A stretch of DNA of 64,000 bases from Nitrospirota bacterium (lineage in GTDB: Bacteria; Nitrospirota; Thermodesulfovibrionia; Thermodesulfovibrionales; JdFR-88). Below the pieces are notes generated by a model. The model had not been told where the DNA came from, did not search any database, and saw only the letters and a program-made list of their open reading frames with translations. The position numbers and the translations under genes were made by a program. This document shows positions 1 to 64,000 of this stretch, one piece after another (position 1 is the first letter of the stretch; every line of letters begins with the position of its first letter). The stretch is from contig JACWAF010000038.1 in assembly GCA_014874185.1 (NCBI GenBank), positions 1-64,000 of the forward strand, in the 5' to 3' direction.

Positions 1-655
1 CCCGAAGCCTTCCCCTGTCGTCCTTGCAGGCATGCGGATACTTTATCTTCTTTTCTATGTCCTTGATGGTTATAAGGCCCTTCAGCCTGTAGTCCTTGTC
101 AACGATGGGGAGTTTTTCTATTTTATACCTGTGGAGTATCTCTTTGGCCTCGTTAAGATCGGTGCCCTCGGCGGCCGTGATGAGCCGTTTTTTGGTCATC
201 ACGTCTTTCACCTTCCTGTCGAACCTGGTCTCGAACCGGAGGTCGCGGTTGGTGAGAATGCCGATAAGCTTGCCGTCCCTGGTTACGGGCACGCCGGAAA
301 TCCTGAATTTGGCCATCAGGTCCAGGGCGTCGGAGATGGGCGCGTCGGGCGCTATCGTCACGGGATCTATTATCATCCCGCTCTCTGACTTCTTGACCTT
401 CTCCACCTCGGTCGCCTGCCGCTCAATAGACATTGCACGGTGGATTATGCCTATCCCGCCCTCCCTCGCGATGGCTATGGCGAGGTTGCTTTCGGTGACG
501 GTGTCCATCGCGGAACTGCAAAGGGGGACGTTGATCTTTATGTTCCGGGAGAATTGGGTGCTGACGTCTACATCCTTTGGCAGGACATTGGATCTACCCG
601 GCTGTAGAAGAACATCGTCGAATGTCAGCCCTATGGTAATATCCTCGAATTTCAT
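1..655 (-). CDS. guaB: IMP dehydrogenase, N-terminal part (cut by window edge)
   Basis: IMP dehydrogenase converts IMP to XMP with NAD+, the committed step of GMP synthesis in the cytosol. The ATG is at 655-653 and about 218 residues are visible. The start [20 protein letters not shown] and the following SSAMDTVTE segment are diagnostic of the GuaB barrel. They are followed by a pair of CBS domains (roughly residues 90-210, with [15 protein letters not shown] and the [13 protein letters not shown] type ends). The catalytic Cys loop would lie beyond the left edge, so activity cannot be judged. There is no Shine-Dalgarno before the ATG, and a possible -10 lies 11 bases upstream. It is divergent from the MoeA-like gene. 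Confidence 0.95.
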
Positions 656-659
656 GTAA

Positions 660-696
660 TTCGGATATAATAGCATTAATCCGAAATCAAAGGCAA
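660..696. promoter_or_regulatory. Divergent guaB/moeA promoter region with a 7-bp dyad
   Basis: Inverted repeat TTCGGAT (660-666) and ATCCGAA (679-685), 12 bases apart, in the only non-coding DNA between the divergent guaB and moeA-like genes. It overlaps a perfect TATAAT (666-671, plus) and, on the minus strand, TATTAT (672-667) preceded 18 bases upstream by TTGCCT (696-691). The dyad therefore covers the -10 boxes of both genes and is well placed to be a repressor operator. The regulator is unknown; the assignment is inference from position. Confidence 0.4.
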
Positions 697-706
697 GGAG
701 ACCCGC

Positions 707-2632
707 TTGAAGGATAAATACAGGCAGAATATCCCGCTTGAGGAAGCCGTTAAATTATGGGCCGAAGCGCTGCGGGCGGAAAGCGGAGGCCCGCTTCCAT
801 CCGAGGTCATTAAAACAGATAACGCAAACGGAAGGGTGACCGCCGCGCCGGTCTTCGCGCGGGCATCCAGCCCCAACTGGCACAGCTCCGCAATGGACGG
901 TTACGCGGTGCGCGCGGTGGATACATTCGGCGCTAGCGAGACCTCTCCCAAGCGGCTGAAGACAGGCGCGGACGCGGTCCTGATAGATACCGGAAAGCCC
1001 CTGCCCTCCGGGTTCGATGCCGTCATCATGCATGAAGATGTTTACGAGGACGGCGGTTTTATAGAGTTCACAAGACCCGTGCCCCCGTGGAAGAACGTGC
1101 GGCTTGCCGGTGAGGACATAGTGGCCACGGAGCTTATCGTCCCGGAAAGCCACCTCCTCCGCCCGGTGGACATTGCGGCTATACTCTCCGGCGGGATTAC
1201 GGAAACAGCCGTGAGGAGAAGGCCCAGGGTGGCCGTGATACCTACGGGTTCAGACCTTATAGCCCCAGGTCGCATACCCCAAAAAGGAGAGATCATCGAA
1301 TCGAACTCGCGGATGCTCGCGGGCCTTATAGAGGAATGCGGCGCCAAAGCGGTTGTAAAAGCTATCGTCCCGGACGAACCGGAGGCCCTGCTCAAGGCCA
1401 TGAGGGAAGCGCTGATGGAGGCCAACCTGGTGTTGGTAAACGCCGGCGCATCTCTTGGCACAAGGGATTTCACATTCGACTGCATGGAAAAACTGGGCAG
1501 GGTGGTTGTCCACGGGGTAATGATAAAACCGGCCAAGCCGGTGATACTCGGGATGGCGGGGGGGAAGCCGGTCATCGGCACGCCCGGATATCCGGTATCG
1601 GCGTACATCTCCTTCAGGCTCTTCGCGCGGCCTCTCATATATGCCCTCCAGGGGACACTGCCCCCTCCGGCGCAAGCGCTCAAGGGGAAGCTTTCGAGGA
1701 CCCTGCCCTCCACCCTGGGGCAGGAGGAGTTCATAAGGGTGAAGGCCGGCCGGGTGGGAGGTAACCTCATAATCACGCCTCTTGGCAGGGGGGCGGGCCA
1801 GCTTATGAGTCTTGTTCGCGCGGACGGGTTGCTGCGAATCCCCGCCATGAGTGAAGGGCTTGGGGCAGGAAGCGAAGTGGAGATAGAGCTTATCGAGGGC
1901 AAAACGGAGAGGGACATAGAAAACACGCTGGTCGTGATAGGAAGCCACGACAGCGCGTTAGACCTGCTTGGCAGCTTCCTCAAGCGAAGGCACCCGGAGT
2001 TCAGCTTGTCCTCGGCCCACGTGGGCTCGATGGGAGGTCTGGTGGCCCTCAAGAAAGGCGGGGCGCACTGCGCACCCACCCACTTATTGGATGAGGAGAC
2101 GGGCGAATACAATGTCCCGTTCATAAAGAAGCTCCTTCCGGAAAAGGCGGTTACGCTTGTTAATCTTGTCTACCGCGAGCAGGGGCTGATGGTGCTTCGG
2201 GGCAACCCGAAAGGGATAACCGGATTTAAAGACCTTGCGCGGCCCGGCGTGCGTTTCATAAACCGGCAGGCCGGCTCCGGCACAAGGCTGTTGCTGGACA
2301 AGCACCTGCGGGAGCTTGGCCTGGACCCTTCCCGGATAAACGGCTACGAAAAGGAAGAGTACACGCACATGGCAGTTGCATCGGCGGTTCTCACCGATGC
2401 GGCCGATGCGGGACTGGGGGTACTCTCCGCCGCTCGCGCCCTGGGCCTGGATTTCATCCCGGTAGCAAGGGAGCGCTACGACCTCGCCATCCCAACGGAG
2501 TTCCTTGAACTGCCCGTGGTCAAGGCCATGCTTGAGATAATAAGGGAAGATGAAGAATTCAAAAAGATGCTAATTGACATGGGCGGCTATGGGGTGGAAG
2601 AGATGGGGAAGGTGCTGTGGGCACGATCTTGA
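707..2632 (+). CDS. MoeA-type molybdopterin molybdenumtransferase fused to a PBP-like domain
   Basis: 641 residues with a TTG start at 707 chosen because AAGGAG lies six bases upstream. Residues about 1-400 are a full MoeA (N-terminal domains, the PTGSDLI and [11 protein letters not shown] parts of the MoCF fold, MoeA C-terminal domain), which inserts molybdate into adenylylated molybdopterin. Residues about 410-641 (from [12 protein letters not shown]) resemble the periplasmic-binding-like domain often fused to MoeA or to ModE/LysR-like regulators in anaerobes; no signal peptide precedes it, so it is cytosolic. It may sense or deliver molybdate or tungstate (inference). E. coli MoeA is about 410 residues, so the extra length is entirely the fused domain. 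Monocistronic as seen here. Confidence 0.85.
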
Positions 2633-2676
2633 ATTCTTGGAATTCCGATCACCGCGGTGGAAGCAAACGCAAACGC

Positions 2677-2698
2677 GGTCACCCGTAGGCGGGTGACC
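2677..2698. terminator. Strong hairpin downstream of the MoeA-like gene
   Basis: GGTCACCCG (2677-2685) and CGGGTGACC (2690-2698) form a perfect 9-bp stem with a 4-base loop, 45 bases after the moeA-like stop. There is no U-tract, so it could be a Rho-type pause or mRNA 3' stabiliser rather than a classical terminator. The rest of the 2633-2895 gap contains only the dispersed palindrome at 2818-2883; no ORF with a ribosome binding site was seen. Confidence 0.45.
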
Positions 2699-2817
2699 CG
2701 ATCCGCTTTGGAACAGAAAGGTCCTTTTCAGATTATTTTGGACAGCTGTGGTTACAAACCTGAACCAGCAGTGGAAATAGGGTTCTTCCGGCTTTCGAGT
2801 AGATAAGTTTTTTGCGT

Positions 2818-2883
2818 CGTCATTCCCGCGAAAGCGGGAATCCAGAACTAAAAACTGGATTCCGGGTCAAGCCCGGAATGACG
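2818..2883. repeat. Double-hairpin 'CGTCATTCCCGC' dispersed repeat
   Basis: Outer arms CGTCATTCC and GGAATGACG enclose two hairpins, ATTCCCGC-GAAA-GCGGGAAT and ATTCCGGG-TCAA-GCCCGGAAT, joined through TCCAG...CTGGA. This sequence class is a common intergenic repeat in many bacterial genomes (general knowledge). It lies between the convergent moeA-like and scpB genes. Confidence 0.8.
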
Positions 2884-2895
2884 GACAAAACTACA

Positions 2896-3423
2896 CTAGA
2901 CCGCGTCCTCGCGCTCTAATTCCTTTACGGTTGGCAGCTCCGATAAGTCCTTCAAACCGAAATGCACCAGAAACTCCCTGGTGGTGCCGTACAGGAGCGG
3001 CTTTCCGGGGATCTCCTTCCGGCCCACAACTTTTATCAGATGCCTGTCCAAGAGCGTTTTCAACACGCCATCGGAGTTCACGCCCCTTATGGCCTCAAGC
3101 TCCGGCTTCGTAAGGGGCTGCTTGTAAGCGATTATTGCAAGGGACTCAAGCGAGGCCGGCGAGAGTTTTGAGGCCGCCGCGGTGCCCCGCAGCTTCCTGG
3201 CCCACTCGGATTGCTCCGGGTTGGTGTGCATCTGGTAACCCCCCGCAATCTCCGATATGAGAAGGCCGCCCCCCCTCTCCTTGTATTCGGCCCGAAGCTC
3301 GTCTATCAAGTCCTTCAGTTCGGCCTCGGCAAGCCCGGTCAGTTCTTTCATGTCCTGAAGCCTCAGGGGCTCCCCGGCCACGAAGAGCAAGGCCTCCAGG
3401 AGCGCCTTTCTGTTTTCTTCCAT
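2896..3423 (-). CDS. scpB: Segregation and condensation protein B
   Basis: 175 residues, typical ScpB length. ScpB dimers bind the central part of the kleisin ScpA and with SMC form the bacterial condensin on DNA. The N-terminal MEENRKALLEALLFVAGEPL and the later AIIAYKQPLTKPELEAIRGV stretch are the hallmark winged-helix segments of the family; the C-terminal GKPLLYGTTREFLVHFGL also fits. No scpA lies in the window, so the usual scpA-scpB pair either continues elsewhere or is split. No clear Shine-Dalgarno precedes the ATG at 3423. Confidence 0.93.
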   Translation of the reverse strand: MEENRKALLEALLFVAGEPLRLQDMKELTGLAEAELKDLIDELRAEYKERGGGLLISEIAGGYQMHTNPEQSEWARKLRGTAAASKLSPASLESLAIIAYKQPLTKPELEAIRGVNSDGVLKTLLDRHLIKVVGRKEIPGKPLLYGTTREFLVHFGLKDLSELPTVKELEREDAV

Positions 3424-3475
3424 AGCGGAAAATATAACAGAAATGGGGCGAATTTAAAAAGCTTCCGGTTTCAAT

Positions 3476-3504
3476 TTGACAGGCAACATCTTTTTAACTA
3501 AATT
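3476..3504 (+). promoter_or_regulatory. Sigma-70 promoter of the rubredoxin/ferritin-like pair
   Basis: TTGACA (3476-3481), 17-base spacer, TAAATT (3499-3504), then GGAGG at 3531-3535 and the ATG at 3540. It is in the divergent gap with scpB. Confidence 0.6.
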
Positions 3505-3539
3505 CATCTATATGATTTCAAAATAGGACCGGAGGCGCA

Positions 3540-3701
3540 ATGGACAAATGGACATGCATGATCTGCGGGTATGAATACGACCCGGCCGCGGGCGACCCGG
3601 ACGGCAATATCCCGCCGGACACTGCCTTTGAAGATTTGCCCGATGCCTGGGTATGCCCCCTCTGCGGGGCCGGAAAGGACCAGTTCGAGAAAACCCCATA
3701 G
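3540..3701 (+). CDS. Rubredoxin
   Basis: 53 residues, standard rubredoxin length. One Fe is held by four cysteines: C6-M-I-C9-G-Y and C39-P-L-C42-G, in the canonical CxxCGY ... CPLCG pattern, with DAWVCP between. It is a cytosolic one-electron carrier. GGAGG lies four bases before the ATG. It ends 11 bases before the ferritin-like diiron gene, so the two are almost certainly co-transcribed; together they encode the two halves normally fused in rubrerythrin, and the rubredoxin is the likely electron donor of its partner (inference). Confidence 0.95.
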
Positions 3702-3712
3702 GGAGGCCTGCC

Positions 3713-4213
3713 ATGAACGCCATAGAGCTTGCGATAAAGACGGAGACGGACGCGATAGACTTTTATACTAAAGCCGCCGAAAAAACCACGCACCTGATCG
3801 GGAAGAAGATGTTCCTCTCCATCATCGAGGACGAGAAAAGACACCTGAAGGCCCTTCAGGCCCTGTTCAGGGGACTTGATATTACGGTTGAGGACGTTAG
3901 CCCGATGGCACGGATGAAGACTGTATTCGAAGAGAACAAGGAATTCATGATGGAGCGCATCCCGGCAAGCGCGGACGATACAGACGCCCTTAAGGTGGCC
4001 ATGGAGATGGAAAAAGAGAGTGTGGAATTTTATGAAAGGGCCGCCGCCGAGGTAAAGGCCGATAAAGAGAAGGCCCTGTTCGCCTGTCTTGTGAAGCAGG
4101 AGAACGAGCACTTCACCATCTTTAGTAACACTTATAATTTCCTCACCGATTCCGGGAACTGGTTCATGTGGAAAGAGTACGCCATAGTGGACGGCGGGAC
4201 GCCCTGGGCATAA
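3713..4213 (+). CDS. Rubrerythrin-like ferritin-family diiron protein
   Basis: 166 residues; ATG at 3713 with GGGAGG at 3701-3706. A four-helix ferritin-like fold with the two-fold repeat TETDAIDFY ... EDEKRH and MEKESVEFY ... QENEHF. Expected diiron ligands are E11, E41, H44, E100, E130 and H133, all present. Such proteins reduce hydrogen peroxide in anaerobes. The C-terminal rubredoxin domain of classical rubrerythrin is absent, but a separate rubredoxin gene sits directly upstream. The C-terminus (WFMWKEYAIVDGGTPWA) resembles other stand-alone ferritin-like proteins of anaerobes. Electron transfer between the two gene products is inferred. Confidence 0.85.
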   Translation: MNAIELAIKTETDAIDFYTKAAEKTTHLIGKKMFLSIIEDEKRHLKALQALFRGLDITVEDVSPMARMKTVFEENKEFMMERIPASADDTDALKVAMEMEKESVEFYERAAAEVKADKEKALFACLVKQENEHFTIFSNTYNFLTDSGNWFMWKEYAIVDGGTPWA

Positions 4214-4215
4214 GA

Positions 4216-5222
4216 TTACTTCAAATTCACGGCATTATAGGGGATTAATTTTAGCTTATACAAAATTTTAACAACGGCGTAAGCTCCATACCAGTATATG
4301 CTGTTTGCCAGCATTTTCTTTTTCCATAATTGCCGGGCATACAGCCTCATCTCTCTGTAATTCGTGGGCAGCTGTAATCGGAGATCAGCCCAGGGTGACA
4401 TATTCATATAATGGAAATAAAGATCTTTATGGGAAGCTTCATAGCGTAGACTCCACGGTTTTGGGTGTGTAACGAAATGTAAAAGGATTGTATTTTCCGG
4501 CACAGCTTTATTTTGGTCATTGAGTATGAAATTCCATTTATTATCCAGGAATTTCACCCTTCCATTGTCAAGAATTATATTTAAAGCATCCTGATCCGGA
4601 TACTCCAAAGCCCCGGATATTTTTGATGATAAAAACTTAACCGTATCAAAAAAAACCTTCTGGGAATTCCATTTATTGATATCAAATAAAAGCATGCCTG
4701 AATTAAAATAATTATCATTTTGAAGCCGCAGTTTGCGAACTTGCGTCGATGCTATCTGCTCTACTTCCCTGCCCGCGAATATCGTATATTGACCCATCTC
4801 CATTTCAGCTAATTCATCAATTGCATTCAGACATAAAATATCCGCGTCCAGATAGAGCAGTCGCTCTGCCCTTCCTTTGAGGAGTAAAGGGAATATAAGC
4901 CTGTAATATATGGCGGACGGGAATTTTGCCAATTTAGGAGAGCATCAAAAAAGGAATCATCTATGAAATAAATCTGAATAGAAATATTGGGATAAATTTT
5001 AATAAGATGACCAAAACGCTCTAAATCCCGTTCCAAAACAGAGCTGGCAAGAATATGAAAAACTAATTTAATTTCAGGATTATTGACAGCTACGGAAGTA
5101 ATACTTATTCCCACTGCGCGTGAATAAGCTGCGTCAATCCCATATCCTATATGGAGAGTTTTTGAAAATACACAGGGTGCATCCGGTTCAAATACTATTT
5201 GCTTAAAGGATAAACGATTCAT
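4216..5222 (-). pseudogene. GT8 glycosyltransferase (LPS type), interrupted by a one-base frameshift
   Basis: The first part (ATG at 5222) reads LHIGYGIDAAYSRAVGISI and NNPEIKLVFHILASS, the usual GT8 N-terminus. The second part, in another frame, carries the nucleotide-sugar/metal DxD motif (RLLYLDADILC), NDNYFNSGMLLFD, YPDQDALN and the terminal HFVTHPKPWS. The frames join near 4937-4938: one extra C in the CC there would give FFDALPKLAKFPSAIYYR with no gap. So either a real one-base deletion inactivated it or this is a sequence error. GT8 enzymes of this type add hexoses to the LPS core at the inner membrane. It is much more AT-rich than its neighbours and has no sugar-gene neighbours, suggesting transfer. 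Confidence 0.8.
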
Positions 5223-5340
5223 TAGACAGAATAGGAAAAGAGTCGTCTGTCGTCCTAATTTCTAAACCTCCTGAAATCGAGTTATCCTAGCCGCACGTAA
5301 AAGCTATTGTCAACAGGAGCTGGACCAGTCAATACTTAAA

Positions 5341-5370
5341 TTGACACGATCCATCTCCTCGTGTTTTAAT
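5341..5370 (+). promoter_or_regulatory. Sigma-70 promoter of the pyr operon
   Basis: TTGACA at 5341-5346 and TTTTAA or TTTAAT at 5364-5370 (17-18 base spacer). It lies about 20 bases upstream of the PyrR-binding motif, leaving a leader of roughly 110 bases before pyrR. Confidence 0.65.
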
Positions 5371-5388
5371 AGAACAGCCTTTAAAGGT

Positions 5389-5402
5389 AACCCTGTGAGG
5401 TT
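5389..5402 (+). promoter_or_regulatory. PyrR-binding (anti-antiterminator) loop motif
   Basis: AACCCTGTGAGGTT fits the known PyrR RNA-loop consensus (A-R-U-C-C-N-G-N-G-A-G-G-Y-U) at nearly every position. It sits between the promoter and an intrinsic terminator in front of pyrR, the same order as in Bacillus pyr leaders. When UMP is high, PyrR would bind here and favour termination. The site is seen; the mechanism is inferred from the family. Confidence 0.75.
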
Positions 5403-5440
5403 AACAAGGAGAGACTTGAGAGTGTTAAAACCAGAAAAGC

Positions 5441-5480
5441 ACCTTCCCAACGCCAAGGGGGCCAAGGGGAAGGTTTTTTT
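5441..5480 (+). terminator. Intrinsic terminator/attenuator before pyrR
   Basis: ACCTTCCC (5441-5448) pairs with GGGAAGGT (5467-5474), followed by seven T's, only 8 bases before the pyrR ATG. The GGGGAAGG part of the stem (5466-5473) is also the only Shine-Dalgarno-like sequence upstream of pyrR, so the stem may hide it too. Confidence 0.8.
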
Positions 5481-5488
5481 ATGCCCTC

Positions 5489-6034
5489 ATGCCTAAACAG
5501 TTACTCGATAAAAAAGAGATAGACCGCACCCTTACGCGGATAAGCCACGAGATAATCGAGAAGAACAAGGGGACGGAAGGCCTGTGCCTGGTTGGCATAC
5601 AGCGGGGCGGCGTGCACCTGGCGCAGCGCATTGCCAGGAAAATAGGCGAGACTGAAGGGGTCGAGATACCGGTCGGCTCCCTGGACATCTCCTTCTACCG
5701 GGACGATATAAGGATAAGAAAAAAGCAGCCCACCGTTAGCCGCACTGAGATACCATGCGGCGTGGACGACAAGAAGATCATCCTGGTGGACGACGTCTTT
5801 TTCACCGGGCGCTCCATACGGGCCGCGATGGACGCCATAATGGACATGGGCAGGCCCGCCCTGGTACAGCTTGCCATACTTGTGGACCGCGGCCACAGGG
5901 AGCTGCCCATAAGGGCCGACTACGCCGGAAAGAACGTGCCCACATCGAAGGCGGAGCGCGTGGAGGTGCTCTTGAAAGAAGACGGCTATGAGGACGGCGT
6001 GGTGCTTCTTCAGCCCGGGGAGGACGTGCCGTGA
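5489..6034 (+). CDS. pyrR: Bifunctional pyr operon RNA-binding attenuator / uracil phosphoribosyltransferase
   Basis: 181 residues, normal PyrR length. The PRPP-binding loop [19 protein letters not shown] is plain, and the N-terminus [18 protein letters not shown] matches the family. PyrR binds pyr mRNA in response to uridine nucleotides and can also make UMP from uracil and PRPP. It is the first gene of the operon and lies directly behind its own attenuator. Its TGA overlaps the GTG start of pyrB. The start is supported by family alignment rather than by a well-spaced ribosome binding site. Confidence 0.95.
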
Positions 6035-6972
6035 ACACGCGGATACTGCTTAAGGGAAAGGACCTCCTCGGCATAAAAGACCTCAGCACCGAAGAGATAA
6101 TGCTCCTCCTGAATTCGGCCACCTCCTTTAAAGAAATACTTGGAAGAGACATCAAGAAAGTCCCAACCCTCCGGGGCAGGACGGTGGTGAACCTCTTCTT
6201 TGAGCCCTCAACAAGGACCCGCACTTCCTTCGAGCTTGCGGCAAAAAGGCTCTCCACGGACGTCGTGAACTTCTCAGGCCCCTCCTCCAGCATCGTGAAG
6301 GGCGAAAGCCTGCTGGACACGGCCCTTACAGTGCAGGCCCTCGGGGCGGACCTCGTGATAATAAGGCATTCGTCCTCAGGCGTGCCGCACATGCTCTCGC
6401 GCCACCTGCGGGCCTCCGTGATAAATGCCGGGGACGGCACCAACGAGCACCCCACGCAGGCATTGTTGGACGCCTTCACCATTTTAGAGAAGAAGGGGCG
6501 CATAGAGGGGCTAAGGATAGCCATCGTGGGCGACATACTCCACAGCCGGGTGGCGAAGTCCAATATTTACTGCTTGCGGAAACTGGGGGCCGAAGTGAGG
6601 CTCATAGGCCCGGCCACGCTGCTGCCCCGCTGGTTCGGGGAGTTCGAGGGCGTAAAGGTCTACCACGACCTTGAGACCGGCATAGAGGGCGCGGACGTGA
6701 TAATGATGCTGCGCCTCCAGCTTGAAAGACAGGGCACCGGCTTCTTCCCCACCACAGATGAATACTTCAAGGAATGGGGGCTCACGAAGAAAAAACTCTC
6801 CGCCGCCAAACCCGATGCCATCGTGATGCACCCCGGCCCCATGAACCGGGGGATAGAGATAGCCTCCGAGGTGGCTGACGGCCCGAACTCTGTGATCCTG
6901 GAGCAGGTCACGAACGGGCTTGCCGTGAGGATGGCCGTGATGTACCACCTGGAGGAGCGCAAAGAGGAATGA
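6031..6972 (+). CDS. pyrB: Aspartate carbamoyltransferase catalytic subunit
   Basis: 313 residues. It condenses carbamoyl phosphate and aspartate. The carbamoyl-phosphate motif [13 protein letters not shown] is present (about residues 55-67), then [12 protein letters not shown] and the late [13 protein letters not shown] typical of PyrB. GTG start at 6031 overlaps the pyrR stop by four bases, with GGGGAGG at 6017-6023. No pyrI regulatory subunit is present, so this is the unregulated trimer type or associates with PyrC; control would be through the PyrR attenuator. Confidence 0.96.
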
Positions 6973-8270
6973 TGCTTCTCATCACAAATGGATATCTGGT
7001 CAACCCCGCTGAGAACTTCGAGGGCAAGGCCGATATTCTTATTGAAAACGGCACCGTAAAGAAGATAATCAAAAGCGAAAAGCCAAAAAAGAACAATTTT
7101 AAAGATAACAATTTTAAAGATACTGAGGTCTTCGATGCGAAGGGGATGTACATCTTCCCCGGTTTGGTTGATATGCACACCCACCTGCGGGAGCCGGGGT
7201 TCGAGCATAAAGAGACTATCAGCACCGGCACGCTGGCCGCCCTGCGGGGGGGGTTCACTACCGTCTGCGCGATGCCCAACACCAACCCTGTAAACGACAA
7301 TGCCGGGATAACGGAGTTCATCCTCAGCAAGGCCCAGGCCGCCGGAAACGCCCGCGTGCTGCCCATCGGGGCGATAACAAAAGGGCAGAAGGGCGAAGAG
7401 CTTGCCGAATTTTATATGATGAAAAAGGCCGGGTGCGTGGCATTCTCCGATGACGGGAAGCCCGTGGCCAATCCGCTTGTCATGCGCAGGGCGCTTGAGT
7501 ACGCCAGGGGCGCGGGCGCGCTAATTATCAGCCACGCTGAAGACCCGCTCCTCTCGGAAAAAGGCGTGATGAACGAGGGCGCGCTCTCGGTAAGCATGGG
7601 CATGAAGGGCATCCCCTCCGTTTCGGAAGAGATCGCCATATACAGGGACATCGCCCTTGCGGAGTTCACTGGCGGCAGGCTGCATGTAGCGCACGTCTCC
7701 ACTGAAGGCTCCGTGCGCATAATAAGGCAGGCAAAAGAGCGCGGCGTCGCGGTCACGGCGGAGACATGCCCTCATTATTTCACGATCACGGAAGAGGCCG
7801 TCGCCGGGTACAACACCAACGCCAAGGTGAACCCGCCATTAAGAAGAAAAAAGGACGTTGAGGCGATAATCGAAGGGCTCAGGGACGGCACGATAGACGT
7901 GATAGCCACGGACCACGCCCCGCACAGCCTGGAAGAGAAGACGCGCGAGTTCGACAGCGCCCCCTCCGGCATATCGGGGCTGGAGACGGCGTTAATACTG
8001 GCACTGAAGCTGGTCCTGGAAGAAGGCGCGCTTTCTTTGATGGAGCTTGCGGGCAAGCTCACCGTGAACCCGGCCGGAATTCTTGGGCTCGATTCTGGGA
8101 TAATAAAAGAAGGGGCGCAGGCCGAACTCTGCATTGTGGACCCCGCGAAGGAATACGTTTTGAAATCCCAGGAGCTTATATCCAAAGGAAAGAACACGCC
8201 ATTTGACGGCTGGTGCCTGAAAGGGGCCGTTGCGGCCACCTTCTTCAAGGGGAGGCTTGCCAGATGGTAA
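6969..8270 (+). CDS. pyrC: Dihydroorotase (class I)
   Basis: 433 residues. Zinc-dependent amidohydrolase that cyclises carbamoyl aspartate to dihydroorotate. [10 protein letters not shown] carries the metal histidines, [12 protein letters not shown] the catalytic Asp, and the middle SHAEDPLLS and [13 protein letters not shown] segments fit type I enzymes, which often bind PyrB. Two ATGs occur in a row (6969 and 6972) overlapping the pyrB stop. Residues near 42-51 contain a duplicated NNFKD unit produced by a 15-bp tandem repeat. Confidence 0.95.
7092..7121 (+). repeat. Perfect 15-bp tandem duplication inside pyrC
   Basis: AACAATTTTAAAGAT occurs twice head to tail and duplicates the five residues NNFKD in a surface stretch before the [18 protein letters not shown] core. 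It is in frame and AT-rich compared with the gene. Confidence 0.9.
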
Positions 8271-9445
8271 ACGCCCTTTTAGTGCTCCAGGACGGCATGG
8301 TGTTCGAGGGGAAATCCTTCGGGGCGGAAGGCGAGGCCGTGGGCGAGGTGGTCTTCAATACCTCCATGACCGGCTACCAGGAGATACTTACGGACCCCTC
8401 ATACAAGGGGCAGATAGTCACGATGACTTACAGCCAGATAGGCAATTACGGCATGAACCCGGAAGACCAGGAGTCCCGCGCCGTGTGGCCGGAGGGTTTT
8501 ATCGTAAAAGAGTACATGCCGTACGCAAGCAACTGGCGCTCGCGGATGCCCCTGGGCCAATACCTCAAAGAGCGGAAGGTGGTGGCCATCCACGGCCTGG
8601 ACACGAGGGCGCTCACAAGGCATCTAAGGGAATCCGGCGCACAGCCGGGGATAATCTCGACCAAAAATTTGGACCCTGAGGACCTCCTTGAGAAATTGAA
8701 AAAACACCCCGGCATAGGGGCGTTCGACCTGGTAAAGGACGTGACCTCGAAAGAGCCATTCTCCTGGAGGCAGACCGTCTGGCACTGGCCGGAGGGAATG
8801 ACCCCCTCACCCATGATTAGCCCCTCACCCCTGTCCCCTCTCCCTCAGGGAGAGGGTGAGGGGCTAAGGAAGGTTAAAAGGGTTGTCGTGTACGACTTCG
8901 GCGTGAAACTCAACATCCTCCGCAACCTGGCAAGCGCGGGGTTCGATGTGACCGTGGTGCCAGCGGCAACCCCGGCTGAAAAAGTGCTTGAGATGGACCC
9001 GGATGGGGTTGTGCTCTCTAATGGCCCCGGAGACCCCGGGACCGTCACCTATGCCATAGAGAACGCCAAAAAGCTGATGGGCAAAAAGCCCATATTCGGC
9101 ATCTGCCTGGGCCACCAGATACTTGGGCTTGCCATGGGCGGCAGGACCTATAAATTGAAGTTCGGCCACCACGGCGGAAACCACCCGGTGATGGACCTTG
9201 CCACCGGACGGGTGGAGATAACCAGCCAGAACCATAACTACTGCGTGGACGTGCAGGGACTGAAGGGCAAGGCGGTGCTCACGCACAAGAACCTCTACGA
9301 CGGCACCGAGGAGGGGATGAGGCACGCGGAGCTTCCGGTCATCTCCGTGCAGCACCACCCGGAGGCCGGGCCCGGCCCCAATGACGCCTCCCACATATTC
9401 ACCAGGTTCAAAGGGATGCTGGCCGATAAAGATGAAAAAAGATGA
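8264..9445 (+). CDS. carA: Carbamoyl-phosphate synthase small subunit
   Basis: 393 residues from the ATG at 8264, chosen because AAGGGGAGG lies at 8247-8255 and homology begins there ([20 protein letters not shown]). It hydrolyses glutamine to feed ammonia to CarB. The N-terminal CarA domain ends near residue 175. The class I glutaminase follows, with the nucleophile in [10 protein letters not shown] and the His/Glu in [11 protein letters not shown]. Residues about 179-200, in the linker between domains, are encoded by an inserted palindromic repeat ([15 protein letters not shown]). The reading frame stays open, so function is probably kept. It overlaps the pyrC stop. Confidence 0.96.
8818..8866. 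repeat. Palindromic 'CCCCTCACCC' repeat inserted in frame in carA
   Basis: TAGCCCCTCACC (8818-8829) and GGTGAGGGGCTA (8855-8866) form outer arms, with CCCTCTCCCT/AGGGAGAGGG inside. This is the class of palindrome usually found between genes; here it codes for Pro/Ser/Gly-rich linker residues between the two CarA domains. An incomplete second copy of the motif (CCCCCTCACCCATG) just precedes it. Confidence 0.85.
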
Positions 9446-10014
9446 AAGGGGTTTCAAGCTTTTGATCAACGGAGAGAACCTTGTCTTTTCGACAACCAAA
9501 TACAAGGCCGAGCGCGGGAGCATCCTGAGCCCCGGCATCTATAATTTCGAGCTGTCGGCCTTTATCTCGGCGGCCATGCTTGCGGCCATAAGCTTCTGGC
9601 TACTCCGGGGAAAAGGGGCGCTGGATTACATAACGTCCTTTGCGGTATTCGCGTCGGGATTTCTCCTCCTGCGGCTGTTCGTCTTCACCCGGAGAGAGCT
9701 TGAGTTCTATGCCGACAAGCTGGCCGGCACAATAAGCATTCATATCCCGTTCAAGGGAAAGGACATCTTCCGCTTCCTGGATATCGAAGAGATCGCGGTC
9801 AGGGAGAAGACCCTTGCCCCGGAGAACCCGGAAGGGCTGAAAATGGTTGAGAAGATAGCCCTGCACCATTACACGGTGCTGCCGGACCTTGATAAGGAAC
9901 TGCGGCTCTATACGCTTGAACTGAAGATGAAGAGCGGCTCCGTATACACGCTCTATGCCTCGGAGGACGAGAACGAGGTGAACTCGCTCCGCACCAGGCT
10001 GGGGGACTTCCTCA

Positions 10015-10022
<8 letters not shown>
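9432..10022 (+). CDS. Membrane-anchored protein of unknown function within the pyr/car operon
   Basis: 196 residues; ATG at 9432, overlapping the carA end by 14 bases and the carB start by 8. I do not recognise a named family. A short cytosolic N-terminus is followed by two adjacent membrane helices (about residues 35-52 and 58-76, rich in A, I, F, L). A soluble C-terminal domain then starts [23 protein letters not shown] and [16 protein letters not shown], with a beta-rich look reminiscent of bacterial PH-like (YdbS/YdbT type) domains. Being wedged by overlaps between carA and carB implies co-expression with pyrimidine synthesis. A direct role there is not shown. Confidence 0.75.
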
Positions 10023-13397
<3,375 letters not shown>

Positions 13398-13401
<4 letters not shown>

Positions 13402-14240
13402 ATAAGCCCCAGTTCCCGCGAGTATCGTCTGAAAAGCTCCAGCCCTTCCCTTTCTTCCTCTCCGAAACCGTAAGTGATAACATTCCAGTATGAGACAAGC
13501 TCTTCCTCTGTCAGTTCCGTTATTCCCGACTGGCGCGCAATCTCATGCAGATGGGAAAGGGCGTAAGTCTTTGCTTCTTCGAGATCGGCAGTGAATTGGT
13601 CGAATAGCCTTTTCTTTTCGGCCAGCGAATTTTTATTGGCTATCCAAAGGGCGAATACGAAAGGCTTTCCGGTGGCCCTGCGCCACAGCACTCCAAGGTC
13701 GCAGGCAATGTAGCTTCGCCCGTCAAGCCTCACTGGCAAACAGTCCTCGAACTCCCGCGCGTAGTCTATATGCAGGCTTTTCCCGGCAAACAGCGCCTGG
13801 TCTCCGATGGCAAGGTATGCGTCATGCGTCTTCAGGGCCTCTTCAAGAGGAAGCTCCGTCACGTCTATCTTCACATCCTGTTTATAAAATTTTTTCAGGA
13901 CTATCTCAAGGAGCGCCCGCGAGGTCTCGGAATGATGAGTGGAGCAGACTTTTTTGCCGGACAATTCGTTGATGGGATACTTTGTGACAAACAGTATCGA
14001 CCTTATCTCCGAGCGGGCGCTTATAGAATGCCCCGGCAGAAGCTGGTACAAGTCCGGATGGCGGAGATACTCAATCGATGAAGAAGGGCTTAAATCCAGT
14101 TCGCCGCGGCGGAGCATCCCGTTCAGCATCGAGGGATAGCCGTCAGCGAACCGGTAGCCGTTCCCCTTGCCGCGAAGGGCATGAAAGATGGGGAACAGGT
14201 TGAGATAAAAAATCCGTCCGATTTTCAGTTTCATGTTCAC
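13398..14240 (-). CDS. mqnA: Chorismate dehydratase, futalosine pathway of menaquinone synthesis
   Basis: 280 residues. MqnA turns chorismate into 3-enolpyruvoylbenzoate, the first step of the futalosine route. The N-terminus ([17 protein letters not shown]), the [21 protein letters not shown] segment and the SEIRSILF motif are characteristic of this periplasmic-binding-like fold without a signal peptide. Start is GTG at 14240 overlapping the methyltransferase stop, or ATG at 14234; neither has a clear ribosome binding site, so translational coupling is likely. Other mqn genes are not in the window. The overlap with the methyltransferase suggests one transcript. Confidence 0.88.
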
Positions 14241-14833
14241 CTGTAAAGAAAAAGAAATATGTCTCCCTGGACCAGGTCCTCTCTGAGGACGGCATGGGGG
14301 GAGAGTGTTTTACCGAATTCGAGCATATCATCCGGGCCGTAGAACTGAAGCGCCGGGTCCCTGTCCCTGGATTTGTCCGAGAGGGCATTGAAGACAAACG
14401 CCTTTTTTGCATGTCCCCAAAGCCGCCCTGTCGCATATTTTGCCGAATCGGCAACGCCCTCCAGCTTCTGATTGAATACGCCGCAGGAGATGATGTAGTC
14501 GTAATCCTCCGCCAGGTCTTCCTCCACGATATCCATTATTTTAAACCCGCATTCCGGATAGCGGTCGCGGGCAACCTCGATCAGGTATGGATTAATATCA
14601 ATCCCGGCATATTCGGCTTTAATATTTTTCTCTCTCAGAAACCCGTAAAAATCCCCCATGCCGCAGCCGTAATCCAGAACCGTCGCGCCTTCAAGCGGGC
14701 CTATCGAAAGAATGGCCTCGTACCTTTGCCTCTGCCCTTTTAACGTCCACCCCAGCGCCGCTGGCGTCTTTCCGAATAACTCCAGTCGCTTTTCGTAGTA
14801 GGAGATGAGATATTCCCTGTTCAATTCAGACAT
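14237..14833 (-). CDS. Class I SAM-dependent methyltransferase
   Basis: 198 residues from the ATG at 14833. Motif I VLDYGCGMGDFYG, the acidic loop YAGIDINPYLIEVA and a later YDYIISCGVF define the Rossmann-like SAM fold. It overlaps mqnA by four bases. Substrate unknown: it is not obviously the quinone C-methyltransferase MenG/UbiE, although the coupling to mqnA makes a role in quinone or small-molecule methylation conceivable. The open frame extends upstream into a repeat element, but those codons are hairpin sequence rather than protein-like. Confidence 0.8.
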   Translation of the reverse strand: MSELNREYLISYYEKRLELFGKTPAALGWTLKGQRQRYEAILSIGPLEGATVLDYGCGMGDFYGFLREKNIKAEYAGIDINPYLIEVARDRYPECGFKIMDIVEEDLAEDYDYIISCGVFNQKLEGVADSAKYATGRLWGHAKKAFVFNALSDKSRDRDPALQFYGPDDMLEFGKTLSPHAVLREDLVQGDIFLFLYR

Positions 14834-14854
14834 GAATGATATTTTAGCAAAGGA

Positions 14855-14996
14855 CTTCTTTCTCTTGTAAGCGATATTATTCAAATCATCCGCCTTGGGG
14901 CAAAGAGAATTTTTAGATTTTTTGCCCCGAACGGGGCAAAAAAATACAAGAGTTCTTTCTTTTGCTACTTTTCTTTCCTGCAAGAAAGAAAAGTAG
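14855..14996 (+). repeat. Three-hairpin dispersed element, copy A (left hairpin degenerate)
   Basis: Contains half of the left hairpin (CTTCTTTCTCTTGTAAG, 14855-14871) and the conserved CAAAGAGAA box. The central hairpin TTTTTTGCCCC-GAAC-GGGGCAAAAAA is at about 14918-14943, followed by the CTTTTG box and the right hairpin CTACTTTTCTTTC...GAAAGAAAAGTAG (14965-14996). Same order and orientation as copy B, but the central palindrome differs. It lies between rnj and the methyltransferase. Confidence 0.85.
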
Positions 14997-15006
14997 TCCT
15001 TTGTCT

Positions 15007-16668
15007 TTACACTTCCATGATTATCGGCATGATGAGAGGGCGGCGTTCCATGGTATTGCGGAGGTATTTTTTAAGCGAGCTTCTGATCTTCGCCTGAAGG
15101 AGCTGGCTGTCCGCGATTATCTCACGGTCGAGGGCGTCAATCGTTTCGGCCAGGAAATCTTTTACGTCCGTAATTAATTCCGGCGAGGCGTCCTCGAAGA
15201 TGAACCCCCTGGATATTACATCCGGGCCGGAGACTATATTGCCGGTGAGCTTTTCCACGCCCAAAAGCACGATTACCACGCCGTCGTGGGCCAGGCGCAT
15301 GCGGTCCCGCAGGACCATCTCTTCCACATCTCCCACGCCCTTGCCGTCGATAAAAACCCTTCCTGAGTCCACCTTCCCATTGGTCCTCGCCCCCTCGCCG
15401 TCTATCTCAAGCACCTGGCCGTTTTCGAGGATGAAGATATTCTCCTTCGGGATGCCCTGCTTGAGGGCCAGCTTGGCGTGATAGGCCAGGTGGCGGAACT
15501 CGCCGTGGATGGGGACGAAATATTTTGGCCTCACGAGATTAAGCATCAGCTTAAGCTCTTCCTTTGAGGCATGGCCCGAGACGTGGATCTCCGAGACCTT
15601 TTCATAGATCACGTTGGCCCCTCGCTTGGAGAGGTGGTTTATTATCCTGCCTATGGAGCGCTCGTTTCCCGGTATCATCTTGGCCGAGAGGACGACGGTA
15701 TCGCCCTCTTTTATCTTTATGTGCTTGTGCTCGTCGGTGGCTATGCGGGAAAGGACGCTCATCGGCTCGCCCTGCGAGCCGGTTGTGATCAGCACCACTT
15801 CCTCATCGTTCAGATTTTTCAAGTCCTCCAGCTTCAGCCATGTCTCGCGCGGGATGCGCAGGTAGCCCAGGTCAAGGGCTATCTGGGCGTTGGAGACGAT
15901 GCTCTTTCCGCAGAGGATGACCTTTCTGCCGAACATCACGGCCACGTCCACGGCCTGCTGTATGCGGTGGATATTGGAGGCGAACGTGGAGATTATTATC
16001 CGGCCCTTCGAGGTGGAGAAGATGTCCTCGAATGCGCGGCGCACCTCCTTCTCGCTGAACGTGAAGCCGCCCCGCTCCGCGTTGGTGCTGTCCGAGAGCA
16101 GGAGGAGCGTGCCCTGCTCTCCGTATTCGGAGAACCTGTGGAAGTCCATAAGCTGGCCGTCAACGGGCGTGGGGTCCACCTTGAAGTCCCCGGTGTGCAC
16201 GACACGGCCAAGTGGGGTGCTGATGCCCAGCGCCATGCCGTCCACTATGCTGTGGGTAACCCTTATGAACTCCACCTCGAATGCGCCAAGTGTGACCTTG
16301 TCGCGGGGGGCAACGGCATACATAGGGGAGTCCTCAAGATGGTGCTCGCGGAGCTTGTCTTTTATGAACCCGATCGTAAGCCTGGAGCCGTAGATGGGGG
16401 CGCTTATCTCTTTTAAAAGGAACGGGAGCGCGCCGGTATGGTCCTCATGCCCGTGGGTTATGATTATCCCTCGCACCTTCTCCTTGTTTTCCATAAGATA
16501 GGAAAAATCGGGGATCACGAAGTCCACGCCCAACATGTCCTCCTCGGGGAACATGAGGCCGGAGTCTACAACGATAATGTCGTCCCCGTACTCGAGGACC
16601 ATCATATTGAGGCCCCCAAGTTCTTCGACGCCGCCCAGGATTATTACTGAAAGGGAGTTGTCGTTCAT
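15007..16668 (-). CDS. rnj: Ribonuclease J
   Basis: 553 residues from the ATG at 16668; a TTG 18 bases further up is also in frame. The metallo-beta-lactamase motif THGHEDHTGALPF is followed by the beta-CASP domain (FASNIHRIQQAVD, TTGSQGEPMSVLSRIA) and the late HVSGHASKEEL and PIHGEFRHL histidine motifs. RNase J is a 5'-3' exo- and endoribonuclease for mRNA turnover and rRNA maturation. It follows argF closely, so probably shares the argD-argF transcript. Confidence 0.95.
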   Translation of the reverse strand: MNDNSLSVIILGGVEELGGLNMMVLEYGDDIIVVDSGLMFPEEDMLGVDFVIPDFSYLMENKEKVRGIIITHGHEDHTGALPFLLKEISAPIYGSRLTIGFIKDKLREHHLEDSPMYAVAPRDKVTLGAFEVEFIRVTHSIVDGMALGISTPLGRVVHTGDFKVDPTPVDGQLMDFHRFSEYGEQGTLLLLSDSTNAERGGFTFSEKEVRRAFEDIFSTSKGRIIISTFASNIHRIQQAVDVAVMFGRKVILCGKSIVSNAQIALDLGYLRIPRETWLKLEDLKNLNDEEVVLITTGSQGEPMSVLSRIATDEHKHIKIKEGDTVVLSAKMIPGNERSIGRIINHLSKRGANVIYEKVSEIHVSGHASKEELKLMLNLVRPKYFVPIHGEFRHLAYHAKLALKQGIPKENIFILENGQVLEIDGEGARTNGKVDSGRVFIDGKGVGDVEEMVLRDRMRLAHDGVVIVLLGVEKLTGNIVSGPDVISRGFIFEDASPELITDVKDFLAETIDALDREIIADSQLLQAKIRSSLKKYLRNTMERRPLIMPIIMEV

Positions 16669-16675
16669 TGTGCTG

Positions 16676-17584
16676 CTATCGGGCAAGGAGTTTTTCCAGG
16701 ATGGCCTTTCCGGTGTGGAGCCTGTTTGCGGCCTGCTGGAAGACGACGCTCTGCGGGCCGTCCATAACGGCGGAGGTTATCTCCTCCCCGCGGTGCGCGG
16801 GCAGACAGTGCATCACTATCGCGTCCGGCTTCGCGCAGGCAAGGAGCGCTTCGTTTATCTGAAAGTCCCTGAACCTTTTCTTCTTCTCCTCTGATTTTTT
16901 TTCTTCGCCCATGCTCACCCAGACGTCCGTGTATATCACGTCGGCCCTGCCCGCCGCCTCCCTGGGCTCTCGCAGGATGAGTATCTCGCTCTTTGCTCGC
17001 TCGCGGGCCTTTTCAAGCACGAAGGGGTCTGGCTCATAGCCTTCGGGGCAGGCCAGGACAAGCTCAAGCCCAAGCATGCTGGCGGCCTCTATCAGGGAGT
17101 TGGCCACGTTATTGCCGTCCCCTATGTAGGCAATCCTGATGCCCTCCAGCCTGCCTTTTTTCTCTTTGATGGTCATCATGTCGGCAAGCACCTGGCAGGG
17201 GTGATGGGTGTCCGTAAGGCCGTTTACGACCGGCATGCCGGCATTGGCGGCGAACTCCACTATCCTCTCATGGGCAAAGGTGCGGATTACCACGCCGTCA
17301 AGATAGCTGGAGAGCACCCTGGCCGTGTCGGCGATGGTTTCACCCCGGCCAAGCTGGGTCTCGCCGGAGTTTATATATACCGGGTGGCCCCCAAGCTGGT
17401 ATATGCCGGCCTCGAAGGATATGCGCGTCCGGGTGGAGGCCTTTTCGAATATGAGGCCAATGCTTTTGCCGATGAGCGGACAGGCGCTTTTATCAGCCCC
17501 TCTCTTCAGGGCAATGGCCCTGTCCAGCGTCCCCCTCACCTCATCCGGGCTGAAATCGCAGAGCGTAAGGAAGTCCCTCTTCAC
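16676..17584 (-). CDS. argF: Ornithine carbamoyltransferase
   Basis: 302 residues from the GTG at 17584, which overlaps the argD stop (GTGA). It makes citrulline from ornithine and carbamoyl phosphate, so it draws on the CarAB product encoded nearby. EKASTRTRISFE binds carbamoyl phosphate, HPCQVLADMMT and the diagnostic ornithine-loop Cys motif MHCLPAHRGEE are present. A short charged insert, GEEKKSEEKKKRF, is near residue 225. Confidence 0.96.
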   Translation of the reverse strand: MKRDFLTLCDFSPDEVRGTLDRAIALKRGADKSACPLIGKSIGLIFEKASTRTRISFEAGIYQLGGHPVYINSGETQLGRGETIADTARVLSSYLDGVVIRTFAHERIVEFAANAGMPVVNGLTDTHHPCQVLADMMTIKEKKGRLEGIRIAYIGDGNNVANSLIEAASMLGLELVLACPEGYEPDPFVLEKARERAKSEILILREPREAAGRADVIYTDVWVSMGEEKKSEEKKKRFRDFQINEALLACAKPDAIVMHCLPAHRGEEITSAVMDGPQSVVFQQAANRLHTGKAILEKLLAR

Positions 17585-18786
17585 GAGAGCCTCTCCAGCA
17601 CGTCGGCCACGATATCCAGCGCGGCGTCTATATCGTCCTCTTTCACTATCAGGGCGGGGAGAAACCGCAAGACGTTCTCCGCCGTGCAGTTTATAAGCAA
17701 ACCCCTCTCCATGCAGGCCTTCACTATGGGGGCGCACGGCCTTCTTAACTCCATCCCCTGCAGAAGCCCCATGCCCCTTATGTCAACGATTACTTCCGGC
17801 ATCTTTTCCTTTATGGCATTAAGCCTGGCCCTCAGATACTCGCCCATCCTCCGGCAGTGCTCTATCATGTACTGGTTGTCCTCCAGGAGGGTCTGGAGTG
17901 TTGCGACCGCGGCGGCGCAGACCAGGGGGTTCCCGCCGAAAGTTGAGGCATGGGTGCCGGGGACGAAGGCCTCGGCCACGTCCGCCGTGGCCAGGAGCGC
18001 CCCTATAGGCACGCCCCCGCCAAGCCCCTTGGCAAGGGTCATTATATCGGGTTTGATGCCGAAGTGCTTGTAGGCGAACAACTCACCGGTGCGGCCCATC
18101 CCGGTCTGCACCTCGTCAAGCATCAGGAGCACGCCGGTATTATCGCAAAGCTCCCGGACCTGTTTGAAATAATCCGGGCTGGGAACTTTAACGCCCCCCT
18201 CGGCCTGAATGGGCTCCAGCAGCACGGCACAGGTCTTTCGAGGGTCTATCGCCTGCTTCAAGGCCCCTATGTCGTCAAAGGGCACAAAGCTGAACCCCTC
18301 CAGCATCGGCTCGAACCCTGCCTGAAATTTCTTCTGGCCTGTCGCGGAGAGCGAGCCGAAGGTACGCCCATGAAAAGAGTTCAGGGCCGCGATTATCTCG
18401 TAACGTCCCGCACCGACCTTCTCCTTGGAATACCTGCGGGCCAGCTTTATCGCCCCCTCGTTCGCCTCCGCCCCGGAATTGCAGAAAAAAACCTTCTGGG
18501 CGAATGAGTGCTCTACAAGGATGCGGGCCAATTTTACCTGCACTTCGGTATGATAGAGGTTGGAGACGTGGACAAGCCTCTGTGCCTGCTTCTGTATGGC
18601 CGTCACCACGTTCCTGTGGCAATGGCCAAGTACATTGACGGCAATCCCGCCCACAAAATCAATGAATTCGCGGTCATCCGCCGTCCATACGCGCACTCCC
18701 CTGCCTTTTCTCAAAACCAGGGGAAAGCGAGTATATGTATTCATCAAGTACTTGGAGGAGTCCTCCAGTATCTTTTTTACGTCCAT
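17581..18786 (-). CDS. argD: Acetylornithine aminotransferase
   Basis: 401 residues; class III PLP aminotransferase that makes N-acetylornithine (and often succinyldiaminopimelate). Visible are the substrate-binding NSGAEANEGAIKLARRY, the cofactor Asp in LLMLDEVQTGMGRTG and the Schiff-base Lys in MTLAKGLGGGVPIGA. AAGGA lies just before the ATG at 18786. It heads the minus-strand argD-argF-rnj group and is divergent from cooC. Confidence 0.95.
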   Translation of the reverse strand: MDVKKILEDSSKYLMNTYTRFPLVLRKGRGVRVWTADDREFIDFVGGIAVNVLGHCHRNVVTAIQKQAQRLVHVSNLYHTEVQVKLARILVEHSFAQKVFFCNSGAEANEGAIKLARRYSKEKVGAGRYEIIAALNSFHGRTFGSLSATGQKKFQAGFEPMLEGFSFVPFDDIGALKQAIDPRKTCAVLLEPIQAEGGVKVPSPDYFKQVRELCDNTGVLLMLDEVQTGMGRTGELFAYKHFGIKPDIMTLAKGLGGGVPIGALLATADVAEAFVPGTHASTFGGNPLVCAAAVATLQTLLEDNQYMIEHCRRMGEYLRARLNAIKEKMPEVIVDIRGMGLLQGMELRRPCAPIVKACMERGLLINCTAENVLRFLPALIVKEDDIDAALDIVADVLERLS

Positions 18787-18832
18787 ATCCTTGCAATAAT
18801 AAATGAAAATTTGTTAAAAATCAAATTTGGTC

Positions 18833-18862
18833 TTGGTAAACAAAGAGTTATGTTATTATAAA
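18833..18862 (+). promoter_or_regulatory. Putative promoter of the cooC-folate gene group, leaderless type
   Basis: TTGGTA (18833-18838), 18-base spacer, TATAAA (18857-18862), only 9 bases before the cooC ATG, which has no Shine-Dalgarno. Transcription would start at or next to the start codon. Confidence 0.4.
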
Positions 18863-18871
18863 ATTTTGTAT

Positions 18872-19669
18872 ATGAAAATAGCTATCACAGGCAAAGGCGG
18901 CGTAGGGAAGACCACCCTCTCGGCCACACTGGCGCATCTGTACGCAAGGGAGGGCAGGAAGGTGCTTGCCGTGGATGCCGACCCTGATGCCAACCTGGCA
19001 TCGGCCTTCGGACTTCCCAGGGAAAGGCTCACCGGCCTGAAGCCCATAGCCGAGATGACGAACCTCATTGAAGAGCGCACGGGGGCGCGCCCCGGCGCGC
19101 CAGGCGGCATGTTCAGGCTTAACCCCAGGGTGGACGACATCCCGGAGGAGTTCGGACTGAGACTGGACAAGATCACGTCTGATAATATAATCCTGCTTGT
19201 CACCGGACGCTCCAAAGAGGCCGCGTCGGGTTGCTACTGCCCGGAAAACGTCCTGTTAAGAAGGCTTTTAAAGCACCTTGTCACCGAACGCGATGAGGTG
19301 GTGATAATAGACATGGAGGCCGGGATAGAGCATCTCACCAGAGGAACCGCCGAAGGGGTAAACGCCTTCATTGTGGTGGTAGAGCCCGGCCAGCGCTCCA
19401 TCCAGACGGCGGAGACCGTCAAGGAGCTTGCCACGGGGCTTGGGGTGAAAAAGGTCTTTGCCGTTGCAAATAAAGTAAAAGGCCCGGAGGACCTGAAGTT
19501 TTTAGCCGGCAGGCTGAAGGACGTCCCTTTTTTGGGCGCGATAAGCTATGATACCCGGATAGCCCAAGCCGATATGGACGGCAAGGCCCCCTACTCCGTA
19601 TCCGAAGAGCTGGTGAAAGAGGTCGAAAAAATAAGGGAAAACATTGAAAGCGGCCTTAGAAAAAGCTGA
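18872..19669 (+). CDS. cooC: CooC-like ATPase for CO dehydrogenase/acetyl-CoA synthase maturation
   Basis: 265 residues from the ATG at 18872. The deviant Walker A KGGVGKTT follows MKIAITG directly; the second part has VVIIDMEAGIEHLTRGTAEGVN and VVEPGQRSIQTAETV, as in CooC/AcsF. A Cys pair lies in SGCYCPEN, matching the nickel-binding CxC of CooC. These dimeric ATPases load nickel into the C-cluster of CO dehydrogenase. No cooS or acs genes are in the window, but the folate C1 genes that follow on the same strand feed the same pathway. Confidence 0.85.
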   Translation: MKIAITGKGGVGKTTLSATLAHLYAREGRKVLAVDADPDANLASAFGLPRERLTGLKPIAEMTNLIEERTGARPGAPGGMFRLNPRVDDIPEEFGLRLDKITSDNIILLVTGRSKEAASGCYCPENVLLRRLLKHLVTERDEVVIIDMEAGIEHLTRGTAEGVNAFIVVVEPGQRSIQTAETVKELATGLGVKKVFAVANKVKGPEDLKFLAGRLKDVPFLGAISYDTRIAQADMDGKAPYSVSEELVKEVEKIRENIESGLRKS

Positions 19670-20222
19670 GATTAGAAAAGAGGTCCTTAGAAAAAGGGAT
19701 TCCCTTTCCCCGGAGGAAAAATCCTTAAAAGACCAGGGGATTAGGGAAACCCTTAATAAAATGCCTGAATTCCAAAAGGCCCGTTCCGTCCTCTTCTTCG
19801 CCTCCTTCCGCTCCGAGGCGGATACCCTTTCTCTTATCCATGATGCCTTCAAATCCAGCAAGAAAGTCCTCGTCCCTAAAGTAAAAGGCGCCGAGCTAGC
19901 CATTTACGAAATAAACTCCCTCGAAGACCTGAAGAGGGGCTATATGGGGATCCCCGAACCCATCGAAACCGTCAGGCCCGCTGACCTGGACGAGGCGGAT
20001 ATTGTGCTCATGCCGGGGGCGGCCTTCGATGAAAAGGGCGGGAGGCTTGGCTATGGTAAGGCCTACTACGACCTGATGCTCGCAAAGAGAAAGAGACCCA
20101 TACCGCTTGTGGCGCTTGCCTATGAGCTTCAGATCGTGCCCGGCCCGCTGCCCCTTGAGCCGCACGACATCCGGGTGGACAAGATCGTAACGGAAAAAAG
20201 GACAATAGACTGCCATGGATAA
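19644..20222 (+). CDS. 5-formyltetrahydrofolate cyclo-ligase
   Basis: 192 residues, TTG start at 19644 inside the cooC 3' end with AAGGG upstream. It converts 5-formyl-THF to 5,10-methenyl-THF using ATP, returning a dead-end folate to the C1 pool. Motifs: basic N-terminus with [37 protein letters not shown] (the family signature GxxxGxGxGYYD-like loop) and the terminal [16 protein letters not shown]. It overlaps both neighbours, consistent with an operon with folE. Confidence 0.93.
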
Positions 20223-20769
20223 AGAGAAGATTAAAAAAGGCGTAAAGCTGCTCCTTGAAGGCATAGGCGAAGACCCGGAACGCCCGGGCGTAAAAACCAC
20301 CCCGGAGCGCGTGGCCCGCATGTGCGAGGAGATATTCGCCGGGATGAAGGAGCCGGAAGAGCCGCTTCTAAAGCCCATCGAAGGCGAAAGCCACGACGAG
20401 ATGATCCTCCTCAAGGACATCCCCTTCTACTCCGTATGCGAACACCACCTGGTCCCGTTCTTCGGAAAAGCGCATATTGCCTATATACCAAATGGAAAGA
20501 TAGTGGGGCTCAGTGAGCTTGCCAAGACCCTCGAATATTTCGCCAAGCGCCCCCAGGTGCAGGAACGCCTTACTACCCAGCTTGCCAATATGATTATGGA
20601 AACACTGAAGCCCAAAGGGGCAATGGTTATAATAGACGCCGAGCACCTCTGTATGAGCATGAGGGGGATCAAGAAACCCGGCTCGCGCACCGTGACATCG
20701 GCCGTGAGAGGCATATTCCGGAGTAAGGCATCCACCCGCGAGGAGATGCTGAACCTGGTGAAAGAGTAA
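20215..20769 (+). CDS. folE: GTP cyclohydrolase I
   Basis: 184 residues. It makes 7,8-dihydroneopterin triphosphate, the first step of folate synthesis. The zinc site is formed by the Cys and His in [21 protein letters not shown] and by the Cys in [18 protein letters not shown]-like [19 protein letters not shown] is at the N-terminus. ATG at 20215 overlaps the cyclo-ligase stop. It is followed by a small GGGGC-TCC-GCCCC hairpin (about 20773-20785) and the three-hairpin element. Confidence 0.96.
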
Positions 20770-20798
20770 GAAGGGGCTCCGCCCCTTTCACCCCGCCA

Positions 20799-20924
20799 TA
20801 CTTTCTCTTGTAAGAGAAAGTAGGCAAAGAGAACTTTTAGCTTTTTTGAGCTTGCTTTGCAAGCTCAAAAAAGAGTAAAAATTTTTCTTTTGCTACTTTT
20901 CTTTTTGCAAAAAAAGAAAAGTAG
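20799..20924 (+). repeat. Three-hairpin dispersed element, copy B (most complete)
   Basis: Left hairpin TACTTTCTCTTGTAAGAGAAAGTA (20799-20822) in one palindrome; box GGCAAAGAGAACTTTTAG; central hairpin with perfect 14-bp arms TTTTTTGAGCTTGC (20842-20855) and GCAAGCTCAAAAAA (20859-20872); box TTTTTCTTTTG; right hairpin with outer arms CTACTTTTCTTTTT and AAAAAGAAAAGTAG (20893-20924). It lies between folE and folD, ending 29 bases before the folD ribosome binding site, so it may also act as a terminator. Confidence 0.9.
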
Positions 20925-20966
20925 AATAGTTTTTAAAGCTATTGAAAAAAAATAAGGAGGAATTAA

Positions 20967-21869
20967 GTGGCGGCGAAGATAATTAGCGGTACGGAGATAG
21001 CGGCGCAGATCAGGGAAGAACTGAAGAAGGAAGTAGCCGAGATGAAGGAGAAGCACGGGGTAGTGCCCGGCCTGGTCACGATACTGGTGGGCCAGAACCC
21101 GGCCTCCGTGAGCTATGTGACCGGCAAGCAGAAGACCGCGCACGAGCTTGGCTTTTATTCGATACAGGACAACCAGCCTGCTGATATTTTGGAGGCCGAC
21201 CTCTTGGGCCTTGTGGACAAATACAATAAGGACCCGAAGATCCATGGCATACTGGTGCAGCTTCCCCTTCCGAAGGGCATAAATGAAAAGAAGGTGCTGA
21301 ACGCGATAGACCCCGACAAGGATGTTGATTGCTTCCATCCGGTCAATGTGGGCCGCCTTGTGATAGGCGGTGAGGAGGCCAGGTTCAAGCCGTGCACCCC
21401 GGCGGGGATACAGGAGCTGATCGTGCGATCGGGGGTCGAGACATCGGGGGCGGAGGTGGTGGTCGTGGGCCGCTCCAACATAGTAGGAAAGCCCATCGCG
21501 CTAATCATGATGCAGAAGGGCAAGGGCGCGAACTCCACCGTAACGGTCGTCCATACCGGCTCGAAGAACATGGACCAGCACTGCAAGAGCGCGGACATCC
21601 TTATCGTGGCGGCTGGCGTGCCTGGGCTTGTGAAGCCGGAGTGGATAAAGCCCGGCGCCTGCGTGATAGACGTGGGCGTGAACCGCGTGGGCGAGAAGCT
21701 CAGCGAGAAGACTGGCAAGATGGTCCCCATACTTAAGGGAGATGTCGATTTCGACGCGGCCAAGGAGATAGCCGGGGCGATAACCCCCGTGCCCGGCGGA
21801 GTTGGGCCGATGACGATAACCATGCTGATGAAGAACACCGTTCTCTCGGCGAAGATGTCCATAAAGTAG
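20967..21869 (+). CDS. folD: Bifunctional methylenetetrahydrofolate dehydrogenase / methenyl-THF cyclohydrolase
   Basis: 300 residues, GTG start with AAGGAGG at 20954-20960. It interconverts methylene-, methenyl- and formyl-THF. The catalytic Lys is in SYVTGKQKTAHELG (E. coli FolD YxxxK motif), and the dinucleotide fold in VVVGRSNIVGKPIAL and PVPGGVGPMTITML closes the family. It is the middle of the methyl branch whose next steps (MetV, MetF) are encoded just downstream. Confidence 0.96.
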   Translation: MAAKIISGTEIAAQIREELKKEVAEMKEKHGVVPGLVTILVGQNPASVSYVTGKQKTAHELGFYSIQDNQPADILEADLLGLVDKYNKDPKIHGILVQLPLPKGINEKKVLNAIDPDKDVDCFHPVNVGRLVIGGEEARFKPCTPAGIQELIVRSGVETSGAEVVVVGRSNIVGKPIALIMMQKGKGANSTVTVVHTGSKNMDQHCKSADILIVAAGVPGLVKPEWIKPGACVIDVGVNRVGEKLSEKTGKMVPILKGDVDFDAAKEIAGAITPVPGGVGPMTITMLMKNTVLSAKMSIK

Positions 21870-21901
21870 CTGAAACCAGTATGGATTTAAAATATGAATT
21901 G

Positions 21902-22038
21902 GTAATCCCCCTCCATCCCCCTTTGGAAAAGGGGGATTTAAAGCATGCCCCGGCAGGTCTTAAGCCGGGGTCCCCTCCTTGGGAGGGGTGCAGGGGTGGG
22001 TTTTCCCTCTTTTCTAAAGAGGGGTTAGGGGAGATTAC
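21902..22038. repeat. Nested 'GTAATCCCCCT' palindromic repeat between folD and metV
   Basis: Outer arms GTAATCCCCCT and AGGGGAGATTAC enclose further palindromes (CCCCCTTTGG...AAAAGGGGG, GCCCCGGC...GCCGGGG, CCCCTCC-TTGG-GAGGGG, CCCTCTTTT...AAAGAGGG). A longer copy with the same ends lies at 25811-26041. Confidence 0.85.
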
Positions 22039-22095
22039 AGATGAATTCCCCTCTGTTTTTAAGATAAGTTAGATTAACATAGGAGGCTTTGGAAG

Positions 22096-22758
22096 ATGAT
22101 CATCACCGAAAAAAAAGACAGGGCGAAGCTCCTGGAGACGGTAAAGGACTATAAGAGCTTTTTCCTTCTGGGCTGCTCGGAGTGCGCCACGCTCTGCGGC
22201 ACGGGCGGCGAGCCGGAGCTTAAGGAAATGAAAGAGCTTCTGGAGGCGAACGGCAAGACCGTCACGGGCACATTCGTGGCGAAGACCGGATGCCAGGTGC
22301 TTGGCACCAAGGTGGAGCTTAAGGGACACAAAGAAGCGCTGGAGGCGACCGATTGCATCATCGTGATGTCATGTGGGGCGGGCACGCAGAGCGCTGTGGA
22401 GATATTCCCGCAGATAGCCGTGTACCCGGCCAATAACAGCGCCTTCCTTGGCAATATGACAAGGCTTCAGATGTTCGACGAGCGCTGCTCGCTCTGCGGG
22501 GACTGCATACTGGACCAGACGGGCGGCATCTGCCCCGTCACGGCCTGCCCCAAGGGGATACTGAACGGCCCCTGCGGAGGCACCAACGACGGCAACTGCG
22601 AGATAAGCCCGGACATCAAATGCGCCTGGGTGCGCATCTACGAGCGCATGGGCAAGCTGGGAAAGACCGTGGAGTTCAAGGAGATGGTGCTTGAGCCCAA
22701 GAGGTGGTCCGCTTCCATCAAGCCCAGAAGAGTAAACGCAAGGGAGGAGAAGAAATAG
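22096..22758 (+). CDS. metV: MetV-type Fe-S partner of methylenetetrahydrofolate reductase
   Basis: 220 residues, AGGAGG at 22081-22086 before the ATG. Cys-rich: LGCSECATLCGTGG at the N-terminus (zinc or Fe-S) and a dense C-terminal set CSLCGDCILDQTGGICPVTACP then GPCGG. MetV forms the MetVF complex in acetogens and relatives, passing electrons to the flavin of MetF in the Wood-Ljungdahl methyl branch. Its end overlaps nothing, but metF starts two bases after the stop, so the pair is surely co-translated. Confidence 0.88.
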   Translation: MIITEKKDRAKLLETVKDYKSFFLLGCSECATLCGTGGEPELKEMKELLEANGKTVTGTFVAKTGCQVLGTKVELKGHKEALEATDCIIVMSCGAGTQSAVEIFPQIAVYPANNSAFLGNMTRLQMFDERCSLCGDCILDQTGGICPVTACPKGILNGPCGGTNDGNCEISPDIKCAWVRIYERMGKLGKTVEFKEMVLEPKRWSASIKPRRVNAREEKK

Positions 22759-22760
22759 AG

Positions 22761-23642
22761 ATGAGCTTCAGAGAGACACTGGAGTCAGGGAAGTTCGTCG
22801 TTACCGCGGAGGTAGGCCCCCCGAAGGGCACCGACATAAAGCAGATGACGCACGACATGGAGCTTTTGAAGGGCAAGGTGGACGCCCTGAACGTGACCGA
22901 CAACCAGTCGGCCGTGATGAGGATATGCTCGATAGCCGGATGCAAGCTCCTTGTGGAGCACGGCATAGAGCCGATACTGCAGATGACCTGCCGGGACAGA
23001 AACCGCATCGGATTGCAATCGGACCTCCTGGGCGCATACGTGCTTGGCATCAAGAACGTCCTCTGCATGACCGGCGACCACGTGCTTGCCGGAGACCACA
23101 AGGACGCGAAACCCGTCTACGACCTGGAATCCGTGCAGCTTCTTAAAACGGTTGACGGCCTGAACCACGGCAGGGACCTGGCCGGAAACGAGATGCAGGG
23201 CGCGACGGATTTCTACTTCGGCGCGGTGGTGACGCCGGAAGCCAACCCGCTTGAGCCGCAGCTTGCCAAATTTCATAAAAAGATAAAGGCCGGGGCAAAG
23301 TTCTTCCAGACGCAGGCCATATACGACATAGAGAAGTTCAAGGGCTTTATGCAGGTGGCGCGCGAGTACCCGGTGAAGGTGCTGGCCGGTCTTGTAATAT
23401 TAAAGAGTGTTGGCATGGCCAACTTCCTCAACAAAAACGTCCCCGGCATCCGCGTGCCCCAGGAGTTTATAGACGAGCTTAAGGCCGCAGGAAAAGAAAA
23501 GGCCCTTGAGACGGGCATGGACATCGCCGCGAGGCATATAAGGCAATTAAAGGAAGAGAATATCTGCGACGGCGTGCACATCATGGCCATCGGCATGGAA
23601 GACAAGGTGCCGGTAATCATGCAAAAAGCCGGACTGCTGTAA
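22761..23642 (+). CDS. metF: Methylenetetrahydrofolate reductase
   Basis: 293 residues from the ATG at 22761, with AGGGAGGAG upstream. FAD-dependent TIM barrel reducing methylene-THF to methyl-THF. VTAEVGPPKGTDI and ALNVTDNQSAVMRICS at the N-terminus, LCMTGDHVLAGDH and KFFQTQAIYDIEKF fit MetF. It lies directly behind metV, the usual gene order when MetF works without NADH as direct donor. Confidence 0.94.
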   Translation: MSFRETLESGKFVVTAEVGPPKGTDIKQMTHDMELLKGKVDALNVTDNQSAVMRICSIAGCKLLVEHGIEPILQMTCRDRNRIGLQSDLLGAYVLGIKNVLCMTGDHVLAGDHKDAKPVYDLESVQLLKTVDGLNHGRDLAGNEMQGATDFYFGAVVTPEANPLEPQLAKFHKKIKAGAKFFQTQAIYDIEKFKGFMQVAREYPVKVLAGLVILKSVGMANFLNKNVPGIRVPQEFIDELKAAGKEKALETGMDIAARHIRQLKEENICDGVHIMAIGMEDKVPVIMQKAGLL

Positions 23643-23662
23643 AGATTAAAGACAGAGATTCA

Positions 23663-23731
23663 TTACTTTCTCTTTAAAAAGAGAAAGTAACCAAAGAGAA
23701 ATTTTTATAGGGGAGCGCGAAGCGCTCCCCT
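23663..23731 (+). repeat. Three-hairpin dispersed element, copy C (right hairpin missing)
   Basis: Left hairpin TTACTTTCTCTTTAAAAAGAGAAAGTAA (23663-23690) as one palindrome, box CAAAGAGAA, then a central hairpin AGGGGAGCGC-GAA-GCGCTCCCCT (23709-23731). The CTACTTTTC right hairpin is absent. It lies between the convergent metF and glgB genes. Confidence 0.8.
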
Positions 23732-23778
23732 CTCTTCCAGTTTAAAGCCCTTTGATCAGGGAAATAAAAACCCTGGCG

Positions 23779-25710
23779 TCAACCTCTATGCCCCTTGAAA
23801 AAGAGTACCCCGAGAGGAGGAAGCATCAGCGATAGCGAATACGGCCTGCCGTGGCAGGGCACGGGTGCGGCCTCCGCGCCGCCGGTGTTGCCCACCCCGC
23901 TTCCGCCGTACTCTTTGGCATCGCTGTTCAGGCTCTCCCGCCACCATCCCGGATAAGGCACTCCCACGTGGTAATTCCGCCTTGGCACAGGTGTCATGTT
24001 GCAGACCACCAGGACCATCTCGTTTGCCGATTTCCCTTTCCGCAGGAAACTTATCACGCTCCCTTCCCAATCGGAAAAATCCACCCACTCGAAGCCGTCC
24101 ATCTCGAAATCGCGTTCGTAGAGGGCCGGTTCGTTCCGGTAAAAGCGGTTAAGGTCGCTTACCCATTTCAGCACTCCCTGGTGCAGCGGGTACTGAAGGA
24201 GGTGCCAATGGATGCTCTCCTCGTGCCACCATTCGCTGCCCTGGCCGAACTCCCCCCCCATGAAGAGGAGCTTCTTGCCCGGATGGCCGAACATGTAGCC
24301 GTAAAGAGCGCGCAGGTTGGCGAACTTCTGCCAGTCGTCGCCCGGCATGCGGCCAAGGAGCGAGCCCTTGCCGTAGACCACCTCGTCATGGGAGAGGGGC
24401 AGGACGAAGTTTTCATAGAAGGCGTACCAGATGCTGAACGTGAGGTCGTTGTGGTGATGCTTCCTGTAGACGGGGTCCAGAGAGAAATACTTGAGCGTGT
24501 CGTGCATCCATCCCATGTTCCACTTCATCCCGAACCCGAGGCCGCCCGCGTAAGCGGGCCGCGAAACCATCGGCCACGCCGTGGACTCCTCGGCTATGGT
24601 CTGTGTATCCGGGTAATCGTGATAGGCCGTCTCGTTGAACCTGCGGAGGAAGTTGATTGCGTCTATGTTCTCCTTGCCGCCGTACTCGTTCGGTATCCAT
24701 TCGCCGTTCTGGCGCGCGTAGTCCAGGTACAGCATCGAGGCCACGGCGTCCACGCGCAGGCCGTCTATGTGGTATTTGTCCAGCCAGAAGACGGCGCTCG
24801 ATATCAGGAATTCGCGCACCTCGTGCCGGCCGTGGTTGAAGATATAGCTCTTCCACTCCGGGTGATAGCCCTTTTTAGGGTCCTGGTGCTCGTAGAGGTG
24901 CGTGCCATCGAAATAGACCAGGCCGTGCACGTCGTCGGGGAAGTGCGAGGGCACCCAGTCCAGTATCACGCCGATGCCGTTTTTGTGCAGGTGGTCAACA
25001 AGGTACATGAAATCCTGCGGCGTGCCGTAGCGGCTTGTAGGGGCGAAGTAGCCCAGTACCTGATACCCCCATGAACCATAGAACGGGTGCTCCATCACGG
25101 GAAGGAACTCCACGTGCGTGAAACCGGCCTCTTTGACGTAATCGGCCAGATAGTGCGCCATCTCGCGGTAGTTCAGATACCGGTTCCCCTCTTCCGGCAC
25201 TCTGCGCCATGAGCCCAGGTGCACCTCGTAGATGGATACGGGCTTGTCCAGCGCGTTGCGGCCATGGCGGGTCTGCATCCAGTCACGGTCGCCCCATTCA
25301 TAACCCAGGTCCCATACTATCGAGGAGCTTCGCGGGGGCACCTCCCAGTAGAATGCGAACGGGTCGCTCTTGTCGGTGCGGTAACCGTTGTGCCTGGAGA
25401 TGATATGGTATTTATAAAGGGCACCGTTTTCGATTCCCGGTATGAACCCCTCCCATATCCCGGAGCCGTCCCACCTTGGCGCGAGGGGATGCGATTGGTT
25501 GTCCCAGTTGTTGAAATCCCCCATCACGGAGACCCTCTCGGCATCAGGGGCCCAGACGGCAAAAAAGGCGCCCCGCACGCCTTCCTGTTCGATTATATGA
25601 GAGCCAAGCTTTTCATATAGCCTGAAATGGTTGCCCTCCCTGAAGAGATAGACGTCTGTATCAGTCAGCGGGCTTGCGCCGTGCAGTACGCCCTGCGCCC
25701 TGTCGTTCAT
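23779..25710 (-). CDS. glgB: 1,4-alpha-glucan branching enzyme
   Basis: 643 residues from the ATG at 25710, with GGAGGGA upstream. It forms alpha-1,6 branches in alpha-glucan. An N-terminal CBM48 domain ([24 protein letters not shown]) precedes the GH13_9 barrel: [23 protein letters not shown] carries the nucleophile Asp, [10 protein letters not shown] the acid/base Glu and [16 protein letters not shown] the third Asp. The long N1 domain of E. coli GlgB is missing. It lies after treS and glgE on the same strand, completing the GlgE route. Confidence 0.97.
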
Positions 25711-25810
25711 TTTAAAATCCCTCCTCCGGAGATCAAAAAACCCTGTTGAGATTATATCAGCAGTACAGGCAAAAGTAGAGCCGGTAATCAATTGGAGATG
25801 AAATTAATTA

Positions 25811-26041
25811 GTAATCCCCCTCCATCCCCCTTTAGAAAAGGGGGATTTTAAAGCATGCCCCGGCAGGTCCCCGTATCAAGTATGGGGCAGGCTTAAGCCG
25901 GGGCCCCCTCCTTGGAGGGGTGCAGTTATAAAAAAAGTACCGGCGAGAAGATCATTGCCGGGGATTTTAAAGTCCCCTCCTTGGAGGGGTGCAGGGGTGG
26001 GTTGTCCCCCTCTTTTTTAAAGAGGGGTTAGGGGAGATTAC
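25811..26041. repeat. Expanded copy of the GTAATCCCCCT nested palindromic repeat
   Basis: Same ends as the 21902-22038 copy (GTAATCCCCCT ... AGGGGAGATTAC) but longer. The CCCCTCCTTGGAGGGGTGCAG unit occurs twice, separated by a segment of about 65 bases. It fills most of the glgB-treS gap (25711-26085), where no ORF or promoter was recognised. Confidence 0.8.
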
Positions 26042-26085
26042 AGATTAAAATCTATTCTCATCCGCTTAAAAGCTTTTTAAAATAA

Positions 26086-29000
26086 TCAGGACTGGGCCTT
26101 CAGTATGTTGGTGATGCCCCTCAGGGGGATGATCACCCAGTCCGGCCTGTTGTTAAGCTCGTAGCCAAGCTCGTAGACGGCCTTGTCCAGGAGGAAGGCA
26201 TCCAGCATTATCGGGAGCTGGGCCTTTTCAAGCGGCAGGAACGGGGCCTTCCCGGCCGATTTCAGGTAGGAGTCCAGGAAGACCGCGCTCACGTATGCGG
26301 GCCACAGCTCGGCCCAGGGCTCCAGGTAGGAGACGTCCTCCGGCCTTATCGAGGCGTAATGGAAGAACCCGGCATAAGAGACGTAATGGAAAGACCTCAT
26401 CATCCCCGCCACGTCCCTGAGGGCGGACTTCTTCAGCCTCCTCTCGCTAAGCGAGCGGGCGGGCTCGCCCTCGAAATCTATGATGTAAAAATCCTTACCG
26501 GTGTAAAGCACCTGCCCCAGATGGTAGTCCCCATGTATGCGGATGCGCGAGGCAAGGAGCTTCTTCTGCAATATCCTCTGCTGCCTCTTTAGTATCTCCT
26601 GTTCGGAGGACAGGATGCTTTCTGCCTCGGCCCTGATGTTTTCGGGGAGGTTCCTGATGTTTCGTCCCAGGAGCTGAAAGACCCTGCGCACCATCGACCT
26701 CATGGACTGGTACACGGCCCTCTGATAAAGGATGGAGAACGGCTCGGGCGCGAAGTCCGGCAGCTCGCTGTCCGAGGCCAGCGCAAGGTGAAGCTCGGCG
26801 GTCCTTTTCCCAAGAAGAGCGGCAAGCTCCAGGTAATATCCCCCGATAAGCTCCATGAATATGGCCGGCACTTTCTGGAAATCGATATCCAGGAGCGAGG
26901 GCGGGACCTTCGGCATCCCGGTTGGCATCCCGGTTAACTGCGCCCTCTTCGAAAGCACCTGCTCAAGATACTGCCGCTGGCCTTCCAGCATCAGATTCCA
27001 GGCCACTCCCTCGTTCTGGATATATTCATGCAGTATGGCCATTATGATAGGCTCGGAGCCCGTTTCCCTGTATTCTATAGCGCCCGCGAAATGGGGCACA
27101 TTCCGGAAGCCCGCCCTCTCGGTGAGGAAGCGCACGATCTCCAGGTCCGGGTTCAGGCCGGCCTCCAGCCTGCGGGGTATCTTCAGGAAGAACACGTTCC
27201 CGTAGATGACCGACGTATTGGACTGTTCCGCCCTCATCACCTGGGACGGGAGCGATTTCCTTTCAGGCGGAAGCTTTTGCCTGAGGAGCGGGCTTCTGAG
27301 GGCCGATATCTCCCCGTGAAGGCCTTTAATCCTTTTTTTCCGCGAGATAAACCTGAATATGGCATTCCGCACGCCCTCGGAATATATGCCGTCATAGAGG
27401 ATGCCGCTTTCATCTCCGGCGCGGACGCGCGCGACTACCGCCTGGGGAAAATCCTCGGCTATCTCCCTTGCCTTATCACCTTTTTCGACCGAGAGCATTA
27501 TCTGGTATATCTCGGCAAGACCTTCCGTGTACTGCACCTCCAAAAGGGCAAAGCGGGTATTCTCTATTGCTATTGACGGCATGTACTCTATTATCGAAAG
27601 CGTCCTTATAAGCCTGCCCTTTCCGCCGAACCAGCGGCATTTCCTCAGGTATTGGGGCAGGATATAATTTTCAAGCCTGTCCGCCTGGTCGAATACGGCG
27701 GCGAGGGCCGTGGTCTCCATTACCGGATAGACCTTTTCTTCGGCCCTGGCCGCTATTTCCGGCTCTTTCTGGAGGAGGAACATGTGATACCAGTGGGGCC
27801 CGAAGGTGAGCACGTAAGGCTGTTCCTTTATGACCGGGAACTTATTGCGGCTGAAGACGTCCTCCGGCGTATAACCGGCAAATCTTGAAAAATCCAGTTC
27901 CGCAACCTGGTTGAAGCGGGAGAGGTTGACGGTGACGATTATATTCTCGTCCCCCCACGTGCGCAGGAAGGTAAGCACCTTCGGGTTGGAAGAACCGAGG
28001 AACTCGAAGTTCCCCCTTCCGAATGCCTTGAACCTCTTCCGCATGGCGATGGAGCGCTTCATCCACCAGAGGAGGGATGAAACATTGCGGTCCTGGTTTT
28101 CCACATTCAGGGCCTCGTAATGGTACTCCGGGTCTATGATGACGGGCAGGTAAAGCTTCTGCGGGTTGGCCGTGGAAAAACCAGCGTTCCTGTCCGGCCC
28201 CCACTGCATGGGGGTGCGCACCCCGTTGCGGTCGCCAAGGTAGTAATTGTCCCCCATCCCTATCTCGTCGCCGTAGTAGATGACCGGAGTGCCCGGCATC
28301 GAGAACAGGAGGATGTTCATAAGCTCTATCTTCCTGCGGTTGTTGTCCAGAAGAGGCGCCAGTCTTCGCCTTATTCCCAGGTTTATCTTCGCCCTGGGGT
28401 CCTTGGCATAGACGCGGTACATGTAGTCGCGCTCCTCGTCTGTGACCATCTCCAGAGTAAGCTCGTCGTGGTTCCTCAGGAAGAGCGCCCACTGGCAGTT
28501 CTCCGGTATCTGCGGGGTTTGCTCAAGGATGTCGATTATCGGGAAGCGGTCTTCGGCCTGCACGGCCATGAACATGCGGGGCATCAGTGGGAAATGGAAG
28601 GCCATGTGGCACTCGTCCCCGCCGCCGAAATACGCCACCGCGTCCTCGGGCCACTGGTTGGCCTCGGCCAGGAGCATCCTGTTTTTATAATTCCTGTCCA
28701 CATAGGCCCTGAGCTTTTTAAGGAACGCGTGGGTCTCGGAGAGGTTCTCGCAGTTTGTTCCCTCGCGCTCATACAGGTAAGGCACGGCGTCCAGCCTCAG
28801 GCCGTCCACACCCATCCCCAGCCAGAACTCCAGCACCCTGAATATGGCCCTCTGCACGTTGGGGCTGTCGAAGTTCAAGTCCGGCTGGTGGGAGTAGAAC
28901 CGGTGCCAGTAATACTGCCTGGCAAGCCTGTCCCAGGCCCAGTTTGAGGTCTCGAAGTCCTTGAAGATTATCCTTGCGTCCCTGTATTTTTCGGGCGTAT

Positions 29001-29418
29001 CGTTCCATACGTAAAAATCCCTCCAGACAGTGCCGGGGTTGGCCTTCCGGGAGCGCTGGAACCAGATGTTCTGGTCCGAGGTATGGTTTATGACAAGCTC
29101 GGTTATCACGCGCAGGCCGCGGCTGTGCGCCGCGCGCAGAAACTCCCGGAAATCCCGGAGGGTGCCGTAATCCGGGTGGATATCGAAGTAATCCGCTATG
29201 TCATAGCCGTCGTCCTTCAGGGGCGAGGGATAGAACGGCAGCAGCCATATGGCCGTGACACCCAGGTCTTTAAGATAATCAAGTTTCTCGGTGAGCCCCC
29301 GGAAGTCGCCCACCCCGTCCCCGTTTGTGTCGTAGAAGGTCCGGACATGGGTCTCGTATATGATCGCGTCCTTGTACCAGAAGGGGTCATCGTCAAGAAA
29401 GCCTGTTTTCGCCGGCAT
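26086..29418 (-). CDS. treS: Trehalose synthase (TreS) fused to maltokinase
   Basis: 1110 residues; AGAGGA five bases before the ATG. Residues about 1-560 are GH13_16 trehalose synthase: GLRLDAVPYLYE (nucleophile Asp), LLAEANQWPED (acid/base Glu), FLRNHDELTLEM. They isomerise maltose and trehalose. Residues about 580-1110 are a maltokinase (Mak/Pep2): its kinase-like fold has SRIRIHGDYHLGQVLYTGKDFYIIDFEGEPARSL, with the HGDxH and DFEGEP catalytic motifs. The fusion channels trehalose through maltose to maltose-1-phosphate, the substrate of GlgE encoded 23 bases upstream. It ends near the nested repeat. Confidence 0.94.
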   Translation of the reverse strand: MPAKTGFLDDDPFWYKDAIIYETHVRTFYDTNGDGVGDFRGLTEKLDYLKDLGVTAIWLLPFYPSPLKDDGYDIADYFDIHPDYGTLRDFREFLRAAHSRGLRVITELVINHTSDQNIWFQRSRKANPGTVWRDFYVWNDTPEKYRDARIIFKDFETSNWAWDRLARQYYWHRFYSHQPDLNFDSPNVQRAIFRVLEFWLGMGVDGLRLDAVPYLYEREGTNCENLSETHAFLKKLRAYVDRNYKNRMLLAEANQWPEDAVAYFGGGDECHMAFHFPLMPRMFMAVQAEDRFPIIDILEQTPQIPENCQWALFLRNHDELTLEMVTDEERDYMYRVYAKDPRAKINLGIRRRLAPLLDNNRRKIELMNILLFSMPGTPVIYYGDEIGMGDNYYLGDRNGVRTPMQWGPDRNAGFSTANPQKLYLPVIIDPEYHYEALNVENQDRNVSSLLWWMKRSIAMRKRFKAFGRGNFEFLGSSNPKVLTFLRTWGDENIIVTVNLSRFNQVAELDFSRFAGYTPEDVFSRNKFPVIKEQPYVLTFGPHWYHMFLLQKEPEIAARAEEKVYPVMETTALAAVFDQADRLENYILPQYLRKCRWFGGKGRLIRTLSIIEYMPSIAIENTRFALLEVQYTEGLAEIYQIMLSVEKGDKAREIAEDFPQAVVARVRAGDESGILYDGIYSEGVRNAIFRFISRKKRIKGLHGEISALRSPLLRQKLPPERKSLPSQVMRAEQSNTSVIYGNVFFLKIPRRLEAGLNPDLEIVRFLTERAGFRNVPHFAGAIEYRETGSEPIIMAILHEYIQNEGVAWNLMLEGQRQYLEQVLSKRAQLTGMPTGMPKVPPSLLDIDFQKVPAIFMELIGGYYLELAALLGKRTAELHLALASDSELPDFAPEPFSILYQRAVYQSMRSMVRRVFQLLGRNIRNLPENIRAEAESILSSEQEILKRQQRILQKKLLASRIRIHGDYHLGQVLYTGKDFYIIDFEGEPARSLSERRLKKSALRDVAGMMRSFHYVSYAGFFHYASIRPEDVSYLEPWAELWPAYVSAVFLDSYLKSAGKAPFLPLEKAQLPIMLDAFLLDKAVYELGYELNNRPDWVIIPLRGITNILKAQS

Positions 29419-29441
29419 GAATTCCTCTTTGGATATCCTTT

Positions 29442-31430
29442 TTACATGAAGTAATCGAAATCGGCTTCCTTGCGCATCCGGGTAAGCACGCGGAAGATGC
29501 GGGCCGGAAGGACGCGCGGGTCAAGCCCTACGCGGTTCCGCTCGCCCTGCCAGATGAACCGGTCATCGGCCAGGAGGTCATGCACCAGAAAGGGGTCGCC
29601 GGGGCCGATGCCGAACTCCTCAAGGGGCAGGCGCGCGAGGCCCGATTGAGGGGTGAACGGGTCCAGCGTGACGAATATCAGCATCATGTTCGTCCCGTCT
29701 TCCGAGCGCTTCCCGTAAAAGAGCATCTTCTCGTTGTCTATTTCATAAAAGCGCAGGTTGTTCGTGGACTGGAGGGCCCCGTTCGCCTTCCGGATGGCGT
29801 TCACCCGCGCGATGAAATCCCTTATGCCCGCGCGCGGGTCCCAGTCCCAATTTTTGATCTCGTACTTTTCGGAGTCCAGGTATTCCTCTTTTCCGGGCAG
29901 GGCCGCATCCGCCAGCAGCTCGAAGGGAGGCCCGTATATGCCGTAATTCGAGGACAATGTGGCGGCCAGGACCAGTCTTGTCAGGAATGCCGCCCTCCCG
30001 CCGTATTGCAGGAATTCCGGCAGGATGTCCGGCGTATTTGCGAAGAAATTGGGGCGGAAGAATTCTTTGGCTTTGGTCTGTGTAAGTTCAGTAAGGTAAT
30101 CCGTCAGTTCCCGTTTGGAGTTCCGCCATGTGAAATATGTATATGACTGCGTGAAGCCCGTCTTTGCCAGCCTGTACATCACCTTGGGACGGGTGAATGC
30201 CTCGGAAAGGAATATCGTTTCGGGATATTCGCGTTTCACCTCACGGATGAGCCAGGACCAGAACGGAAAGGGCTTCGTGTGCGGGTTGTCCACGCGGAAT
30301 ATGCGGACGCCTTTTTCCAGCCAGAAGAAGACCACGCCCTTAAGTTCCTGCCAGAGGGGGAGCCAGGAACCGGTCTCGAAATTCAGAGGGATGATGTCCT
30401 CGTATTTTTTGGGCGGGTTCTCCGCGAACTGCACCGTGCCGTCAGGGCGCCAGCGGAACCATTCGGGATGCTCTTTTACCCAAGGGTGGTCCGGCGAGCA
30501 CTGGAGGGCAATGTCCATCGCAACCTCCAACCCTTCTTCTTCGGCCTTTTTTATAAAATGTAAAAAATCCTCCATCGTCCCAAGCTCCGGGTGAATGGAT
30601 TTGTGCCCGCCTTCTGAATTGCCGATGGCCCAGGGGCTTCCGGGGTCGCCGGGCTGCGCCGGAAGGGTATTGTTCTTCCCTTTACGGTGAGTGGACCCTA
30701 TCGGATGGATGGGAGGAAGATAGACCACATCGAAGCCCATGCGCCTTATCTCCGGAAAGAGCCTTTCACATTCCCTGAACGTGCCGTGCTTTCCCTCTTT
30801 TTCCGAAGCCGATCGGGGGAAGAACTCGTACCATGTGCTGAAGAGCGCCTTCTGCCTGTCCACAATAACAGGCAGGTCCCTTTCATATCTTGTGGAAAAA
30901 CTCCTGTCAGGGTATTTTTCCATCCAGTTGCGGACATCCCCGGAGAGCGCCAGCGTTACCGCCCTGCCCGTGTCCGCGTCAACCAGGTCCCGGACCATCA
31001 TGGCCCTTTCCCCCATCTTCTCAGCGTCTTCGGGAAGGGCCCTTTTTGCCGCCGCCTCAAGATGCGCCGCGCCAGCCAAAAGGTCTGCTCTCACATCCTG
31101 GCCCGCATCCCGTTTTTTCCGCAGGTCTTTAAGCCAGGTGTGCTGGTGGTCCACCCAGCCCTCTATGGAATAAAAATAGAGCCCCGTCTCCAATACGGCG
31201 AACTCCCCCTCCCAGCGGTCGTTCACCAGGCGCTTCATCCGGCTTTCGCGCGGGGGGTCGCCCTCCCTCCAGAAGAGGAGCGCGGCCCCGATCACGTCAT
31301 GGCCGTCCGCGTAGACATCGGCCCTGACCACGACCTTTTCTCCCACGACCCTCTTGGCCGGGAAATGGCCGCAGTCCAGTTCCGGTTCCACATCTTCGAT
31401 GATTATCCGTTTCCGGCCTTCGAATTCCAT
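29442..31430 (-). CDS. glgE: Alpha-1,4-glucan:maltose-1-phosphate maltosyltransferase
   Basis: 662 residues, typical GlgE length. It extends alpha-1,4-glucans with maltosyl units from maltose-1-phosphate. The GH13_3 features are all visible: an N-terminal beta-sandwich, PAQPGDPGSPWAIGN, the nucleophile Asp in FRVDNPHTKPFPFW and the acid/base Glu in IFLSEAFTRPKVM. No Shine-Dalgarno is obvious before the ATG at 31430. It is the first gene of a glgE-treS/mak(-glgB) group; there is no ADP-glucose enzyme in the window. Confidence 0.96.
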   Translation of the reverse strand: MEFEGRKRIIIEDVEPELDCGHFPAKRVVGEKVVVRADVYADGHDVIGAALLFWREGDPPRESRMKRLVNDRWEGEFAVLETGLYFYSIEGWVDHQHTWLKDLRKKRDAGQDVRADLLAGAAHLEAAAKRALPEDAEKMGERAMMVRDLVDADTGRAVTLALSGDVRNWMEKYPDRSFSTRYERDLPVIVDRQKALFSTWYEFFPRSASEKEGKHGTFRECERLFPEIRRMGFDVVYLPPIHPIGSTHRKGKNNTLPAQPGDPGSPWAIGNSEGGHKSIHPELGTMEDFLHFIKKAEEEGLEVAMDIALQCSPDHPWVKEHPEWFRWRPDGTVQFAENPPKKYEDIIPLNFETGSWLPLWQELKGVVFFWLEKGVRIFRVDNPHTKPFPFWSWLIREVKREYPETIFLSEAFTRPKVMYRLAKTGFTQSYTYFTWRNSKRELTDYLTELTQTKAKEFFRPNFFANTPDILPEFLQYGGRAAFLTRLVLAATLSSNYGIYGPPFELLADAALPGKEEYLDSEKYEIKNWDWDPRAGIRDFIARVNAIRKANGALQSTNNLRFYEIDNEKMLFYGKRSEDGTNMMLIFVTLDPFTPQSGLARLPLEEFGIGPGDPFLVHDLLADDRFIWQGERNRVGLDPRVLPARIFRVLTRMRKEADFDYFM

Positions 31431-31549
31431 AGCAAGGGGGAAGGTCCACTCCTATATCCCCGATTTTAGAGGAATTCCAATCAGGCTGCAAGAAACAAGG
31501 GAGCAAGGGACAAATAAGAAGAAGACGATAAAATTATCCAGTTGAGTTT

Positions 31550-31623
31550 CGGCCCGTTCGGGGAACGGGCCCTACATTAGACCTGCCGGCGTGATTCGTA
31601 GGGCCCGCTCCCCGAGCGGGCCG
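31550..31623. repeat. Pair of inverted palindromes upstream of glgE
   Basis: Two 26-bp arms (31550-31575 and 31598-31623) are inverted copies of each other with two mismatches, and each arm is itself a hairpin (GGCCCGTTC/GAACGGGCC and GGGCCCGCTC/GAGCGGGCC). The spacer is 22 bases. It fills the divergent gap between glgE and the metallo-hydrolase (31431-31690), where no ORF was found. Confidence 0.8.
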
Positions 31624-31690
31624 CCATTTAACCGGAGTGCTTCGGATATTGGAAGGTGTAAAAAATGTCCATCAAATTTAAAATAGGTGC

Positions 31691-32533
31691 ATGCGATCTC
31701 TCAAAATAGGCCGGTTCGAGATATACTGGCTGCAGGGGGGAACGTTCCTTTTGGACGGGGGCGCCATGTTCGGGCCCGTGCCGAAGGCATTATGGAGCAG
31801 AAAGCTGAAGGCGGACAGCAATAACTGCATACCCCTTGCAAACAACCCTATCCTTGTAAAAACGCCAGAGGCCCTCGTCCTGATAGACACCGGGCTTGGG
31901 AACAAGCTCACCCCGAAACAGAAGAAAATATTTCAGGTGAAGGAGGCCTGGCGGGTGCCGCGCGATTTAAAGGGGCTTGGCATCAGGCGTGAGGACATAA
32001 ATATTGTCATCCTCACGCATTTCGATTTCGACCACTCGGGCGGGGTGGTGGTGAGAAGAAAAGGACGACTGGAACTCACATTCCCGAACGCCCGGCACAT
32101 TATCCAGAACGCGGAGTGGAAAAACGTCCTGGCCCCGGACAGGAGGAGCATGGAGTCGTTCTGGCCCATAAACCACAGGGGGCTTGCGGAAAGCGGAAGG
32201 CTTGAGCTTGTAAAAGGGAGGAAGGAGATATCAAAGGGGATTACCCTTCTGCACACGGGCGGGCACAATGCGGGCCATCAGGCGGTGATAATCGAGTCCG
32301 GGGGCGAGACAGCCATCCACATGGCAGACCTCCTTCCAACCCGCTGGCACTACAACCCGCTCTGGCTTATGGCCTACGACAACTACCCCGTCGAAGCGGT
32401 AAAGAAGAAAGAGGAACTGGAGGCCCTTGCCCTTCATAAAGATGCCTGGCTCCTCTTCTATCACGACCCGTCAGTCCTAGCGGCGAAGTTCGACGCGGAG
32501 GGCCGGATAAGGGAAGAACTCCGGGCCGGCTGA
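31691..32533 (+). CDS. Metallo-beta-lactamase-fold hydrolase (lactonase-like)
   Basis: 280 residues. The dinuclear zinc motif is LTHFDFDHSGG, with further ligands in HTGGHNAGHQ, HMADLLPTRWH and a final FYHDPS. Overall layout (long N-terminal strand region, VLIDTGLGNK before the metal motif) resembles the AiiA/AttM-like lactonase group within the superfamily, which includes N-acyl-homoserine lactonases. There is no signal peptide, so it is cytosolic. A LuxI/LuxR pair lies 1.4 kb downstream, which makes an acyl-homoserine lactone substrate possible but unproven. It converges on the DUF2304 gene. Confidence 0.8.
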   Translation: MRSLKIGRFEIYWLQGGTFLLDGGAMFGPVPKALWSRKLKADSNNCIPLANNPILVKTPEALVLIDTGLGNKLTPKQKKIFQVKEAWRVPRDLKGLGIRREDINIVILTHFDFDHSGGVVVRRKGRLELTFPNARHIIQNAEWKNVLAPDRRSMESFWPINHRGLAESGRLELVKGRKEISKGITLLHTGGHNAGHQAVIIESGGETAIHMADLLPTRWHYNPLWLMAYDNYPVEAVKKKEELEALALHKDAWLLFYHDPSVLAAKFDAEGRIREELRAG

Positions 32534-32534
32534 A

Positions 32535-32921
32535 TCAGGCCCGTTTCTTCTGCTTTTTTGAGGCCGGCAATCCCGTCCTCTCCTCAAGCGCGCTCAGCCT
32601 GAGCTTCAATATCCCTATCTCCTGCGCAAGCCGCCTGTTCTTGTCGCTCAGGGAGGAGATGATGCTTGAAAAATGCAGTAGAAGGACTATCAGGAAACCC
32701 AGCGCCAGAAGAAAGAGCACCGACGGCGGATAATACACTCCAAGGATGCGGGCTATAAGATGGAGCAGGTTTCTCCATACTGAAAAGACCATCAGGACGA
32801 TGGAGGCGGCAAGCCATATCAGGCTGTAGCGCTCTTTAAGGTAATTGCGCCTTATCAGCTCTATTATCACAAGGAATATCGTCCCGCTGAAGGCCATCGC
32901 TATTATCTGGATTACGTCCAA
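32535..32921 (-). CDS. DUF2304-type small membrane protein
   Basis: 128 residues with three predicted membrane helices (about residues 4-20, 33-50, 66-86) and a charged, partly coiled C-terminus (DKNRRLAQEIGILKLRLSALEERTG). The ERYSLIWLAASIVLMVFSVWR stretch is typical of DUF2304 proteins. These nearly always sit beside a DPM1-like GT2 gene, as here (9 bases away), and probably help anchor or assist polyprenyl-phosphate glycosyl transfer; function inferred from context. Confidence 0.8.
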   Translation of the reverse strand: MDVIQIIAMAFSGTIFLVIIELIRRNYLKERYSLIWLAASIVLMVFSVWRNLLHLIARILGVYYPPSVLFLLALGFLIVLLLHFSSIISSLSDKNRRLAQEIGILKLRLSALEERTGLPASKKQKKRA

Positions 32922-32930
32922 TTCGCTCTC

Positions 32931-33617
32931 CTAACCCCTGAGCAGGCCTATCAGGACCGCCAATATCACCTTTATCATGTAATAGGCGGCCCTGGGCGTG
33001 TTTATCGACGACCGGCCCCCCGAACGGGGCCTCATCCTGACACTCACTTCCTTCATCGACAGCCTTTTCTTGTGCGCCAGGATTATCGCTTCCACCTCGG
33101 GGTAATCCTCAGGGTAATACTCCGAAAAAAGCTCTATGGCCTTTTTGCCGTATATCCTGAAACCGGAGGTGCAGTCCGTTATCTTTTTCCCTATCAGGAC
33201 CGATACGATGAATGACAGTATCTTTCTTCCTATCGTCCTCTGGAGGGAAGAGGCGTAATCGCCCTCATGGAGAAACCTGGTGCCTATGACCAGGTCCGCG
33301 CCGTTCTGGTAGGCGGCAAGCATCTTCGGGATCTCTTCGGCCCTGTGCTGCCCGTCTCCATCGAACTGTATGGCCGGCCCGTAGCCCTCTCTGAGGGCGT
33401 AGCTGAGCCCGGCCTGGATCGCCCCGCCGATACCCAGGTTATAGGAGAGCTTGAGGACGGGGACCCCGAAAGCCTTTGCGGCTGCGGCCGTCCCGTCGCA
33501 AGAACCGTCATCCACCACCAGGACGTCGCCGGCCGGAAAGTTCGTCCTCAAGTCGGCTATGACCCCGCTTATGTTCTTTTCCTCATTGAAGGCGGGCACT
33601 ATTACGAGGACCTTCAT
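32931..33617 (-). CDS. GT2 family glycosyltransferase (polyprenyl-phosphate sugar synthase type)
   Basis: 228 residues from the ATG at 33617, preceded by GAGGGGGA. MKVLVIVPAFNEEKNISGVI is the GT2 start, VLVVDDGSCDGT and IQFDGDGQHRAEEIP are the two nucleotide-sugar/metal Asp motifs, and TDCTSGFRIYGKKA is characteristic of dolichyl-phosphate-mannose-synthase-like members. It likely transfers a sugar from a nucleotide donor to undecaprenyl phosphate at the inner membrane. Paired with the DUF2304 gene downstream. Confidence 0.88.
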   Translation of the reverse strand: MKVLVIVPAFNEEKNISGVIADLRTNFPAGDVLVVDDGSCDGTAAAAKAFGVPVLKLSYNLGIGGAIQAGLSYALREGYGPAIQFDGDGQHRAEEIPKMLAAYQNGADLVIGTRFLHEGDYASSLQRTIGRKILSFIVSVLIGKKITDCTSGFRIYGKKAIELFSEYYPEDYPEVEAIILAHKKRLSMKEVSVRMRPRSGGRSSINTPRAAYYMIKVILAVLIGLLRG

Positions 33618-33949
33618 TTTCCCCCTCTCAAGTCCCGGGATTCCACCCGCATGGAATAGACTATATACTAAAAGTTGCAATCTGCAAACCGGTATTGCCT
33701 GATTAAACCGGCATCCAGCCTGGAGGGCCTGCTTCTCCGCCCTCTTCCTCTGGCATGGCCTTTACTACCATAAGTTGCAAACATGGCAGGACGTCCTCAA
33801 ACGGTTTATTAAACAGACGGGGCAAGTTATTAATTTTATCGCCGGAATCCCGTTTTTGACATGCACAAAAATAATCGGTTCGCCCTGAAAATTTCACCCT
33901 GCAATTTCTTACAGTTATCTTATCACCGGCCCCTGTTCGATATTAATTC
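33618..33949. other. 332-base regulatory gap between GT2 gene and LuxI-type gene
   Basis: AT-richer, divergent intergenic DNA. It holds a candidate lux-type box (33897-33916), a TATTAA at 33941-33946, and a short GTG-initiated frame on the minus strand (33703-33897) without a ribosome binding site that I do not call. GTTGCAA occurs at both 33671-33677 and 33773-33779; no further structure was recognised. Confidence 0.5.
33897..33916 (+). promoter_or_regulatory. Candidate lux-type box (CT-N12-AG dyad) upstream of the LuxI gene
   Basis: The 20-mer CCCTGCAATTTCTTACAGTT contains CT-N12-AG and the dyad CTG-N10-CAG, the minimal pattern of LuxR/LasR-type binding sites. It is centred 43 bases before the synthase ATG, so it would suit activation near -42 only if the transcript starts at about the start codon. 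Low-information match; treat as candidate. Confidence 0.35.
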
Positions 33950-34651
33950 ATGCTGGATTCAATGCAGGCGGTCCTGGCGGCAGAGGGCGGTTACACGGTC
34001 AGACCCATTCAATCCGACCGGGAATTGAGAGAATCCTACAAGCTGCGGCATGCCATCTTCGCGGAGGAACTGAAATGGGTCCCCGAGGCCCAAAACGGGC
34101 TTGAAACCGATCAGTATGACCCCTATTCAGTCCCGCTTGGAGTCTTCAACCCCTCAGGCAGTCTTGTCTCTCATCTGAGAATAATCCCAACCGAGATGCC
34201 ATTCATGATGGAAAAGGAATTTTTCAATTTTGTTTCAAAACGGCATACGCTGAAAAAGCACAGGGACACGGCCGAGATAACCAGGTTGTGCGTGGCCCCG
34301 GAGTTCAGGGGGGCAATGATAAACGGTTTCAGCCCAGCCATGTTTCTCTTCAAGGGCCTGTATATCTGGTGCAACTTGCACGGGATCAGGCATCAGTACT
34401 TTGCGGTCGAGTACAAGGTGCTCCGAATGCTGCGCATATCTGGTTTCCCGTCGGACCCTATTGGAGAGCCAGTCAGGATGCGCGACGGCACCCTTGTCAT
34501 CGCGGCCACTCTGGACTGGAGCCTGTTCGAGCGGATTAATTCCGCAAGCAGGCCCCGGCTGCTGAACTGGTTCAGTCAAGGGCGATCAAGCCCAGCCGTA
34601 TTCCAACGGCTACGGCCTGTGTCCTCTTTACCACGTCCAGTTTTTGCATGA
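33950..34651 (+). CDS. LuxI-family acyl-homoserine-lactone (autoinducer) synthase
   Basis: 233 residues. LuxI-type enzymes join the amino acid part of SAM with an acyl chain to make a diffusible signal. All eight conserved LuxI positions are found at family spacing: R33, F37, W43, D54, D57, R77, E109, R112 (KLRHAIFAEELKW, ETDQYD, SHLRII, AEITRLCV). The related PEP-CTERM-linked acyltransferases share part of this pattern, but the adjacent LuxR receptor favours a signal synthase. No Shine-Dalgarno precedes 33950 or the next ATG at 33962. Its last 80 bases overlap the 3' end of the convergent LuxR gene. Confidence 0.82.
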   Translation: MLDSMQAVLAAEGGYTVRPIQSDRELRESYKLRHAIFAEELKWVPEAQNGLETDQYDPYSVPLGVFNPSGSLVSHLRIIPTEMPFMMEKEFFNFVSKRHTLKKHRDTAEITRLCVAPEFRGAMINGFSPAMFLFKGLYIWCNLHGIRHQYFAVEYKVLRMLRISGFPSDPIGEPVRMRDGTLVIAATLDWSLFERINSASRPRLLNWFSQGRSSPAVFQRLRPVSSLPRPVFA

Positions 34652-35486
34652 TGTTTGTCACGTGGAAATTGACCGTCCTTTCGGATATTCCAAGTATGTT
34701 TGAAATGTCCCAGGAGCTTTTGCCCAGTTTAAGCCATTTCAGTATTTCTATTTCCCGGTTGGACAGAAGCTTTTTTTTGGGGAGGTTTACATCAAAGGTG
34801 GACCTGAGCCTGGAGAGGCAGTGATGCAGATGGGGCGAGATCTTCTCCAGGATGTATTCCGTCCTCTCATGCCTCTCCATCTTGTTACCCGAAAAGGAAA
34901 ACAGGCTGCCCTCGAAGCCGTTCAGGGACCTCAAGCCGTTTGTGTAGCCCGCGTTCAGCCTGAAATCCGCCGCTAGTTTTATGAATTTTTTAGGCGGCGG
35001 ATAATACTTGTAAGTGTCCGCCCAGAACTGCAGCCCGTATTTTTCATAATTTTTTTTCACAATCGGATCTACCTTATAGATGCATTTCGAAAAATAGAGA
35101 TCGTTCCACTCCTTTGGATAGCTCAGGTTTACCGCGTAATATGAAAGTATGTTCCCGTCCTTGTCAGTGTTGGAATAGGCGCAAATGGCGTACTCGAACG
35201 GGATCAGATAATGGATTTGGGCCAGGAGCGTTTTGAAATCGGTTTCGGACTTGACCTCCAGCGAATCGTTGATCAGTTCCAGGAGCAAATTGAAATCGCT
35301 CTTGCTCAGGAGGTTGAAAGAACTGTCCTTCACCGGACATGGCCCAGGATTATCCAGAATCCATGGACCTGGAACAGAAATACATGGATATTCGATTTGC
35401 CTTTTTTCATTACCCGCATAATGAAACGCAAAATTTGCTTCGGCTCTTCGCATTCTATTTAACACAAAAGGGGCCGCAAGAGGCAA
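34572..35486 (-). CDS. LuxR-family autoinducer-binding transcription factor
   Basis: 304 residues from TTG 35486, or 293 from ATG 35453; both lack a clear ribosome binding site, so the true N-terminus may be shorter, since homology starts near residue 60. The autoinducer-binding domain has W127, Y131, D140 and W155 at exactly the spacings of TraR W57, Y61, D70 and W85. The LuxR-type helix-turn-helix (LSNREIEILKWLKLGKSS) has E245, L249 and G255, equivalent to TraR E178, L182 and G188. It is predicted to bind the product of the convergent LuxI-type gene and act on lux boxes. It is AT-richer than the surroundings. Confidence 0.85.
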   Translation of the reverse strand: MPLAAPFVLNRMRRAEANFAFHYAGNEKRQIEYPCISVPGPWILDNPGPCPVKDSSFNLLSKSDFNLLLELINDSLEVKSETDFKTLLAQIHYLIPFEYAICAYSNTDKDGNILSYYAVNLSYPKEWNDLYFSKCIYKVDPIVKKNYEKYGLQFWADTYKYYPPPKKFIKLAADFRLNAGYTNGLRSLNGFEGSLFSFSGNKMERHERTEYILEKISPHLHHCLSRLRSTFDVNLPKKKLLSNREIEILKWLKLGKSSWDISNILGISERTVNFHVTNIMQKLDVVKRTQAVAVGIRLGLIALD

Positions 35487-35504
35487 GTGTTTTTCAGTTT
35501 TTCT

Positions 35505-35530
35505 AAAAAGGAGGGCCGAAGCCCCCCTTC
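35505..35530 (-). terminator. Intrinsic terminator after the 42-residue ORF
   Basis: On the minus strand AGGGGGGC-TTCG-GCCCTCC forms a UUCG-capped stem followed by TTTTT. It lies between the small ORF stop (35533) and the LuxR gene, so the small ORF has its own transcript end. Confidence 0.8.
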
Positions 35531-35532
35531 AT

Positions 35533-35661
35533 TTAGGCATCAACCCATATCGGCCATGCCTTGTAGCCAAACAACGGAGCATATAAAAGATCGCCGTTTT
35601 TGCCTTTTCTCCAGACACGGAAGATGAGCCTTTGCCTTTTACCATTATGGTATCTGAACAT
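35533..35661 (-). CDS. Small 42-residue basic protein of unknown function
   Basis: ATG at 35661 preceded by a near-perfect AAGGAGGG (spaced for use) and followed by an intrinsic terminator. The peptide starts MFRYHNGKRQRLIFRVWRKG and ends FGYKAWPIWVDA: strongly basic N-half, aromatic C-half. I do not know a named family, though short ORFs ending in a YG.KAWPIWV-like pattern seem familiar from other genomes. A ribosome binding site, ORF and terminator together make it a likely gene. It sits upstream of and on the same strand as the LuxR gene. Confidence 0.65.
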   Translation of the reverse strand: MFRYHNGKRQRLIFRVWRKGKNGDLLYAPLFGYKAWPIWVDA

Positions 35662-35754
35662 TTAATCGGCCCTCCTTTCCAAGGGATAGGGCTTGACGGA
35701 AGGGATCAAAAGATGACAAAATGAGGTTGATAAGACACTCATGATGGCATTTTT

Positions 35755-35849
35755 GACGATTCCGCCAAGATGCCCGCCACACCAAAGGTGTGGTTGAATC
35801 GCCAGGGCCTTAAGTCTGCTATCGCACCAACGAAGCCAGACTTAAGGCC
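35755..35849. other. Cluster of nested inverted repeats, possible structured RNA
   Basis: Three stems in 95 bases: GACGATTC (35755-35762) with GAATCGCC (35796-35803) enclosing the perfect hairpin CCACACC-AAA-GGTGTGG (35777-35793), then GGCCTTAAGTCTG (35806-35818) with CAGACTTAAGGCC (35837-35849), a perfect 13-bp stem. It overlaps the end of a 31-residue ORF. A T-rich run follows the last stem on the plus strand. It could be a terminator/leader pair or a small structured RNA; no known riboswitch class was recognised. The remainder of 35662-36087 shows nothing else apart from the short ORF. Confidence 0.5.
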
Positions 35850-35914
35850 TTTGTATTTTCGTCCCCACAGGCGGCGATCCAATGACCGGCAGGGACTAAG
35901 ACTCTTCTTTTCAT
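35819..35914 (-). CDS. Possible 31-residue peptide with strong ribosome binding site
   Basis: GGAGGT four bases before the ATG at 35914; the peptide begins MKRRVLVPAGHWIAACGDEN and ends SLASLVR, with its stop inside the 13-bp inverted repeat. A TTGACA lies about 60 bases upstream with only a weak -10. It could be a real leader peptide or a chance ORF in a structured RNA; I cannot tell. Confidence 0.35.
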   Translation of the reverse strand: MKRRVLVPAGHWIAACGDENTKALSLASLVR

Positions 35915-36087
35915 AAAGACCTCCAAAATGAACATACCCTTATTTTGCATATCCCCTGTTCCGCTGTCAAGCATAAAATGAAGGACAAACACGAATACGG
36001 CTTCAGTTTTGGTTAAAATAAACTTGACTAACAATGTAAAGTCTGTTTAAAATAATCTACCTTTGCATTATTACGAAGGAATAATAT

Positions 36088-36924
36088 ATGGAGGATTACG
36101 CTATGGATGAAAAGAAACGGATGAGGAGCCCGAATTACCCTTATATTTCTTTAGAGCGATCCGTTACTCTTGCTGAAAAACTATTTGATTCAAATAAACG
36201 TTACCCCGTTCCGATTGCGGCGGCAGCAAAAAGTTGGGAAATATCCCCCACAAGTAGTACTTTACCCCGTTTTGTAGCTGCTTTATTGTCCTATGGCTTG
36301 CTAGACAGTGATGGAGAAAAGAATGATAAGAGGGTCAGGATATCTGATCTTGCCTTTAAAATAATCATTGATAAGCGTCCTAATTCCTTGGAGCGGAAAA
36401 AGGCTTTGATTGAAGCGGCACTGATACCAACTATTTTTCAAAAATTAACCGCACATTTTCCTGATGGGCTGCCCGGGGATGAAACTCTTAAGTACACATT
36501 AATTGCCGATTTCAAATTCAATCCCGAAAGCGCAGGGGACGTTATAAAGATATTTAGGGAAACCATGGACTATACTCAGTTTTATGAATCAGGTATAATA
36601 AGCGAAGAGCAAACTGATTCCGAAGAAACTAGCATGGTTAAAGGAAGTGTTAATGAGATGTCAATAAAAGTATCTAATCCACCTATACCAGATTTGTCAA
36701 AATTAAGCACGCTAGGGATTGGGGTAGATGCTTCACTTGAGCGGGAGGTTGCCAAATATCCAGTAGGCAAAGATACTAGTATACGTCTGATAGCCACTGG
36801 CAAAATAACTCAGAAAGCCATCAAAAAGCTTATTGCTATTCTAGAACTCAACTTGGAGGATTTCCCCAACGATGAACAGTCTATGCCACTCACGGGAGAT
36901 GAAGGGCTGAATATCGAATCATAG
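36088..36924 (+). CDS. Unknown protein with probable winged-helix N-terminus
   Basis: 278 residues, AT-rich compared with its surroundings. ATG 36088 has AAGGA upstream; ATG 36103 has GGAGG eight bases upstream and is an equally good start. The N-terminal part (SPNYPYISLERSVTLAEKLFDSN, then AAAAKSWEISPTSSTLPRFVAALLSYGLLD) reads like a helix-turn-helix unit. The C-terminus ends with a short conserved-looking module, IRLIATGKITQKAIKKLIAILEL. I recognise the layout from uncharacterised proteins but know no function. It is isolated, and base composition suggests later acquisition. Confidence 0.75.
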   Translation: MEDYAMDEKKRMRSPNYPYISLERSVTLAEKLFDSNKRYPVPIAAAAKSWEISPTSSTLPRFVAALLSYGLLDSDGEKNDKRVRISDLAFKIIIDKRPNSLERKKALIEAALIPTIFQKLTAHFPDGLPGDETLKYTLIADFKFNPESAGDVIKIFRETMDYTQFYESGIISEEQTDSEETSMVKGSVNEMSIKVSNPPIPDLSKLSTLGIGVDASLEREVAKYPVGKDTSIRLIATGKITQKAIKKLIAILELNLEDFPNDEQSMPLTGDEGLNIES

Positions 36925-37054
36925 TGACCTTAAACAGGCGATAGAACGTCTCCATAACTACAAGGGCTTTTTCATGGAGGGGATGTTGCAAAAATATGGC
37001 GCTCAGATTATTTGTGAAGTTTTCTGGATAGACTAGATGATATTTAATCGAAAG

Positions 37055-37279
37055 TTATTTTTTCTTCCAGCGGGCTTGCGCGGCCTTATGTGCAATCTCT
37101 TTTCTTTTCTCAGGCGCAAGTTTGGTGGCCCTGGACTGCCCACCTTTTAAACCGCCTTTTCGAGCATACTCCTTAAGATCAGGCTTTTCCTCAATCTCGC
37201 CAGTAGCTATTTTTGCGACCTTGATAGCGCAGCCGATTACATCGGCGGGTCTTTTCTGTCCTTGTGGGCCTTTAGGCAT
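37055..37279 (-). CDS. Small basic Ala/Lys-rich protein, uncharacterised
   Basis: 74 residues beginning MPKGPQGQKRPADVIGCAIK and ending APEKRKEIAHKAAQARWKKK. The GPKGQKRPADVIG start and the KGGLKGGQSRA...KAAQARW pattern are seen in short uncharacterised bacterial proteins, sometimes labelled RNA-binding or histone-H1-like. Charge and the KGG repeats suggest nucleic-acid binding (inference). No clear ribosome binding site. Confidence 0.75.
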   Translation of the reverse strand: MPKGPQGQKRPADVIGCAIKVAKIATGEIEEKPDLKEYARKGGLKGGQSRATKLAPEKRKEIAHKAAQARWKKK

Positions 37280-37410
37280 GATTTAATTATGACATAGGGG
37301 CTTTTCTTTATCTACCGGGCGGGAAAATCAAACTGAGACACTACCGTTTTTCAGGGATCAAGGCAGAACAGCAATTCTTTCGCTGAAGGCCCGGGGGCTA
37401 AAGGCGGGGT

Positions 37411-38844
37411 TTACCTGCCGTACTTGTCATCCACCCGTATGATGTCGTCCTCTTCGACGTATTCGCCGTTCTGGACCTCTATCATCTCCAACTCCACACG
37501 GCCTGGGTTCTCCAGCCTGTGTATGGTGGACTTGGGGATATAGACGCTCTCGTTCTCATGGACGAACTTTATATCGTCTCCTATTGTGACCTTGGCCGTC
37601 CCCTTTATCACAACCCAGTGTTCGCTGCGGTGGTGGTGCATCTGCAGGCTCAGCCGCTCGCCCCTGTTCACCACTATGCGCTTTATCTTGTACCGGTCCC
37701 CGTCCTCGAGGACGGTGTAGCTGCCCCAGGGACGGAAGGTTATGGTGTGCTCGAAGGCCTCTCTGCGCCCGTTCGCGTTCAGGTGCTCGACCACCTTCTT
37801 CACCTTTTGGGCATCGCCTCTTTTCGATATGAGTATCGCGTCATCGGTTTCAATCACCAGCAGGTCTTCCAGGCCCACGGTGGCGATGAGTCTCCGGTCG
37901 CTCATGACCAGGGAGTTTTTGGTATCGCAGGTTATTACATCGCCTATCTTCGCGTTGCCGGAATCGTCCTTCGGCAGGGCATCGAAGATGGAATCCCACG
38001 AGCCCACGTCGCTCCAGTATATGTCCATGGGCAGGGTGACCGCCCTGTCAGATTTTTCCATTACGGCGTAATCGATGGATATCTCCGGCATCCTGTCAAA
38101 AGAGGCGAGCATGGCTTCGTAGTCCTCCGCCGCGCTCAATATCTCGAATATCTCCGGCGAATGCCGCCTCAGTTCCTCTTCCATTACGCCTATCTGGAAG
38201 GCGAACATGCCTGAGTTCCAGTAATAGCCGCCCTGCCTGAGGTATTTCCGGGCGGTCTTCAGGTCCGGTTTTTCAGTAAATGCCTCCACCGGATAGAAGC
38301 CTGGGCTTCCGGTCCCGGGGCCTTCCCCTTTTACTTTTATGTAGCCGTAACCGGTCTCCGGCTGGAGGGGTTTAATGCCGAAGGTAACTATATGCCCCTT
38401 CCTGGCCGCCTGTTCCGCCGCTTTCAGATACCGGGCGAAGCCGGACTCCGGCTCTATCATATGGTCTGCGGGGCTTATGAAGAGGACCTCGTCCCTTCCG
38501 CAGCCCAGCTTGGAGGAGCAATACTTGAGGGCAAGGGCAATTGCCGGTGCCGTGTTCCTGGCAACCGGCTCAAGCAGGATATTGTCCATGACGTTTTCCA
38601 TCAGCCCGTCCAGGTCCGCTTTCACGTGGAACCTGTAATCGCTGTTTGTCAGGATAAGGATATCGCCGGGGGGCACGGACTTGAGGAGGCGCGTTACGGT
38701 CTGTTGGATGAGGGAGCCGCGGTCGAAGGAGCAGGCCTGCTCCCCGGTGCATGTGTTTATCTTTAAAAACTGCTTGGGGTAATTCTTCCTTGAAAGGGGC
38801 CAGAGACGCGTGCCGCTTCCTCCGGCAAGGACCATCGCCTTCAT
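37411..38844 (-). CDS. manC: Mannose-1-phosphate guanylyltransferase / mannose-6-phosphate isomerase
   Basis: 477 residues from the ATG at 38844, with GGAGG upstream. Type II bifunctional enzyme giving GDP-mannose for polysaccharide synthesis. The nucleotidyltransferase starts MKAMVLAGGSGTRLWPLSR (pyrophosphorylase signature), with FTEKPDLKTA for the sugar-phosphate site. The C-terminal cupin isomerase has FRPWGSYTVLEDGDRYKIKR and LQMHHHRSEHWVVIKGTA, with the metal histidines. No other nucleotide-sugar genes are adjacent; the GT2 and GT8 genes elsewhere could use its product. Confidence 0.95.
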   Translation of the reverse strand: MKAMVLAGGSGTRLWPLSRKNYPKQFLKINTCTGEQACSFDRGSLIQQTVTRLLKSVPPGDILILTNSDYRFHVKADLDGLMENVMDNILLEPVARNTAPAIALALKYCSSKLGCGRDEVLFISPADHMIEPESGFARYLKAAEQAARKGHIVTFGIKPLQPETGYGYIKVKGEGPGTGSPGFYPVEAFTEKPDLKTARKYLRQGGYYWNSGMFAFQIGVMEEELRRHSPEIFEILSAAEDYEAMLASFDRMPEISIDYAVMEKSDRAVTLPMDIYWSDVGSWDSIFDALPKDDSGNAKIGDVITCDTKNSLVMSDRRLIATVGLEDLLVIETDDAILISKRGDAQKVKKVVEHLNANGRREAFEHTITFRPWGSYTVLEDGDRYKIKRIVVNRGERLSLQMHHHRSEHWVVIKGTAKVTIGDDIKFVHENESVYIPKSTIHRLENPGRVELEMIEVQNGEYVEEDDIIRVDDKYGR

Positions 38845-38964
38845 CCACGTCCTCCTCGATGCCCGCCTGGGCGGTGGGATTTGCATACGCGACTATAATA
38901 ATAATAATAAAATTGCGGCATTTTTGTCATTTTCCCGGTCAGGACCGCTTAAAATCAATTTTTC

Positions 38965-38994
38965 TTGACAATCAGAGCGGGCTGCTGATAAAGT
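38965..38994 (+). promoter_or_regulatory. Sigma-70 promoter of the tolC-emrA-emrB group
   Basis: TTGACA at 38965-38970 and TAAAGT (38989-38994, 18-base spacer) or ATAAAG one base earlier, about 30 bases before the tolC start. A (TAA)5 run at 38896-38910 lies upstream between the divergent manC and tolC genes. Confidence 0.55.
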
Positions 38995-39023
38995 AAGTAA
39001 GCACTAACATTTTCAGGAGGCGC

Positions 39024-40337
39024 TTGAAAATTTCGATGCTGAAAAAGGGCGTTTTCACGGGCTTGGCCCTGCTTTTGCTCACGCCCGCTCTTGCCCGTGC
39101 GGAGCTGCTTTCTTTTGCCCAGGGACTGCGGATCGCCACCCGGGAGAACAGGCAGATAAAGATAGCCGGAAGCGACGAGGCCATATCAGGCGCGGACACG
39201 AGGATCGCCCGCTCGGCGATGCTCCCCCAGGTGAACGCGTCGGCATCCGAAGTCGTGCAGTCTTATCAGCAAAAGGCGATATTCGCGGGGACCACCATCC
39301 CCATGTCGCAGAGGGATTTTTACGCGTATAGTTTAAGGGTGCAGCAGATGCTCTATGATTTCAAAGCGAACGCCTCACGCTACGAGGCGGCGGGGAAGGT
39401 GTTCCAGTCCAGGAGATACGATGCCGAGGGGATAAGGAACCTGGTAGGGCTCCAGTTCGCAAACGCCTATTTCGACCTCCTGGAGGCCGACCGGATGGTG
39501 CTCCTTGCAAAGGAGGAGGTTGAAAGGCTTCAGCTGCATCTCGAGGACGCCCGGAACCTTTATAACGCGGGGGTAATAACCAAAAACGACCTCCTGCAGG
39601 CCGAGGTGAGGATATCGGACGCGAAGCAGAGTCTGCTAACGGAGCAGAATGCCCGCGCCATCGCCGCTTCCATGGTGAACAACATACTGGCCAGGCCCCT
39701 TGACACCCCCATACAGGCCGAGGAAGTGAACGGCCTTCCCCCCGGTGCACTGGATACCAATCTCGCCAGAAGCTGGACGAAAGCCGAGGAGAACAGGCCG
39801 GAGCTTAAAAGCGTGAATTCGGTCCTCGAATCGCTGCAACTAGAAAAAAGGTCCATCCGCGCGGACTATTTTCCGAAGCTCTTCGTAAACGGCGGATACG
39901 ATTACACACAGAACCGTTATCTCACGCACAACGGCAACTGGTCAGCCATATTCGGGGTGGGGATAAACCTTTACAGCGGCGGCCTCACAAGGGCGCAGAT
40001 ATCGAAGGTGGATGCCCGGAAGATGAAGCTCCTTGAGCAGAAGGACGCCCTGGCGGACCAGATAAGGCTCGAGGTGGAACAGTATATACTCGACCTCCAG
40101 AGCGCCCGGGAAAAGGTGAGCGTGACAAAGGACGCCATCGAACAGGCCAGGGAGAATGTGCGCATAAACAGGGCGAAATATACCGAGGGGGTGGGGACGG
40201 CAACAGACGTGCTGGACTCGATAACCCTGCTGACCACCGCCGAGACGAATTATTACAGCGCAATATACGAACTGAAGAAGGCCCAGGCGGGCGTCATTTA
40301 CTCGGAGGGAGAGAATTTATCGGAGGTATATAAATAA
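39024..40337 (+). CDS. TolC-family outer-membrane efflux protein
   Basis: 437 residues from TTG 39024, which is three bases after AGGAGG (ATG 39036 is an alternative). A signal peptide is evident (KKGVFTGLALLLLTPALARA). The rest shows the duplicated TolC helical-barrel pattern, with LGLQ-like ARNLYNAGVITKNDLLQAEVRI in the first half and NRAKYTEGVGTATDVLDSI in the second. It forms the outer-membrane channel of a tripartite exporter with the fusion protein and MFS pump encoded next; the stop overlaps the next ATG. Confidence 0.93.
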   Translation: MKISMLKKGVFTGLALLLLTPALARAELLSFAQGLRIATRENRQIKIAGSDEAISGADTRIARSAMLPQVNASASEVVQSYQQKAIFAGTTIPMSQRDFYAYSLRVQQMLYDFKANASRYEAAGKVFQSRRYDAEGIRNLVGLQFANAYFDLLEADRMVLLAKEEVERLQLHLEDARNLYNAGVITKNDLLQAEVRISDAKQSLLTEQNARAIAASMVNNILARPLDTPIQAEEVNGLPPGALDTNLARSWTKAEENRPELKSVNSVLESLQLEKRSIRADYFPKLFVNGGYDYTQNRYLTHNGNWSAIFGVGINLYSGGLTRAQISKVDARKMKLLEQKDALADQIRLEVEQYILDLQSAREKVSVTKDAIEQARENVRINRAKYTEGVGTATDVLDSITLLTTAETNYYSAIYELKKAQAGVIYSEGENLSEVYK

Positions 40338-41437
40338 TGGAAGAAGACCGGAAACCGGCAAACAATAGAAGAAAGAAAGTCCTTGCGCTTGTAATCTTTG
40401 CGGTCCTGACGGTTATCGGCGGGATCGTCGTCCTCCTTTATTTATCGTACAAGTCCACCCATATCTCCACCGACGACGCCTACATAGAGGGGCAGATACA
40501 TACCATAGCCCCCAGGATACCCGGCACCGTAAGGGCCATATACGTGGACGACAACCAGCATGTACACCAGGGGGACCTGCTGGTTGAACTGGACCCCGCA
40601 GACTATGAAGCCAGATTGCAGGAGGCCCTCTCCGCCAGTGACGCGGAGAGGGGGAAACTCCTTCAGGCCGATGCAACCCTGCAGGCCGCGAAGAAACAGC
40701 TCGAAGAGCTGAAGGCGGCCGTGGCCGCCGCCAGGGCCAATCTGGAGTTGCAGATAGCCAACATGGAACAGGCAAAAAAGGACGCCGCCAGGGCCGAAGC
40801 CCTTATTAAAAAGGAAACCATTTCCAGGGAGCGCTACGAAAAGACCATGACCGGCTATGACGTCACCAGGGCCCGGGTGAAGGCCTCCCGCGAAGAGTTG
40901 AAGAAGGCCGAGACCGCGCTTAAGACGCAGCGGGCCATTATCAGGGAAAGGAAATCCTCGATAACGGCCCAGGAGTTCATGATAAAACAGAAAAAGGCCG
41001 CGGCCAGGCTGGCGGGGCTTAATGCCGGATACACAAAGATATACGCCCCGGTAGAGGGATACGTCACGAAGAAATCCGTTGAAATAGGCAACCAGGTGCA
41101 GCCGGGCCAGCCGCTCATGGCCCTGGTGCCGCTCGCCGAGCCTGACATATGGGTGATCGCCAACTATAAGGAGACCCAGATCAGGAAGATACACCCCGGC
41201 CAGGACGTGGACATAAAGGTGGACACCTATTCCGGAAAGACTTTCCATGGGAAGGTGAACAGCATTATGGCGGGCACGGGGGCCGCGTTCTCGCTCTTTC
41301 CGCCCGAGAACGCGACCGGCAATTTCGTGAAAGTGGTCCAGAGGGTCCCGGTCAAGATAACGCTCAACAGGGGTGAGGACCCCAAGCACGTCCTCCGTGT
41401 GGGCATGTCCGTAGTCCCGACGGTGCTGGTAAAATAA
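40337..41437 (+). CDS. emrA: EmrA/HlyD-type membrane fusion protein
   Basis: 366 residues. Short cytosolic N-terminus, one membrane anchor (LALVIFAVLTVIGGIVVLLY), lipoyl half-motif HISTDDAYIEGQIHTIAPRIPGTVRAIYVDDNQHVHQGDLLVELDP, a long coiled-coil hairpin (about residues 90-215) and the C-terminal half with IYAPVEGYVTKKSVEIGNQVQPGQPLMALV. It links the MFS pump in the inner membrane to the TolC channel. It starts within the tolC stop (TAATGG overlap) and ends at the pump gene. Confidence 0.94.
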   Translation: MEEDRKPANNRRKKVLALVIFAVLTVIGGIVVLLYLSYKSTHISTDDAYIEGQIHTIAPRIPGTVRAIYVDDNQHVHQGDLLVELDPADYEARLQEALSASDAERGKLLQADATLQAAKKQLEELKAAVAAARANLELQIANMEQAKKDAARAEALIKKETISRERYEKTMTGYDVTRARVKASREELKKAETALKTQRAIIRERKSSITAQEFMIKQKKAAARLAGLNAGYTKIYAPVEGYVTKKSVEIGNQVQPGQPLMALVPLAEPDIWVIANYKETQIRKIHPGQDVDIKVDTYSGKTFHGKVNSIMAGTGAAFSLFPPENATGNFVKVVQRVPVKITLNRGEDPKHVLRVGMSVVPTVLVK

Positions 41438-42987
41438 GAAACTCCCAGGAAGTCTCGGTCAGCAAATGGCTCATCGCCTTCTCCGTCATGCTGCCCACGT
41501 TGATAGAGATCGTGGACACTTCCGTCGTGAACGTCTCCCTGGAGCATATAAGGGGCAGTCTCTCGGCGGGAATAGACGAGGCCACATGGACGATAACCTC
41601 CTACCTCGTCTCGAACGCTATCATAATCCCGATGACGGGCTGGCTCAGCCGGCGCTTCGGACGCAAGAGATACCTGATATTCTCGATAACGCTGTTTACG
41701 GTAAGCTCTTTTCTCTGCGGCACGGCATGGAGCCTGATGGCCCTGGTCACATTCAGGGTTTTGCAGGGCATCGGGGGCGGGGCGCTCCAGCCCATATCGC
41801 AGTCAATCCTTCTTGAGACCTTTCCCCCGAAACAGCACGGGATGGCCATGGCCATCTTCGGGGTGGGGATCATGTTCGGCCCCATCATCGGGCCTCTCCT
41901 TGGCGGCTGGATAACCGACAACTGGTCGTGGCACTGGATATTCTTCATAAACATCCCGATCGGGGTGGTCTCCATACTCATGGTCCTGTTCTTCATTACT
42001 GACCCGCCATATCTCAGGCGGCACGTAAAAGAGACGATAGATTACTGGGGACTCGCGCTACTCTCGGTAGGGCTTGGCTCCCTGCAGATAGTCCTTGACA
42101 AGGGACAGAGGGAGGACTGGTTCAGCTCTCATTTCATAACCGTGCTTGCGGCGCTCTCATCCATCTGCCTGGTGCTCTTTGTCATTAACGAGCTTGTCGC
42201 GAAACACCCGATAGTTGACCTGAGGACCTTCAAGAACCGCACCTTCGCGGCAGGCAATGTGGTGATGTTCTTCGCCTTCTTCAACCTGTTTGGAAGCATC
42301 GTGCTCCTGCCCATATTCCTGCAGAGCATGATGGGCTACACGGCGACCCTCTCGGGGCTGGTCCTTGGGCCTGGCGGAATAGCCACTCTCCTTGCCATGC
42401 CCATCGTGGGAAAGCTGGTGACAAAGGTGAACTCAAAGGGGATACTGGCCTGCGGGATAGCCGTCTCGGCCTATTCCACCTTCCTCATGTCCCGCTTCAC
42501 CCTCAATGCGGATTTTTATACCCTGGTCTGGCCGCGCGTGCTCCTTGGGGTGGGGATGGGCTTACTCTTCATCCCGCTTACCACGCTCACCATGAGCGGG
42601 ATAAGCCGTGAGGAGATGGGGAACGCCTCATCCATCTATAACCTCCTCAGGAACCTGGGCGGAAGCTCCGGGGTGGCCTTCGTGACAACCATGCTTGCCA
42701 GGGGGCAGCAGAGACATCAGGCCTATCTCATTTCCCATCTGACCCCGTTCAGCAGGAATTACCAGATAGCCCTGGAGCGGACCTCGCGGGCGCTCGATTT
42801 CAAGGGCTTCGGACAGGTCATCATGGGGAGGGCCGCAATCATCTATCGCGAGCTTCTGAGGCAGGCATCCATTCTTGCCTTCAACGACGCGTTCCTGCTT
42901 CTCAGTTTTCTGATGATATGCGTGCTTCCACTTGTCCTCCTCATGCTCAGGCCCAAATCGTCCCAGGCGCCCGTGGGCATGCACTAG
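41434..42987 (+). CDS. emrB: EmrB/QacA-type DHA2 multidrug exporter, apparent ATA start
   Basis: About 517 residues if started at 41434 (ATA), 499 from the first ATG at 41488. Fourteen-helix DHA2 family pump with motif A (GWLSRRFGRKRYLI), motif C (GVGIMFGPIIGPLLGGWI) and the IEIVDTSVVNV helix-1 motif that in homologues is preceded by about 20 residues. That missing leader (NSQEVSVSKWLIAFSV) is encoded in frame directly upstream but opens with ATA exactly where an ATGA overlap with emrA would normally be: AAAATAAG instead of AAAATGAG. Starting at 41488 would cut the first helix in half. Confidence 0.9.
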   Translation: MRNSQEVSVSKWLIAFSVMLPTLIEIVDTSVVNVSLEHIRGSLSAGIDEATWTITSYLVSNAIIIPMTGWLSRRFGRKRYLIFSITLFTVSSFLCGTAWSLMALVTFRVLQGIGGGALQPISQSILLETFPPKQHGMAMAIFGVGIMFGPIIGPLLGGWITDNWSWHWIFFINIPIGVVSILMVLFFITDPPYLRRHVKETIDYWGLALLSVGLGSLQIVLDKGQREDWFSSHFITVLAALSSICLVLFVINELVAKHPIVDLRTFKNRTFAAGNVVMFFAFFNLFGSIVLLPIFLQSMMGYTATLSGLVLGPGGIATLLAMPIVGKLVTKVNSKGILACGIAVSAYSTFLMSRFTLNADFYTLVWPRVLLGVGMGLLFIPLTTLTMSGISREEMGNASSIYNLLRNLGGSSGVAFVTTMLARGQQRHQAYLISHLTPFSRNYQIALERTSRALDFKGFGQVIMGRAAIIYRELLRQASILAFNDAFLLLSFLMICVLPLVLLMLRPKSSQAPVGMH

Positions 42988-42993
42988 CAGAAG

Positions 42994-43851
42994 TCACCTC
43001 ACGACAAGCACCGGGCAGGGGGCGTTCATTATTACCCGCTCCGTGGTGCTGCCCATCAGCGCCCTGGTAACGCCTTTCCAGCCGTAGGTGCCCATTATGA
43101 TGAGGTCGTTGTTCAGCCTCCTTGAGGCCTCGATTATCTCCGCCTCCGGATAGCCCTCGGCTATCTCCGAGCCCGCGGTCACGCCCGCCTTGGCCGCTAT
43201 GTCCTCCGCCTGGCGCGTTACCTTCCCGGCCTCCTCGAAGAGCCTTTTCCGGATGGCTTCGGTCTTGAAGAACTCCACCATCTCCTCATAGCGGGGGATT
43301 ACATAGAGAACAGTTATTACGGCATCGCGCGGCTTTGAGAGTGCGCAGGCCCGCTCAAGGGCCCGCCTGCTGAACTCCGAGCCGTCGAAGGGGACCAGTA
43401 TGGACGCGTAATCACCGGAGCACTTTTCACGGGGTTTCCTCACTACCAGCACGTCACATGGGGAATGGGAGATGACCGAAGCGGTTACGCTGCCCATTAT
43501 CAGCCGCTTCAACCCCTTTTTCCCGTATGTGCCAAGCGCAATAAGGCCGGCCCTTTTTTCGCGGGCCACGTCGGCGATCACCTCCGGGGCCTCGCCGTTG
43601 CAGACAATCGTCTCGGCCTGCACGCCCAGGTCCCTTGCCGCATCATCGGCAGCCTGCCTGCATATGCGTTTGCCAAGCTCCAGGCGCCTCTCCATCTGCC
43701 CCGGCGCGGCGCCTGGCTCCTCTTCGTCAAAATAGGCCGCGTTCACGACCACCACTTTGCCGCCGTGGCTTTTTACCCAGGCGGCGGCCTCTTTCAGCGC
43801 GGCCCTGCTGGGCCCTGATCCATCATATCCCACTACTATGGTGTCGTACAT
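42994..43851 (-). CDS. Tandem universal stress protein (two UspA domains)
   Basis: 285 residues, two UspA domains of about 140 each. Both keep the ATP-binding G-x2-G-x9-G-S/T motif: GTYGKKGLKRLIMGSVTASV in the first, GTYGWKGVTRALMGSTTERV in the second. Each starts with a conserved Asp segment (VGYDGSGPSRAA and LVPFDGSEFSRRA). It probably responds to nutrient or redox stress. ATG at 43851 overlaps the stop of the TIGR02186-like gene, so it is co-transcribed with the TauE/SafE group. Confidence 0.92.
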   Translation of the reverse strand: MYDTIVVGYDGSGPSRAALKEAAAWVKSHGGKVVVVNAAYFDEEEPGAAPGQMERRLELGKRICRQAADDAARDLGVQAETIVCNGEAPEVIADVAREKRAGLIALGTYGKKGLKRLIMGSVTASVISHSPCDVLVVRKPREKCSGDYASILVPFDGSEFSRRALERACALSKPRDAVITVLYVIPRYEEMVEFFKTEAIRKRLFEEAGKVTRQAEDIAAKAGVTAGSEIAEGYPEAEIIEASRRLNNDLIIMGTYGWKGVTRALMGSTTERVIMNAPCPVLVVR

Positions 43852-44615
43852 TAATGGGCCCCTCCTCCTTTTCTGAAGACGAGCCCGACGGCAAACCCGG
43901 CCAGGAGGGCCACGCCAACGGAAAGGAGCCCGTAGAGGGCCGGCCTTGTCCTTGCCATCCCGGACAGCTCCTTTACCAGCCCCGCCTGTTCCACCTCTAC
44001 ATTTGCCTCGGCCTTTTCTATCACCTTTTGGTCCTTCACCGCGTATACGGTGACCGTATAGTTGCCGGGGGCCGCCTGATAGGGCCAGGGGGTATTGATG
44101 TAAAACTCCTGCTGGCCGCCTCCCGGCTTTGTCCCTATCTTCCCCACGGAGCCGCCGTAGAGCTTGCCATGCTCCTTGTATTTTATGAACTCGTCAAGCC
44201 ACCTCGCCCTCTCCTGCCCGTTCTCCAACTCGCATACGGCATGGGCCTTCAGGGCTGGATAGCCGATCACGCTGGCCTCGGCCTCGGCCGGGGAGAGCAG
44301 GTCTTCTATCCTCTTCGTGCTGTGGATGAAATAGAGGCCCGGCACCTTGTCCACCTTGAAATCGCCAACGTTCATCCAGAGCACCCCGCCCACCTTGCCC
44401 TTCTGCTTCAGCGCGTGGCGCCCATCGGCGGAGGCTATCTTTATTACCAGGTCCACGTCCGGGTCCGAAGCGCCCTTTATGCTGACAGTGCTGCCGTGAT
44501 AGAAGAAGTCCACCTTTATATGGTCATGGTTGGCCTTTATATTGAGCATGGAATGGGCCTTTAAGGGCGCCAGCGTGAAAACCAGGACCGCAATAATGGC
44601 CGCTATCCTTTTCAT
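43851..44615 (-). CDS. TIGR02186-like exported membrane-anchored protein
   Basis: 254 residues from ATG 44615, preferred because AGGAGG lies nine bases upstream; ATG 44633 is also in frame. Signal peptide (KRIAAIIAVLVFTLAPLKAHS), a beta-rich periplasmic domain beginning ANHDHIKVDFFYHGSTVSIKG, and a C-terminal membrane helix (LYGLLSVGVALLAGFAVGLVF). This arrangement matches the TIGR02186/alphaproteobacterial transmembrane family commonly encoded beside TauE/SafE exporters. Role unknown; it is likely an accessory of the neighbouring transporter. Confidence 0.8.
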   Translation of the reverse strand: MKRIAAIIAVLVFTLAPLKAHSMLNIKANHDHIKVDFFYHGSTVSIKGASDPDVDLVIKIASADGRHALKQKGKVGGVLWMNVGDFKVDKVPGLYFIHSTKRIEDLLSPAEAEASVIGYPALKAHAVCELENGQERARWLDEFIKYKEHGKLYGGSVGKIGTKPGGGQQEFYINTPWPYQAAPGNYTVTVYAVKDQKVIEKAEANVEVEQAGLVKELSGMARTRPALYGLLSVGVALLAGFAVGLVFRKGGGAH

Positions 44616-44632
44616 CTCCGCTGCCCTCCTCA

Positions 44633-45556
44633 TCAATGTCCGCCTCCCTGCGCAAGGAATATGGAAGGCGTCAGCGTAAGCTCGAAGATTATCTTCACCG
44701 TGACGATAAGGACGATCACGGCAAGCAGAATCTTGAGCTGGTCGCCCTTCAGCTTCCGCCCGAAGACCGCCCCTGCCTGCGCCCCGATGGTGGAGCCCAC
44801 CAGGAGTATGGCGGCAAGCACGAAGTCCACCGTATGGTTGGTGTACGCCTGCAGGAAGGTGACCTCCATGCAGGTAAAGAGCACCTGAAAGAGGCTTGTG
44901 CCCACGACCACGTGCATCGGCATCCGGAGCATGTAGACCATCACCGGCACCATCAAAAAACCCCCGCCCACGCCCATTATGGCGGCCAGTATGCCCACGA
45001 TCCCGCCCATCACTACCGGCACCAGGGCGGAATGGGTCACGCCGGATTTTTCGAACCTGGTCTGAAGGGGAAGCGCCTTCAGGAACTTCCCGGCTGCGGA
45101 TTCCCTCTCCGGCTTCGCCTCCAGCACGGGCCTGTCCTTCTTCTTCATGCTGGAAAGGCTCTCGAAGAACATGTAGACGCCCACGATGCCAAGCATCAGC
45201 ACGTAGGTCATCTTGATTACGAAATCGGCGTTGCCCATGGCCTTCAGCATCTTGATGCCCTGGACCCCCAGAAGACCGCCCGCGAAACCGCCGATGAGGA
45301 GGTATATGCCCATCTTGAAGTCCACGTTGCCCACCCTCCAGTGCGCGTAGGTGCCGCTGGTGGATGCGGCCACTATCTGGTTTGAGTCAGTCGCCGCCGC
45401 CACCGTGGACGGGATCCCAAGCATTATGAGGAGCGGGGTCATCAGGAACCCCCCGCCAACCCCGAAGAGCCCGGACAATAATCCAACCAGCAAACCGAGC
45501 CCCGTCGGGATGAGTATGTTCACGCTGGTTAGTGCTACAGGCAGATACAGATACAT
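44633..45556 (-). CDS. TauE/SafE-family sulfite or organosulfonate exporter
   Basis: 307 residues from ATG 45556 with AGGGGGA upstream. About eight membrane helices in two inverted halves, each with the family glycine motif GLLSGLFGVGGGFLMTPLL and GILAAIMGVGGGFLMVPVM. The stretch AATDSNQIVAASTSGTYAHWRVGNVDFKMG also fits. A cytosolic loop (residues about 150-180) is highly charged. It probably exports sulfite, sulfide-derived or other small anions. The following gene starts within its stop (TGATG), so the two products likely work together. Confidence 0.9.
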   Translation of the reverse strand: MYLYLPVALTSVNILIPTGLGLLVGLLSGLFGVGGGFLMTPLLIMLGIPSTVAAATDSNQIVAASTSGTYAHWRVGNVDFKMGIYLLIGGFAGGLLGVQGIKMLKAMGNADFVIKMTYVLMLGIVGVYMFFESLSSMKKKDRPVLEAKPERESAAGKFLKALPLQTRFEKSGVTHSALVPVVMGGIVGILAAIMGVGGGFLMVPVMVYMLRMPMHVVVGTSLFQVLFTCMEVTFLQAYTNHTVDFVLAAILLVGSTIGAQAGAVFGRKLKGDQLKILLAVIVLIVTVKIIFELTLTPSIFLAQGGGH

Positions 45557-45846
45557 CTCAGAAGTCCCCCTTCCATTTAAGTTTTTTAAAAAAAATACCC
45601 GCTTGCCCGCTTTTGCTCTTTTTGCCGCCCGCTTGCGGCTTTCCCGCAACCCGGTTTGAAAACGGCCTTTCAGCCCGCCTGAAAAACCGCTGACCGGTTT
45701 GGTTATTTTGTCCTTAAACAAAGGAGCCTATTTCATTATTGCATAATTTGCGTATTGCGCCCACAACCATCGTTCTCGCGCCTAATGATTGCATTCAGGG
45801 CCGGTCCTTTTGACAACCTGCACCCCTGATGATAGAATGAGCCGCT

Positions 45847-48015
45847 ATGCGGGATTCCCCTTTGCGGGTAAAGAGGGAGAAACCGGCGGAGGGCAAAGAG
45901 AAAAGGACAGCCCCGGAAGACTGTCCGCTGCCGGATTATCCCCTTAAGGTAAAGCTTGCGCACCTGTTCCTGATAGGGACGGTCTGCCTCCTGGCCTATT
46001 CGAACACGTTCCATTCCCCCTTCATCTTCGACGATGTGAACAACATCAGTCAAAACCCGATGATAAGGGACTTCGGCAATTTCAAATCCTATATCGAAGG
46101 GCACAGGTTCGACAATAGCTACGAGTTCAACCCCCGCCGGATAGTGGGTTATCTCAGTTTTGCGCTGAATTACCGGCTGGGCGGCCTGAACGCGGCCGGA
46201 TACCATATAACGAACCTGCTGATCCATTTCGCGAACTCCGTCCTTGTCTATATGCTGGTCCTGGCAACTCTGAAAACCACGCTCCTGCGGGCGCAGGCGG
46301 AAAAGAAAAGGGAAATGGGGATTCTCATCGCCCTTTCTTCCGCCCTGGTCTTTTCCGCCCACCCGGTGGAGACCGAGGCCGTGAGCTACCTGGTGCAGAG
46401 GTTCACGTCCCTTTGCGCCACGTTCTACCTGCTTTCAATCTATCTGTACGCGAGGGGCAGGACATTGAAAGGCACTAAAAAGCGGGCCCCCTTCTGGGCG
46501 CTCTCTTTCCTTTCGGCCCTCCTCGCCATGGCAACCAAGGAAATCGCCTTCACCCTGCCCCTCATGATCGCCCTGTACGAGATGATCTTCTTCCGCTCCG
46601 GCATAAGGAGGAAGCTCTTAATCGCCGGGCTGGTCGCGGCCTCCGCGGTTGCCATGGTTTTCATACTGGTCAACACGAACCAGCGGCTTGCCCTGATAAT
46701 CTCGGACCTCAGCGCGAAGGCACGCCTGGATACGGACATGCCCAGGCTCGATTACCTCTTTACGGAATTCAGGGTGATTGTCACCTATATACGGCTTATC
46801 TTCTTTCCGGCGGGCCAGAACCTGGACTACGACTACCCGGTCTACCACAGGTTTTTCACACCGCAGGTATTTATTTCTTTCCTCTTCCTGATGGCCGTAC
46901 TCGGGCTTGGGATATACATGGTCTTCAGGGGGCGCGCGAAGGACGGGGACCGGTTCCTGATGCTGGCGGGTTTCGGCATCCTGTGGTTCTTTGCCGCCCT
47001 TCTTATCGAGTCCAGCGTGATACCCATAGTGGACGTGATATTCGAGCACAGGCTCTACCTGCCCTCGGCGGGGGCGTTTATCGCCATCTCCACTGGCGGG
47101 TTCATGCTGGCCGAGGGGCGTCCGGGAGGGCGGAAGGCAGCGACCGCGCTGCTGGCGGTGATCGTCATGGCGCTTGGCATCGGCACGTTCAAGCGCAACG
47201 AGGTCTGGGGTGATGAGGTCCGCTTCTGGGAGGACGTGGCCCGGAAATCCCCGATGAAGATGCGGCCTCTGAATAATCTGGCGGCAAAGTACCTTGAAAA
47301 AGGAATGACAACTGAAGCCATCGAGACCTATTCCAAGGCCATGGAGATAAAGCCCTTCCCCGAGGCGCTGAACGGGCTTGGGGCGGCTTACGAGAAGGCC
47401 GGGGAGACCGGTCAGGCCCTCCTCATGTATGAAAAGGCCGCCCGGATGAGGCCCGATTACGCCGAGCCATGGTTCAACATGGGGCTTGCCCTGAAGCGGG
47501 CGGGGAGATACGCGGAGGCCATTGAAAAGTACAGGAAAGCCATTCAGATCAAGCCCGATTACGCCGAGGCCTACCATAACCTGGCCATTGCGCTGGACGC
47601 GGCAGGCAATCACGGCGAAGCTATTGAGGATTTCAAGAAGTGCCTTTCCCTCATGCCGGATTTCGCCCAGGCCTACAAGGGGCTGGCGATGGCCTATATG
47701 AACATGAAGCGGTACGGGGAGGCGGAAGATGCCTACATGAAGGCGCTGTCGTTCGGCAGGGATGCGGACGTGCTTAATAACCTGGGCGTCTGCTATAAAA
47801 ATACGGGCAATTTCGAAAAGGCGTTCGGGGCCTTCAAAGAGGCACTGGCCTTAAAGCCCGAATCCGCGGCCCTGCATTACAACCTGACAGCGCTGTATCT
47901 GAAGACAGGCGATGTGAAGAGCGCCGAGGGGGAATACAGGGTCCTTGCAAGGCTGGCCCCCCGGCTTGCCGCCAGGTTCAGTTTCCCCAAAGAGAAAATC
48001 AGCTCTCCACGCTAG
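45847..48015 (+). CDS. TMTC-like membrane protein with C-terminal TPR repeats
   Basis: 722 residues. The first ~450 carry about ten membrane helices with the TMTC/PMT-like start AYSNTFHSPFIFDDVNNISQNPMIRD and SAHPVETEAVSYLVQRFTSL. About seven tetratricopeptide repeats follow (for example AEPWFNMGLALKRAGRYAEAIEKYRKAIQ, split by 34 residues). Similar proteins are predicted O-glycosyltransferases of the GT-C fold (the acidic FDD is the presumed catalytic site). Substrate unknown. Monocistronic, divergent from the TauE gene; the 45557-45846 gap holds only AT-rich DNA. Confidence 0.82.
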   Translation: MRDSPLRVKREKPAEGKEKRTAPEDCPLPDYPLKVKLAHLFLIGTVCLLAYSNTFHSPFIFDDVNNISQNPMIRDFGNFKSYIEGHRFDNSYEFNPRRIVGYLSFALNYRLGGLNAAGYHITNLLIHFANSVLVYMLVLATLKTTLLRAQAEKKREMGILIALSSALVFSAHPVETEAVSYLVQRFTSLCATFYLLSIYLYARGRTLKGTKKRAPFWALSFLSALLAMATKEIAFTLPLMIALYEMIFFRSGIRRKLLIAGLVAASAVAMVFILVNTNQRLALIISDLSAKARLDTDMPRLDYLFTEFRVIVTYIRLIFFPAGQNLDYDYPVYHRFFTPQVFISFLFLMAVLGLGIYMVFRGRAKDGDRFLMLAGFGILWFFAALLIESSVIPIVDVIFEHRLYLPSAGAFIAISTGGFMLAEGRPGGRKAATALLAVIVMALGIGTFKRNEVWGDEVRFWEDVARKSPMKMRPLNNLAAKYLEKGMTTEAIETYSKAMEIKPFPEALNGLGAAYEKAGETGQALLMYEKAARMRPDYAEPWFNMGLALKRAGRYAEAIEKYRKAIQIKPDYAEAYHNLAIALDAAGNHGEAIEDFKKCLSLMPDFAQAYKGLAMAYMNMKRYGEAEDAYMKALSFGRDADVLNNLGVCYKNTGNFEKAFGAFKEALALKPESAALHYNLTALYLKTGDVKSAEGEYRVLARLAPRLAARFSFPKEKISSPR

Positions 48016-48093
48016 ACAGGCTTCCCTGGCGCTTTCAAAAGGGCTGACTGCTCCCTCTGGTTTGCGTTAGTAGCCGCCCTGAAGGAGCTGAAT

Positions 48094-48390
48094 TCAGTCA
48101 ACCGGCTGGGCGCCCGGCTTGATGCGGGGGACGCTGGCCTCGATGGCGGCGTTCCTGAAGTAAACGAGGATGTCTACCAGGACAAGCGTCCCGTTTGCCA
48201 CGTAGAACCAGATGACGAAGTCCCGGCTGTAAAGGAGCTTGTGTATCACGCCGGAGACATACCCGGCAAGGACGATTAAGAGGAAGACGACGCTCTTGCC
48301 GGCGGTGGTCCTTGCCTTATATGACCTGTATATCGATACCGGCCAGGCAGCCCCGAAGCAAAGCAGCATTATCAACTCGAATACGCTCAC
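48094..48390 (-). CDS. Small PQ-loop-like membrane protein
   Basis: 98 residues with three membrane helices; the spacing AWPVSIYRSYKARTTAGKS and the following WFYVANGTLVLVDILVYFRN resemble a single PQ-loop (SemiSWEET-like) unit that would need to dimerise. Function not known. Between the TPR membrane protein and a universal stress protein, convergent with the former. Confidence 0.6.
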   Translation of the reverse strand: MSVFELIMLLCFGAAWPVSIYRSYKARTTAGKSVVFLLIVLAGYVSGVIHKLLYSRDFVIWFYVANGTLVLVDILVYFRNAAIEASVPRIKPGAQPVD

Positions 48391-48422
48391 CCCTTAATAA
48401 TGCATCAGTCAACGTAGCCGTT

Positions 48423-49334
48423 TCAAACGGGCGCCGGGACCAGCAGGACCGGCACTTCGGATTCCTCGGCCACGCGGTGCGAAACGCTCCCGATAAAAAA
48501 CTCCCTCAGCCTGTCTTTTCCGGTAGTGCCGGTGATTATCATCGTCGCCCCGAACTCCCTGGACACCTTGATGATTTCGGATTCCGCAATGCCGGCCGCC
48601 AGATGGGACTCCGCCTGTATGCCTGATTCCCGCAGTCTCTTCAGCCAGGATGCGAGCCTTTCTTTTTCCCGTTCTTCCAGGCGCGCTATCTCCGGTGCCG
48701 CAAGTCCGGTAAGCCTTTTCTCCTCCAGAACGTGCACTATCGCGGCGCGCCTCACCGCCCCCTTCATAACCATCAACATCTCCAGGGCGGCCTCCGACGC
48801 CCTGGACCAATCGGCCGCAAGGAAGGGGTTTTCGAAGATCCGGTCGTTCACGCGCGTGACTTCCTCACCGTCTCTTTTAAACGTGCTTATGTGCTTGTTT
48901 AACAGGAGCGGGACCGGGCTCCTTCTCATGAGGTCCAGGGTTTCAGAGCCCACGAAGGCGCTCTCCAGGGCCGAAAACCTCTTCTTCCCGGCCACGATCA
49001 TCTGGACGCCTTCGCTTTTTGCGATCGAGAGTATCTTCGGCACCGGCTCGCCAAGCCCAACCATGTGCCTGCAGCCTATGCCCGCGGAACGGACCGCCTC
49101 TTCCCAGTCCTCGAAACGCAGCTCCGCCTCCGTCCTCAGCCGCTCTTCCTCCTGTTTCAGATAGCCTCCGAAGGGGACATACCCGACCTGCTCCACCGGG
49201 ATTACGTAACAGAGGACGATCTCATTGAGCCCGGCTTTTTTAAGCGGGAAAAGCGTCTTCAGGCTGTCAAACGCGGGCTCGCGGAACTTTGTGGCGAAGA
49301 GCAGTTTTTCTATTTTTTTCATCCCGGTCTCCAT
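48423..49334 (-). CDS. Tandem universal stress protein
   Basis: 303 residues, two UspA-type halves. The C-terminal half keeps the nucleotide motif TGTTGKDRLREFFIGSVSHRVAEE; in the N-terminal half it is degraded (AGKKRFSALESAFVGSETLDLM), so probably only one half binds ATP. ATG 49334 overlaps the antiporter stop (TAATG) and a second ATG lies at 49322. Co-transcribed with the antiporter, which suggests a role in ion or envelope stress. Confidence 0.88.
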   Translation of the reverse strand: METGMKKIEKLLFATKFREPAFDSLKTLFPLKKAGLNEIVLCYVIPVEQVGYVPFGGYLKQEEERLRTEAELRFEDWEEAVRSAGIGCRHMVGLGEPVPKILSIAKSEGVQMIVAGKKRFSALESAFVGSETLDLMRRSPVPLLLNKHISTFKRDGEEVTRVNDRIFENPFLAADWSRASEAALEMLMVMKGAVRRAAIVHVLEEKRLTGLAAPEIARLEEREKERLASWLKRLRESGIQAESHLAAGIAESEIIKVSREFGATMIITGTTGKDRLREFFIGSVSHRVAEESEVPVLLVPAPV

Positions 49335-50710
49335 TATAAGAAAAACAGCACCGTAATCAAGATGTAGACGGGCAGCAGTATCGGGAGCGAATACTTGAAT
49401 ATGTAGCCGAAAAAACCCGGCATCCGCACCCCCGCCTCCTCTGAAATGGTGCGCACCATGAAATTGGGGGCGTTCCCTATATATGTGAACGCGCCGAAGA
49501 AGACGGCGCCCGCCGATATGGCCTCAAGGTAAAGGGGCCTGGCCGCAATAAGCGCCCTTACCCCTTCAGCCGCTCCGGCATGCGGATACAACTCACCGGT
49601 AGCGGCATTGAGGAAGGTGAGATAGGTGGGGGCGTTGTCCAGAAAACTGGAAAAAATCCCGGTTGTCCAGAAATAGTGCGCCGGTCCCCTTACCGCCCTC
49701 GCGACGAAGGCTAGCCTGCCTGCCTCCCCCGCCTGGAGCATCACCAGGCAGGGGGCCATGGTTATGAATATGGCGGCAAAGAGGATGGCCACTTCCTTCA
49801 ACGGAAACCAGGTGAACCCGTTCTCCTCCCTCACCTCCGCCTTCGTGGTCAGGAGGGAGAGGGCCGCCATCGATATTATTATCAGGTCTCTTATGATGTC
49901 CTGCCCGCCCAGGCCAACCCCCATTATATAGACCTTCCCCCAGTCCGCGAAGCCGCTCAGGAGCACCGCCCCCAGGATGCCCGCGAGATAAAGAAAATTC
50001 TGCCAGCCCGCTATCCCGAGCCTGCCGGATCCGTTCACGCCGGGGGCCTTCTCCCATGCCCTTTCCCTTTTATGGAAATATGTGTCCAGCAGAAAAAAGA
50101 CGGCCAGCAGTATGAGTGAGACGAGGGCCATATGCCTTAAGAGCGCAAATGTCCAGAAAAAGGGCACGCCTTTCAGGAAACCAAGGAACAGGGGCGGGTC
50201 GCCAAGGGGGGTGAGCGCCCCGCCAACGTTGGCCACAAGGAAGATGAAGAAGACAGGGATGAACGCCCTGTCCTCCCTGTGCGCATTCGCCCTCAACAGG
50301 GGCCGTATCATCAGCATCGCGGCCCCGGTGGTGCCCATCCAGGAAGCGAGCGCGGTGCCTGTGAGGAGCATCAGCGTATTCACCGCCGGAGTGCCGGCAA
50401 GCTTTCCCTTTAAAAGTATCCCTCCGGAGACGGCATAGAGCCCGGCCAGAAGGATAATGAAAGGGATGTAATCGGCAAGGATGACGTGGAGAAGTTCCCT
50501 GAATGCGGCCATCCCGTATGCGGCAACGAAGGGGACGGCCAGGACAAGGACCCAGAAAAACGAGAGTTTCCCGAAATGGTCGTGCCAGAAGCGGGGGGCC
50601 GCAAGAGGCATCAGGGCTATCGTAAGGAGCATCCCCGCAAACGGAGCGGCGCTCCACAGGGGGAGCATCTGCCCCAGGCTATGTCCCACTTCCGGCCCCC
50701 TGAAGGTCAT
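49334..50710 (-). CDS. NhaD/CitMHS-like sodium:proton antiporter
   Basis: 458 residues with about eleven membrane helices. ANVGGALTPLGDPPLFLGFLKGV and FLDNAPTYLTFLNA are the two signature loops of the NhaD/CitMHS-like antiporters, and IGNAPNFMVRTI closes the pattern. It probably exchanges Na+ for H+; an anion substrate cannot be excluded. It is followed, with overlapping stop/start, by a universal stress protein. Confidence 0.85.
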   Translation of the reverse strand: MTFRGPEVGHSLGQMLPLWSAAPFAGMLLTIALMPLAAPRFWHDHFGKLSFFWVLVLAVPFVAAYGMAAFRELLHVILADYIPFIILLAGLYAVSGGILLKGKLAGTPAVNTLMLLTGTALASWMGTTGAAMLMIRPLLRANAHREDRAFIPVFFIFLVANVGGALTPLGDPPLFLGFLKGVPFFWTFALLRHMALVSLILLAVFFLLDTYFHKRERAWEKAPGVNGSGRLGIAGWQNFLYLAGILGAVLLSGFADWGKVYIMGVGLGGQDIIRDLIIISMAALSLLTTKAEVREENGFTWFPLKEVAILFAAIFITMAPCLVMLQAGEAGRLAFVARAVRGPAHYFWTTGIFSSFLDNAPTYLTFLNAATGELYPHAGAAEGVRALIAARPLYLEAISAGAVFFGAFTYIGNAPNFMVRTISEEAGVRMPGFFGYIFKYSLPILLPVYILITVLFFL

Positions 50711-50798
50711 CGCTCATTCAAAATGTGCCCCTCTTTTAATTGAAAAATCCCCCCGCATCAAATTGACAGCCAAGCGCGGTTTTTATAAAGTATACTCT

Positions 50799-51209
50799 AT
50801 GGACGAAAAGATAGAGGTCAGGGACAAAAGAAGGATCGATGTGGAAGGGAACGTAAAAGAGGAGTACGCGGGGCGCGGGGAAGCTCAAAAGCGGAAAGCC
50901 CTCCCGGAAGAGAAGAAGGCGCCGGAGGAGAGGGCGCCGAAACGGGAAGAAAAACAGGAGAAAGAGGGTGAAAGTCTTTTCGTCCCCTTTCTGATGAACC
51001 TGTCCGGGATGGCTTACATGGCGATGGGCCTGGGGGAGACCCCGGCGGAACCCAACCTGGCGGAGGCCAAATACATAATAGACATCCTGGGAATGCTCGA
51101 AAAAAAGACCGCGGGCAATCTTTCAAAAGACGAGGAGCAGGGACTGAAATCGCTCCTTTACGAGCTGAGGATGAACTTTGCCAAGGTAGCCTCGAAGGGC
51201 AGGATTTAA
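50799..51209 (+). CDS. DUF1844 protein
   Basis: 136 residues from ATG 50799. A Glu/Lys-rich, disordered first half (RKALPEEKKAPEERAPKREEKQ) is followed by the short helical DUF1844 domain (FLMNLSGMAYMAMGLGE, LAEAKYIIDILGMLEKKTAGNLSKDEEQGLKSLLYELRMNF). Function unknown. No Shine-Dalgarno; TTGACA at 50763 and TATAAA ending 10 bases before the ATG suggest a very short or leaderless transcript, though their spacing (15) is short. Confidence 0.88.
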   Translation: MDEKIEVRDKRRIDVEGNVKEEYAGRGEAQKRKALPEEKKAPEERAPKREEKQEKEGESLFVPFLMNLSGMAYMAMGLGETPAEPNLAEAKYIIDILGMLEKKTAGNLSKDEEQGLKSLLYELRMNFAKVASKGRI

Positions 51210-51221
51210 AGCCCTTTTACG

Positions 51222-51246
51222 CCGGGCCCACTGGCCCGGTTTCGTT
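51222..51246 (+). terminator. Intrinsic terminator after the DUF1844 gene
   Basis: CCGGGCC (51222-51228), CACT loop, GGCCCGG (51233-51239), then TTTCGTT. It lies just before the dksA promoter and probably separates the two units. Confidence 0.7.
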
Positions 51247-51273
51247 GACTGGCATACCGCCTTCTGGTATATT
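51245..51273 (+). promoter_or_regulatory. Sigma-70 promoter of the dksA-like gene
   Basis: TTGACT (51245-51250), 17-base spacer, TATATT (51268-51273), 29 bases before the ATG. Confidence 0.65.
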
Positions 51274-51302
51274 AAGTGTTTAGAACTGATTGGAGGTTGC
51301 AC

Positions 51303-51752
51303 ATGGCAATCAAGAAAGAGAAGCCCATGCCGAAGGCTAAAATAGAGAGGCCTGAAAAAGGCAGTTCCGACGGCTCCGGCCAGAACCTCTCCCGCCGGGA
51401 AAAAGCCTTGCAGGAGATAAAAGACATCCTCCTCAAACAGAAAGAGAGCATACTGAACGAAGCCGAGTCGGCCATGAACACCCTGCCCGAGCAGACCGTA
51501 TTCCCCGATCTTGGAGACCAGGCCTCCGCCGAGACGGACCGCAGCTTCATGCTGAGGCTCCGCGGAAGGGAGCAGAGGCTTTTAAAGAAGATCGAAGAGG
51601 CCATCGAGAGGATTGACGCGGGCAGCTTCGGCATCTGCGAGACCTGCGGGGAAGAAATAGATGTAAAGCGCCTGAAGGCAAGGCCCGTCACCACCATGTG
51701 CATCGCCTGCAAGACCGAACAGGAAGAGGAAGAAAAGCTCCAGGGCCACTAA
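51303..51752 (+). CDS. dksA: DksA/TraR-family transcription factor
   Basis: 149 residues; ATG at 51303 with GGAGG six bases upstream. Long coiled-coil with the tip Asp region LGDQASAETDRSFMLRLRGREQRLL, then a C4 zinc finger CETCGEEIDVKRLKARPVTTMCIAC. DksA-type proteins enter the RNA polymerase secondary channel and, with ppGpp, modulate transcription during starvation. A charged N-terminal extension of about 35 residues is longer than in E. coli DksA. Own promoter and terminator-flanked. Confidence 0.93.
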   Translation: MAIKKEKPMPKAKIERPEKGSSDGSGQNLSRREKALQEIKDILLKQKESILNEAESAMNTLPEQTVFPDLGDQASAETDRSFMLRLRGREQRLLKKIEEAIERIDAGSFGICETCGEEIDVKRLKARPVTTMCIACKTEQEEEEKLQGH

Positions 51753-51756
51753 AAAA

Positions 51757-52557
51757 TCACCTCACCTTTATCCCGAACCTCTCCGAGAGGGCATCGCCAA
51801 GCATATTGAAGCAAAGGGCCGTGATTGCGATCGCAAGCCCCGGGAAAATAGCCATCCATGGCGCGGAAGCTATATAAGACATGCTGGCGCTTATCATCGA
51901 TCCCCACGTGGCGGCCGGGGGCTGCGCGCCAAGGCCCAGAAAACTGAGAGACGCCTCCGTGATTATGTAACCCCCCAGTTTCAGCGTCATCAGGGTAAGC
52001 GCAAGAGGAATGCACTGCGGCAGGATGTGCGCCCAGACAATCCGCGCGTTGGAGCACCCTATGGCGCGTGCGGCCTCAACGAACTGCGCCTCCCTTAAAG
52101 GTAGCACGAAACCCCTTGTAAGTCTCGCGAAAGAGGCCCAGCCCACCGAGGCAATGGCGATCATCACGGTGTAAATCCCGGGCGGAAGTATTACCGATAC
52201 CCCTATGGCCAGGAGCAGGGAAGGAAATGCCAGTATCAGGTCCACAAAGGCCATTATCGCCGTATCAAGCTTCCCCGCGTAGTAGCCTGATATCAATCCA
52301 AGCAAAAGCCCCACGCTCATGGCTATGAGGGCGGCTATGAACGAGACCGATATGGATACCTTCCCGCCTTCAAGGAGCCGCGCCAGGATATCCCTGCCCT
52401 CCTGGTCCGTGCCGAATGGGTGCGCGGCGCCTGGCGGCACGCGGAGGGAATCCAAATCAATTGCGTGGGGGTTGTAAGGATAAATCACCGGCGCCAGCAC
52501 CGATGCCAGCAGGATGAAGACTATAATCCCCGCCGAGAGCTTACCTTTTATTCCCAT
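51757..52557 (-). CDS. Dipeptide/oligopeptide ABC transporter permease, DppC type
   Basis: 266 residues, one N-terminal helix then five more; the EAA-type cytosolic loop EAARAIGCSNARIVWAHILPQCIPLAL and PLREAQFVEAARAIGCS fit DppC/OppC. Its start overlaps the DppB-type gene by 17 bases, so they are translated together. No ATPase (DppD/F) or substrate-binding gene is present on either side, so those must be encoded elsewhere. Substrate cannot be told (peptides, nickel, others). Confidence 0.93.
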   Translation of the reverse strand: MGIKGKLSAGIIVFILLASVLAPVIYPYNPHAIDLDSLRVPPGAAHPFGTDQEGRDILARLLEGGKVSISVSFIAALIAMSVGLLLGLISGYYAGKLDTAIMAFVDLILAFPSLLLAIGVSVILPPGIYTVMIAIASVGWASFARLTRGFVLPLREAQFVEAARAIGCSNARIVWAHILPQCIPLALTLMTLKLGGYIITEASLSFLGLGAQPPAATWGSMISASMSYIASAPWMAIFPGLAIAITALCFNMLGDALSERFGIKVR

Positions 52558-53485
52558 AAACCGCCCTCACGCGCGGGTCCAGCAGATTGTAGACCAGGTC
52601 TATGAACATATTTATCACCACGAAGACAACCGTGCCCACCAGTATGGTCCCCATCACAACGGGGTAATCCCTTTTCATTATCCCGTCCACGGCGTACCTG
52701 CCGATCCCGTCCCAGCCGAAGATGGTCTCCGTGAGCACCGCCCCGTTAAGGTAGCTTCCGAAGTCCAGCCCTATCACGGTCACTATCGGGATAAGCGCGT
52801 TCCGCAAGATGTGCACCAGGTTTATCCTCAGCTCGTACAGGCCTTTTGCCCGCGCGGTCTTTACGAACGGCATCTGGATAATATCCGAGATGGTGGCGCG
52901 GCAGACCCGGGCAAGAGTGGCGATCGCCGGAAGGGACAGAGTTACCGCCGGGAGCACCAGGAACCTCAGTCCTCCCGTCCCGGAAGGAGGGACGAGTTTC
53001 AGCTTCAAACTGAACAGGAGCATGAGGAGTATCCCGCTGAAGAAGACCGGCACGCTTATCCCCGCCACCGAGATAGAGCTTATAAACCCGTCCAGGGGAG
53101 AGCCCTTCTTGAGCGCCGCGGCAAACCCCAGCCCCACCCCTATGGGAACGGCCAGAAGCATCGCGAAAAAGGCCAGCTTCATCGTATTGGGGAACTTCGC
53201 CGCAAGCTCCGCGCTCACTTCCTTGTGCGTGGAATACGAACGGCCAAATTCGCCGTGAGAAAGGAGCTTGAGATAATCACCATATTGCACTATGAACGGC
53301 TTGTCCGCACCAAGCTCCGCCCTTATCCTGGCCAGCGCCTCCGGGTTCGCCCTCTCCCCCACCAAAGCAAGCGCCGGGTCACCAGGAAGCGTCTTGATAA
53401 GCGAGAACGTGATAAAGGTTATGCCCAGGACCAGAAGAAAGGTTATCAGCAGCTTCTTCGCCAGAAAAGCCAAAAAATACATCAT
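52541..53485 (-). CDS. Dipeptide/oligopeptide ABC transporter permease, DppB type
   Basis: 314 residues; six membrane helices, N-terminal IT(F)SLIKTLPGDPALALVGERANPEALARIRAELG loop typical of DppB/OppB, and the EAA loop VKTARAKGLYELRINLVHILRNALIP. No ribosome binding site stands out before ATG 53485. Directly upstream lies copy D of the three-hairpin element rather than a binding-protein gene. Confidence 0.93.
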   Translation of the reverse strand: MMYFLAFLAKKLLITFLLVLGITFITFSLIKTLPGDPALALVGERANPEALARIRAELGADKPFIVQYGDYLKLLSHGEFGRSYSTHKEVSAELAAKFPNTMKLAFFAMLLAVPIGVGLGFAAALKKGSPLDGFISSISVAGISVPVFFSGILLMLLFSLKLKLVPPSGTGGLRFLVLPAVTLSLPAIATLARVCRATISDIIQMPFVKTARAKGLYELRINLVHILRNALIPIVTVIGLDFGSYLNGAVLTETIFGWDGIGRYAVDGIMKRDYPVVMGTILVGTVVFVVINMFIDLVYNLLDPRVRAVYGNKR

Positions 53486-53505
53486 CTATTATAAAACTTA
53501 AAAAA

Positions 53506-53628
53506 CTACTTTTCTTTTTTGCAAAAAAGAAAAGTAGCAAAAGAAAAAATTCTTATATTTTTTCCGTTCCAAGGAGCGGAAAAAATCTAAAAGTTCTCTT
53601 TGCTTCTTTCTCTTACAAGAGAAAGAAG
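53506..53628 (-). repeat. Three-hairpin dispersed element, copy D (reverse orientation)
   Basis: Reads on the minus strand in the same order as copy B. Left hairpin CTTCTTTCTCTT...AAGAGAAAGAAG (53628-53603), boxes GCAAAGAGAACTTTTAGA and TTTTTTCTTTTGCTACTTTT, central arms TTTTTTCCGCTCC and GGAACGGAAAAAA (one G-T pair; 53585-53558), right hairpin CTACTTTTCTTTTTTG...AAAGAAAAGTAG (53537-53506). It lies between the divergent dppB and ubiD genes. Confidence 0.88.
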
Positions 53629-53683
53629 TCCTTTCCCGTCTTTTCCTTTACAAGCCTCTCCCCCATTTTTTATAATTGCGGAT

Positions 53684-55126
53684 ATGGCTTACAGGGACCT
53701 GCGGGATTTCATCAATACCCTCGAAAAGAGAAATCTATTAAAGAAAGTATCGGTGCCGGTTGACCCCGTGCTGGAGATGGCGGAGGTAAACGACCGCGTT
53801 GTGAAGGCGGGCGGCCCGGCGGTCCTGTTCGAGAACCCGAAGGGTTCCAGGATACCTGCGGTAGTGAACCTCTTCGGCTCTTTCGAGCGGATGAGGCTTG
53901 CGCTGGAGGTGGAGAGCCTGGACGAGATTGGCGCGCGGATGCTGGAGTTTCTGGAGCCAGAGATCCCGACCGGGCTCATAGGGAAGCTGAAGGCCCTTCC
54001 GAAGCTGAAGCGGCTTGCCGATTTCATACCGAAATATGTAAAAAACGGCCCCTGCAAGGAGGTCGTGATAAAGGATAATCCTTCGCTGGACATACTGCCC
54101 ATTCTGAAGACCTGGCCGATGGACGGCGGAAAGTTCATCACCCTGCCCCTTGTCTTCACAAAAGACCCGGAGACCGGGCAGCGGAACTGCGGCATGTACA
54201 GGATGCAGGTCTATGACGGGCAGACCACGGGGATGCACTGGCACATGCACAAGGACGGGGCCAGGCACTTCAGGAAGGCCGAACAGATGGGGAAAAGGCT
54301 GGACGTGGCGGTGGTGATAGGCTCGGACCCGGCCACGATGTACTCGGCCACCGCGCCGCTGCCGGAAGGGGTGGACGAGATGCTCTTCTCCGGGTTTCTG
54401 CGGGGCTCTCCTGTGGAGCTTGTGAAGTGCGAGACCGTGGACCTGGAAGTGCCCGCGAACGCGGAGAGCGTACTTGAGGGCTACTGCACGCCGGGCGAGC
54501 GGAGGCTTGAGGGCCCGTTCGGAGACCATACCGGCTATTACAGCCTGGCTGACATGTTTCCGGTGTTTCACCTTACCTGCATTACCATGAGGAAAGACGC
54601 CATCTACCCGGCAACCATCGTGGGCAAGCCGCCGATGGAGGACTGCTACATTGCGAAGGCCACGGAGAGGATTTTTCTGCCATTAATCAAGAAGCAACTG
54701 CCGGAAATAGTAGACATGAACCTGCCCCTTGAGGGCGTCTTCCACAACCTTGCAATCGTCTCGATAGACAAACGCTATCCGGGGCACGCCAGGAAGATCA
54801 TGTACGCCCTGTGGGGGCTGGGGCAGATGAGTTTCATAAAAATGATAGTTGTCGTGGATAAATGGGTGGACGTGCAGGACCTCTCGGAGGTGCTGTGGCG
54901 AATCGGAAACAACGTGGACGCCAAACGTGACGTGGTCATCCTGGAAGGCCCGCTGGACGTGCTGGAGCACGCATCGCCGATACCCGCCTATGGCGGGAAG
55001 ATGGGGATAGACGCCACCAAAAAGACACCCGCCGAGGGGTTCACGCGCCAGTGGCCCCCGGATATCGAGATGAGCGGGGAGATAAAAAAACTGGTAGAAG
55101 AAAGATGGAAAGAATACGGATTATAG
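53684..55126 (+). CDS. UbiD-family decarboxylase
   Basis: 480 residues from ATG 53684. UbiD enzymes use prenylated flavin (made by UbiX, not in the window) for reversible decarboxylation. Visible: cofactor and metal region NCGMYRMQVYDGQTTGMHWHMHKDGARHF, catalytic Glu region RRLEGPFGDHTGYYS. In a futalosine-pathway organism this could be the menaquinone decarboxylase MqnL-like step or an aromatic acid enzyme; sequence alone does not decide. Upstream lies copy D of the hairpin element; no obvious ribosome binding site. Confidence 0.88.
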   Translation: MAYRDLRDFINTLEKRNLLKKVSVPVDPVLEMAEVNDRVVKAGGPAVLFENPKGSRIPAVVNLFGSFERMRLALEVESLDEIGARMLEFLEPEIPTGLIGKLKALPKLKRLADFIPKYVKNGPCKEVVIKDNPSLDILPILKTWPMDGGKFITLPLVFTKDPETGQRNCGMYRMQVYDGQTTGMHWHMHKDGARHFRKAEQMGKRLDVAVVIGSDPATMYSATAPLPEGVDEMLFSGFLRGSPVELVKCETVDLEVPANAESVLEGYCTPGERRLEGPFGDHTGYYSLADMFPVFHLTCITMRKDAIYPATIVGKPPMEDCYIAKATERIFLPLIKKQLPEIVDMNLPLEGVFHNLAIVSIDKRYPGHARKIMYALWGLGQMSFIKMIVVVDKWVDVQDLSEVLWRIGNNVDAKRDVVILEGPLDVLEHASPIPAYGGKMGIDATKKTPAEGFTRQWPPDIEMSGEIKKLVEERWKEYGL

Positions 55127-55192
55127 AAAAAAGGTATTTGATTTTTATTCATTTTTTCATATAATCAAGCATTCCTTTACGGGAGGGGAACC

Positions 55193-55471
55193 ATGTACGT
55201 TGAGAAGCGGACAGAAAAAAGGAAGCTTATCACCACACCCGTCCAGTGCCTTAATTACAATCAGGAAGGCGGCGCTGGCTTTTCCGCGCGCGGAATAACG
55301 ATAAACCTGAGCGACTCCGGCATGTGCTTTTATACGCACAAGTCCCTGGAGGAGGGGGCGCAGGTATTGATCTCCGGCTCAAATATCTGGAACAACCCGA
55401 AAAAAGCGGACGTCCGCTGGTGCAAGAAGATAATGGGCGGCCTTTACCGGGTCGGCCTGACGTTCGTCTGA
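55193..55471 (+). CDS. PilZ-domain protein
   Basis: 92 residues, GGGAGGGGAACC just before the ATG. A single PilZ domain with the cyclic-di-GMP motif EKRTEKRK (RxxxR type) and NLSDSGMCF (D/N-x-S-x-x-G). Likely reads c-di-GMP to control motility, adhesion or a chemosensory output; the chemosensory cluster starts 600 bases downstream. Confidence 0.88.
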   Translation: MYVEKRTEKRKLITTPVQCLNYNQEGGAGFSARGITINLSDSGMCFYTHKSLEEGAQVLISGSNIWNNPKKADVRWCKKIMGGLYRVGLTFV

Positions 55472-55569
55472 ACAGGCCTTTCACCCCGATTTGCCCGTAA
55501 CCGGAACAGAATAATACCGCAACTCTCAAACAATAGCCGTTTTAAACAGGGCCCCACCCTCCACCTCCG

Positions 55570-55612
55570 CCGTGATAAAAATCACGGAACTCCCGGACGG
55601 TTTTTTTATATT
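55570..55612 (+). promoter_or_regulatory. CRP/FNR-family operator with -10 box before a micro-ORF
   Basis: Perfect dyad CCGTGATAAAAATCACGG (55570-55587) containing GTGA-N6-TCAC, the core of CRP/FNR-type sites. TATATT at 55607-55612 predicts a start near 55619-55621, placing the dyad centre (55578.5) close to -41.5, the class II activator position. No good -35 hexamer is present, as expected for an activated promoter. Regulator not in the window. Confidence 0.6.
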
Positions 55613-55620
55613 CTAGTGCC

Positions 55621-55698
55621 ATGTGGATAATGAATCTGGCGGACCTGTTCATTTTTTTCTATATAGTGGCCTGCCTGCTTGTACGTTCCTATTGCTGA
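55621..55698 (+). CDS. Putative 25-residue membrane micro-protein
   Basis: ATG at 55621, TGA at 55696-55698; begins MWIMNLADLFIFFYIVACLL and ends VRSYC: one hydrophobic helix of about 18 residues. No Shine-Dalgarno, but the predicted transcription start falls at the ATG, so it may be leaderless. An intrinsic terminator uses the stop region as its first arm. The product could be a short subunit-like peptide of a respiratory complex, similar in size to CydX or CcoS; alternatively the unit is a small RNA. No homologue is known to me. Confidence 0.45.
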   Translation: MWIMNLADLFIFFYIVACLLVRSYC

Positions 55699-55739
55699 TT
55701 TGGGCCGCCTATCGCTTTTCAGCAATATTCTTTTTTTCT
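55691..55739 (+). terminator. Intrinsic terminator closing the micro-ORF unit
   Basis: ATTGCTGA (55691-55698, overlapping the stop codon) pairs with TCAGCAAT (55719-55726), followed by ATTCTTTTTTTCTC. Confidence 0.65.
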
Positions 55740-55791
55740 CTAACCCTCAGATATTATTAAGGGTTCATAATTGAACAGACATTTTGGCCGG

Positions 55792-55866
55792 AAAATCTCC
55801 CCTGCCCCTCTTTTCCAAAGAGGGGCAATTCCTCCCTTTGGTAAAGGGAGGTTAGGAGGGATTTTC
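55792..55866. repeat. Nested palindrome of the CCCC/GGGG class
   Basis: AAAATCTCCC ... GGGATTTT outer arms with CCCCTCTTTT-CC-AAAGAGGGG and CCTCCCTTTG-GT-AAAGGGAGG hairpins inside. Related in style to the elements at 21.9 and 25.8 kb, shorter. Confidence 0.75.
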
Positions 55867-55915
55867 TAATAATTAAGTGCATCCTATTATGAGACTGTTA
55901 ATAACTCCTGCTGGC

Positions 55916-55950
55916 GCACCCTGACCGGTTTCCGGTCAGGGTGCTTTTTT
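55916..55950 (+). terminator. Very strong intrinsic terminator without an obvious upstream gene
   Basis: GCACCCTGACCGG (55916-55928) and CCGGTCAGGGTGC (55932-55944) form a perfect 13-bp stem with TTT loop and six T's. The nearest upstream coding unit already has its own terminator, so this either insulates the chemosensory promoter from read-through or ends a small RNA from 55.74-55.91 kb. No ORF with a ribosome binding site was seen there. Confidence 0.85.
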
Positions 55951-56012
55951 CCCGTACAGGCCCGCCATTTGGGTGAGCGCCCAATTAGCTGATTTATTTC
56001 AATTTTCAGCGC

Positions 56013-56028
56013 TGGCACTCTGCTTGCT
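56013..56028 (+). promoter_or_regulatory. Sigma-54 (-24/-12) promoter of the chemosensory cluster
   Basis: TGGCACTCTGCTTGCT has GG and GC separated by exactly 10 bases (TGGCAC-N5-TTGCT), the consensus for RpoN. It lies 32 bases before the first receiver gene. The imperfect dyad GCTGATTTATTTCAATTTTCAGC (55987-56010 region) just upstream could bind the enhancer-binding protein or another regulator. No sigma-54 activator gene is in the window. Confidence 0.85.
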
Positions 56029-56060
56029 TTAGAAAGGAGAAAACAAGGGAGGTAACCGGA

Positions 56061-56474
56061 ATGGACCAGGTAAAAAGGATACTGCTTGTGGATGACGAGC
56101 CGTCCATCCTGCTCAGCCTTACGCATCTTCTGGCAAGCAAGAGCGTGTCGGTGATAGCCAGCAGCAGGATGGAAGAGGCGGAAGAGGCGCTCACGGTTTA
56201 CAGGTTCGACCTCGTAATAGCCGACATAAGGCTCAGCGGAGTCTACGGCATAGAGGGGCTGGAGCTTCTGAATTATATAAAGGAGATAAGCCCCGAAACG
56301 CGCGTGATAATAATGACCGCCTACGGCTCCGACGAGATGCGGGAGGCCGCCTACGCGAGGGGCGCCTATCACTACTACGAAAAGCCAATAGACGTGAACG
56401 ATCTTGTCCTTAAGGTATCGGCCTGCGGCATACAGCTTGACGAGCCGAAAGGAGGGAAAAGATGCATCCATTAA
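56061..56474 (+). CDS. Single-domain response regulator
   Basis: 137 residues; GGGAGG eight bases before the ATG. Receiver domain with phospho-acceptor in LVIADIRLSG, the Thr switch in VIIMTAYGS and Lys in YYEKPIDVN. The loop RLSGVYGIEGLEL is unusual for a CheY and closer to NtrC-type receivers, but no output domain follows. It is the first gene of the chemosensory unit and overlaps the next gene by 13 bases. Confidence 0.9.
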   Translation: MDQVKRILLVDDEPSILLSLTHLLASKSVSVIASSRMEEAEEALTVYRFDLVIADIRLSGVYGIEGLELLNYIKEISPETRVIIMTAYGSDEMREAAYARGAYHYYEKPIDVNDLVLKVSACGIQLDEPKGGKRCIH

Positions 56475-56905
56475 GCAGGGTGCTTGCGGTTGATGATTCG
56501 AAGCTCATACAGAGGATGTACAAGCTCCTGTTCATGAAATACAAATCCTGCGAAGTGGTGGAGGCGCTTAACGGGCTTGAGGCCCTGGAATTGCTCTCAT
56601 CGAACGAGGACTTCGATCTCATACTCCTGGACATCAACATGCCCGTGATGAACGGGCTTCAATTCCTCGAGAAATTGGGCGGAGGGAAAAAGCACCGCCA
56701 TATCCCGGTAATAGTCGTAAGCACAGAGGGGAAGGAGGACGACACGCTCCGGGCGATGAGGCTGGGCGCTTCGGGCTATATACAGAAACCCTTCAAGTCG
56801 GAGGTCCTTTACGAGCTGATAGAGAAAATCCTTGCCAAGAGGCCCACCCGTTCTGAAGAGGGCCGCCAGCCTTTGAAAACCGCATGGATTACGCCGAACT
56901 CATAA
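56462..56905 (+). CDS. CheY-like response regulator
   Basis: 147 residues. Receiver domain with the phospho-acceptor Asp in LILLDINMPVMNGLQF, VIVVSTEGKEDD, and Lys in YIQKPFKSE, with a 25-residue tail. Likely target of the CheA encoded next, whose start overlaps this gene's end by 22 bases. Confidence 0.92.
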   Translation: MHPLSRVLAVDDSKLIQRMYKLLFMKYKSCEVVEALNGLEALELLSSNEDFDLILLDINMPVMNGLQFLEKLGGGKKHRHIPVIVVSTEGKEDDTLRAMRLGASGYIQKPFKSEVLYELIEKILAKRPTRSEEGRQPLKTAWITPNS

Positions 56906-58506
56906 ACGACTTCCTGGACGACTCCAACGGGCAGATAGCCGCTTTCGATTCGGCCCTCATGTCATTCGAGAGAGGCGTATGCGGGAAAGACCTGATAACG
57001 GACACCTTGGGCGTCCTGCATACATTGAAGGGCAATTCCGGCATGATGGGCTATGACCCGCTCAAAAGCTATATCCACGAACTGGAAGAGATTTTGAGGG
57101 CCTTGCTGGAAGGAGAGAAGGCCCTTTCAGATGTGCTCCAGACCCTTCTTGAAGGCTCGAACGTAATCAGGAGCGCGCTTAAGGAAATAGAGAGAAACCC
57201 TTCCGCATGTCCCGGACTGGAAAAAGAGATATCGGCGCTTGGGACCCTGAGCGGCGGCGCCGAAGGGAATGGCCGCGCCCTGGATCTTTCATCCTATCTT
57301 GGCGCCAGGACAAATACCATCAAAGTGGATTTCAAAAAACTGGACGACCTCCTTTCGCTGGTAGGCGAACTGGTCATCTTCAAGACGCGCCTCGGGAACA
57401 CCGGGGCCGCGCTGAAGGGCGCGGACAGGCTTCATGCCAGGGATTTCAAGGAGACGCTTGAGGGCGCGGGCAAAATAATAGCCGCGCTCCAGGAGGGCGT
57501 AATGAAGGCCCGGATGATGCCGGTGGGCAGCCTCTTCGGGAAATTCACCCGTCTTGTGAGAGACCTGGCCAAATCCCAGGGCAAGGATGTGCGCCTGGGC
57601 TTCCGGGGGGAGGAGACGGAACTGGACAAGACGGTCCTGGACCAGCTCCGGGAGCCGCTTCTGCACCTCATAAGAAATTCAATAGACCACGGGATAGAGC
57701 CGCCCGAAGAGCGGGGGAGGAAAGGAAAGCCCCCCGCGGGCAGTCTTCTCCTTTCGGCCTGGCAGGAGTCAAACTGCGTGACCATAAGGGTCGAGGACGA
57801 CGGGAAGGGGATCGACCTGGAAGAAATACGCGGGACGGCCGTAAAGAAAGGCCTCGTCGCGGAAGACGGCAACCCCGGAAAAAACGATCTCTTTTCAATC
57901 CTCTTCATGGCCGGTTTCAGCACCAGGGCCGAGAGTACCGACATTTCCGGCAGGGGCATAGGGCTTGATATTGTAAGCAGGGACATTTCAAGGCTCAGCG
58001 GGCAGATAGCCGTGGAGAGCGAAAAAGACCGGGGCGCCGCGTTCATCATCAAAATCCCGCTGAGCCTCGCCATAATCCCGGCCCTGATGGCCCGTGTGGC
58101 GGGCGAGGTCTTCGCCATCCCGGTAAGCTCCGTGGAAGAAAGCGTAAAGATAGCGGAAAGCGAGATACATATGGTCAACAACCGCGAGGTGGTCAAGTTG
58201 AGGCAGAAAGTAGTACCCGTCCTCAGGCTTGAAGAGTTTTTCGGGCTGGAGGGGGGGAGAAAGGGGAAAAACCTCTACCTGGTCGTGGTCGGCAGGGCCG
58301 AAAAGAGGATGGCCCTTGCCGTTGACGCCCTGAAAGGACAGCAGGAGATAGTGATAAAACCCCTGGACGAGACGTTCGGAAGGACGAAGGGGATTGCCGG
58401 AGGGTCCATACTGGGTGACGGAAAGATAGTCCTTATACTGGATGTAACAGGGCTTTGGGAAAAGGGCTTTTCGGCCCGGGGTGACGGCTTGGCCGGCCGG
58501 CGTTGA
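56884..58506 (+). CDS. cheA: CheA-type histidine kinase (short, no P2 domain)
   Basis: 540 residues. P1 HPt domain with the phosphorylated His in LHTLKGNSGMMGYD; dimerisation helices around VDFKKLDDLLSLVGELVIFKTRL; HATPase with LLHLIRNSIDHGIEPPEERG (N box), VEDDGKGIDLEEI (G1) and GRGIGLDIVSRDI (G2); C-terminal CheW-like P5. There is no room for the CheY-binding P2 domain between P1 (ends near 120) and the dimerisation helices (start near 135), as in alternative (non-flagellar) or Tfp-type systems. No Shine-Dalgarno; translation is likely coupled to the cheY-like gene. Confidence 0.95.
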   Translation: MDYAELINDFLDDSNGQIAAFDSALMSFERGVCGKDLITDTLGVLHTLKGNSGMMGYDPLKSYIHELEEILRALLEGEKALSDVLQTLLEGSNVIRSALKEIERNPSACPGLEKEISALGTLSGGAEGNGRALDLSSYLGARTNTIKVDFKKLDDLLSLVGELVIFKTRLGNTGAALKGADRLHARDFKETLEGAGKIIAALQEGVMKARMMPVGSLFGKFTRLVRDLAKSQGKDVRLGFRGEETELDKTVLDQLREPLLHLIRNSIDHGIEPPEERGRKGKPPAGSLLLSAWQESNCVTIRVEDDGKGIDLEEIRGTAVKKGLVAEDGNPGKNDLFSILFMAGFSTRAESTDISGRGIGLDIVSRDISRLSGQIAVESEKDRGAAFIIKIPLSLAIIPALMARVAGEVFAIPVSSVEESVKIAESEIHMVNNREVVKLRQKVVPVLRLEEFFGLEGGRKGKNLYLVVVGRAEKRMALAVDALKGQQEIVIKPLDETFGRTKGIAGGSILGDGKIVLILDVTGLWEKGFSARGDGLAGRR

Positions 58507-58530
58507 TTTTCAATTCATTTTCGAGGAGAC

Positions 58531-59088
58531 ATGCAGATAAAGGTGACCGGGGTAAGGCTCCCGCAGGCGGCCCTGGCGGAGGAGATAGCCGGGCTGAAGG
58601 ACGAGGTGGAACTGCACCTCGTGACATACAGGCTGGACGAGGAATACGGGGTCCCCATAGAGCAGGTGCAGGAGATAATACGCGTTGGCAGCATCACGAA
58701 GGTGCCGAACTCGCCCCCTTACATGGAAGGGGTGATAAACCTGCGCGGCAGGATCCTTCCGGTTCTGAACCTGCGGAAAAGGCTGAGGCTGCCGGAGGCG
58801 GAGACAACCAAAAGGTCGCGGGTAATAGTGACCGAGGTCTCGGGGAAGCTGATAGGGCTCCTGGTAGACGGGGTCACCCACGTCTCGAAGGTCCCGATGA
58901 GCGTAGTGGAAGAGGCCCCGGAAGACGTGCTGGACAGGGAGACGGACTATATAACCGGCGTCTGCAAGCTCGAAAAGGGGCTGATCATCCTTCTTGACCT
59001 TGAAAAACTCCTCGTGCGGGAGAAGCTGGATGCCGAGGCGCCCGGCCAGAATGAAAACCAATCCGAATCCGGATACAGGGAGGCTTAA
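58531..59088 (+). CDS. cheW: CheW-type coupling protein
   Basis: 185 residues; GAGGAG just before the ATG. SH3-like CheW fold: LHLVTYRLDEEYGVPIEQVQEII, the conserved PYMEGVINLRGRILPVLNLRKRL receptor/kinase contact, and the C-terminal GVCKLEKGLIILLDLEKLL. N-terminal extension of about 25 residues. Links the receptor encoded directly downstream to CheA. Confidence 0.95.
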   Translation: MQIKVTGVRLPQAALAEEIAGLKDEVELHLVTYRLDEEYGVPIEQVQEIIRVGSITKVPNSPPYMEGVINLRGRILPVLNLRKRLRLPEAETTKRSRVIVTEVSGKLIGLLVDGVTHVSKVPMSVVEEAPEDVLDRETDYITGVCKLEKGLIILLDLEKLLVREKLDAEAPGQNENQSESGYREA

Positions 59089-61596
59089 ATGTTCAAAAAC
59101 CTGAAGATAGGCGCCAGGCTTGGGCTTGGTTTCGGGCTGATGCTCCTGATGCTCGTGGCCGTGGGGCTGGCCGGTTTTCTCAGCGTGCGCTCGCTTTCAA
59201 TAAGGACGAAGGCGATGATAGCGACAGACGCCAGCATCGCTCAACACGCCGCCCAGGCCCGCGGTGACGTAAATTCAATGAGACGTTTTGAAAAAGACTC
59301 GTTCCTCAACATGCACAACGCGAGGAGGGACGATTATCACAAAAAATGGCAGGCGGACCTGGACCTCTTAAACGAAGACCTGCAGGCAATCGAAAAAAGC
59401 TCATACAGCCAGGAAGACAAAGACACGCTCAGGGCCGCGCGCGAGGATGTCGCGAAGTATGTCGCCGCATATAATGACGTCTTCACGAAAGTCCGGCAAG
59501 GCAGGATAAAGACCCCTGAAGACGCCAATATGCAGCTGGAGCCCCACAAGGACACGATACACGAGATGGAAGCGAGCATTTACAAAATGTCCGAGGACGG
59601 GGCCAGGAAGGTCGGCAGTCTGGAACCCGTAATAAACGCAATCACCAACCGCACCAATTTCATAATCCTGAGCTTCTCGATCCTGGCCCTCCTCTGCACG
59701 CTGGTCCTCGCCGTCCTCATAACCAGAAGCATAACCAGGCCTCTTCTCAAGCTGATGGAGGCCACCAGGCACGTGGCAGAGGGCAACCTCACCCGGGAGA
59801 TCGACATCAGGAGGTCGGATGAAGTGGGCCAGCTGGCGGCCTCTTTCGAGGCCATGCTGAAGAACCTGAAGACGGTCATAAACAACACGGTGCAGGCATC
59901 GTTCCAGGTTGCCATGTCCTCGGACAAGGTATTCAAAAACTCCGGCATGATCACGAAGGCCGCGCACCAGGAGGCCGCCGCGGCCGAAGAGACCACGGCC
60001 TCGATGGAAGAGATGGCCGCATCCATCGGCCAGGTGGCGAAGAACGCCGAAGAGGTTGCGGCGAGCACCGAGGAGATATCTTCCACCATAAACGAGATGG
60101 CCGCCTCAATAGAGCAGGTGGGCAAGAACTCCGAAGTGATGGGGGCATCGGTTGAGGAGACCTCGGCAACTGTCGAACAGATGCTGGCCTCCGTGGACCT
60201 CTCGGCAAGGAACACCTCCGCAATGGCCCAGGGCGTGGACGAGACCTCCGTGATGGTGGAAAACGTGCTCTCCTCGATAGAGCAGATATCGAAGAGCGCC
60301 GAAAGCCTGAAGCACATAGTGGCCGACACCTCCGGCACCATCGAGGAGATGACGCGCACCGTCCGCGAAGTGGCTTCCAGGATAGAGGACACCGGTGAGA
60401 TAAGCCGGAACGCCGTGAAGGAGGCCGAAGAGGGCGGGAAGGCCATCTACCAGAGCATAGAGAGCCTTCAGAAGATAGGCAGCACGACCGAAGGCACCAT
60501 GGCCGCCATCCGGAAGCTGGGTGAGCGCTCGGAGGAGATAGGCTCCATCGTGGAAGTGATAGACGAGATAGCGGACCAGACCAACCTCCTTGCCCTGAAC
60601 GCCGCCATAGAGGCGGCAAGGGCGGGCGAGGCCGGAAGGGGCTTCGCCGTTGTGGCCGAGGAGATAAGGAAGCTGGCGGAGCGCTCGATGGAGGCCACCA
60701 AGGAGATAGCGCAGGTCATAAAGCAGGTGCAGCAGGAGACCGGGAGTGCCGTCAAGGCCACCGAGGAGACCTACCGCGAGGGCAGGGACGGCATGGCCCT
60801 GGCATCGTCCACCAGGAACGCGTTCACCAATATCATCTCGGCAATCAAAGAGACTTCGAACATAATGGGCGACATGGGGCGCTCGGCGGGCGAGCTGAAT
60901 ACGGCCGCCGAACAGGTGATGAAGTACGTGCTGGAGATGAACACCTCGACCGGACAGGTCGCAAGCGCGGTTGAGGTGCAGGCCGGAAGCACGGGCAAGA
61001 TCAGGGCCGGCCTGGAGAAGATGAACAAGATGGTCCAGGAGGTGAACATGGCCGCCCGCGAGCAGGCCATAGGCGCCAACCAGATGAGGGAGACCGTTGG
61101 GCGGATGAAGACGGCCGTTCAGGAAGTGGGCCTTGCCGTAAAGGAGCAGGTCCAGGGCGCAAAACAGATCGTCATATCCGTCGAGGGCATGACCGGCATG
61201 ACCCAGCACGTGGCCAATGCCACGACCGAGCAGAAGGTGAGCGGCGAGACCGTTGTGAAGGCGATGGACGGCATGAGCGTAATCGTGAACGAGAACCTGA
61301 GGCTCTCCAACGACATGAGGCAAGCATCGGAAGAGGCCCTCTTCCAGGTGGAAAGCCTTCAGTACTCGGTCAGCACCTTCAGGACACATTCGAACGGCAG
61401 GCAGAGGTGCTGGGAAATCCTGAACTGCCCGTCAGCCAGCAGGCAGAAATGCCCCGCTTACCAGTCGCAGGAAGACCGGTGCTGGCTCATCTCCGGCACC
61501 TGGTGCAAGGGAATGGAGCAGGGCGACGCGCGCTCCAAGCTTAGAAACTGCATGACATGCGAGGCGTTCAAGGTGCTGCAGGGGGTCCACGCATAA
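59089..61596 (+). CDS. Methyl-accepting chemoreceptor with four-helix sensor and Cys-rich tail
   Basis: 835 residues. N-terminal membrane helix ([24 protein letters not shown]), a four-helix-bundle periplasmic domain, second helix ([22 protein letters not shown], about 190-211), HAMP, then a very long coiled coil with the conserved hairpin tip ([38 protein letters not shown]). After residue 770 a separate domain follows with CWEILNC, KCPAY, DRCW, GTWCKG and CMTC; this two-CW-like Cys pattern may bind a metal or Fe-S cluster and so add a redox sense, or a structural zinc. Many Glu/Gln methylation-type sites lie along the coil. Confidence 0.93.
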
Positions 61597-61664
61597 AAAA
61601 TGAGGGAGATCCTTGAAAAGATCGCGGCGGAAGAGATAGGGCCAGGGAGGCCGCCCTCAGGCGG

Positions 61665-62723
61665 ATGGTAAACCGGTCCGGGGAATCCTGCATGCGTCTG
61701 TTCGAGGAAGGGCTGAGGGACCACGCCAATGCCGGCTTGAGGAACGCCTCAATGGACGCCTTCAGGCTGGCCGGGCGAAAGGCCCTCCCCTCGCTGCTGA
61801 AGCTCCTCTCCGACCCCGACGAGGAGGTGCGCCTCTTTGCGGCGAACCTGCTGGGCGACATAGGCCATGAGCGGGCCTGCGGCCCGCTCATGGCCGCGCT
61901 CTCCGACCCCGACCTGAACGTGAAGGCGGCCTCGGCCGAGGCCCTGGGGAAGATAGGCCACCAGGGGGCCGTTGCGGCCCTCTCGGCCGTCATCGGAGAG
62001 GAAGAATGGCTTTCCATTGCGGCCATAGACGCCCTGGCCGCCATCGGAGGCAAGGACGCCGAGGCCGTCCTCTGCACGTGCATCGGACAGGGGCTTTACC
62101 TTGACATGACCTTTGACGCCATGGAAAGGACAGGCGACCCGAAGGGCCTTCATCTGCTGACCCCTTTCATAGAGAAAAAGGAGACCCGCGAACTCGCGCT
62201 GAAGGCCGTGGTGAATATCGCCGGGAAAGGCAACGCCAGGTTAAGGCCCGAATATTTCTGCAACATGGTCCCGCTCCTTATCGAACTGGTTGCGGACTCG
62301 GCCGGGGACCTGAAAAAAAGCGCCCTCCTGGCCCTCAGCTGGGCCGAGGACGCGCGCGGCGTCTTCAGCCTGATCGATTCCCTTTCCGACGAGGCCCTGC
62401 AGGAGTACGCCATAGACGGCCTGATCAGGCTGGGGAAAAAGGGGGAGCAGGCCATAATAGATTCCATCCGGGATGCGTCCTGCGGGGGACGGGTGCTCCT
62501 GACAAAGATACTCTCACTGATGGGAGAATACGAGGCGCTCCTTCAGTTTGCGTATGACCCCGAGCCCGAGGTGCGGGTCGAGGCCGCGCTGGCGGCCGGA
62601 TGCGTCAATTCGAAAAAAGCCGCTTCGGTAGCGGCCAGGCTTCTGGACGACCCCGATGAAGAGGTCAGGGCGGCGGCAAAGGTTTCACAATCGAAGAAGG
62701 GCGAATGGGATGCCGAATTCTGA
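61665..62723 (+). CDS. HEAT-repeat protein of the chemosensory cluster, possibly 5'-frameshifted
   Basis: 352 residues from ATG 61665. About ten HEAT repeats (PDEEVRLFAANLLGDIGHERACGPLMAAL, PDLNVKAASAEALGKIG, PEPEVRVEAALAAGCV). HEAT proteins accompany alternative che clusters and may scaffold or interact with CheD/CheC-like functions; function unknown. An upstream in-frame-looking start exists in another frame: ATG 61600 reads MREILEKIAAEEIG and ends at 61671. A single added C in the CC at 61642-61643 would join it as GPREAALRRMVNRS to this ORF, giving the likely ancestral start. Confidence 0.85.
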   Translation: MVNRSGESCMRLFEEGLRDHANAGLRNASMDAFRLAGRKALPSLLKLLSDPDEEVRLFAANLLGDIGHERACGPLMAALSDPDLNVKAASAEALGKIGHQGAVAALSAVIGEEEWLSIAAIDALAAIGGKDAEAVLCTCIGQGLYLDMTFDAMERTGDPKGLHLLTPFIEKKETRELALKAVVNIAGKGNARLRPEYFCNMVPLLIELVADSAGDLKKSALLALSWAEDARGVFSLIDSLSDEALQEYAIDGLIRLGKKGEQAIIDSIRDASCGGRVLLTKILSLMGEYEALLQFAYDPEPEVRVEAALAAGCVNSKKAASVAARLLDDPDEEVRAAAKVSQSKKGEWDAEF

Positions 62724-63591
62724 TCTGAACAGGGAAACCGGAAAAGGAATGAAGAACTGCATGACCGAACAGGAGTTCGAAAACCTGAGCGGGCTCATTC
62801 ACAGCGAGTTCGGGATACTGATCAGGGACGGACGGATGCTTTCCCTTCACGCAAAACTGGCGCACAGGCTGAGCATCCTCGGCCTCGCCTCCTATTCGGA
62901 ATATATCGATTACCTGAAGGACAACCGCGATAAGGAGATATTCAACCTGGCAAGCCATATAACCAATAACGAGACCTTCTTCCTGAGGGAGGCGAACCAG
63001 TATGAGGCCCTTCCGGCATTTCTGCAGGAGATAAAGCGGCACAGGCAGGCGGCCGGGCAGAATATCGTACACATCATCTCGGCCGGGTGCTCCACGGGGG
63101 AAGAGATATATAACCTGAACATAGTGAATTTCGAAAGCGGCCTCTTCGCCTGGAACTGGAAAGTGGCGCTCACCGGCATAGACATAGACATGCCGGCCCT
63201 GAAGAGGGCCGGGAAGGCGGTGTTCGGCCGCAACTCATTCCGGAACGGAATGGACGAGGAGTTCAAAAGGAAATACTTTCACGCCTCGGACTCCGGGTAC
63301 AGGCTCAAGGCGACCTACAGGGCCAACGTGGCATTCAGGCACGGCAACATACTGGCCCCGGAGACCTTCTCGGGCCTGGAGAAGGCCGACGCGATATTCT
63401 GCAGGAACGTCTTCATCTACATGAGCGACGAGGCGATAGCCAGGGCCGCAAGGAATTTCCATGCCGCCCTGAACGATTGGGGCTGCCTCTTCGTGGGCTC
63501 GTCCGAGACGCTGATCCGGAAGACGGGCCTGTTCACGCCGGAGTACCGTGACGGGGTCGTCGTGTACAGAAAACAGTGCGCAAAAAGATAA
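62710..63591 (+). CDS. cheR: CheR-type protein-glutamate methyltransferase
   Basis: 293 residues from ATG 62710, with GAAGAAGGG upstream; ATG 62749 (AAGGA) or 62761 would also do. CheR methylates receptor glutamates with SAM. N-terminal CheR_N helices (EFENLSGLIHSEFGILI), SAM motif IISAGCSTGEEIYNLNIV, IDIDMPALKRA, and the FCRNVFIYMSDEAIARAA segment match. It overlaps the HEAT gene's stop. Typical length. Confidence 0.94.
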   Translation: MPNSDLNRETGKGMKNCMTEQEFENLSGLIHSEFGILIRDGRMLSLHAKLAHRLSILGLASYSEYIDYLKDNRDKEIFNLASHITNNETFFLREANQYEALPAFLQEIKRHRQAAGQNIVHIISAGCSTGEEIYNLNIVNFESGLFAWNWKVALTGIDIDMPALKRAGKAVFGRNSFRNGMDEEFKRKYFHASDSGYRLKATYRANVAFRHGNILAPETFSGLEKADAIFCRNVFIYMSDEAIARAARNFHAALNDWGCLFVGSSETLIRKTGLFTPEYRDGVVVYRKQCAKR

Positions 63592-64000
63592 GGGTGCTTG
63601 TGGTGGACGATTCGCTCTTCGTCTGCAAGGCCCTGCAGAGGATCATAACCGCTGACCCGGAGACCGAGGTGGCGGGCTTCGCCAGGGACGGGCGCGAGGC
63701 CATGAAGAAGGCGCTCAGCCTAAAGCCGGACGTGGTCACGATGGACGTAATGATGCCGGGGCTGGACGGACTGGAGGCCCTGAAGGGGATAATGGAGACC
63801 AGGCCGGTGCCGGTGCTGATGCTCTCCCAGTTCACCAGCACGGGCGCGGAACTCACATTGAAGGCCCTCGAGCTGGGGGCCATGGACTTCGTTGACAAAT
63901 CCAGCGCCGGGATCATGGAGTTCCAGAGCCTTGCCGGCGAGATACTGGCAAAGATAAAGGCGATCTGCGGAAATGAGCCGAAGACGTTCAGGGGCGGCCT
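63576..64000 (+). CDS. cheB: CheB-type chemotaxis methylesterase, N-terminal part (cut by window edge)
   Basis: GTG at 63576 overlaps the cheR end. The visible 141 residues form the receiver domain (VLVVDDSLFVCKALQRII, phospho-Asp in VVTMDVMMPGLDGLEALKGI, VLMLSQFTSTG, MDFVDKSS), which matches CheB rather than CheY in the TMDxxMPxxDG and DFVxKS patterns. The methylesterase domain would start beyond the right edge. Confidence 0.9.
   Translation, partial: MRKKIRVLVVDDSLFVCKALQRIITADPETEVAGFARDGREAMKKALSLKPDVVTMDVMMPGLDGLEALKGIMETRPVPVLMLSQFTSTGAELTLKALELGAMDFVDKSSAGIMEFQSLAGEILAKIKAICGNEPKTFRGG

Follow-up and report, generated by a model that had tools for sequence, protein, structure and literature searches.

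What kind of element occupies positions 20799-20924 of this Nitrospirota contig, and what keeps its central hairpin folding while the sequence of that hairpin changes? A sequence-only reading of the 64,000-nucleotide stretch analysed here (the window) had recognised four copies with shared hairpins and boxes, and had considered for them a bidirectional terminator, a target of a REP-like transposase, a structured RNA family, or a template that is copied and varied. The answer developed below centres on the boxes, which are indeed present as described and whose mirror relation to the hairpin arms had gone unremarked.

Anatomy, copy number and genomic context

In a full element of ~125 bp, a purine box follows the left hairpin and a pyrimidine box precedes the right one, with a central hairpin between the two boxes. 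The two halves of the element are inverted copies of one type of unit, which on the pyrimidine strand reads 5'-(mirror of Y arm)-G-CTW-C-(Y arm)-loop-(R arm)-3', with CTA, CTT, GTT or other spacers between the box with its G and the C of the unit. All four window copies lie between genes, as had been stated, and copies B and D (20799-20924 and, on the minus strand, 53506-53628) have exactly the make-up first described (Table 1). The other two deviate from it. In copy A (14855-14996), the supposedly shared left hairpin is reduced to its 5' arm plus a few bases, with CGATATTATTCAAATCATCCGCCTTGGGG, a piece of a different repeat module, in place of the rest. Copy C (23663-23731) amounts to half an element, with left hairpin, box and central hairpin, and lacks the T6/A6 clamp thought to be kept throughout. 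Folding of copy B as DNA (z = -8.0) and of copy D as RNA (z = -6.3) was reached by no shuffle. Among further copies, a second module (ATACGGCGGATTTCATCCGCCTTGGGG) takes the place of the 3' arm or foot in some outer hairpins (L021, L025, L032, L033, L035, L040 and window positions 14872-14900), and in L023, L030, L034 and L037 the foot of the left hairpin carries an inserted short hairpin, CCCACGGACCGTGGGACAG or near variants of it.

Table 1. Components of the four window copies
Copy	Feature	Positions	Strand
B	Left hairpin (pyrimidine arm, 4-nt loop, purine arm)	20799..20822	+
B	Left third-strand box CAAAGAGAA, mirrors left purine arm	20825..20833	+
B	Variable central hairpin, T6...A6 clamp, arms GAGCTTGC/GCAAGCTC	20841..20873	+
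B	Right third-strand box TTTTTCTTTTG, mirrors right pyrimidine arm	20882..20892	+
B	Right hairpin CTACTTTTCTTTTT...AAAAAGAAAAGTAG	20893..20924	+
D	Left hairpin	53603..53628	-
D	Left third-strand box CAAAGAGAA	53594..53602	-
D	Central hairpin, cores CCGCTCC/GGAACGG (one mismatch)	53557..53586	-
D	Right third-strand box TTTTTTCTTTTG	53538..53549	-
D	Right hairpin	53506..53537	-
A	Left-hairpin remnant: 5' arm and loop	14855..14871	+
A	Replacing fragment, ends in ATCCGCCTTGGGG (second repeat module)	14872..14900	+
A	Left box CAAAGAGAA	14901..14909	+
A	Central hairpin, core GCCCC with T6/A6	14918..14943	+
A	Right box TTCTTTCTTTTG, mirrors right arm with two C	14953..14964	+
A	Right hairpin CTACTTTTCTTTCCT...AAGAAAGAAAAGTAG	14965..14996	+
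C (half element)	Left hairpin	23663..23690	+
C (half element)	Left box CAAAGAGAA	23692..23700	+
C (half element)	Central hairpin GGGGAGCGCGAAGCGCTCCCC, without T6/A6 clamp	23710..23730	+

BLAST with one copy returned 65 matches in the element's own 2.43 Mb genome, and a covariance model built from 28 full-length copies gave 146 matches over both strands, equivalent to about 85-90 distinct places; the genome-wide search suggested by the sequence-only reading thus turned up further copies with covarying central stems. For the own genome, 508 kb of stretches around copies were read. A strict parser yielded 29 two-unit elements, of which 24 have a central stem of at least 8 perfect base pairs (mean of 0.3 with shuffled spacers; mean of 7.5 and maximum of 12 with swapped spacer halves), built on 16 distinct cores, which bears out the claim that pairing is kept while the sequence changes. 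The outer hairpins covary as well, with 13 pairs changed on both sides in the RNAalifold consensus, and both observations support the proposed selection on structure.

Genes predicted with a simple ORF caller leave 86 of the 91 own-genome places in intergenic DNA, and the median distance to the adjoining stop codon is 16.5 nt. Convergent gaps outnumber divergent ones 26 to 10 (background gaps, 50 vs 57), the divergent cases being ten of 82 places. Between co-directional genes the two orientations are equally frequent (23 vs 23); no significant strand bias of units was found in other taxa, and single units in Negativicutes lie 14 times in sense and 11 times in antisense. The lack of strand preference, together with the intergenic position, favours a DNA-level or bidirectional element. 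A classical structured RNA family finds no support in the even orientation or in the outcome of an Rfam 15 search, in which no window match rose above the gathering score and 15 related loci gave only a tRNA.

Coordinated change of arm and box

One arm of every outer hairpin is homopyrimidine, and its sequence reappears in exact mirror image in the box next to it. On the right side, the arm/box pairs are TTTTCTTTTTT/TTTTTTCTTTT, TTCTCTTTTTT/TTTTTTCTCTT, TTTCTCTTTTTT/TTTTTTCTCTTT, TTTCTCTCTTTTTT/TTTTTTCTCTCTTT, TTTTCTTTCTT/TTCTTTCTTTT and TTCCCTTTTTT/TTTTTTCCCTT; on the left, they are TTTCTCTT/TTCTCTTT, TTTTTCTT/TTCTTTTT and TTTCTTTT/TTTTCTTT. Counted from the junction, C positions are identical in arm and mirrored box for 48 of 54 right units (shuffled mean 19.3, maximum 30) and 61 of 67 left units (shuffled mean 27.3, maximum 39), and, with the box left unconstrained, 98 of 136 own-genome junction-G hairpins are perfect mirrors of the whole Y arm (shuffled mean 19.1, maximum 32), shuffle values that overstate significance because the copies are related, the independent co-changes being nearer 15 than 100. 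The figure of roughly 15 comes from counting arm types: the own genome has about six on the right and four on the left, an Oscillospiraceae genome (G049) some five and a Clostridia genome (G048) three, all matched by the box. Perfect direct copies of the arm occupy the box in 3 of the same 136 hairpins. Exact 8-nt triplex units number 118 in the analysed DNA and 0 in block shuffles; the third-strand matches are exact over 8-14 nt, with spacers of 3-5 nt plus the junction G and loops of mostly 2-4 nt.

Mutual information points the same way, reaching 1.45 bits between left arm and left box and 1.77 bits between right arm and right box, each value attained in 0 of 2000 shuffles, which themselves give 0.1-0.4 bits. 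Between left and right boxes it amounts to 0.30 bits, attained in 645 of 2000 shuffles and thus at chance level; since the two boxes do not covary, the co-changes do not reflect Watson-Crick pairing between them. A Watson-Crick outer stem joining left and right boxes does appear in RNAalifold and minimum-energy folds, and we reject it as a conserved pairing because it is carried by non-covarying G-U pairs.

A pyrimidine strand that is complementary, in parallel, to the purine strand of a hairpin has the geometry of a pyrimidine-motif triple helix of T.A:T and C+.G:C triplets, the opposite DNA strand of which corresponds to an antiparallel purine motif (PMC4666352). Such a parallel third strand has to mirror the pyrimidine arm, hence our triplex-hairpin reading: arm and box are shown to change together in mirror image, as would be expected of a Hoogsteen third strand running parallel in the major groove of the hairpin. 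If the box serves as third strand, about 8 triplets would be expected per left unit and 10-14 per right unit. Explanation by a template that is copied and varied fails for the box, because template switching and gene conversion give direct or inverted copies and not mirror ones. The co-changes show that the element maintains its hairpins, its third strands and its central stem alike. Judged from these patterns, the element is an inverted pair of putative intrastrand-triplex hairpins around a variable hairpin, in a REPIN-like layout, and its co-changes constitute strong sequence evidence for what would be triple helices maintained in bacteria. A related E. coli motif forms a stable triplex in vitro, and footprinting in vivo was not supportive of a stable triplex (Holder et al. 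2015, PMC4666352).

Whether DNA triple helices play a role in bacterial cells has long been asked; the motifs are over-represented. Covariation of a hairpin with a mirror third strand, seen in several lineages, is the type of evidence that established RNA secondary structures; it brings the triplex question within reach of experiments on short oligonucleotides and on simple three-way mutants, and it supplies a search rule for such elements, namely a mirror box, a G and a CTWC hairpin. Other triplex-like hairpins in the window (8820-8870, 21905-21940, 25815-25850 and 55795-55850) are G/C-rich, for example TCTCCCC-TG-CCCCTCTTT..AAAGAGGGG and CCCCCTCCATCCCCCTTT..AAAGGGGG, and apparently belong to separate dispersed families of the same genome.

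Occurrence in other genomes and relation to known repeats

Scanning for CTTTTGCTACTTTTCTTT N2-12 AAAGAAAAGTAG located more than 111 stretches in several phyla, in Selenomonadaceae, Quinella, Taibaiella, Mucilaginibacter, Desulfobacteraceae, Nitrospirae and Nitrospinaceae MAGs, Clostridia and Ruminococcaceae. Degenerate-pattern counts per genome rise to 234 in an Oscillospiraceae MAG and lie at 72-85 in four others; reversed patterns, used as controls, give almost none. The mirror rule holds for 56 of 75 units in G049 (shuffled maximum 29), 34 of 60 in G048 (22) and 28 of 29 in the Clostridiales genome G052 (22), and an inverted doublet around a different central hairpin recurs in G049 (L265, L269) and in a Nitrospirae MAG (L147). 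Within the element's own order, several copies occur only in its own genome and one other among 150, and a narrower pattern run against 296 genomes of the phylum matches only the own genome and one single site. Such a scattered occurrence among phyla suggests that the unit spread horizontally or arose repeatedly. BLAST matches in relatives (L045-L048) appear to be chance matches within coding DNA and were set aside, and a phage collection held no convincing match to the element. In G052, units are also arranged in tandem, repeating at intervals of about 225 nt (L260 and other stretches).

Selenomonadaceae units carry an additional pairing, in which the loop is complementary to GC-rich bases immediately 5' of the third strand. 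The resulting stems are varied (GCCCC/GGGGC, CGTCC/GGACG, GTGTCC/GGACAC, GCGCAC/GTGCGC), and loop pairing of at least 4 bp is found in 30 of 50 Negativicutes (Selenomonadaceae) units (shuffled mean 14.2, maximum 22). Among Desulfobacterota it is present in 8 of 8, a value that shuffles also reach, and the sets from Desulfobacteraceae and Bacteroidetes are too small or too homogeneous for the comparison. Window units have loops of 2-4 nt without loop pairing, so that the covarying loop pairing 5' of the third strand that marks an H-type pseudoknot is confined to the variant units. The strands of an H-type pseudoknot come in the order 5' strand of stem 1, pyrimidine loop lying in the stem 2 groove, stem 2 itself, and a loop that pairs to complete stem 1. 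The variant units of Selenomonadaceae, Desulfobacteraceae, Bacteroidetes and Paraburkholderia have this strand order in common with pseudoknots that contain a major-groove triple helix, such as those of telomerase RNA and SAM-V (PMC6061858), from which they differ in being high-copy, strand-neutral genomic repeats.

The megaplasmids of Paraburkholderia caribensis each contain some 40 or more matches of the form GCCGC-TTTCTTTTG-CCTA-CTTTTCTTT-GCGGC-GGC-AAAGAAAAGTAGG, which are the inverted ends of a palindromic element of roughly 570 bp (for example, L298:9431-10000 on plasmid NZ_CP013104). P. phymatum and Caballeronia share the flanking sequence and have an intergenic gap too short for the 570-bp element, a comparison that shows its gain or loss between species and not how this came about. 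At Selenomonadaceae/Quinella loci (L122-L199), two hairpins with GGATG-type loops precede single units. With a relaxed Rfam threshold, the Selenomonadaceae element L166 gave weak matches, the plausible one being TwoAYGGAY (RF01731) at 23.8 bits, below the cut-off of 43.

Both intrastrand triplex repeats (PMC4666352) and REPIN-like doublets (PMC3116915) are known. The TMECO/PIT repeats and ITxF classes I-IV of Holder et al. (2015, PMC4666352) resemble our units in combining a hairpin with a same-strand third segment that follows a loop of ~3 nt, in being intergenic, on both strands, repeated in the genome and sometimes arranged as inverted pairs, and in that a purine-motif fold of one strand implies a pyrimidine-motif fold of the other. 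The units conform to the ITxF motif, with consecutive Y, R and triplex-register third-strand segments, stems of 6-15 nt and loops of 1-6 nt. However, TMECO is G/C-rich with one near-fixed sequence, whereas the present unit is A/T-rich, comes in many classes with covarying third strands and, in intact copies, is nearly always part of an inverted doublet around a variable hairpin; a term search of that text found covariation not to be reported. With the REPINs of Bertels and Rainey (2011, PMC3116915), the element shares the inverted doublet, a spacer that folds through compensatory changes, and its intergenic, dispersed occurrence; it differs in having triplex-type units and neither a linked RAYT nor an unpaired GTAG tag. 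The GTAG- and CGTC-tagged repeats of Di Nocera et al. (2013, PMC3733652) are likewise short palindromes near gene 3' ends, with dimers common, and the CGTC class also has no known transposase, yet their tag is unpaired whereas CTAC/GTAG closes the stem here, and a term search finds that the text never mentions triplexes. Open-access full text contained no paper on the sequence of the unit, with two chance matches to primer-like strings, and we found in it no description of an A/T-rich family, of third-strand covariation or of the pseudoknot variant.

A model of spread and its alternatives

We consider it probable that these copies represent a strand-neutral, intergenic, dispersed DNA repeat whose inverted triplex-type units would let it spread as a non-autonomous mobile sequence of the ssDNA type; of the readings weighed here, such a mobile repeat is the most likely, its way of spreading being proposed as follows. 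The folded form would arise in single-stranded DNA, at a replication fork or in an extruded cruciform, and its paired triplex ends would be recognised by an enzyme acting on ssDNA. Recognition would lead to the element being copied or moved, and the spacer could drift through compensatory changes because folding would be the sole demand on it. The presence of few copies in relatives and many in unrelated taxa is how a mobile sequence would look, and the findings point to an enzyme or process that spreads the elements. Nevertheless, no mobilising gene, transposase or other, was found linked to the element, no same-species empty site or transposition event was observed, and the placement near stop codons with some excess of convergent gaps, which counts against mobility, is also expected of a 3'-end function. 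Target-site duplication and flank complementarity were likewise not found (flank direct repeats 0.45 vs 0.35 shuffled), and the element therefore lacks the combination of terminal inverted repeats and target-site duplication typical of DDE-type MITEs. More tentatively, and with the balance tilting slightly against it, there may be a widespread class of bacterial mobile repeats that is recognised as a three-stranded fold (a triplex hairpin or, elsewhere, a telomerase-RNA-like H-type pseudoknot with triple helix), usually as an inverted pair, and that spreads between phyla without RAYT. If this is true, covariation would for the first time show DNA triple helices to be under selection in a class of genomic elements.

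The chief rival, which we regard as unlikely, is an RNA-level element at mRNA 3' ends, whose last unit, a pyrimidine-box triple-helix hairpin, would block 3' exonucleases or mark the mRNA ends of both neighbours. The distances to stop codons and the convergent excess would suit it, as would the inverted layout, which by its sequence places a Y.R:Y-competent unit at the 3' end of either strand, and the majority of REPs are generally located downstream of genes (PMC3733652). Against such a role stand the strand neutrality even of single units, the copies between divergent genes, the sporadic occurrence, with most relatives devoid of the element, and the lack of a U-tract. The proximity to 3' ends and the very stable hairpins could also indicate a bidirectional intrinsic terminator, as had been suggested, an explanation to which we assign next to no probability: an intrinsic terminator has a GC-rich stem followed by a U-tract, and the central hairpin cannot act as one because T6 precedes and A6 follows it on either strand. 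Terminator-like sites in the region number 10 (10.7 expected), and the element is found between divergent genes as well.

An ordinary REPIN, that is, a REP doublet moved by RAYT (an IS200/IS605-like tyrosine transposase) with an incidental mirror box, seems to us decidedly improbable. The layout anticipated for a REP-like transposase target is there, as an inverted palindrome doublet around a covarying, folding spacer, intergenic, strand-neutral and without target-site duplication, and compensatory changes occur in REPIN spacers too (PMC3116915). However, GTAG pairs with CTAC within the stem instead of forming an unpaired 5' tag, and is often missing from left units, many of which have GAAG or GAAC. 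The linked transposase that was to be looked for did not emerge either: neither of the two Y1_Tnp genes of the own genome is flanked by the element, no RAYT gene with the same repeat on its flanks was seen, and no Y1_Tnp was detected in G046 or G047, which hold 80-85 units each. RAYT is therefore not the general answer as mobiliser. The last alternative admits three Watson-Crick hairpins only and takes the mirror match for a by-product of low-complexity purine/pyrimidine sequence or of arm-to-arm copying. Simple T/C-run arms do make partial direct matches easy, and the copies are related by descent, but C positions agree class by class from the junction, mirror matches exceed direct ones 98 to 3, copying by template switching never yields a mirror, the boxes that would have to pair do not covary, and the mirror rule is seen independently in several lineages. 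This alternative is already disfavoured, and we hold it very improbable.

The two Y1_Tnp genes of the own genome are set in repeats of other kinds. The RAYT-like gene on contig C21 (L043:1180-1830) has its own flanking repeats, GTCACCCG..CGGGTGAC, unrelated to the element, and the second gene, on contig C30 (L042:1400-2140), lies between inverted flanks, GGGGACACCATA/TATGGTGTCCCC, and adjoins a reverse-transcriptase-like open frame at the contig end.
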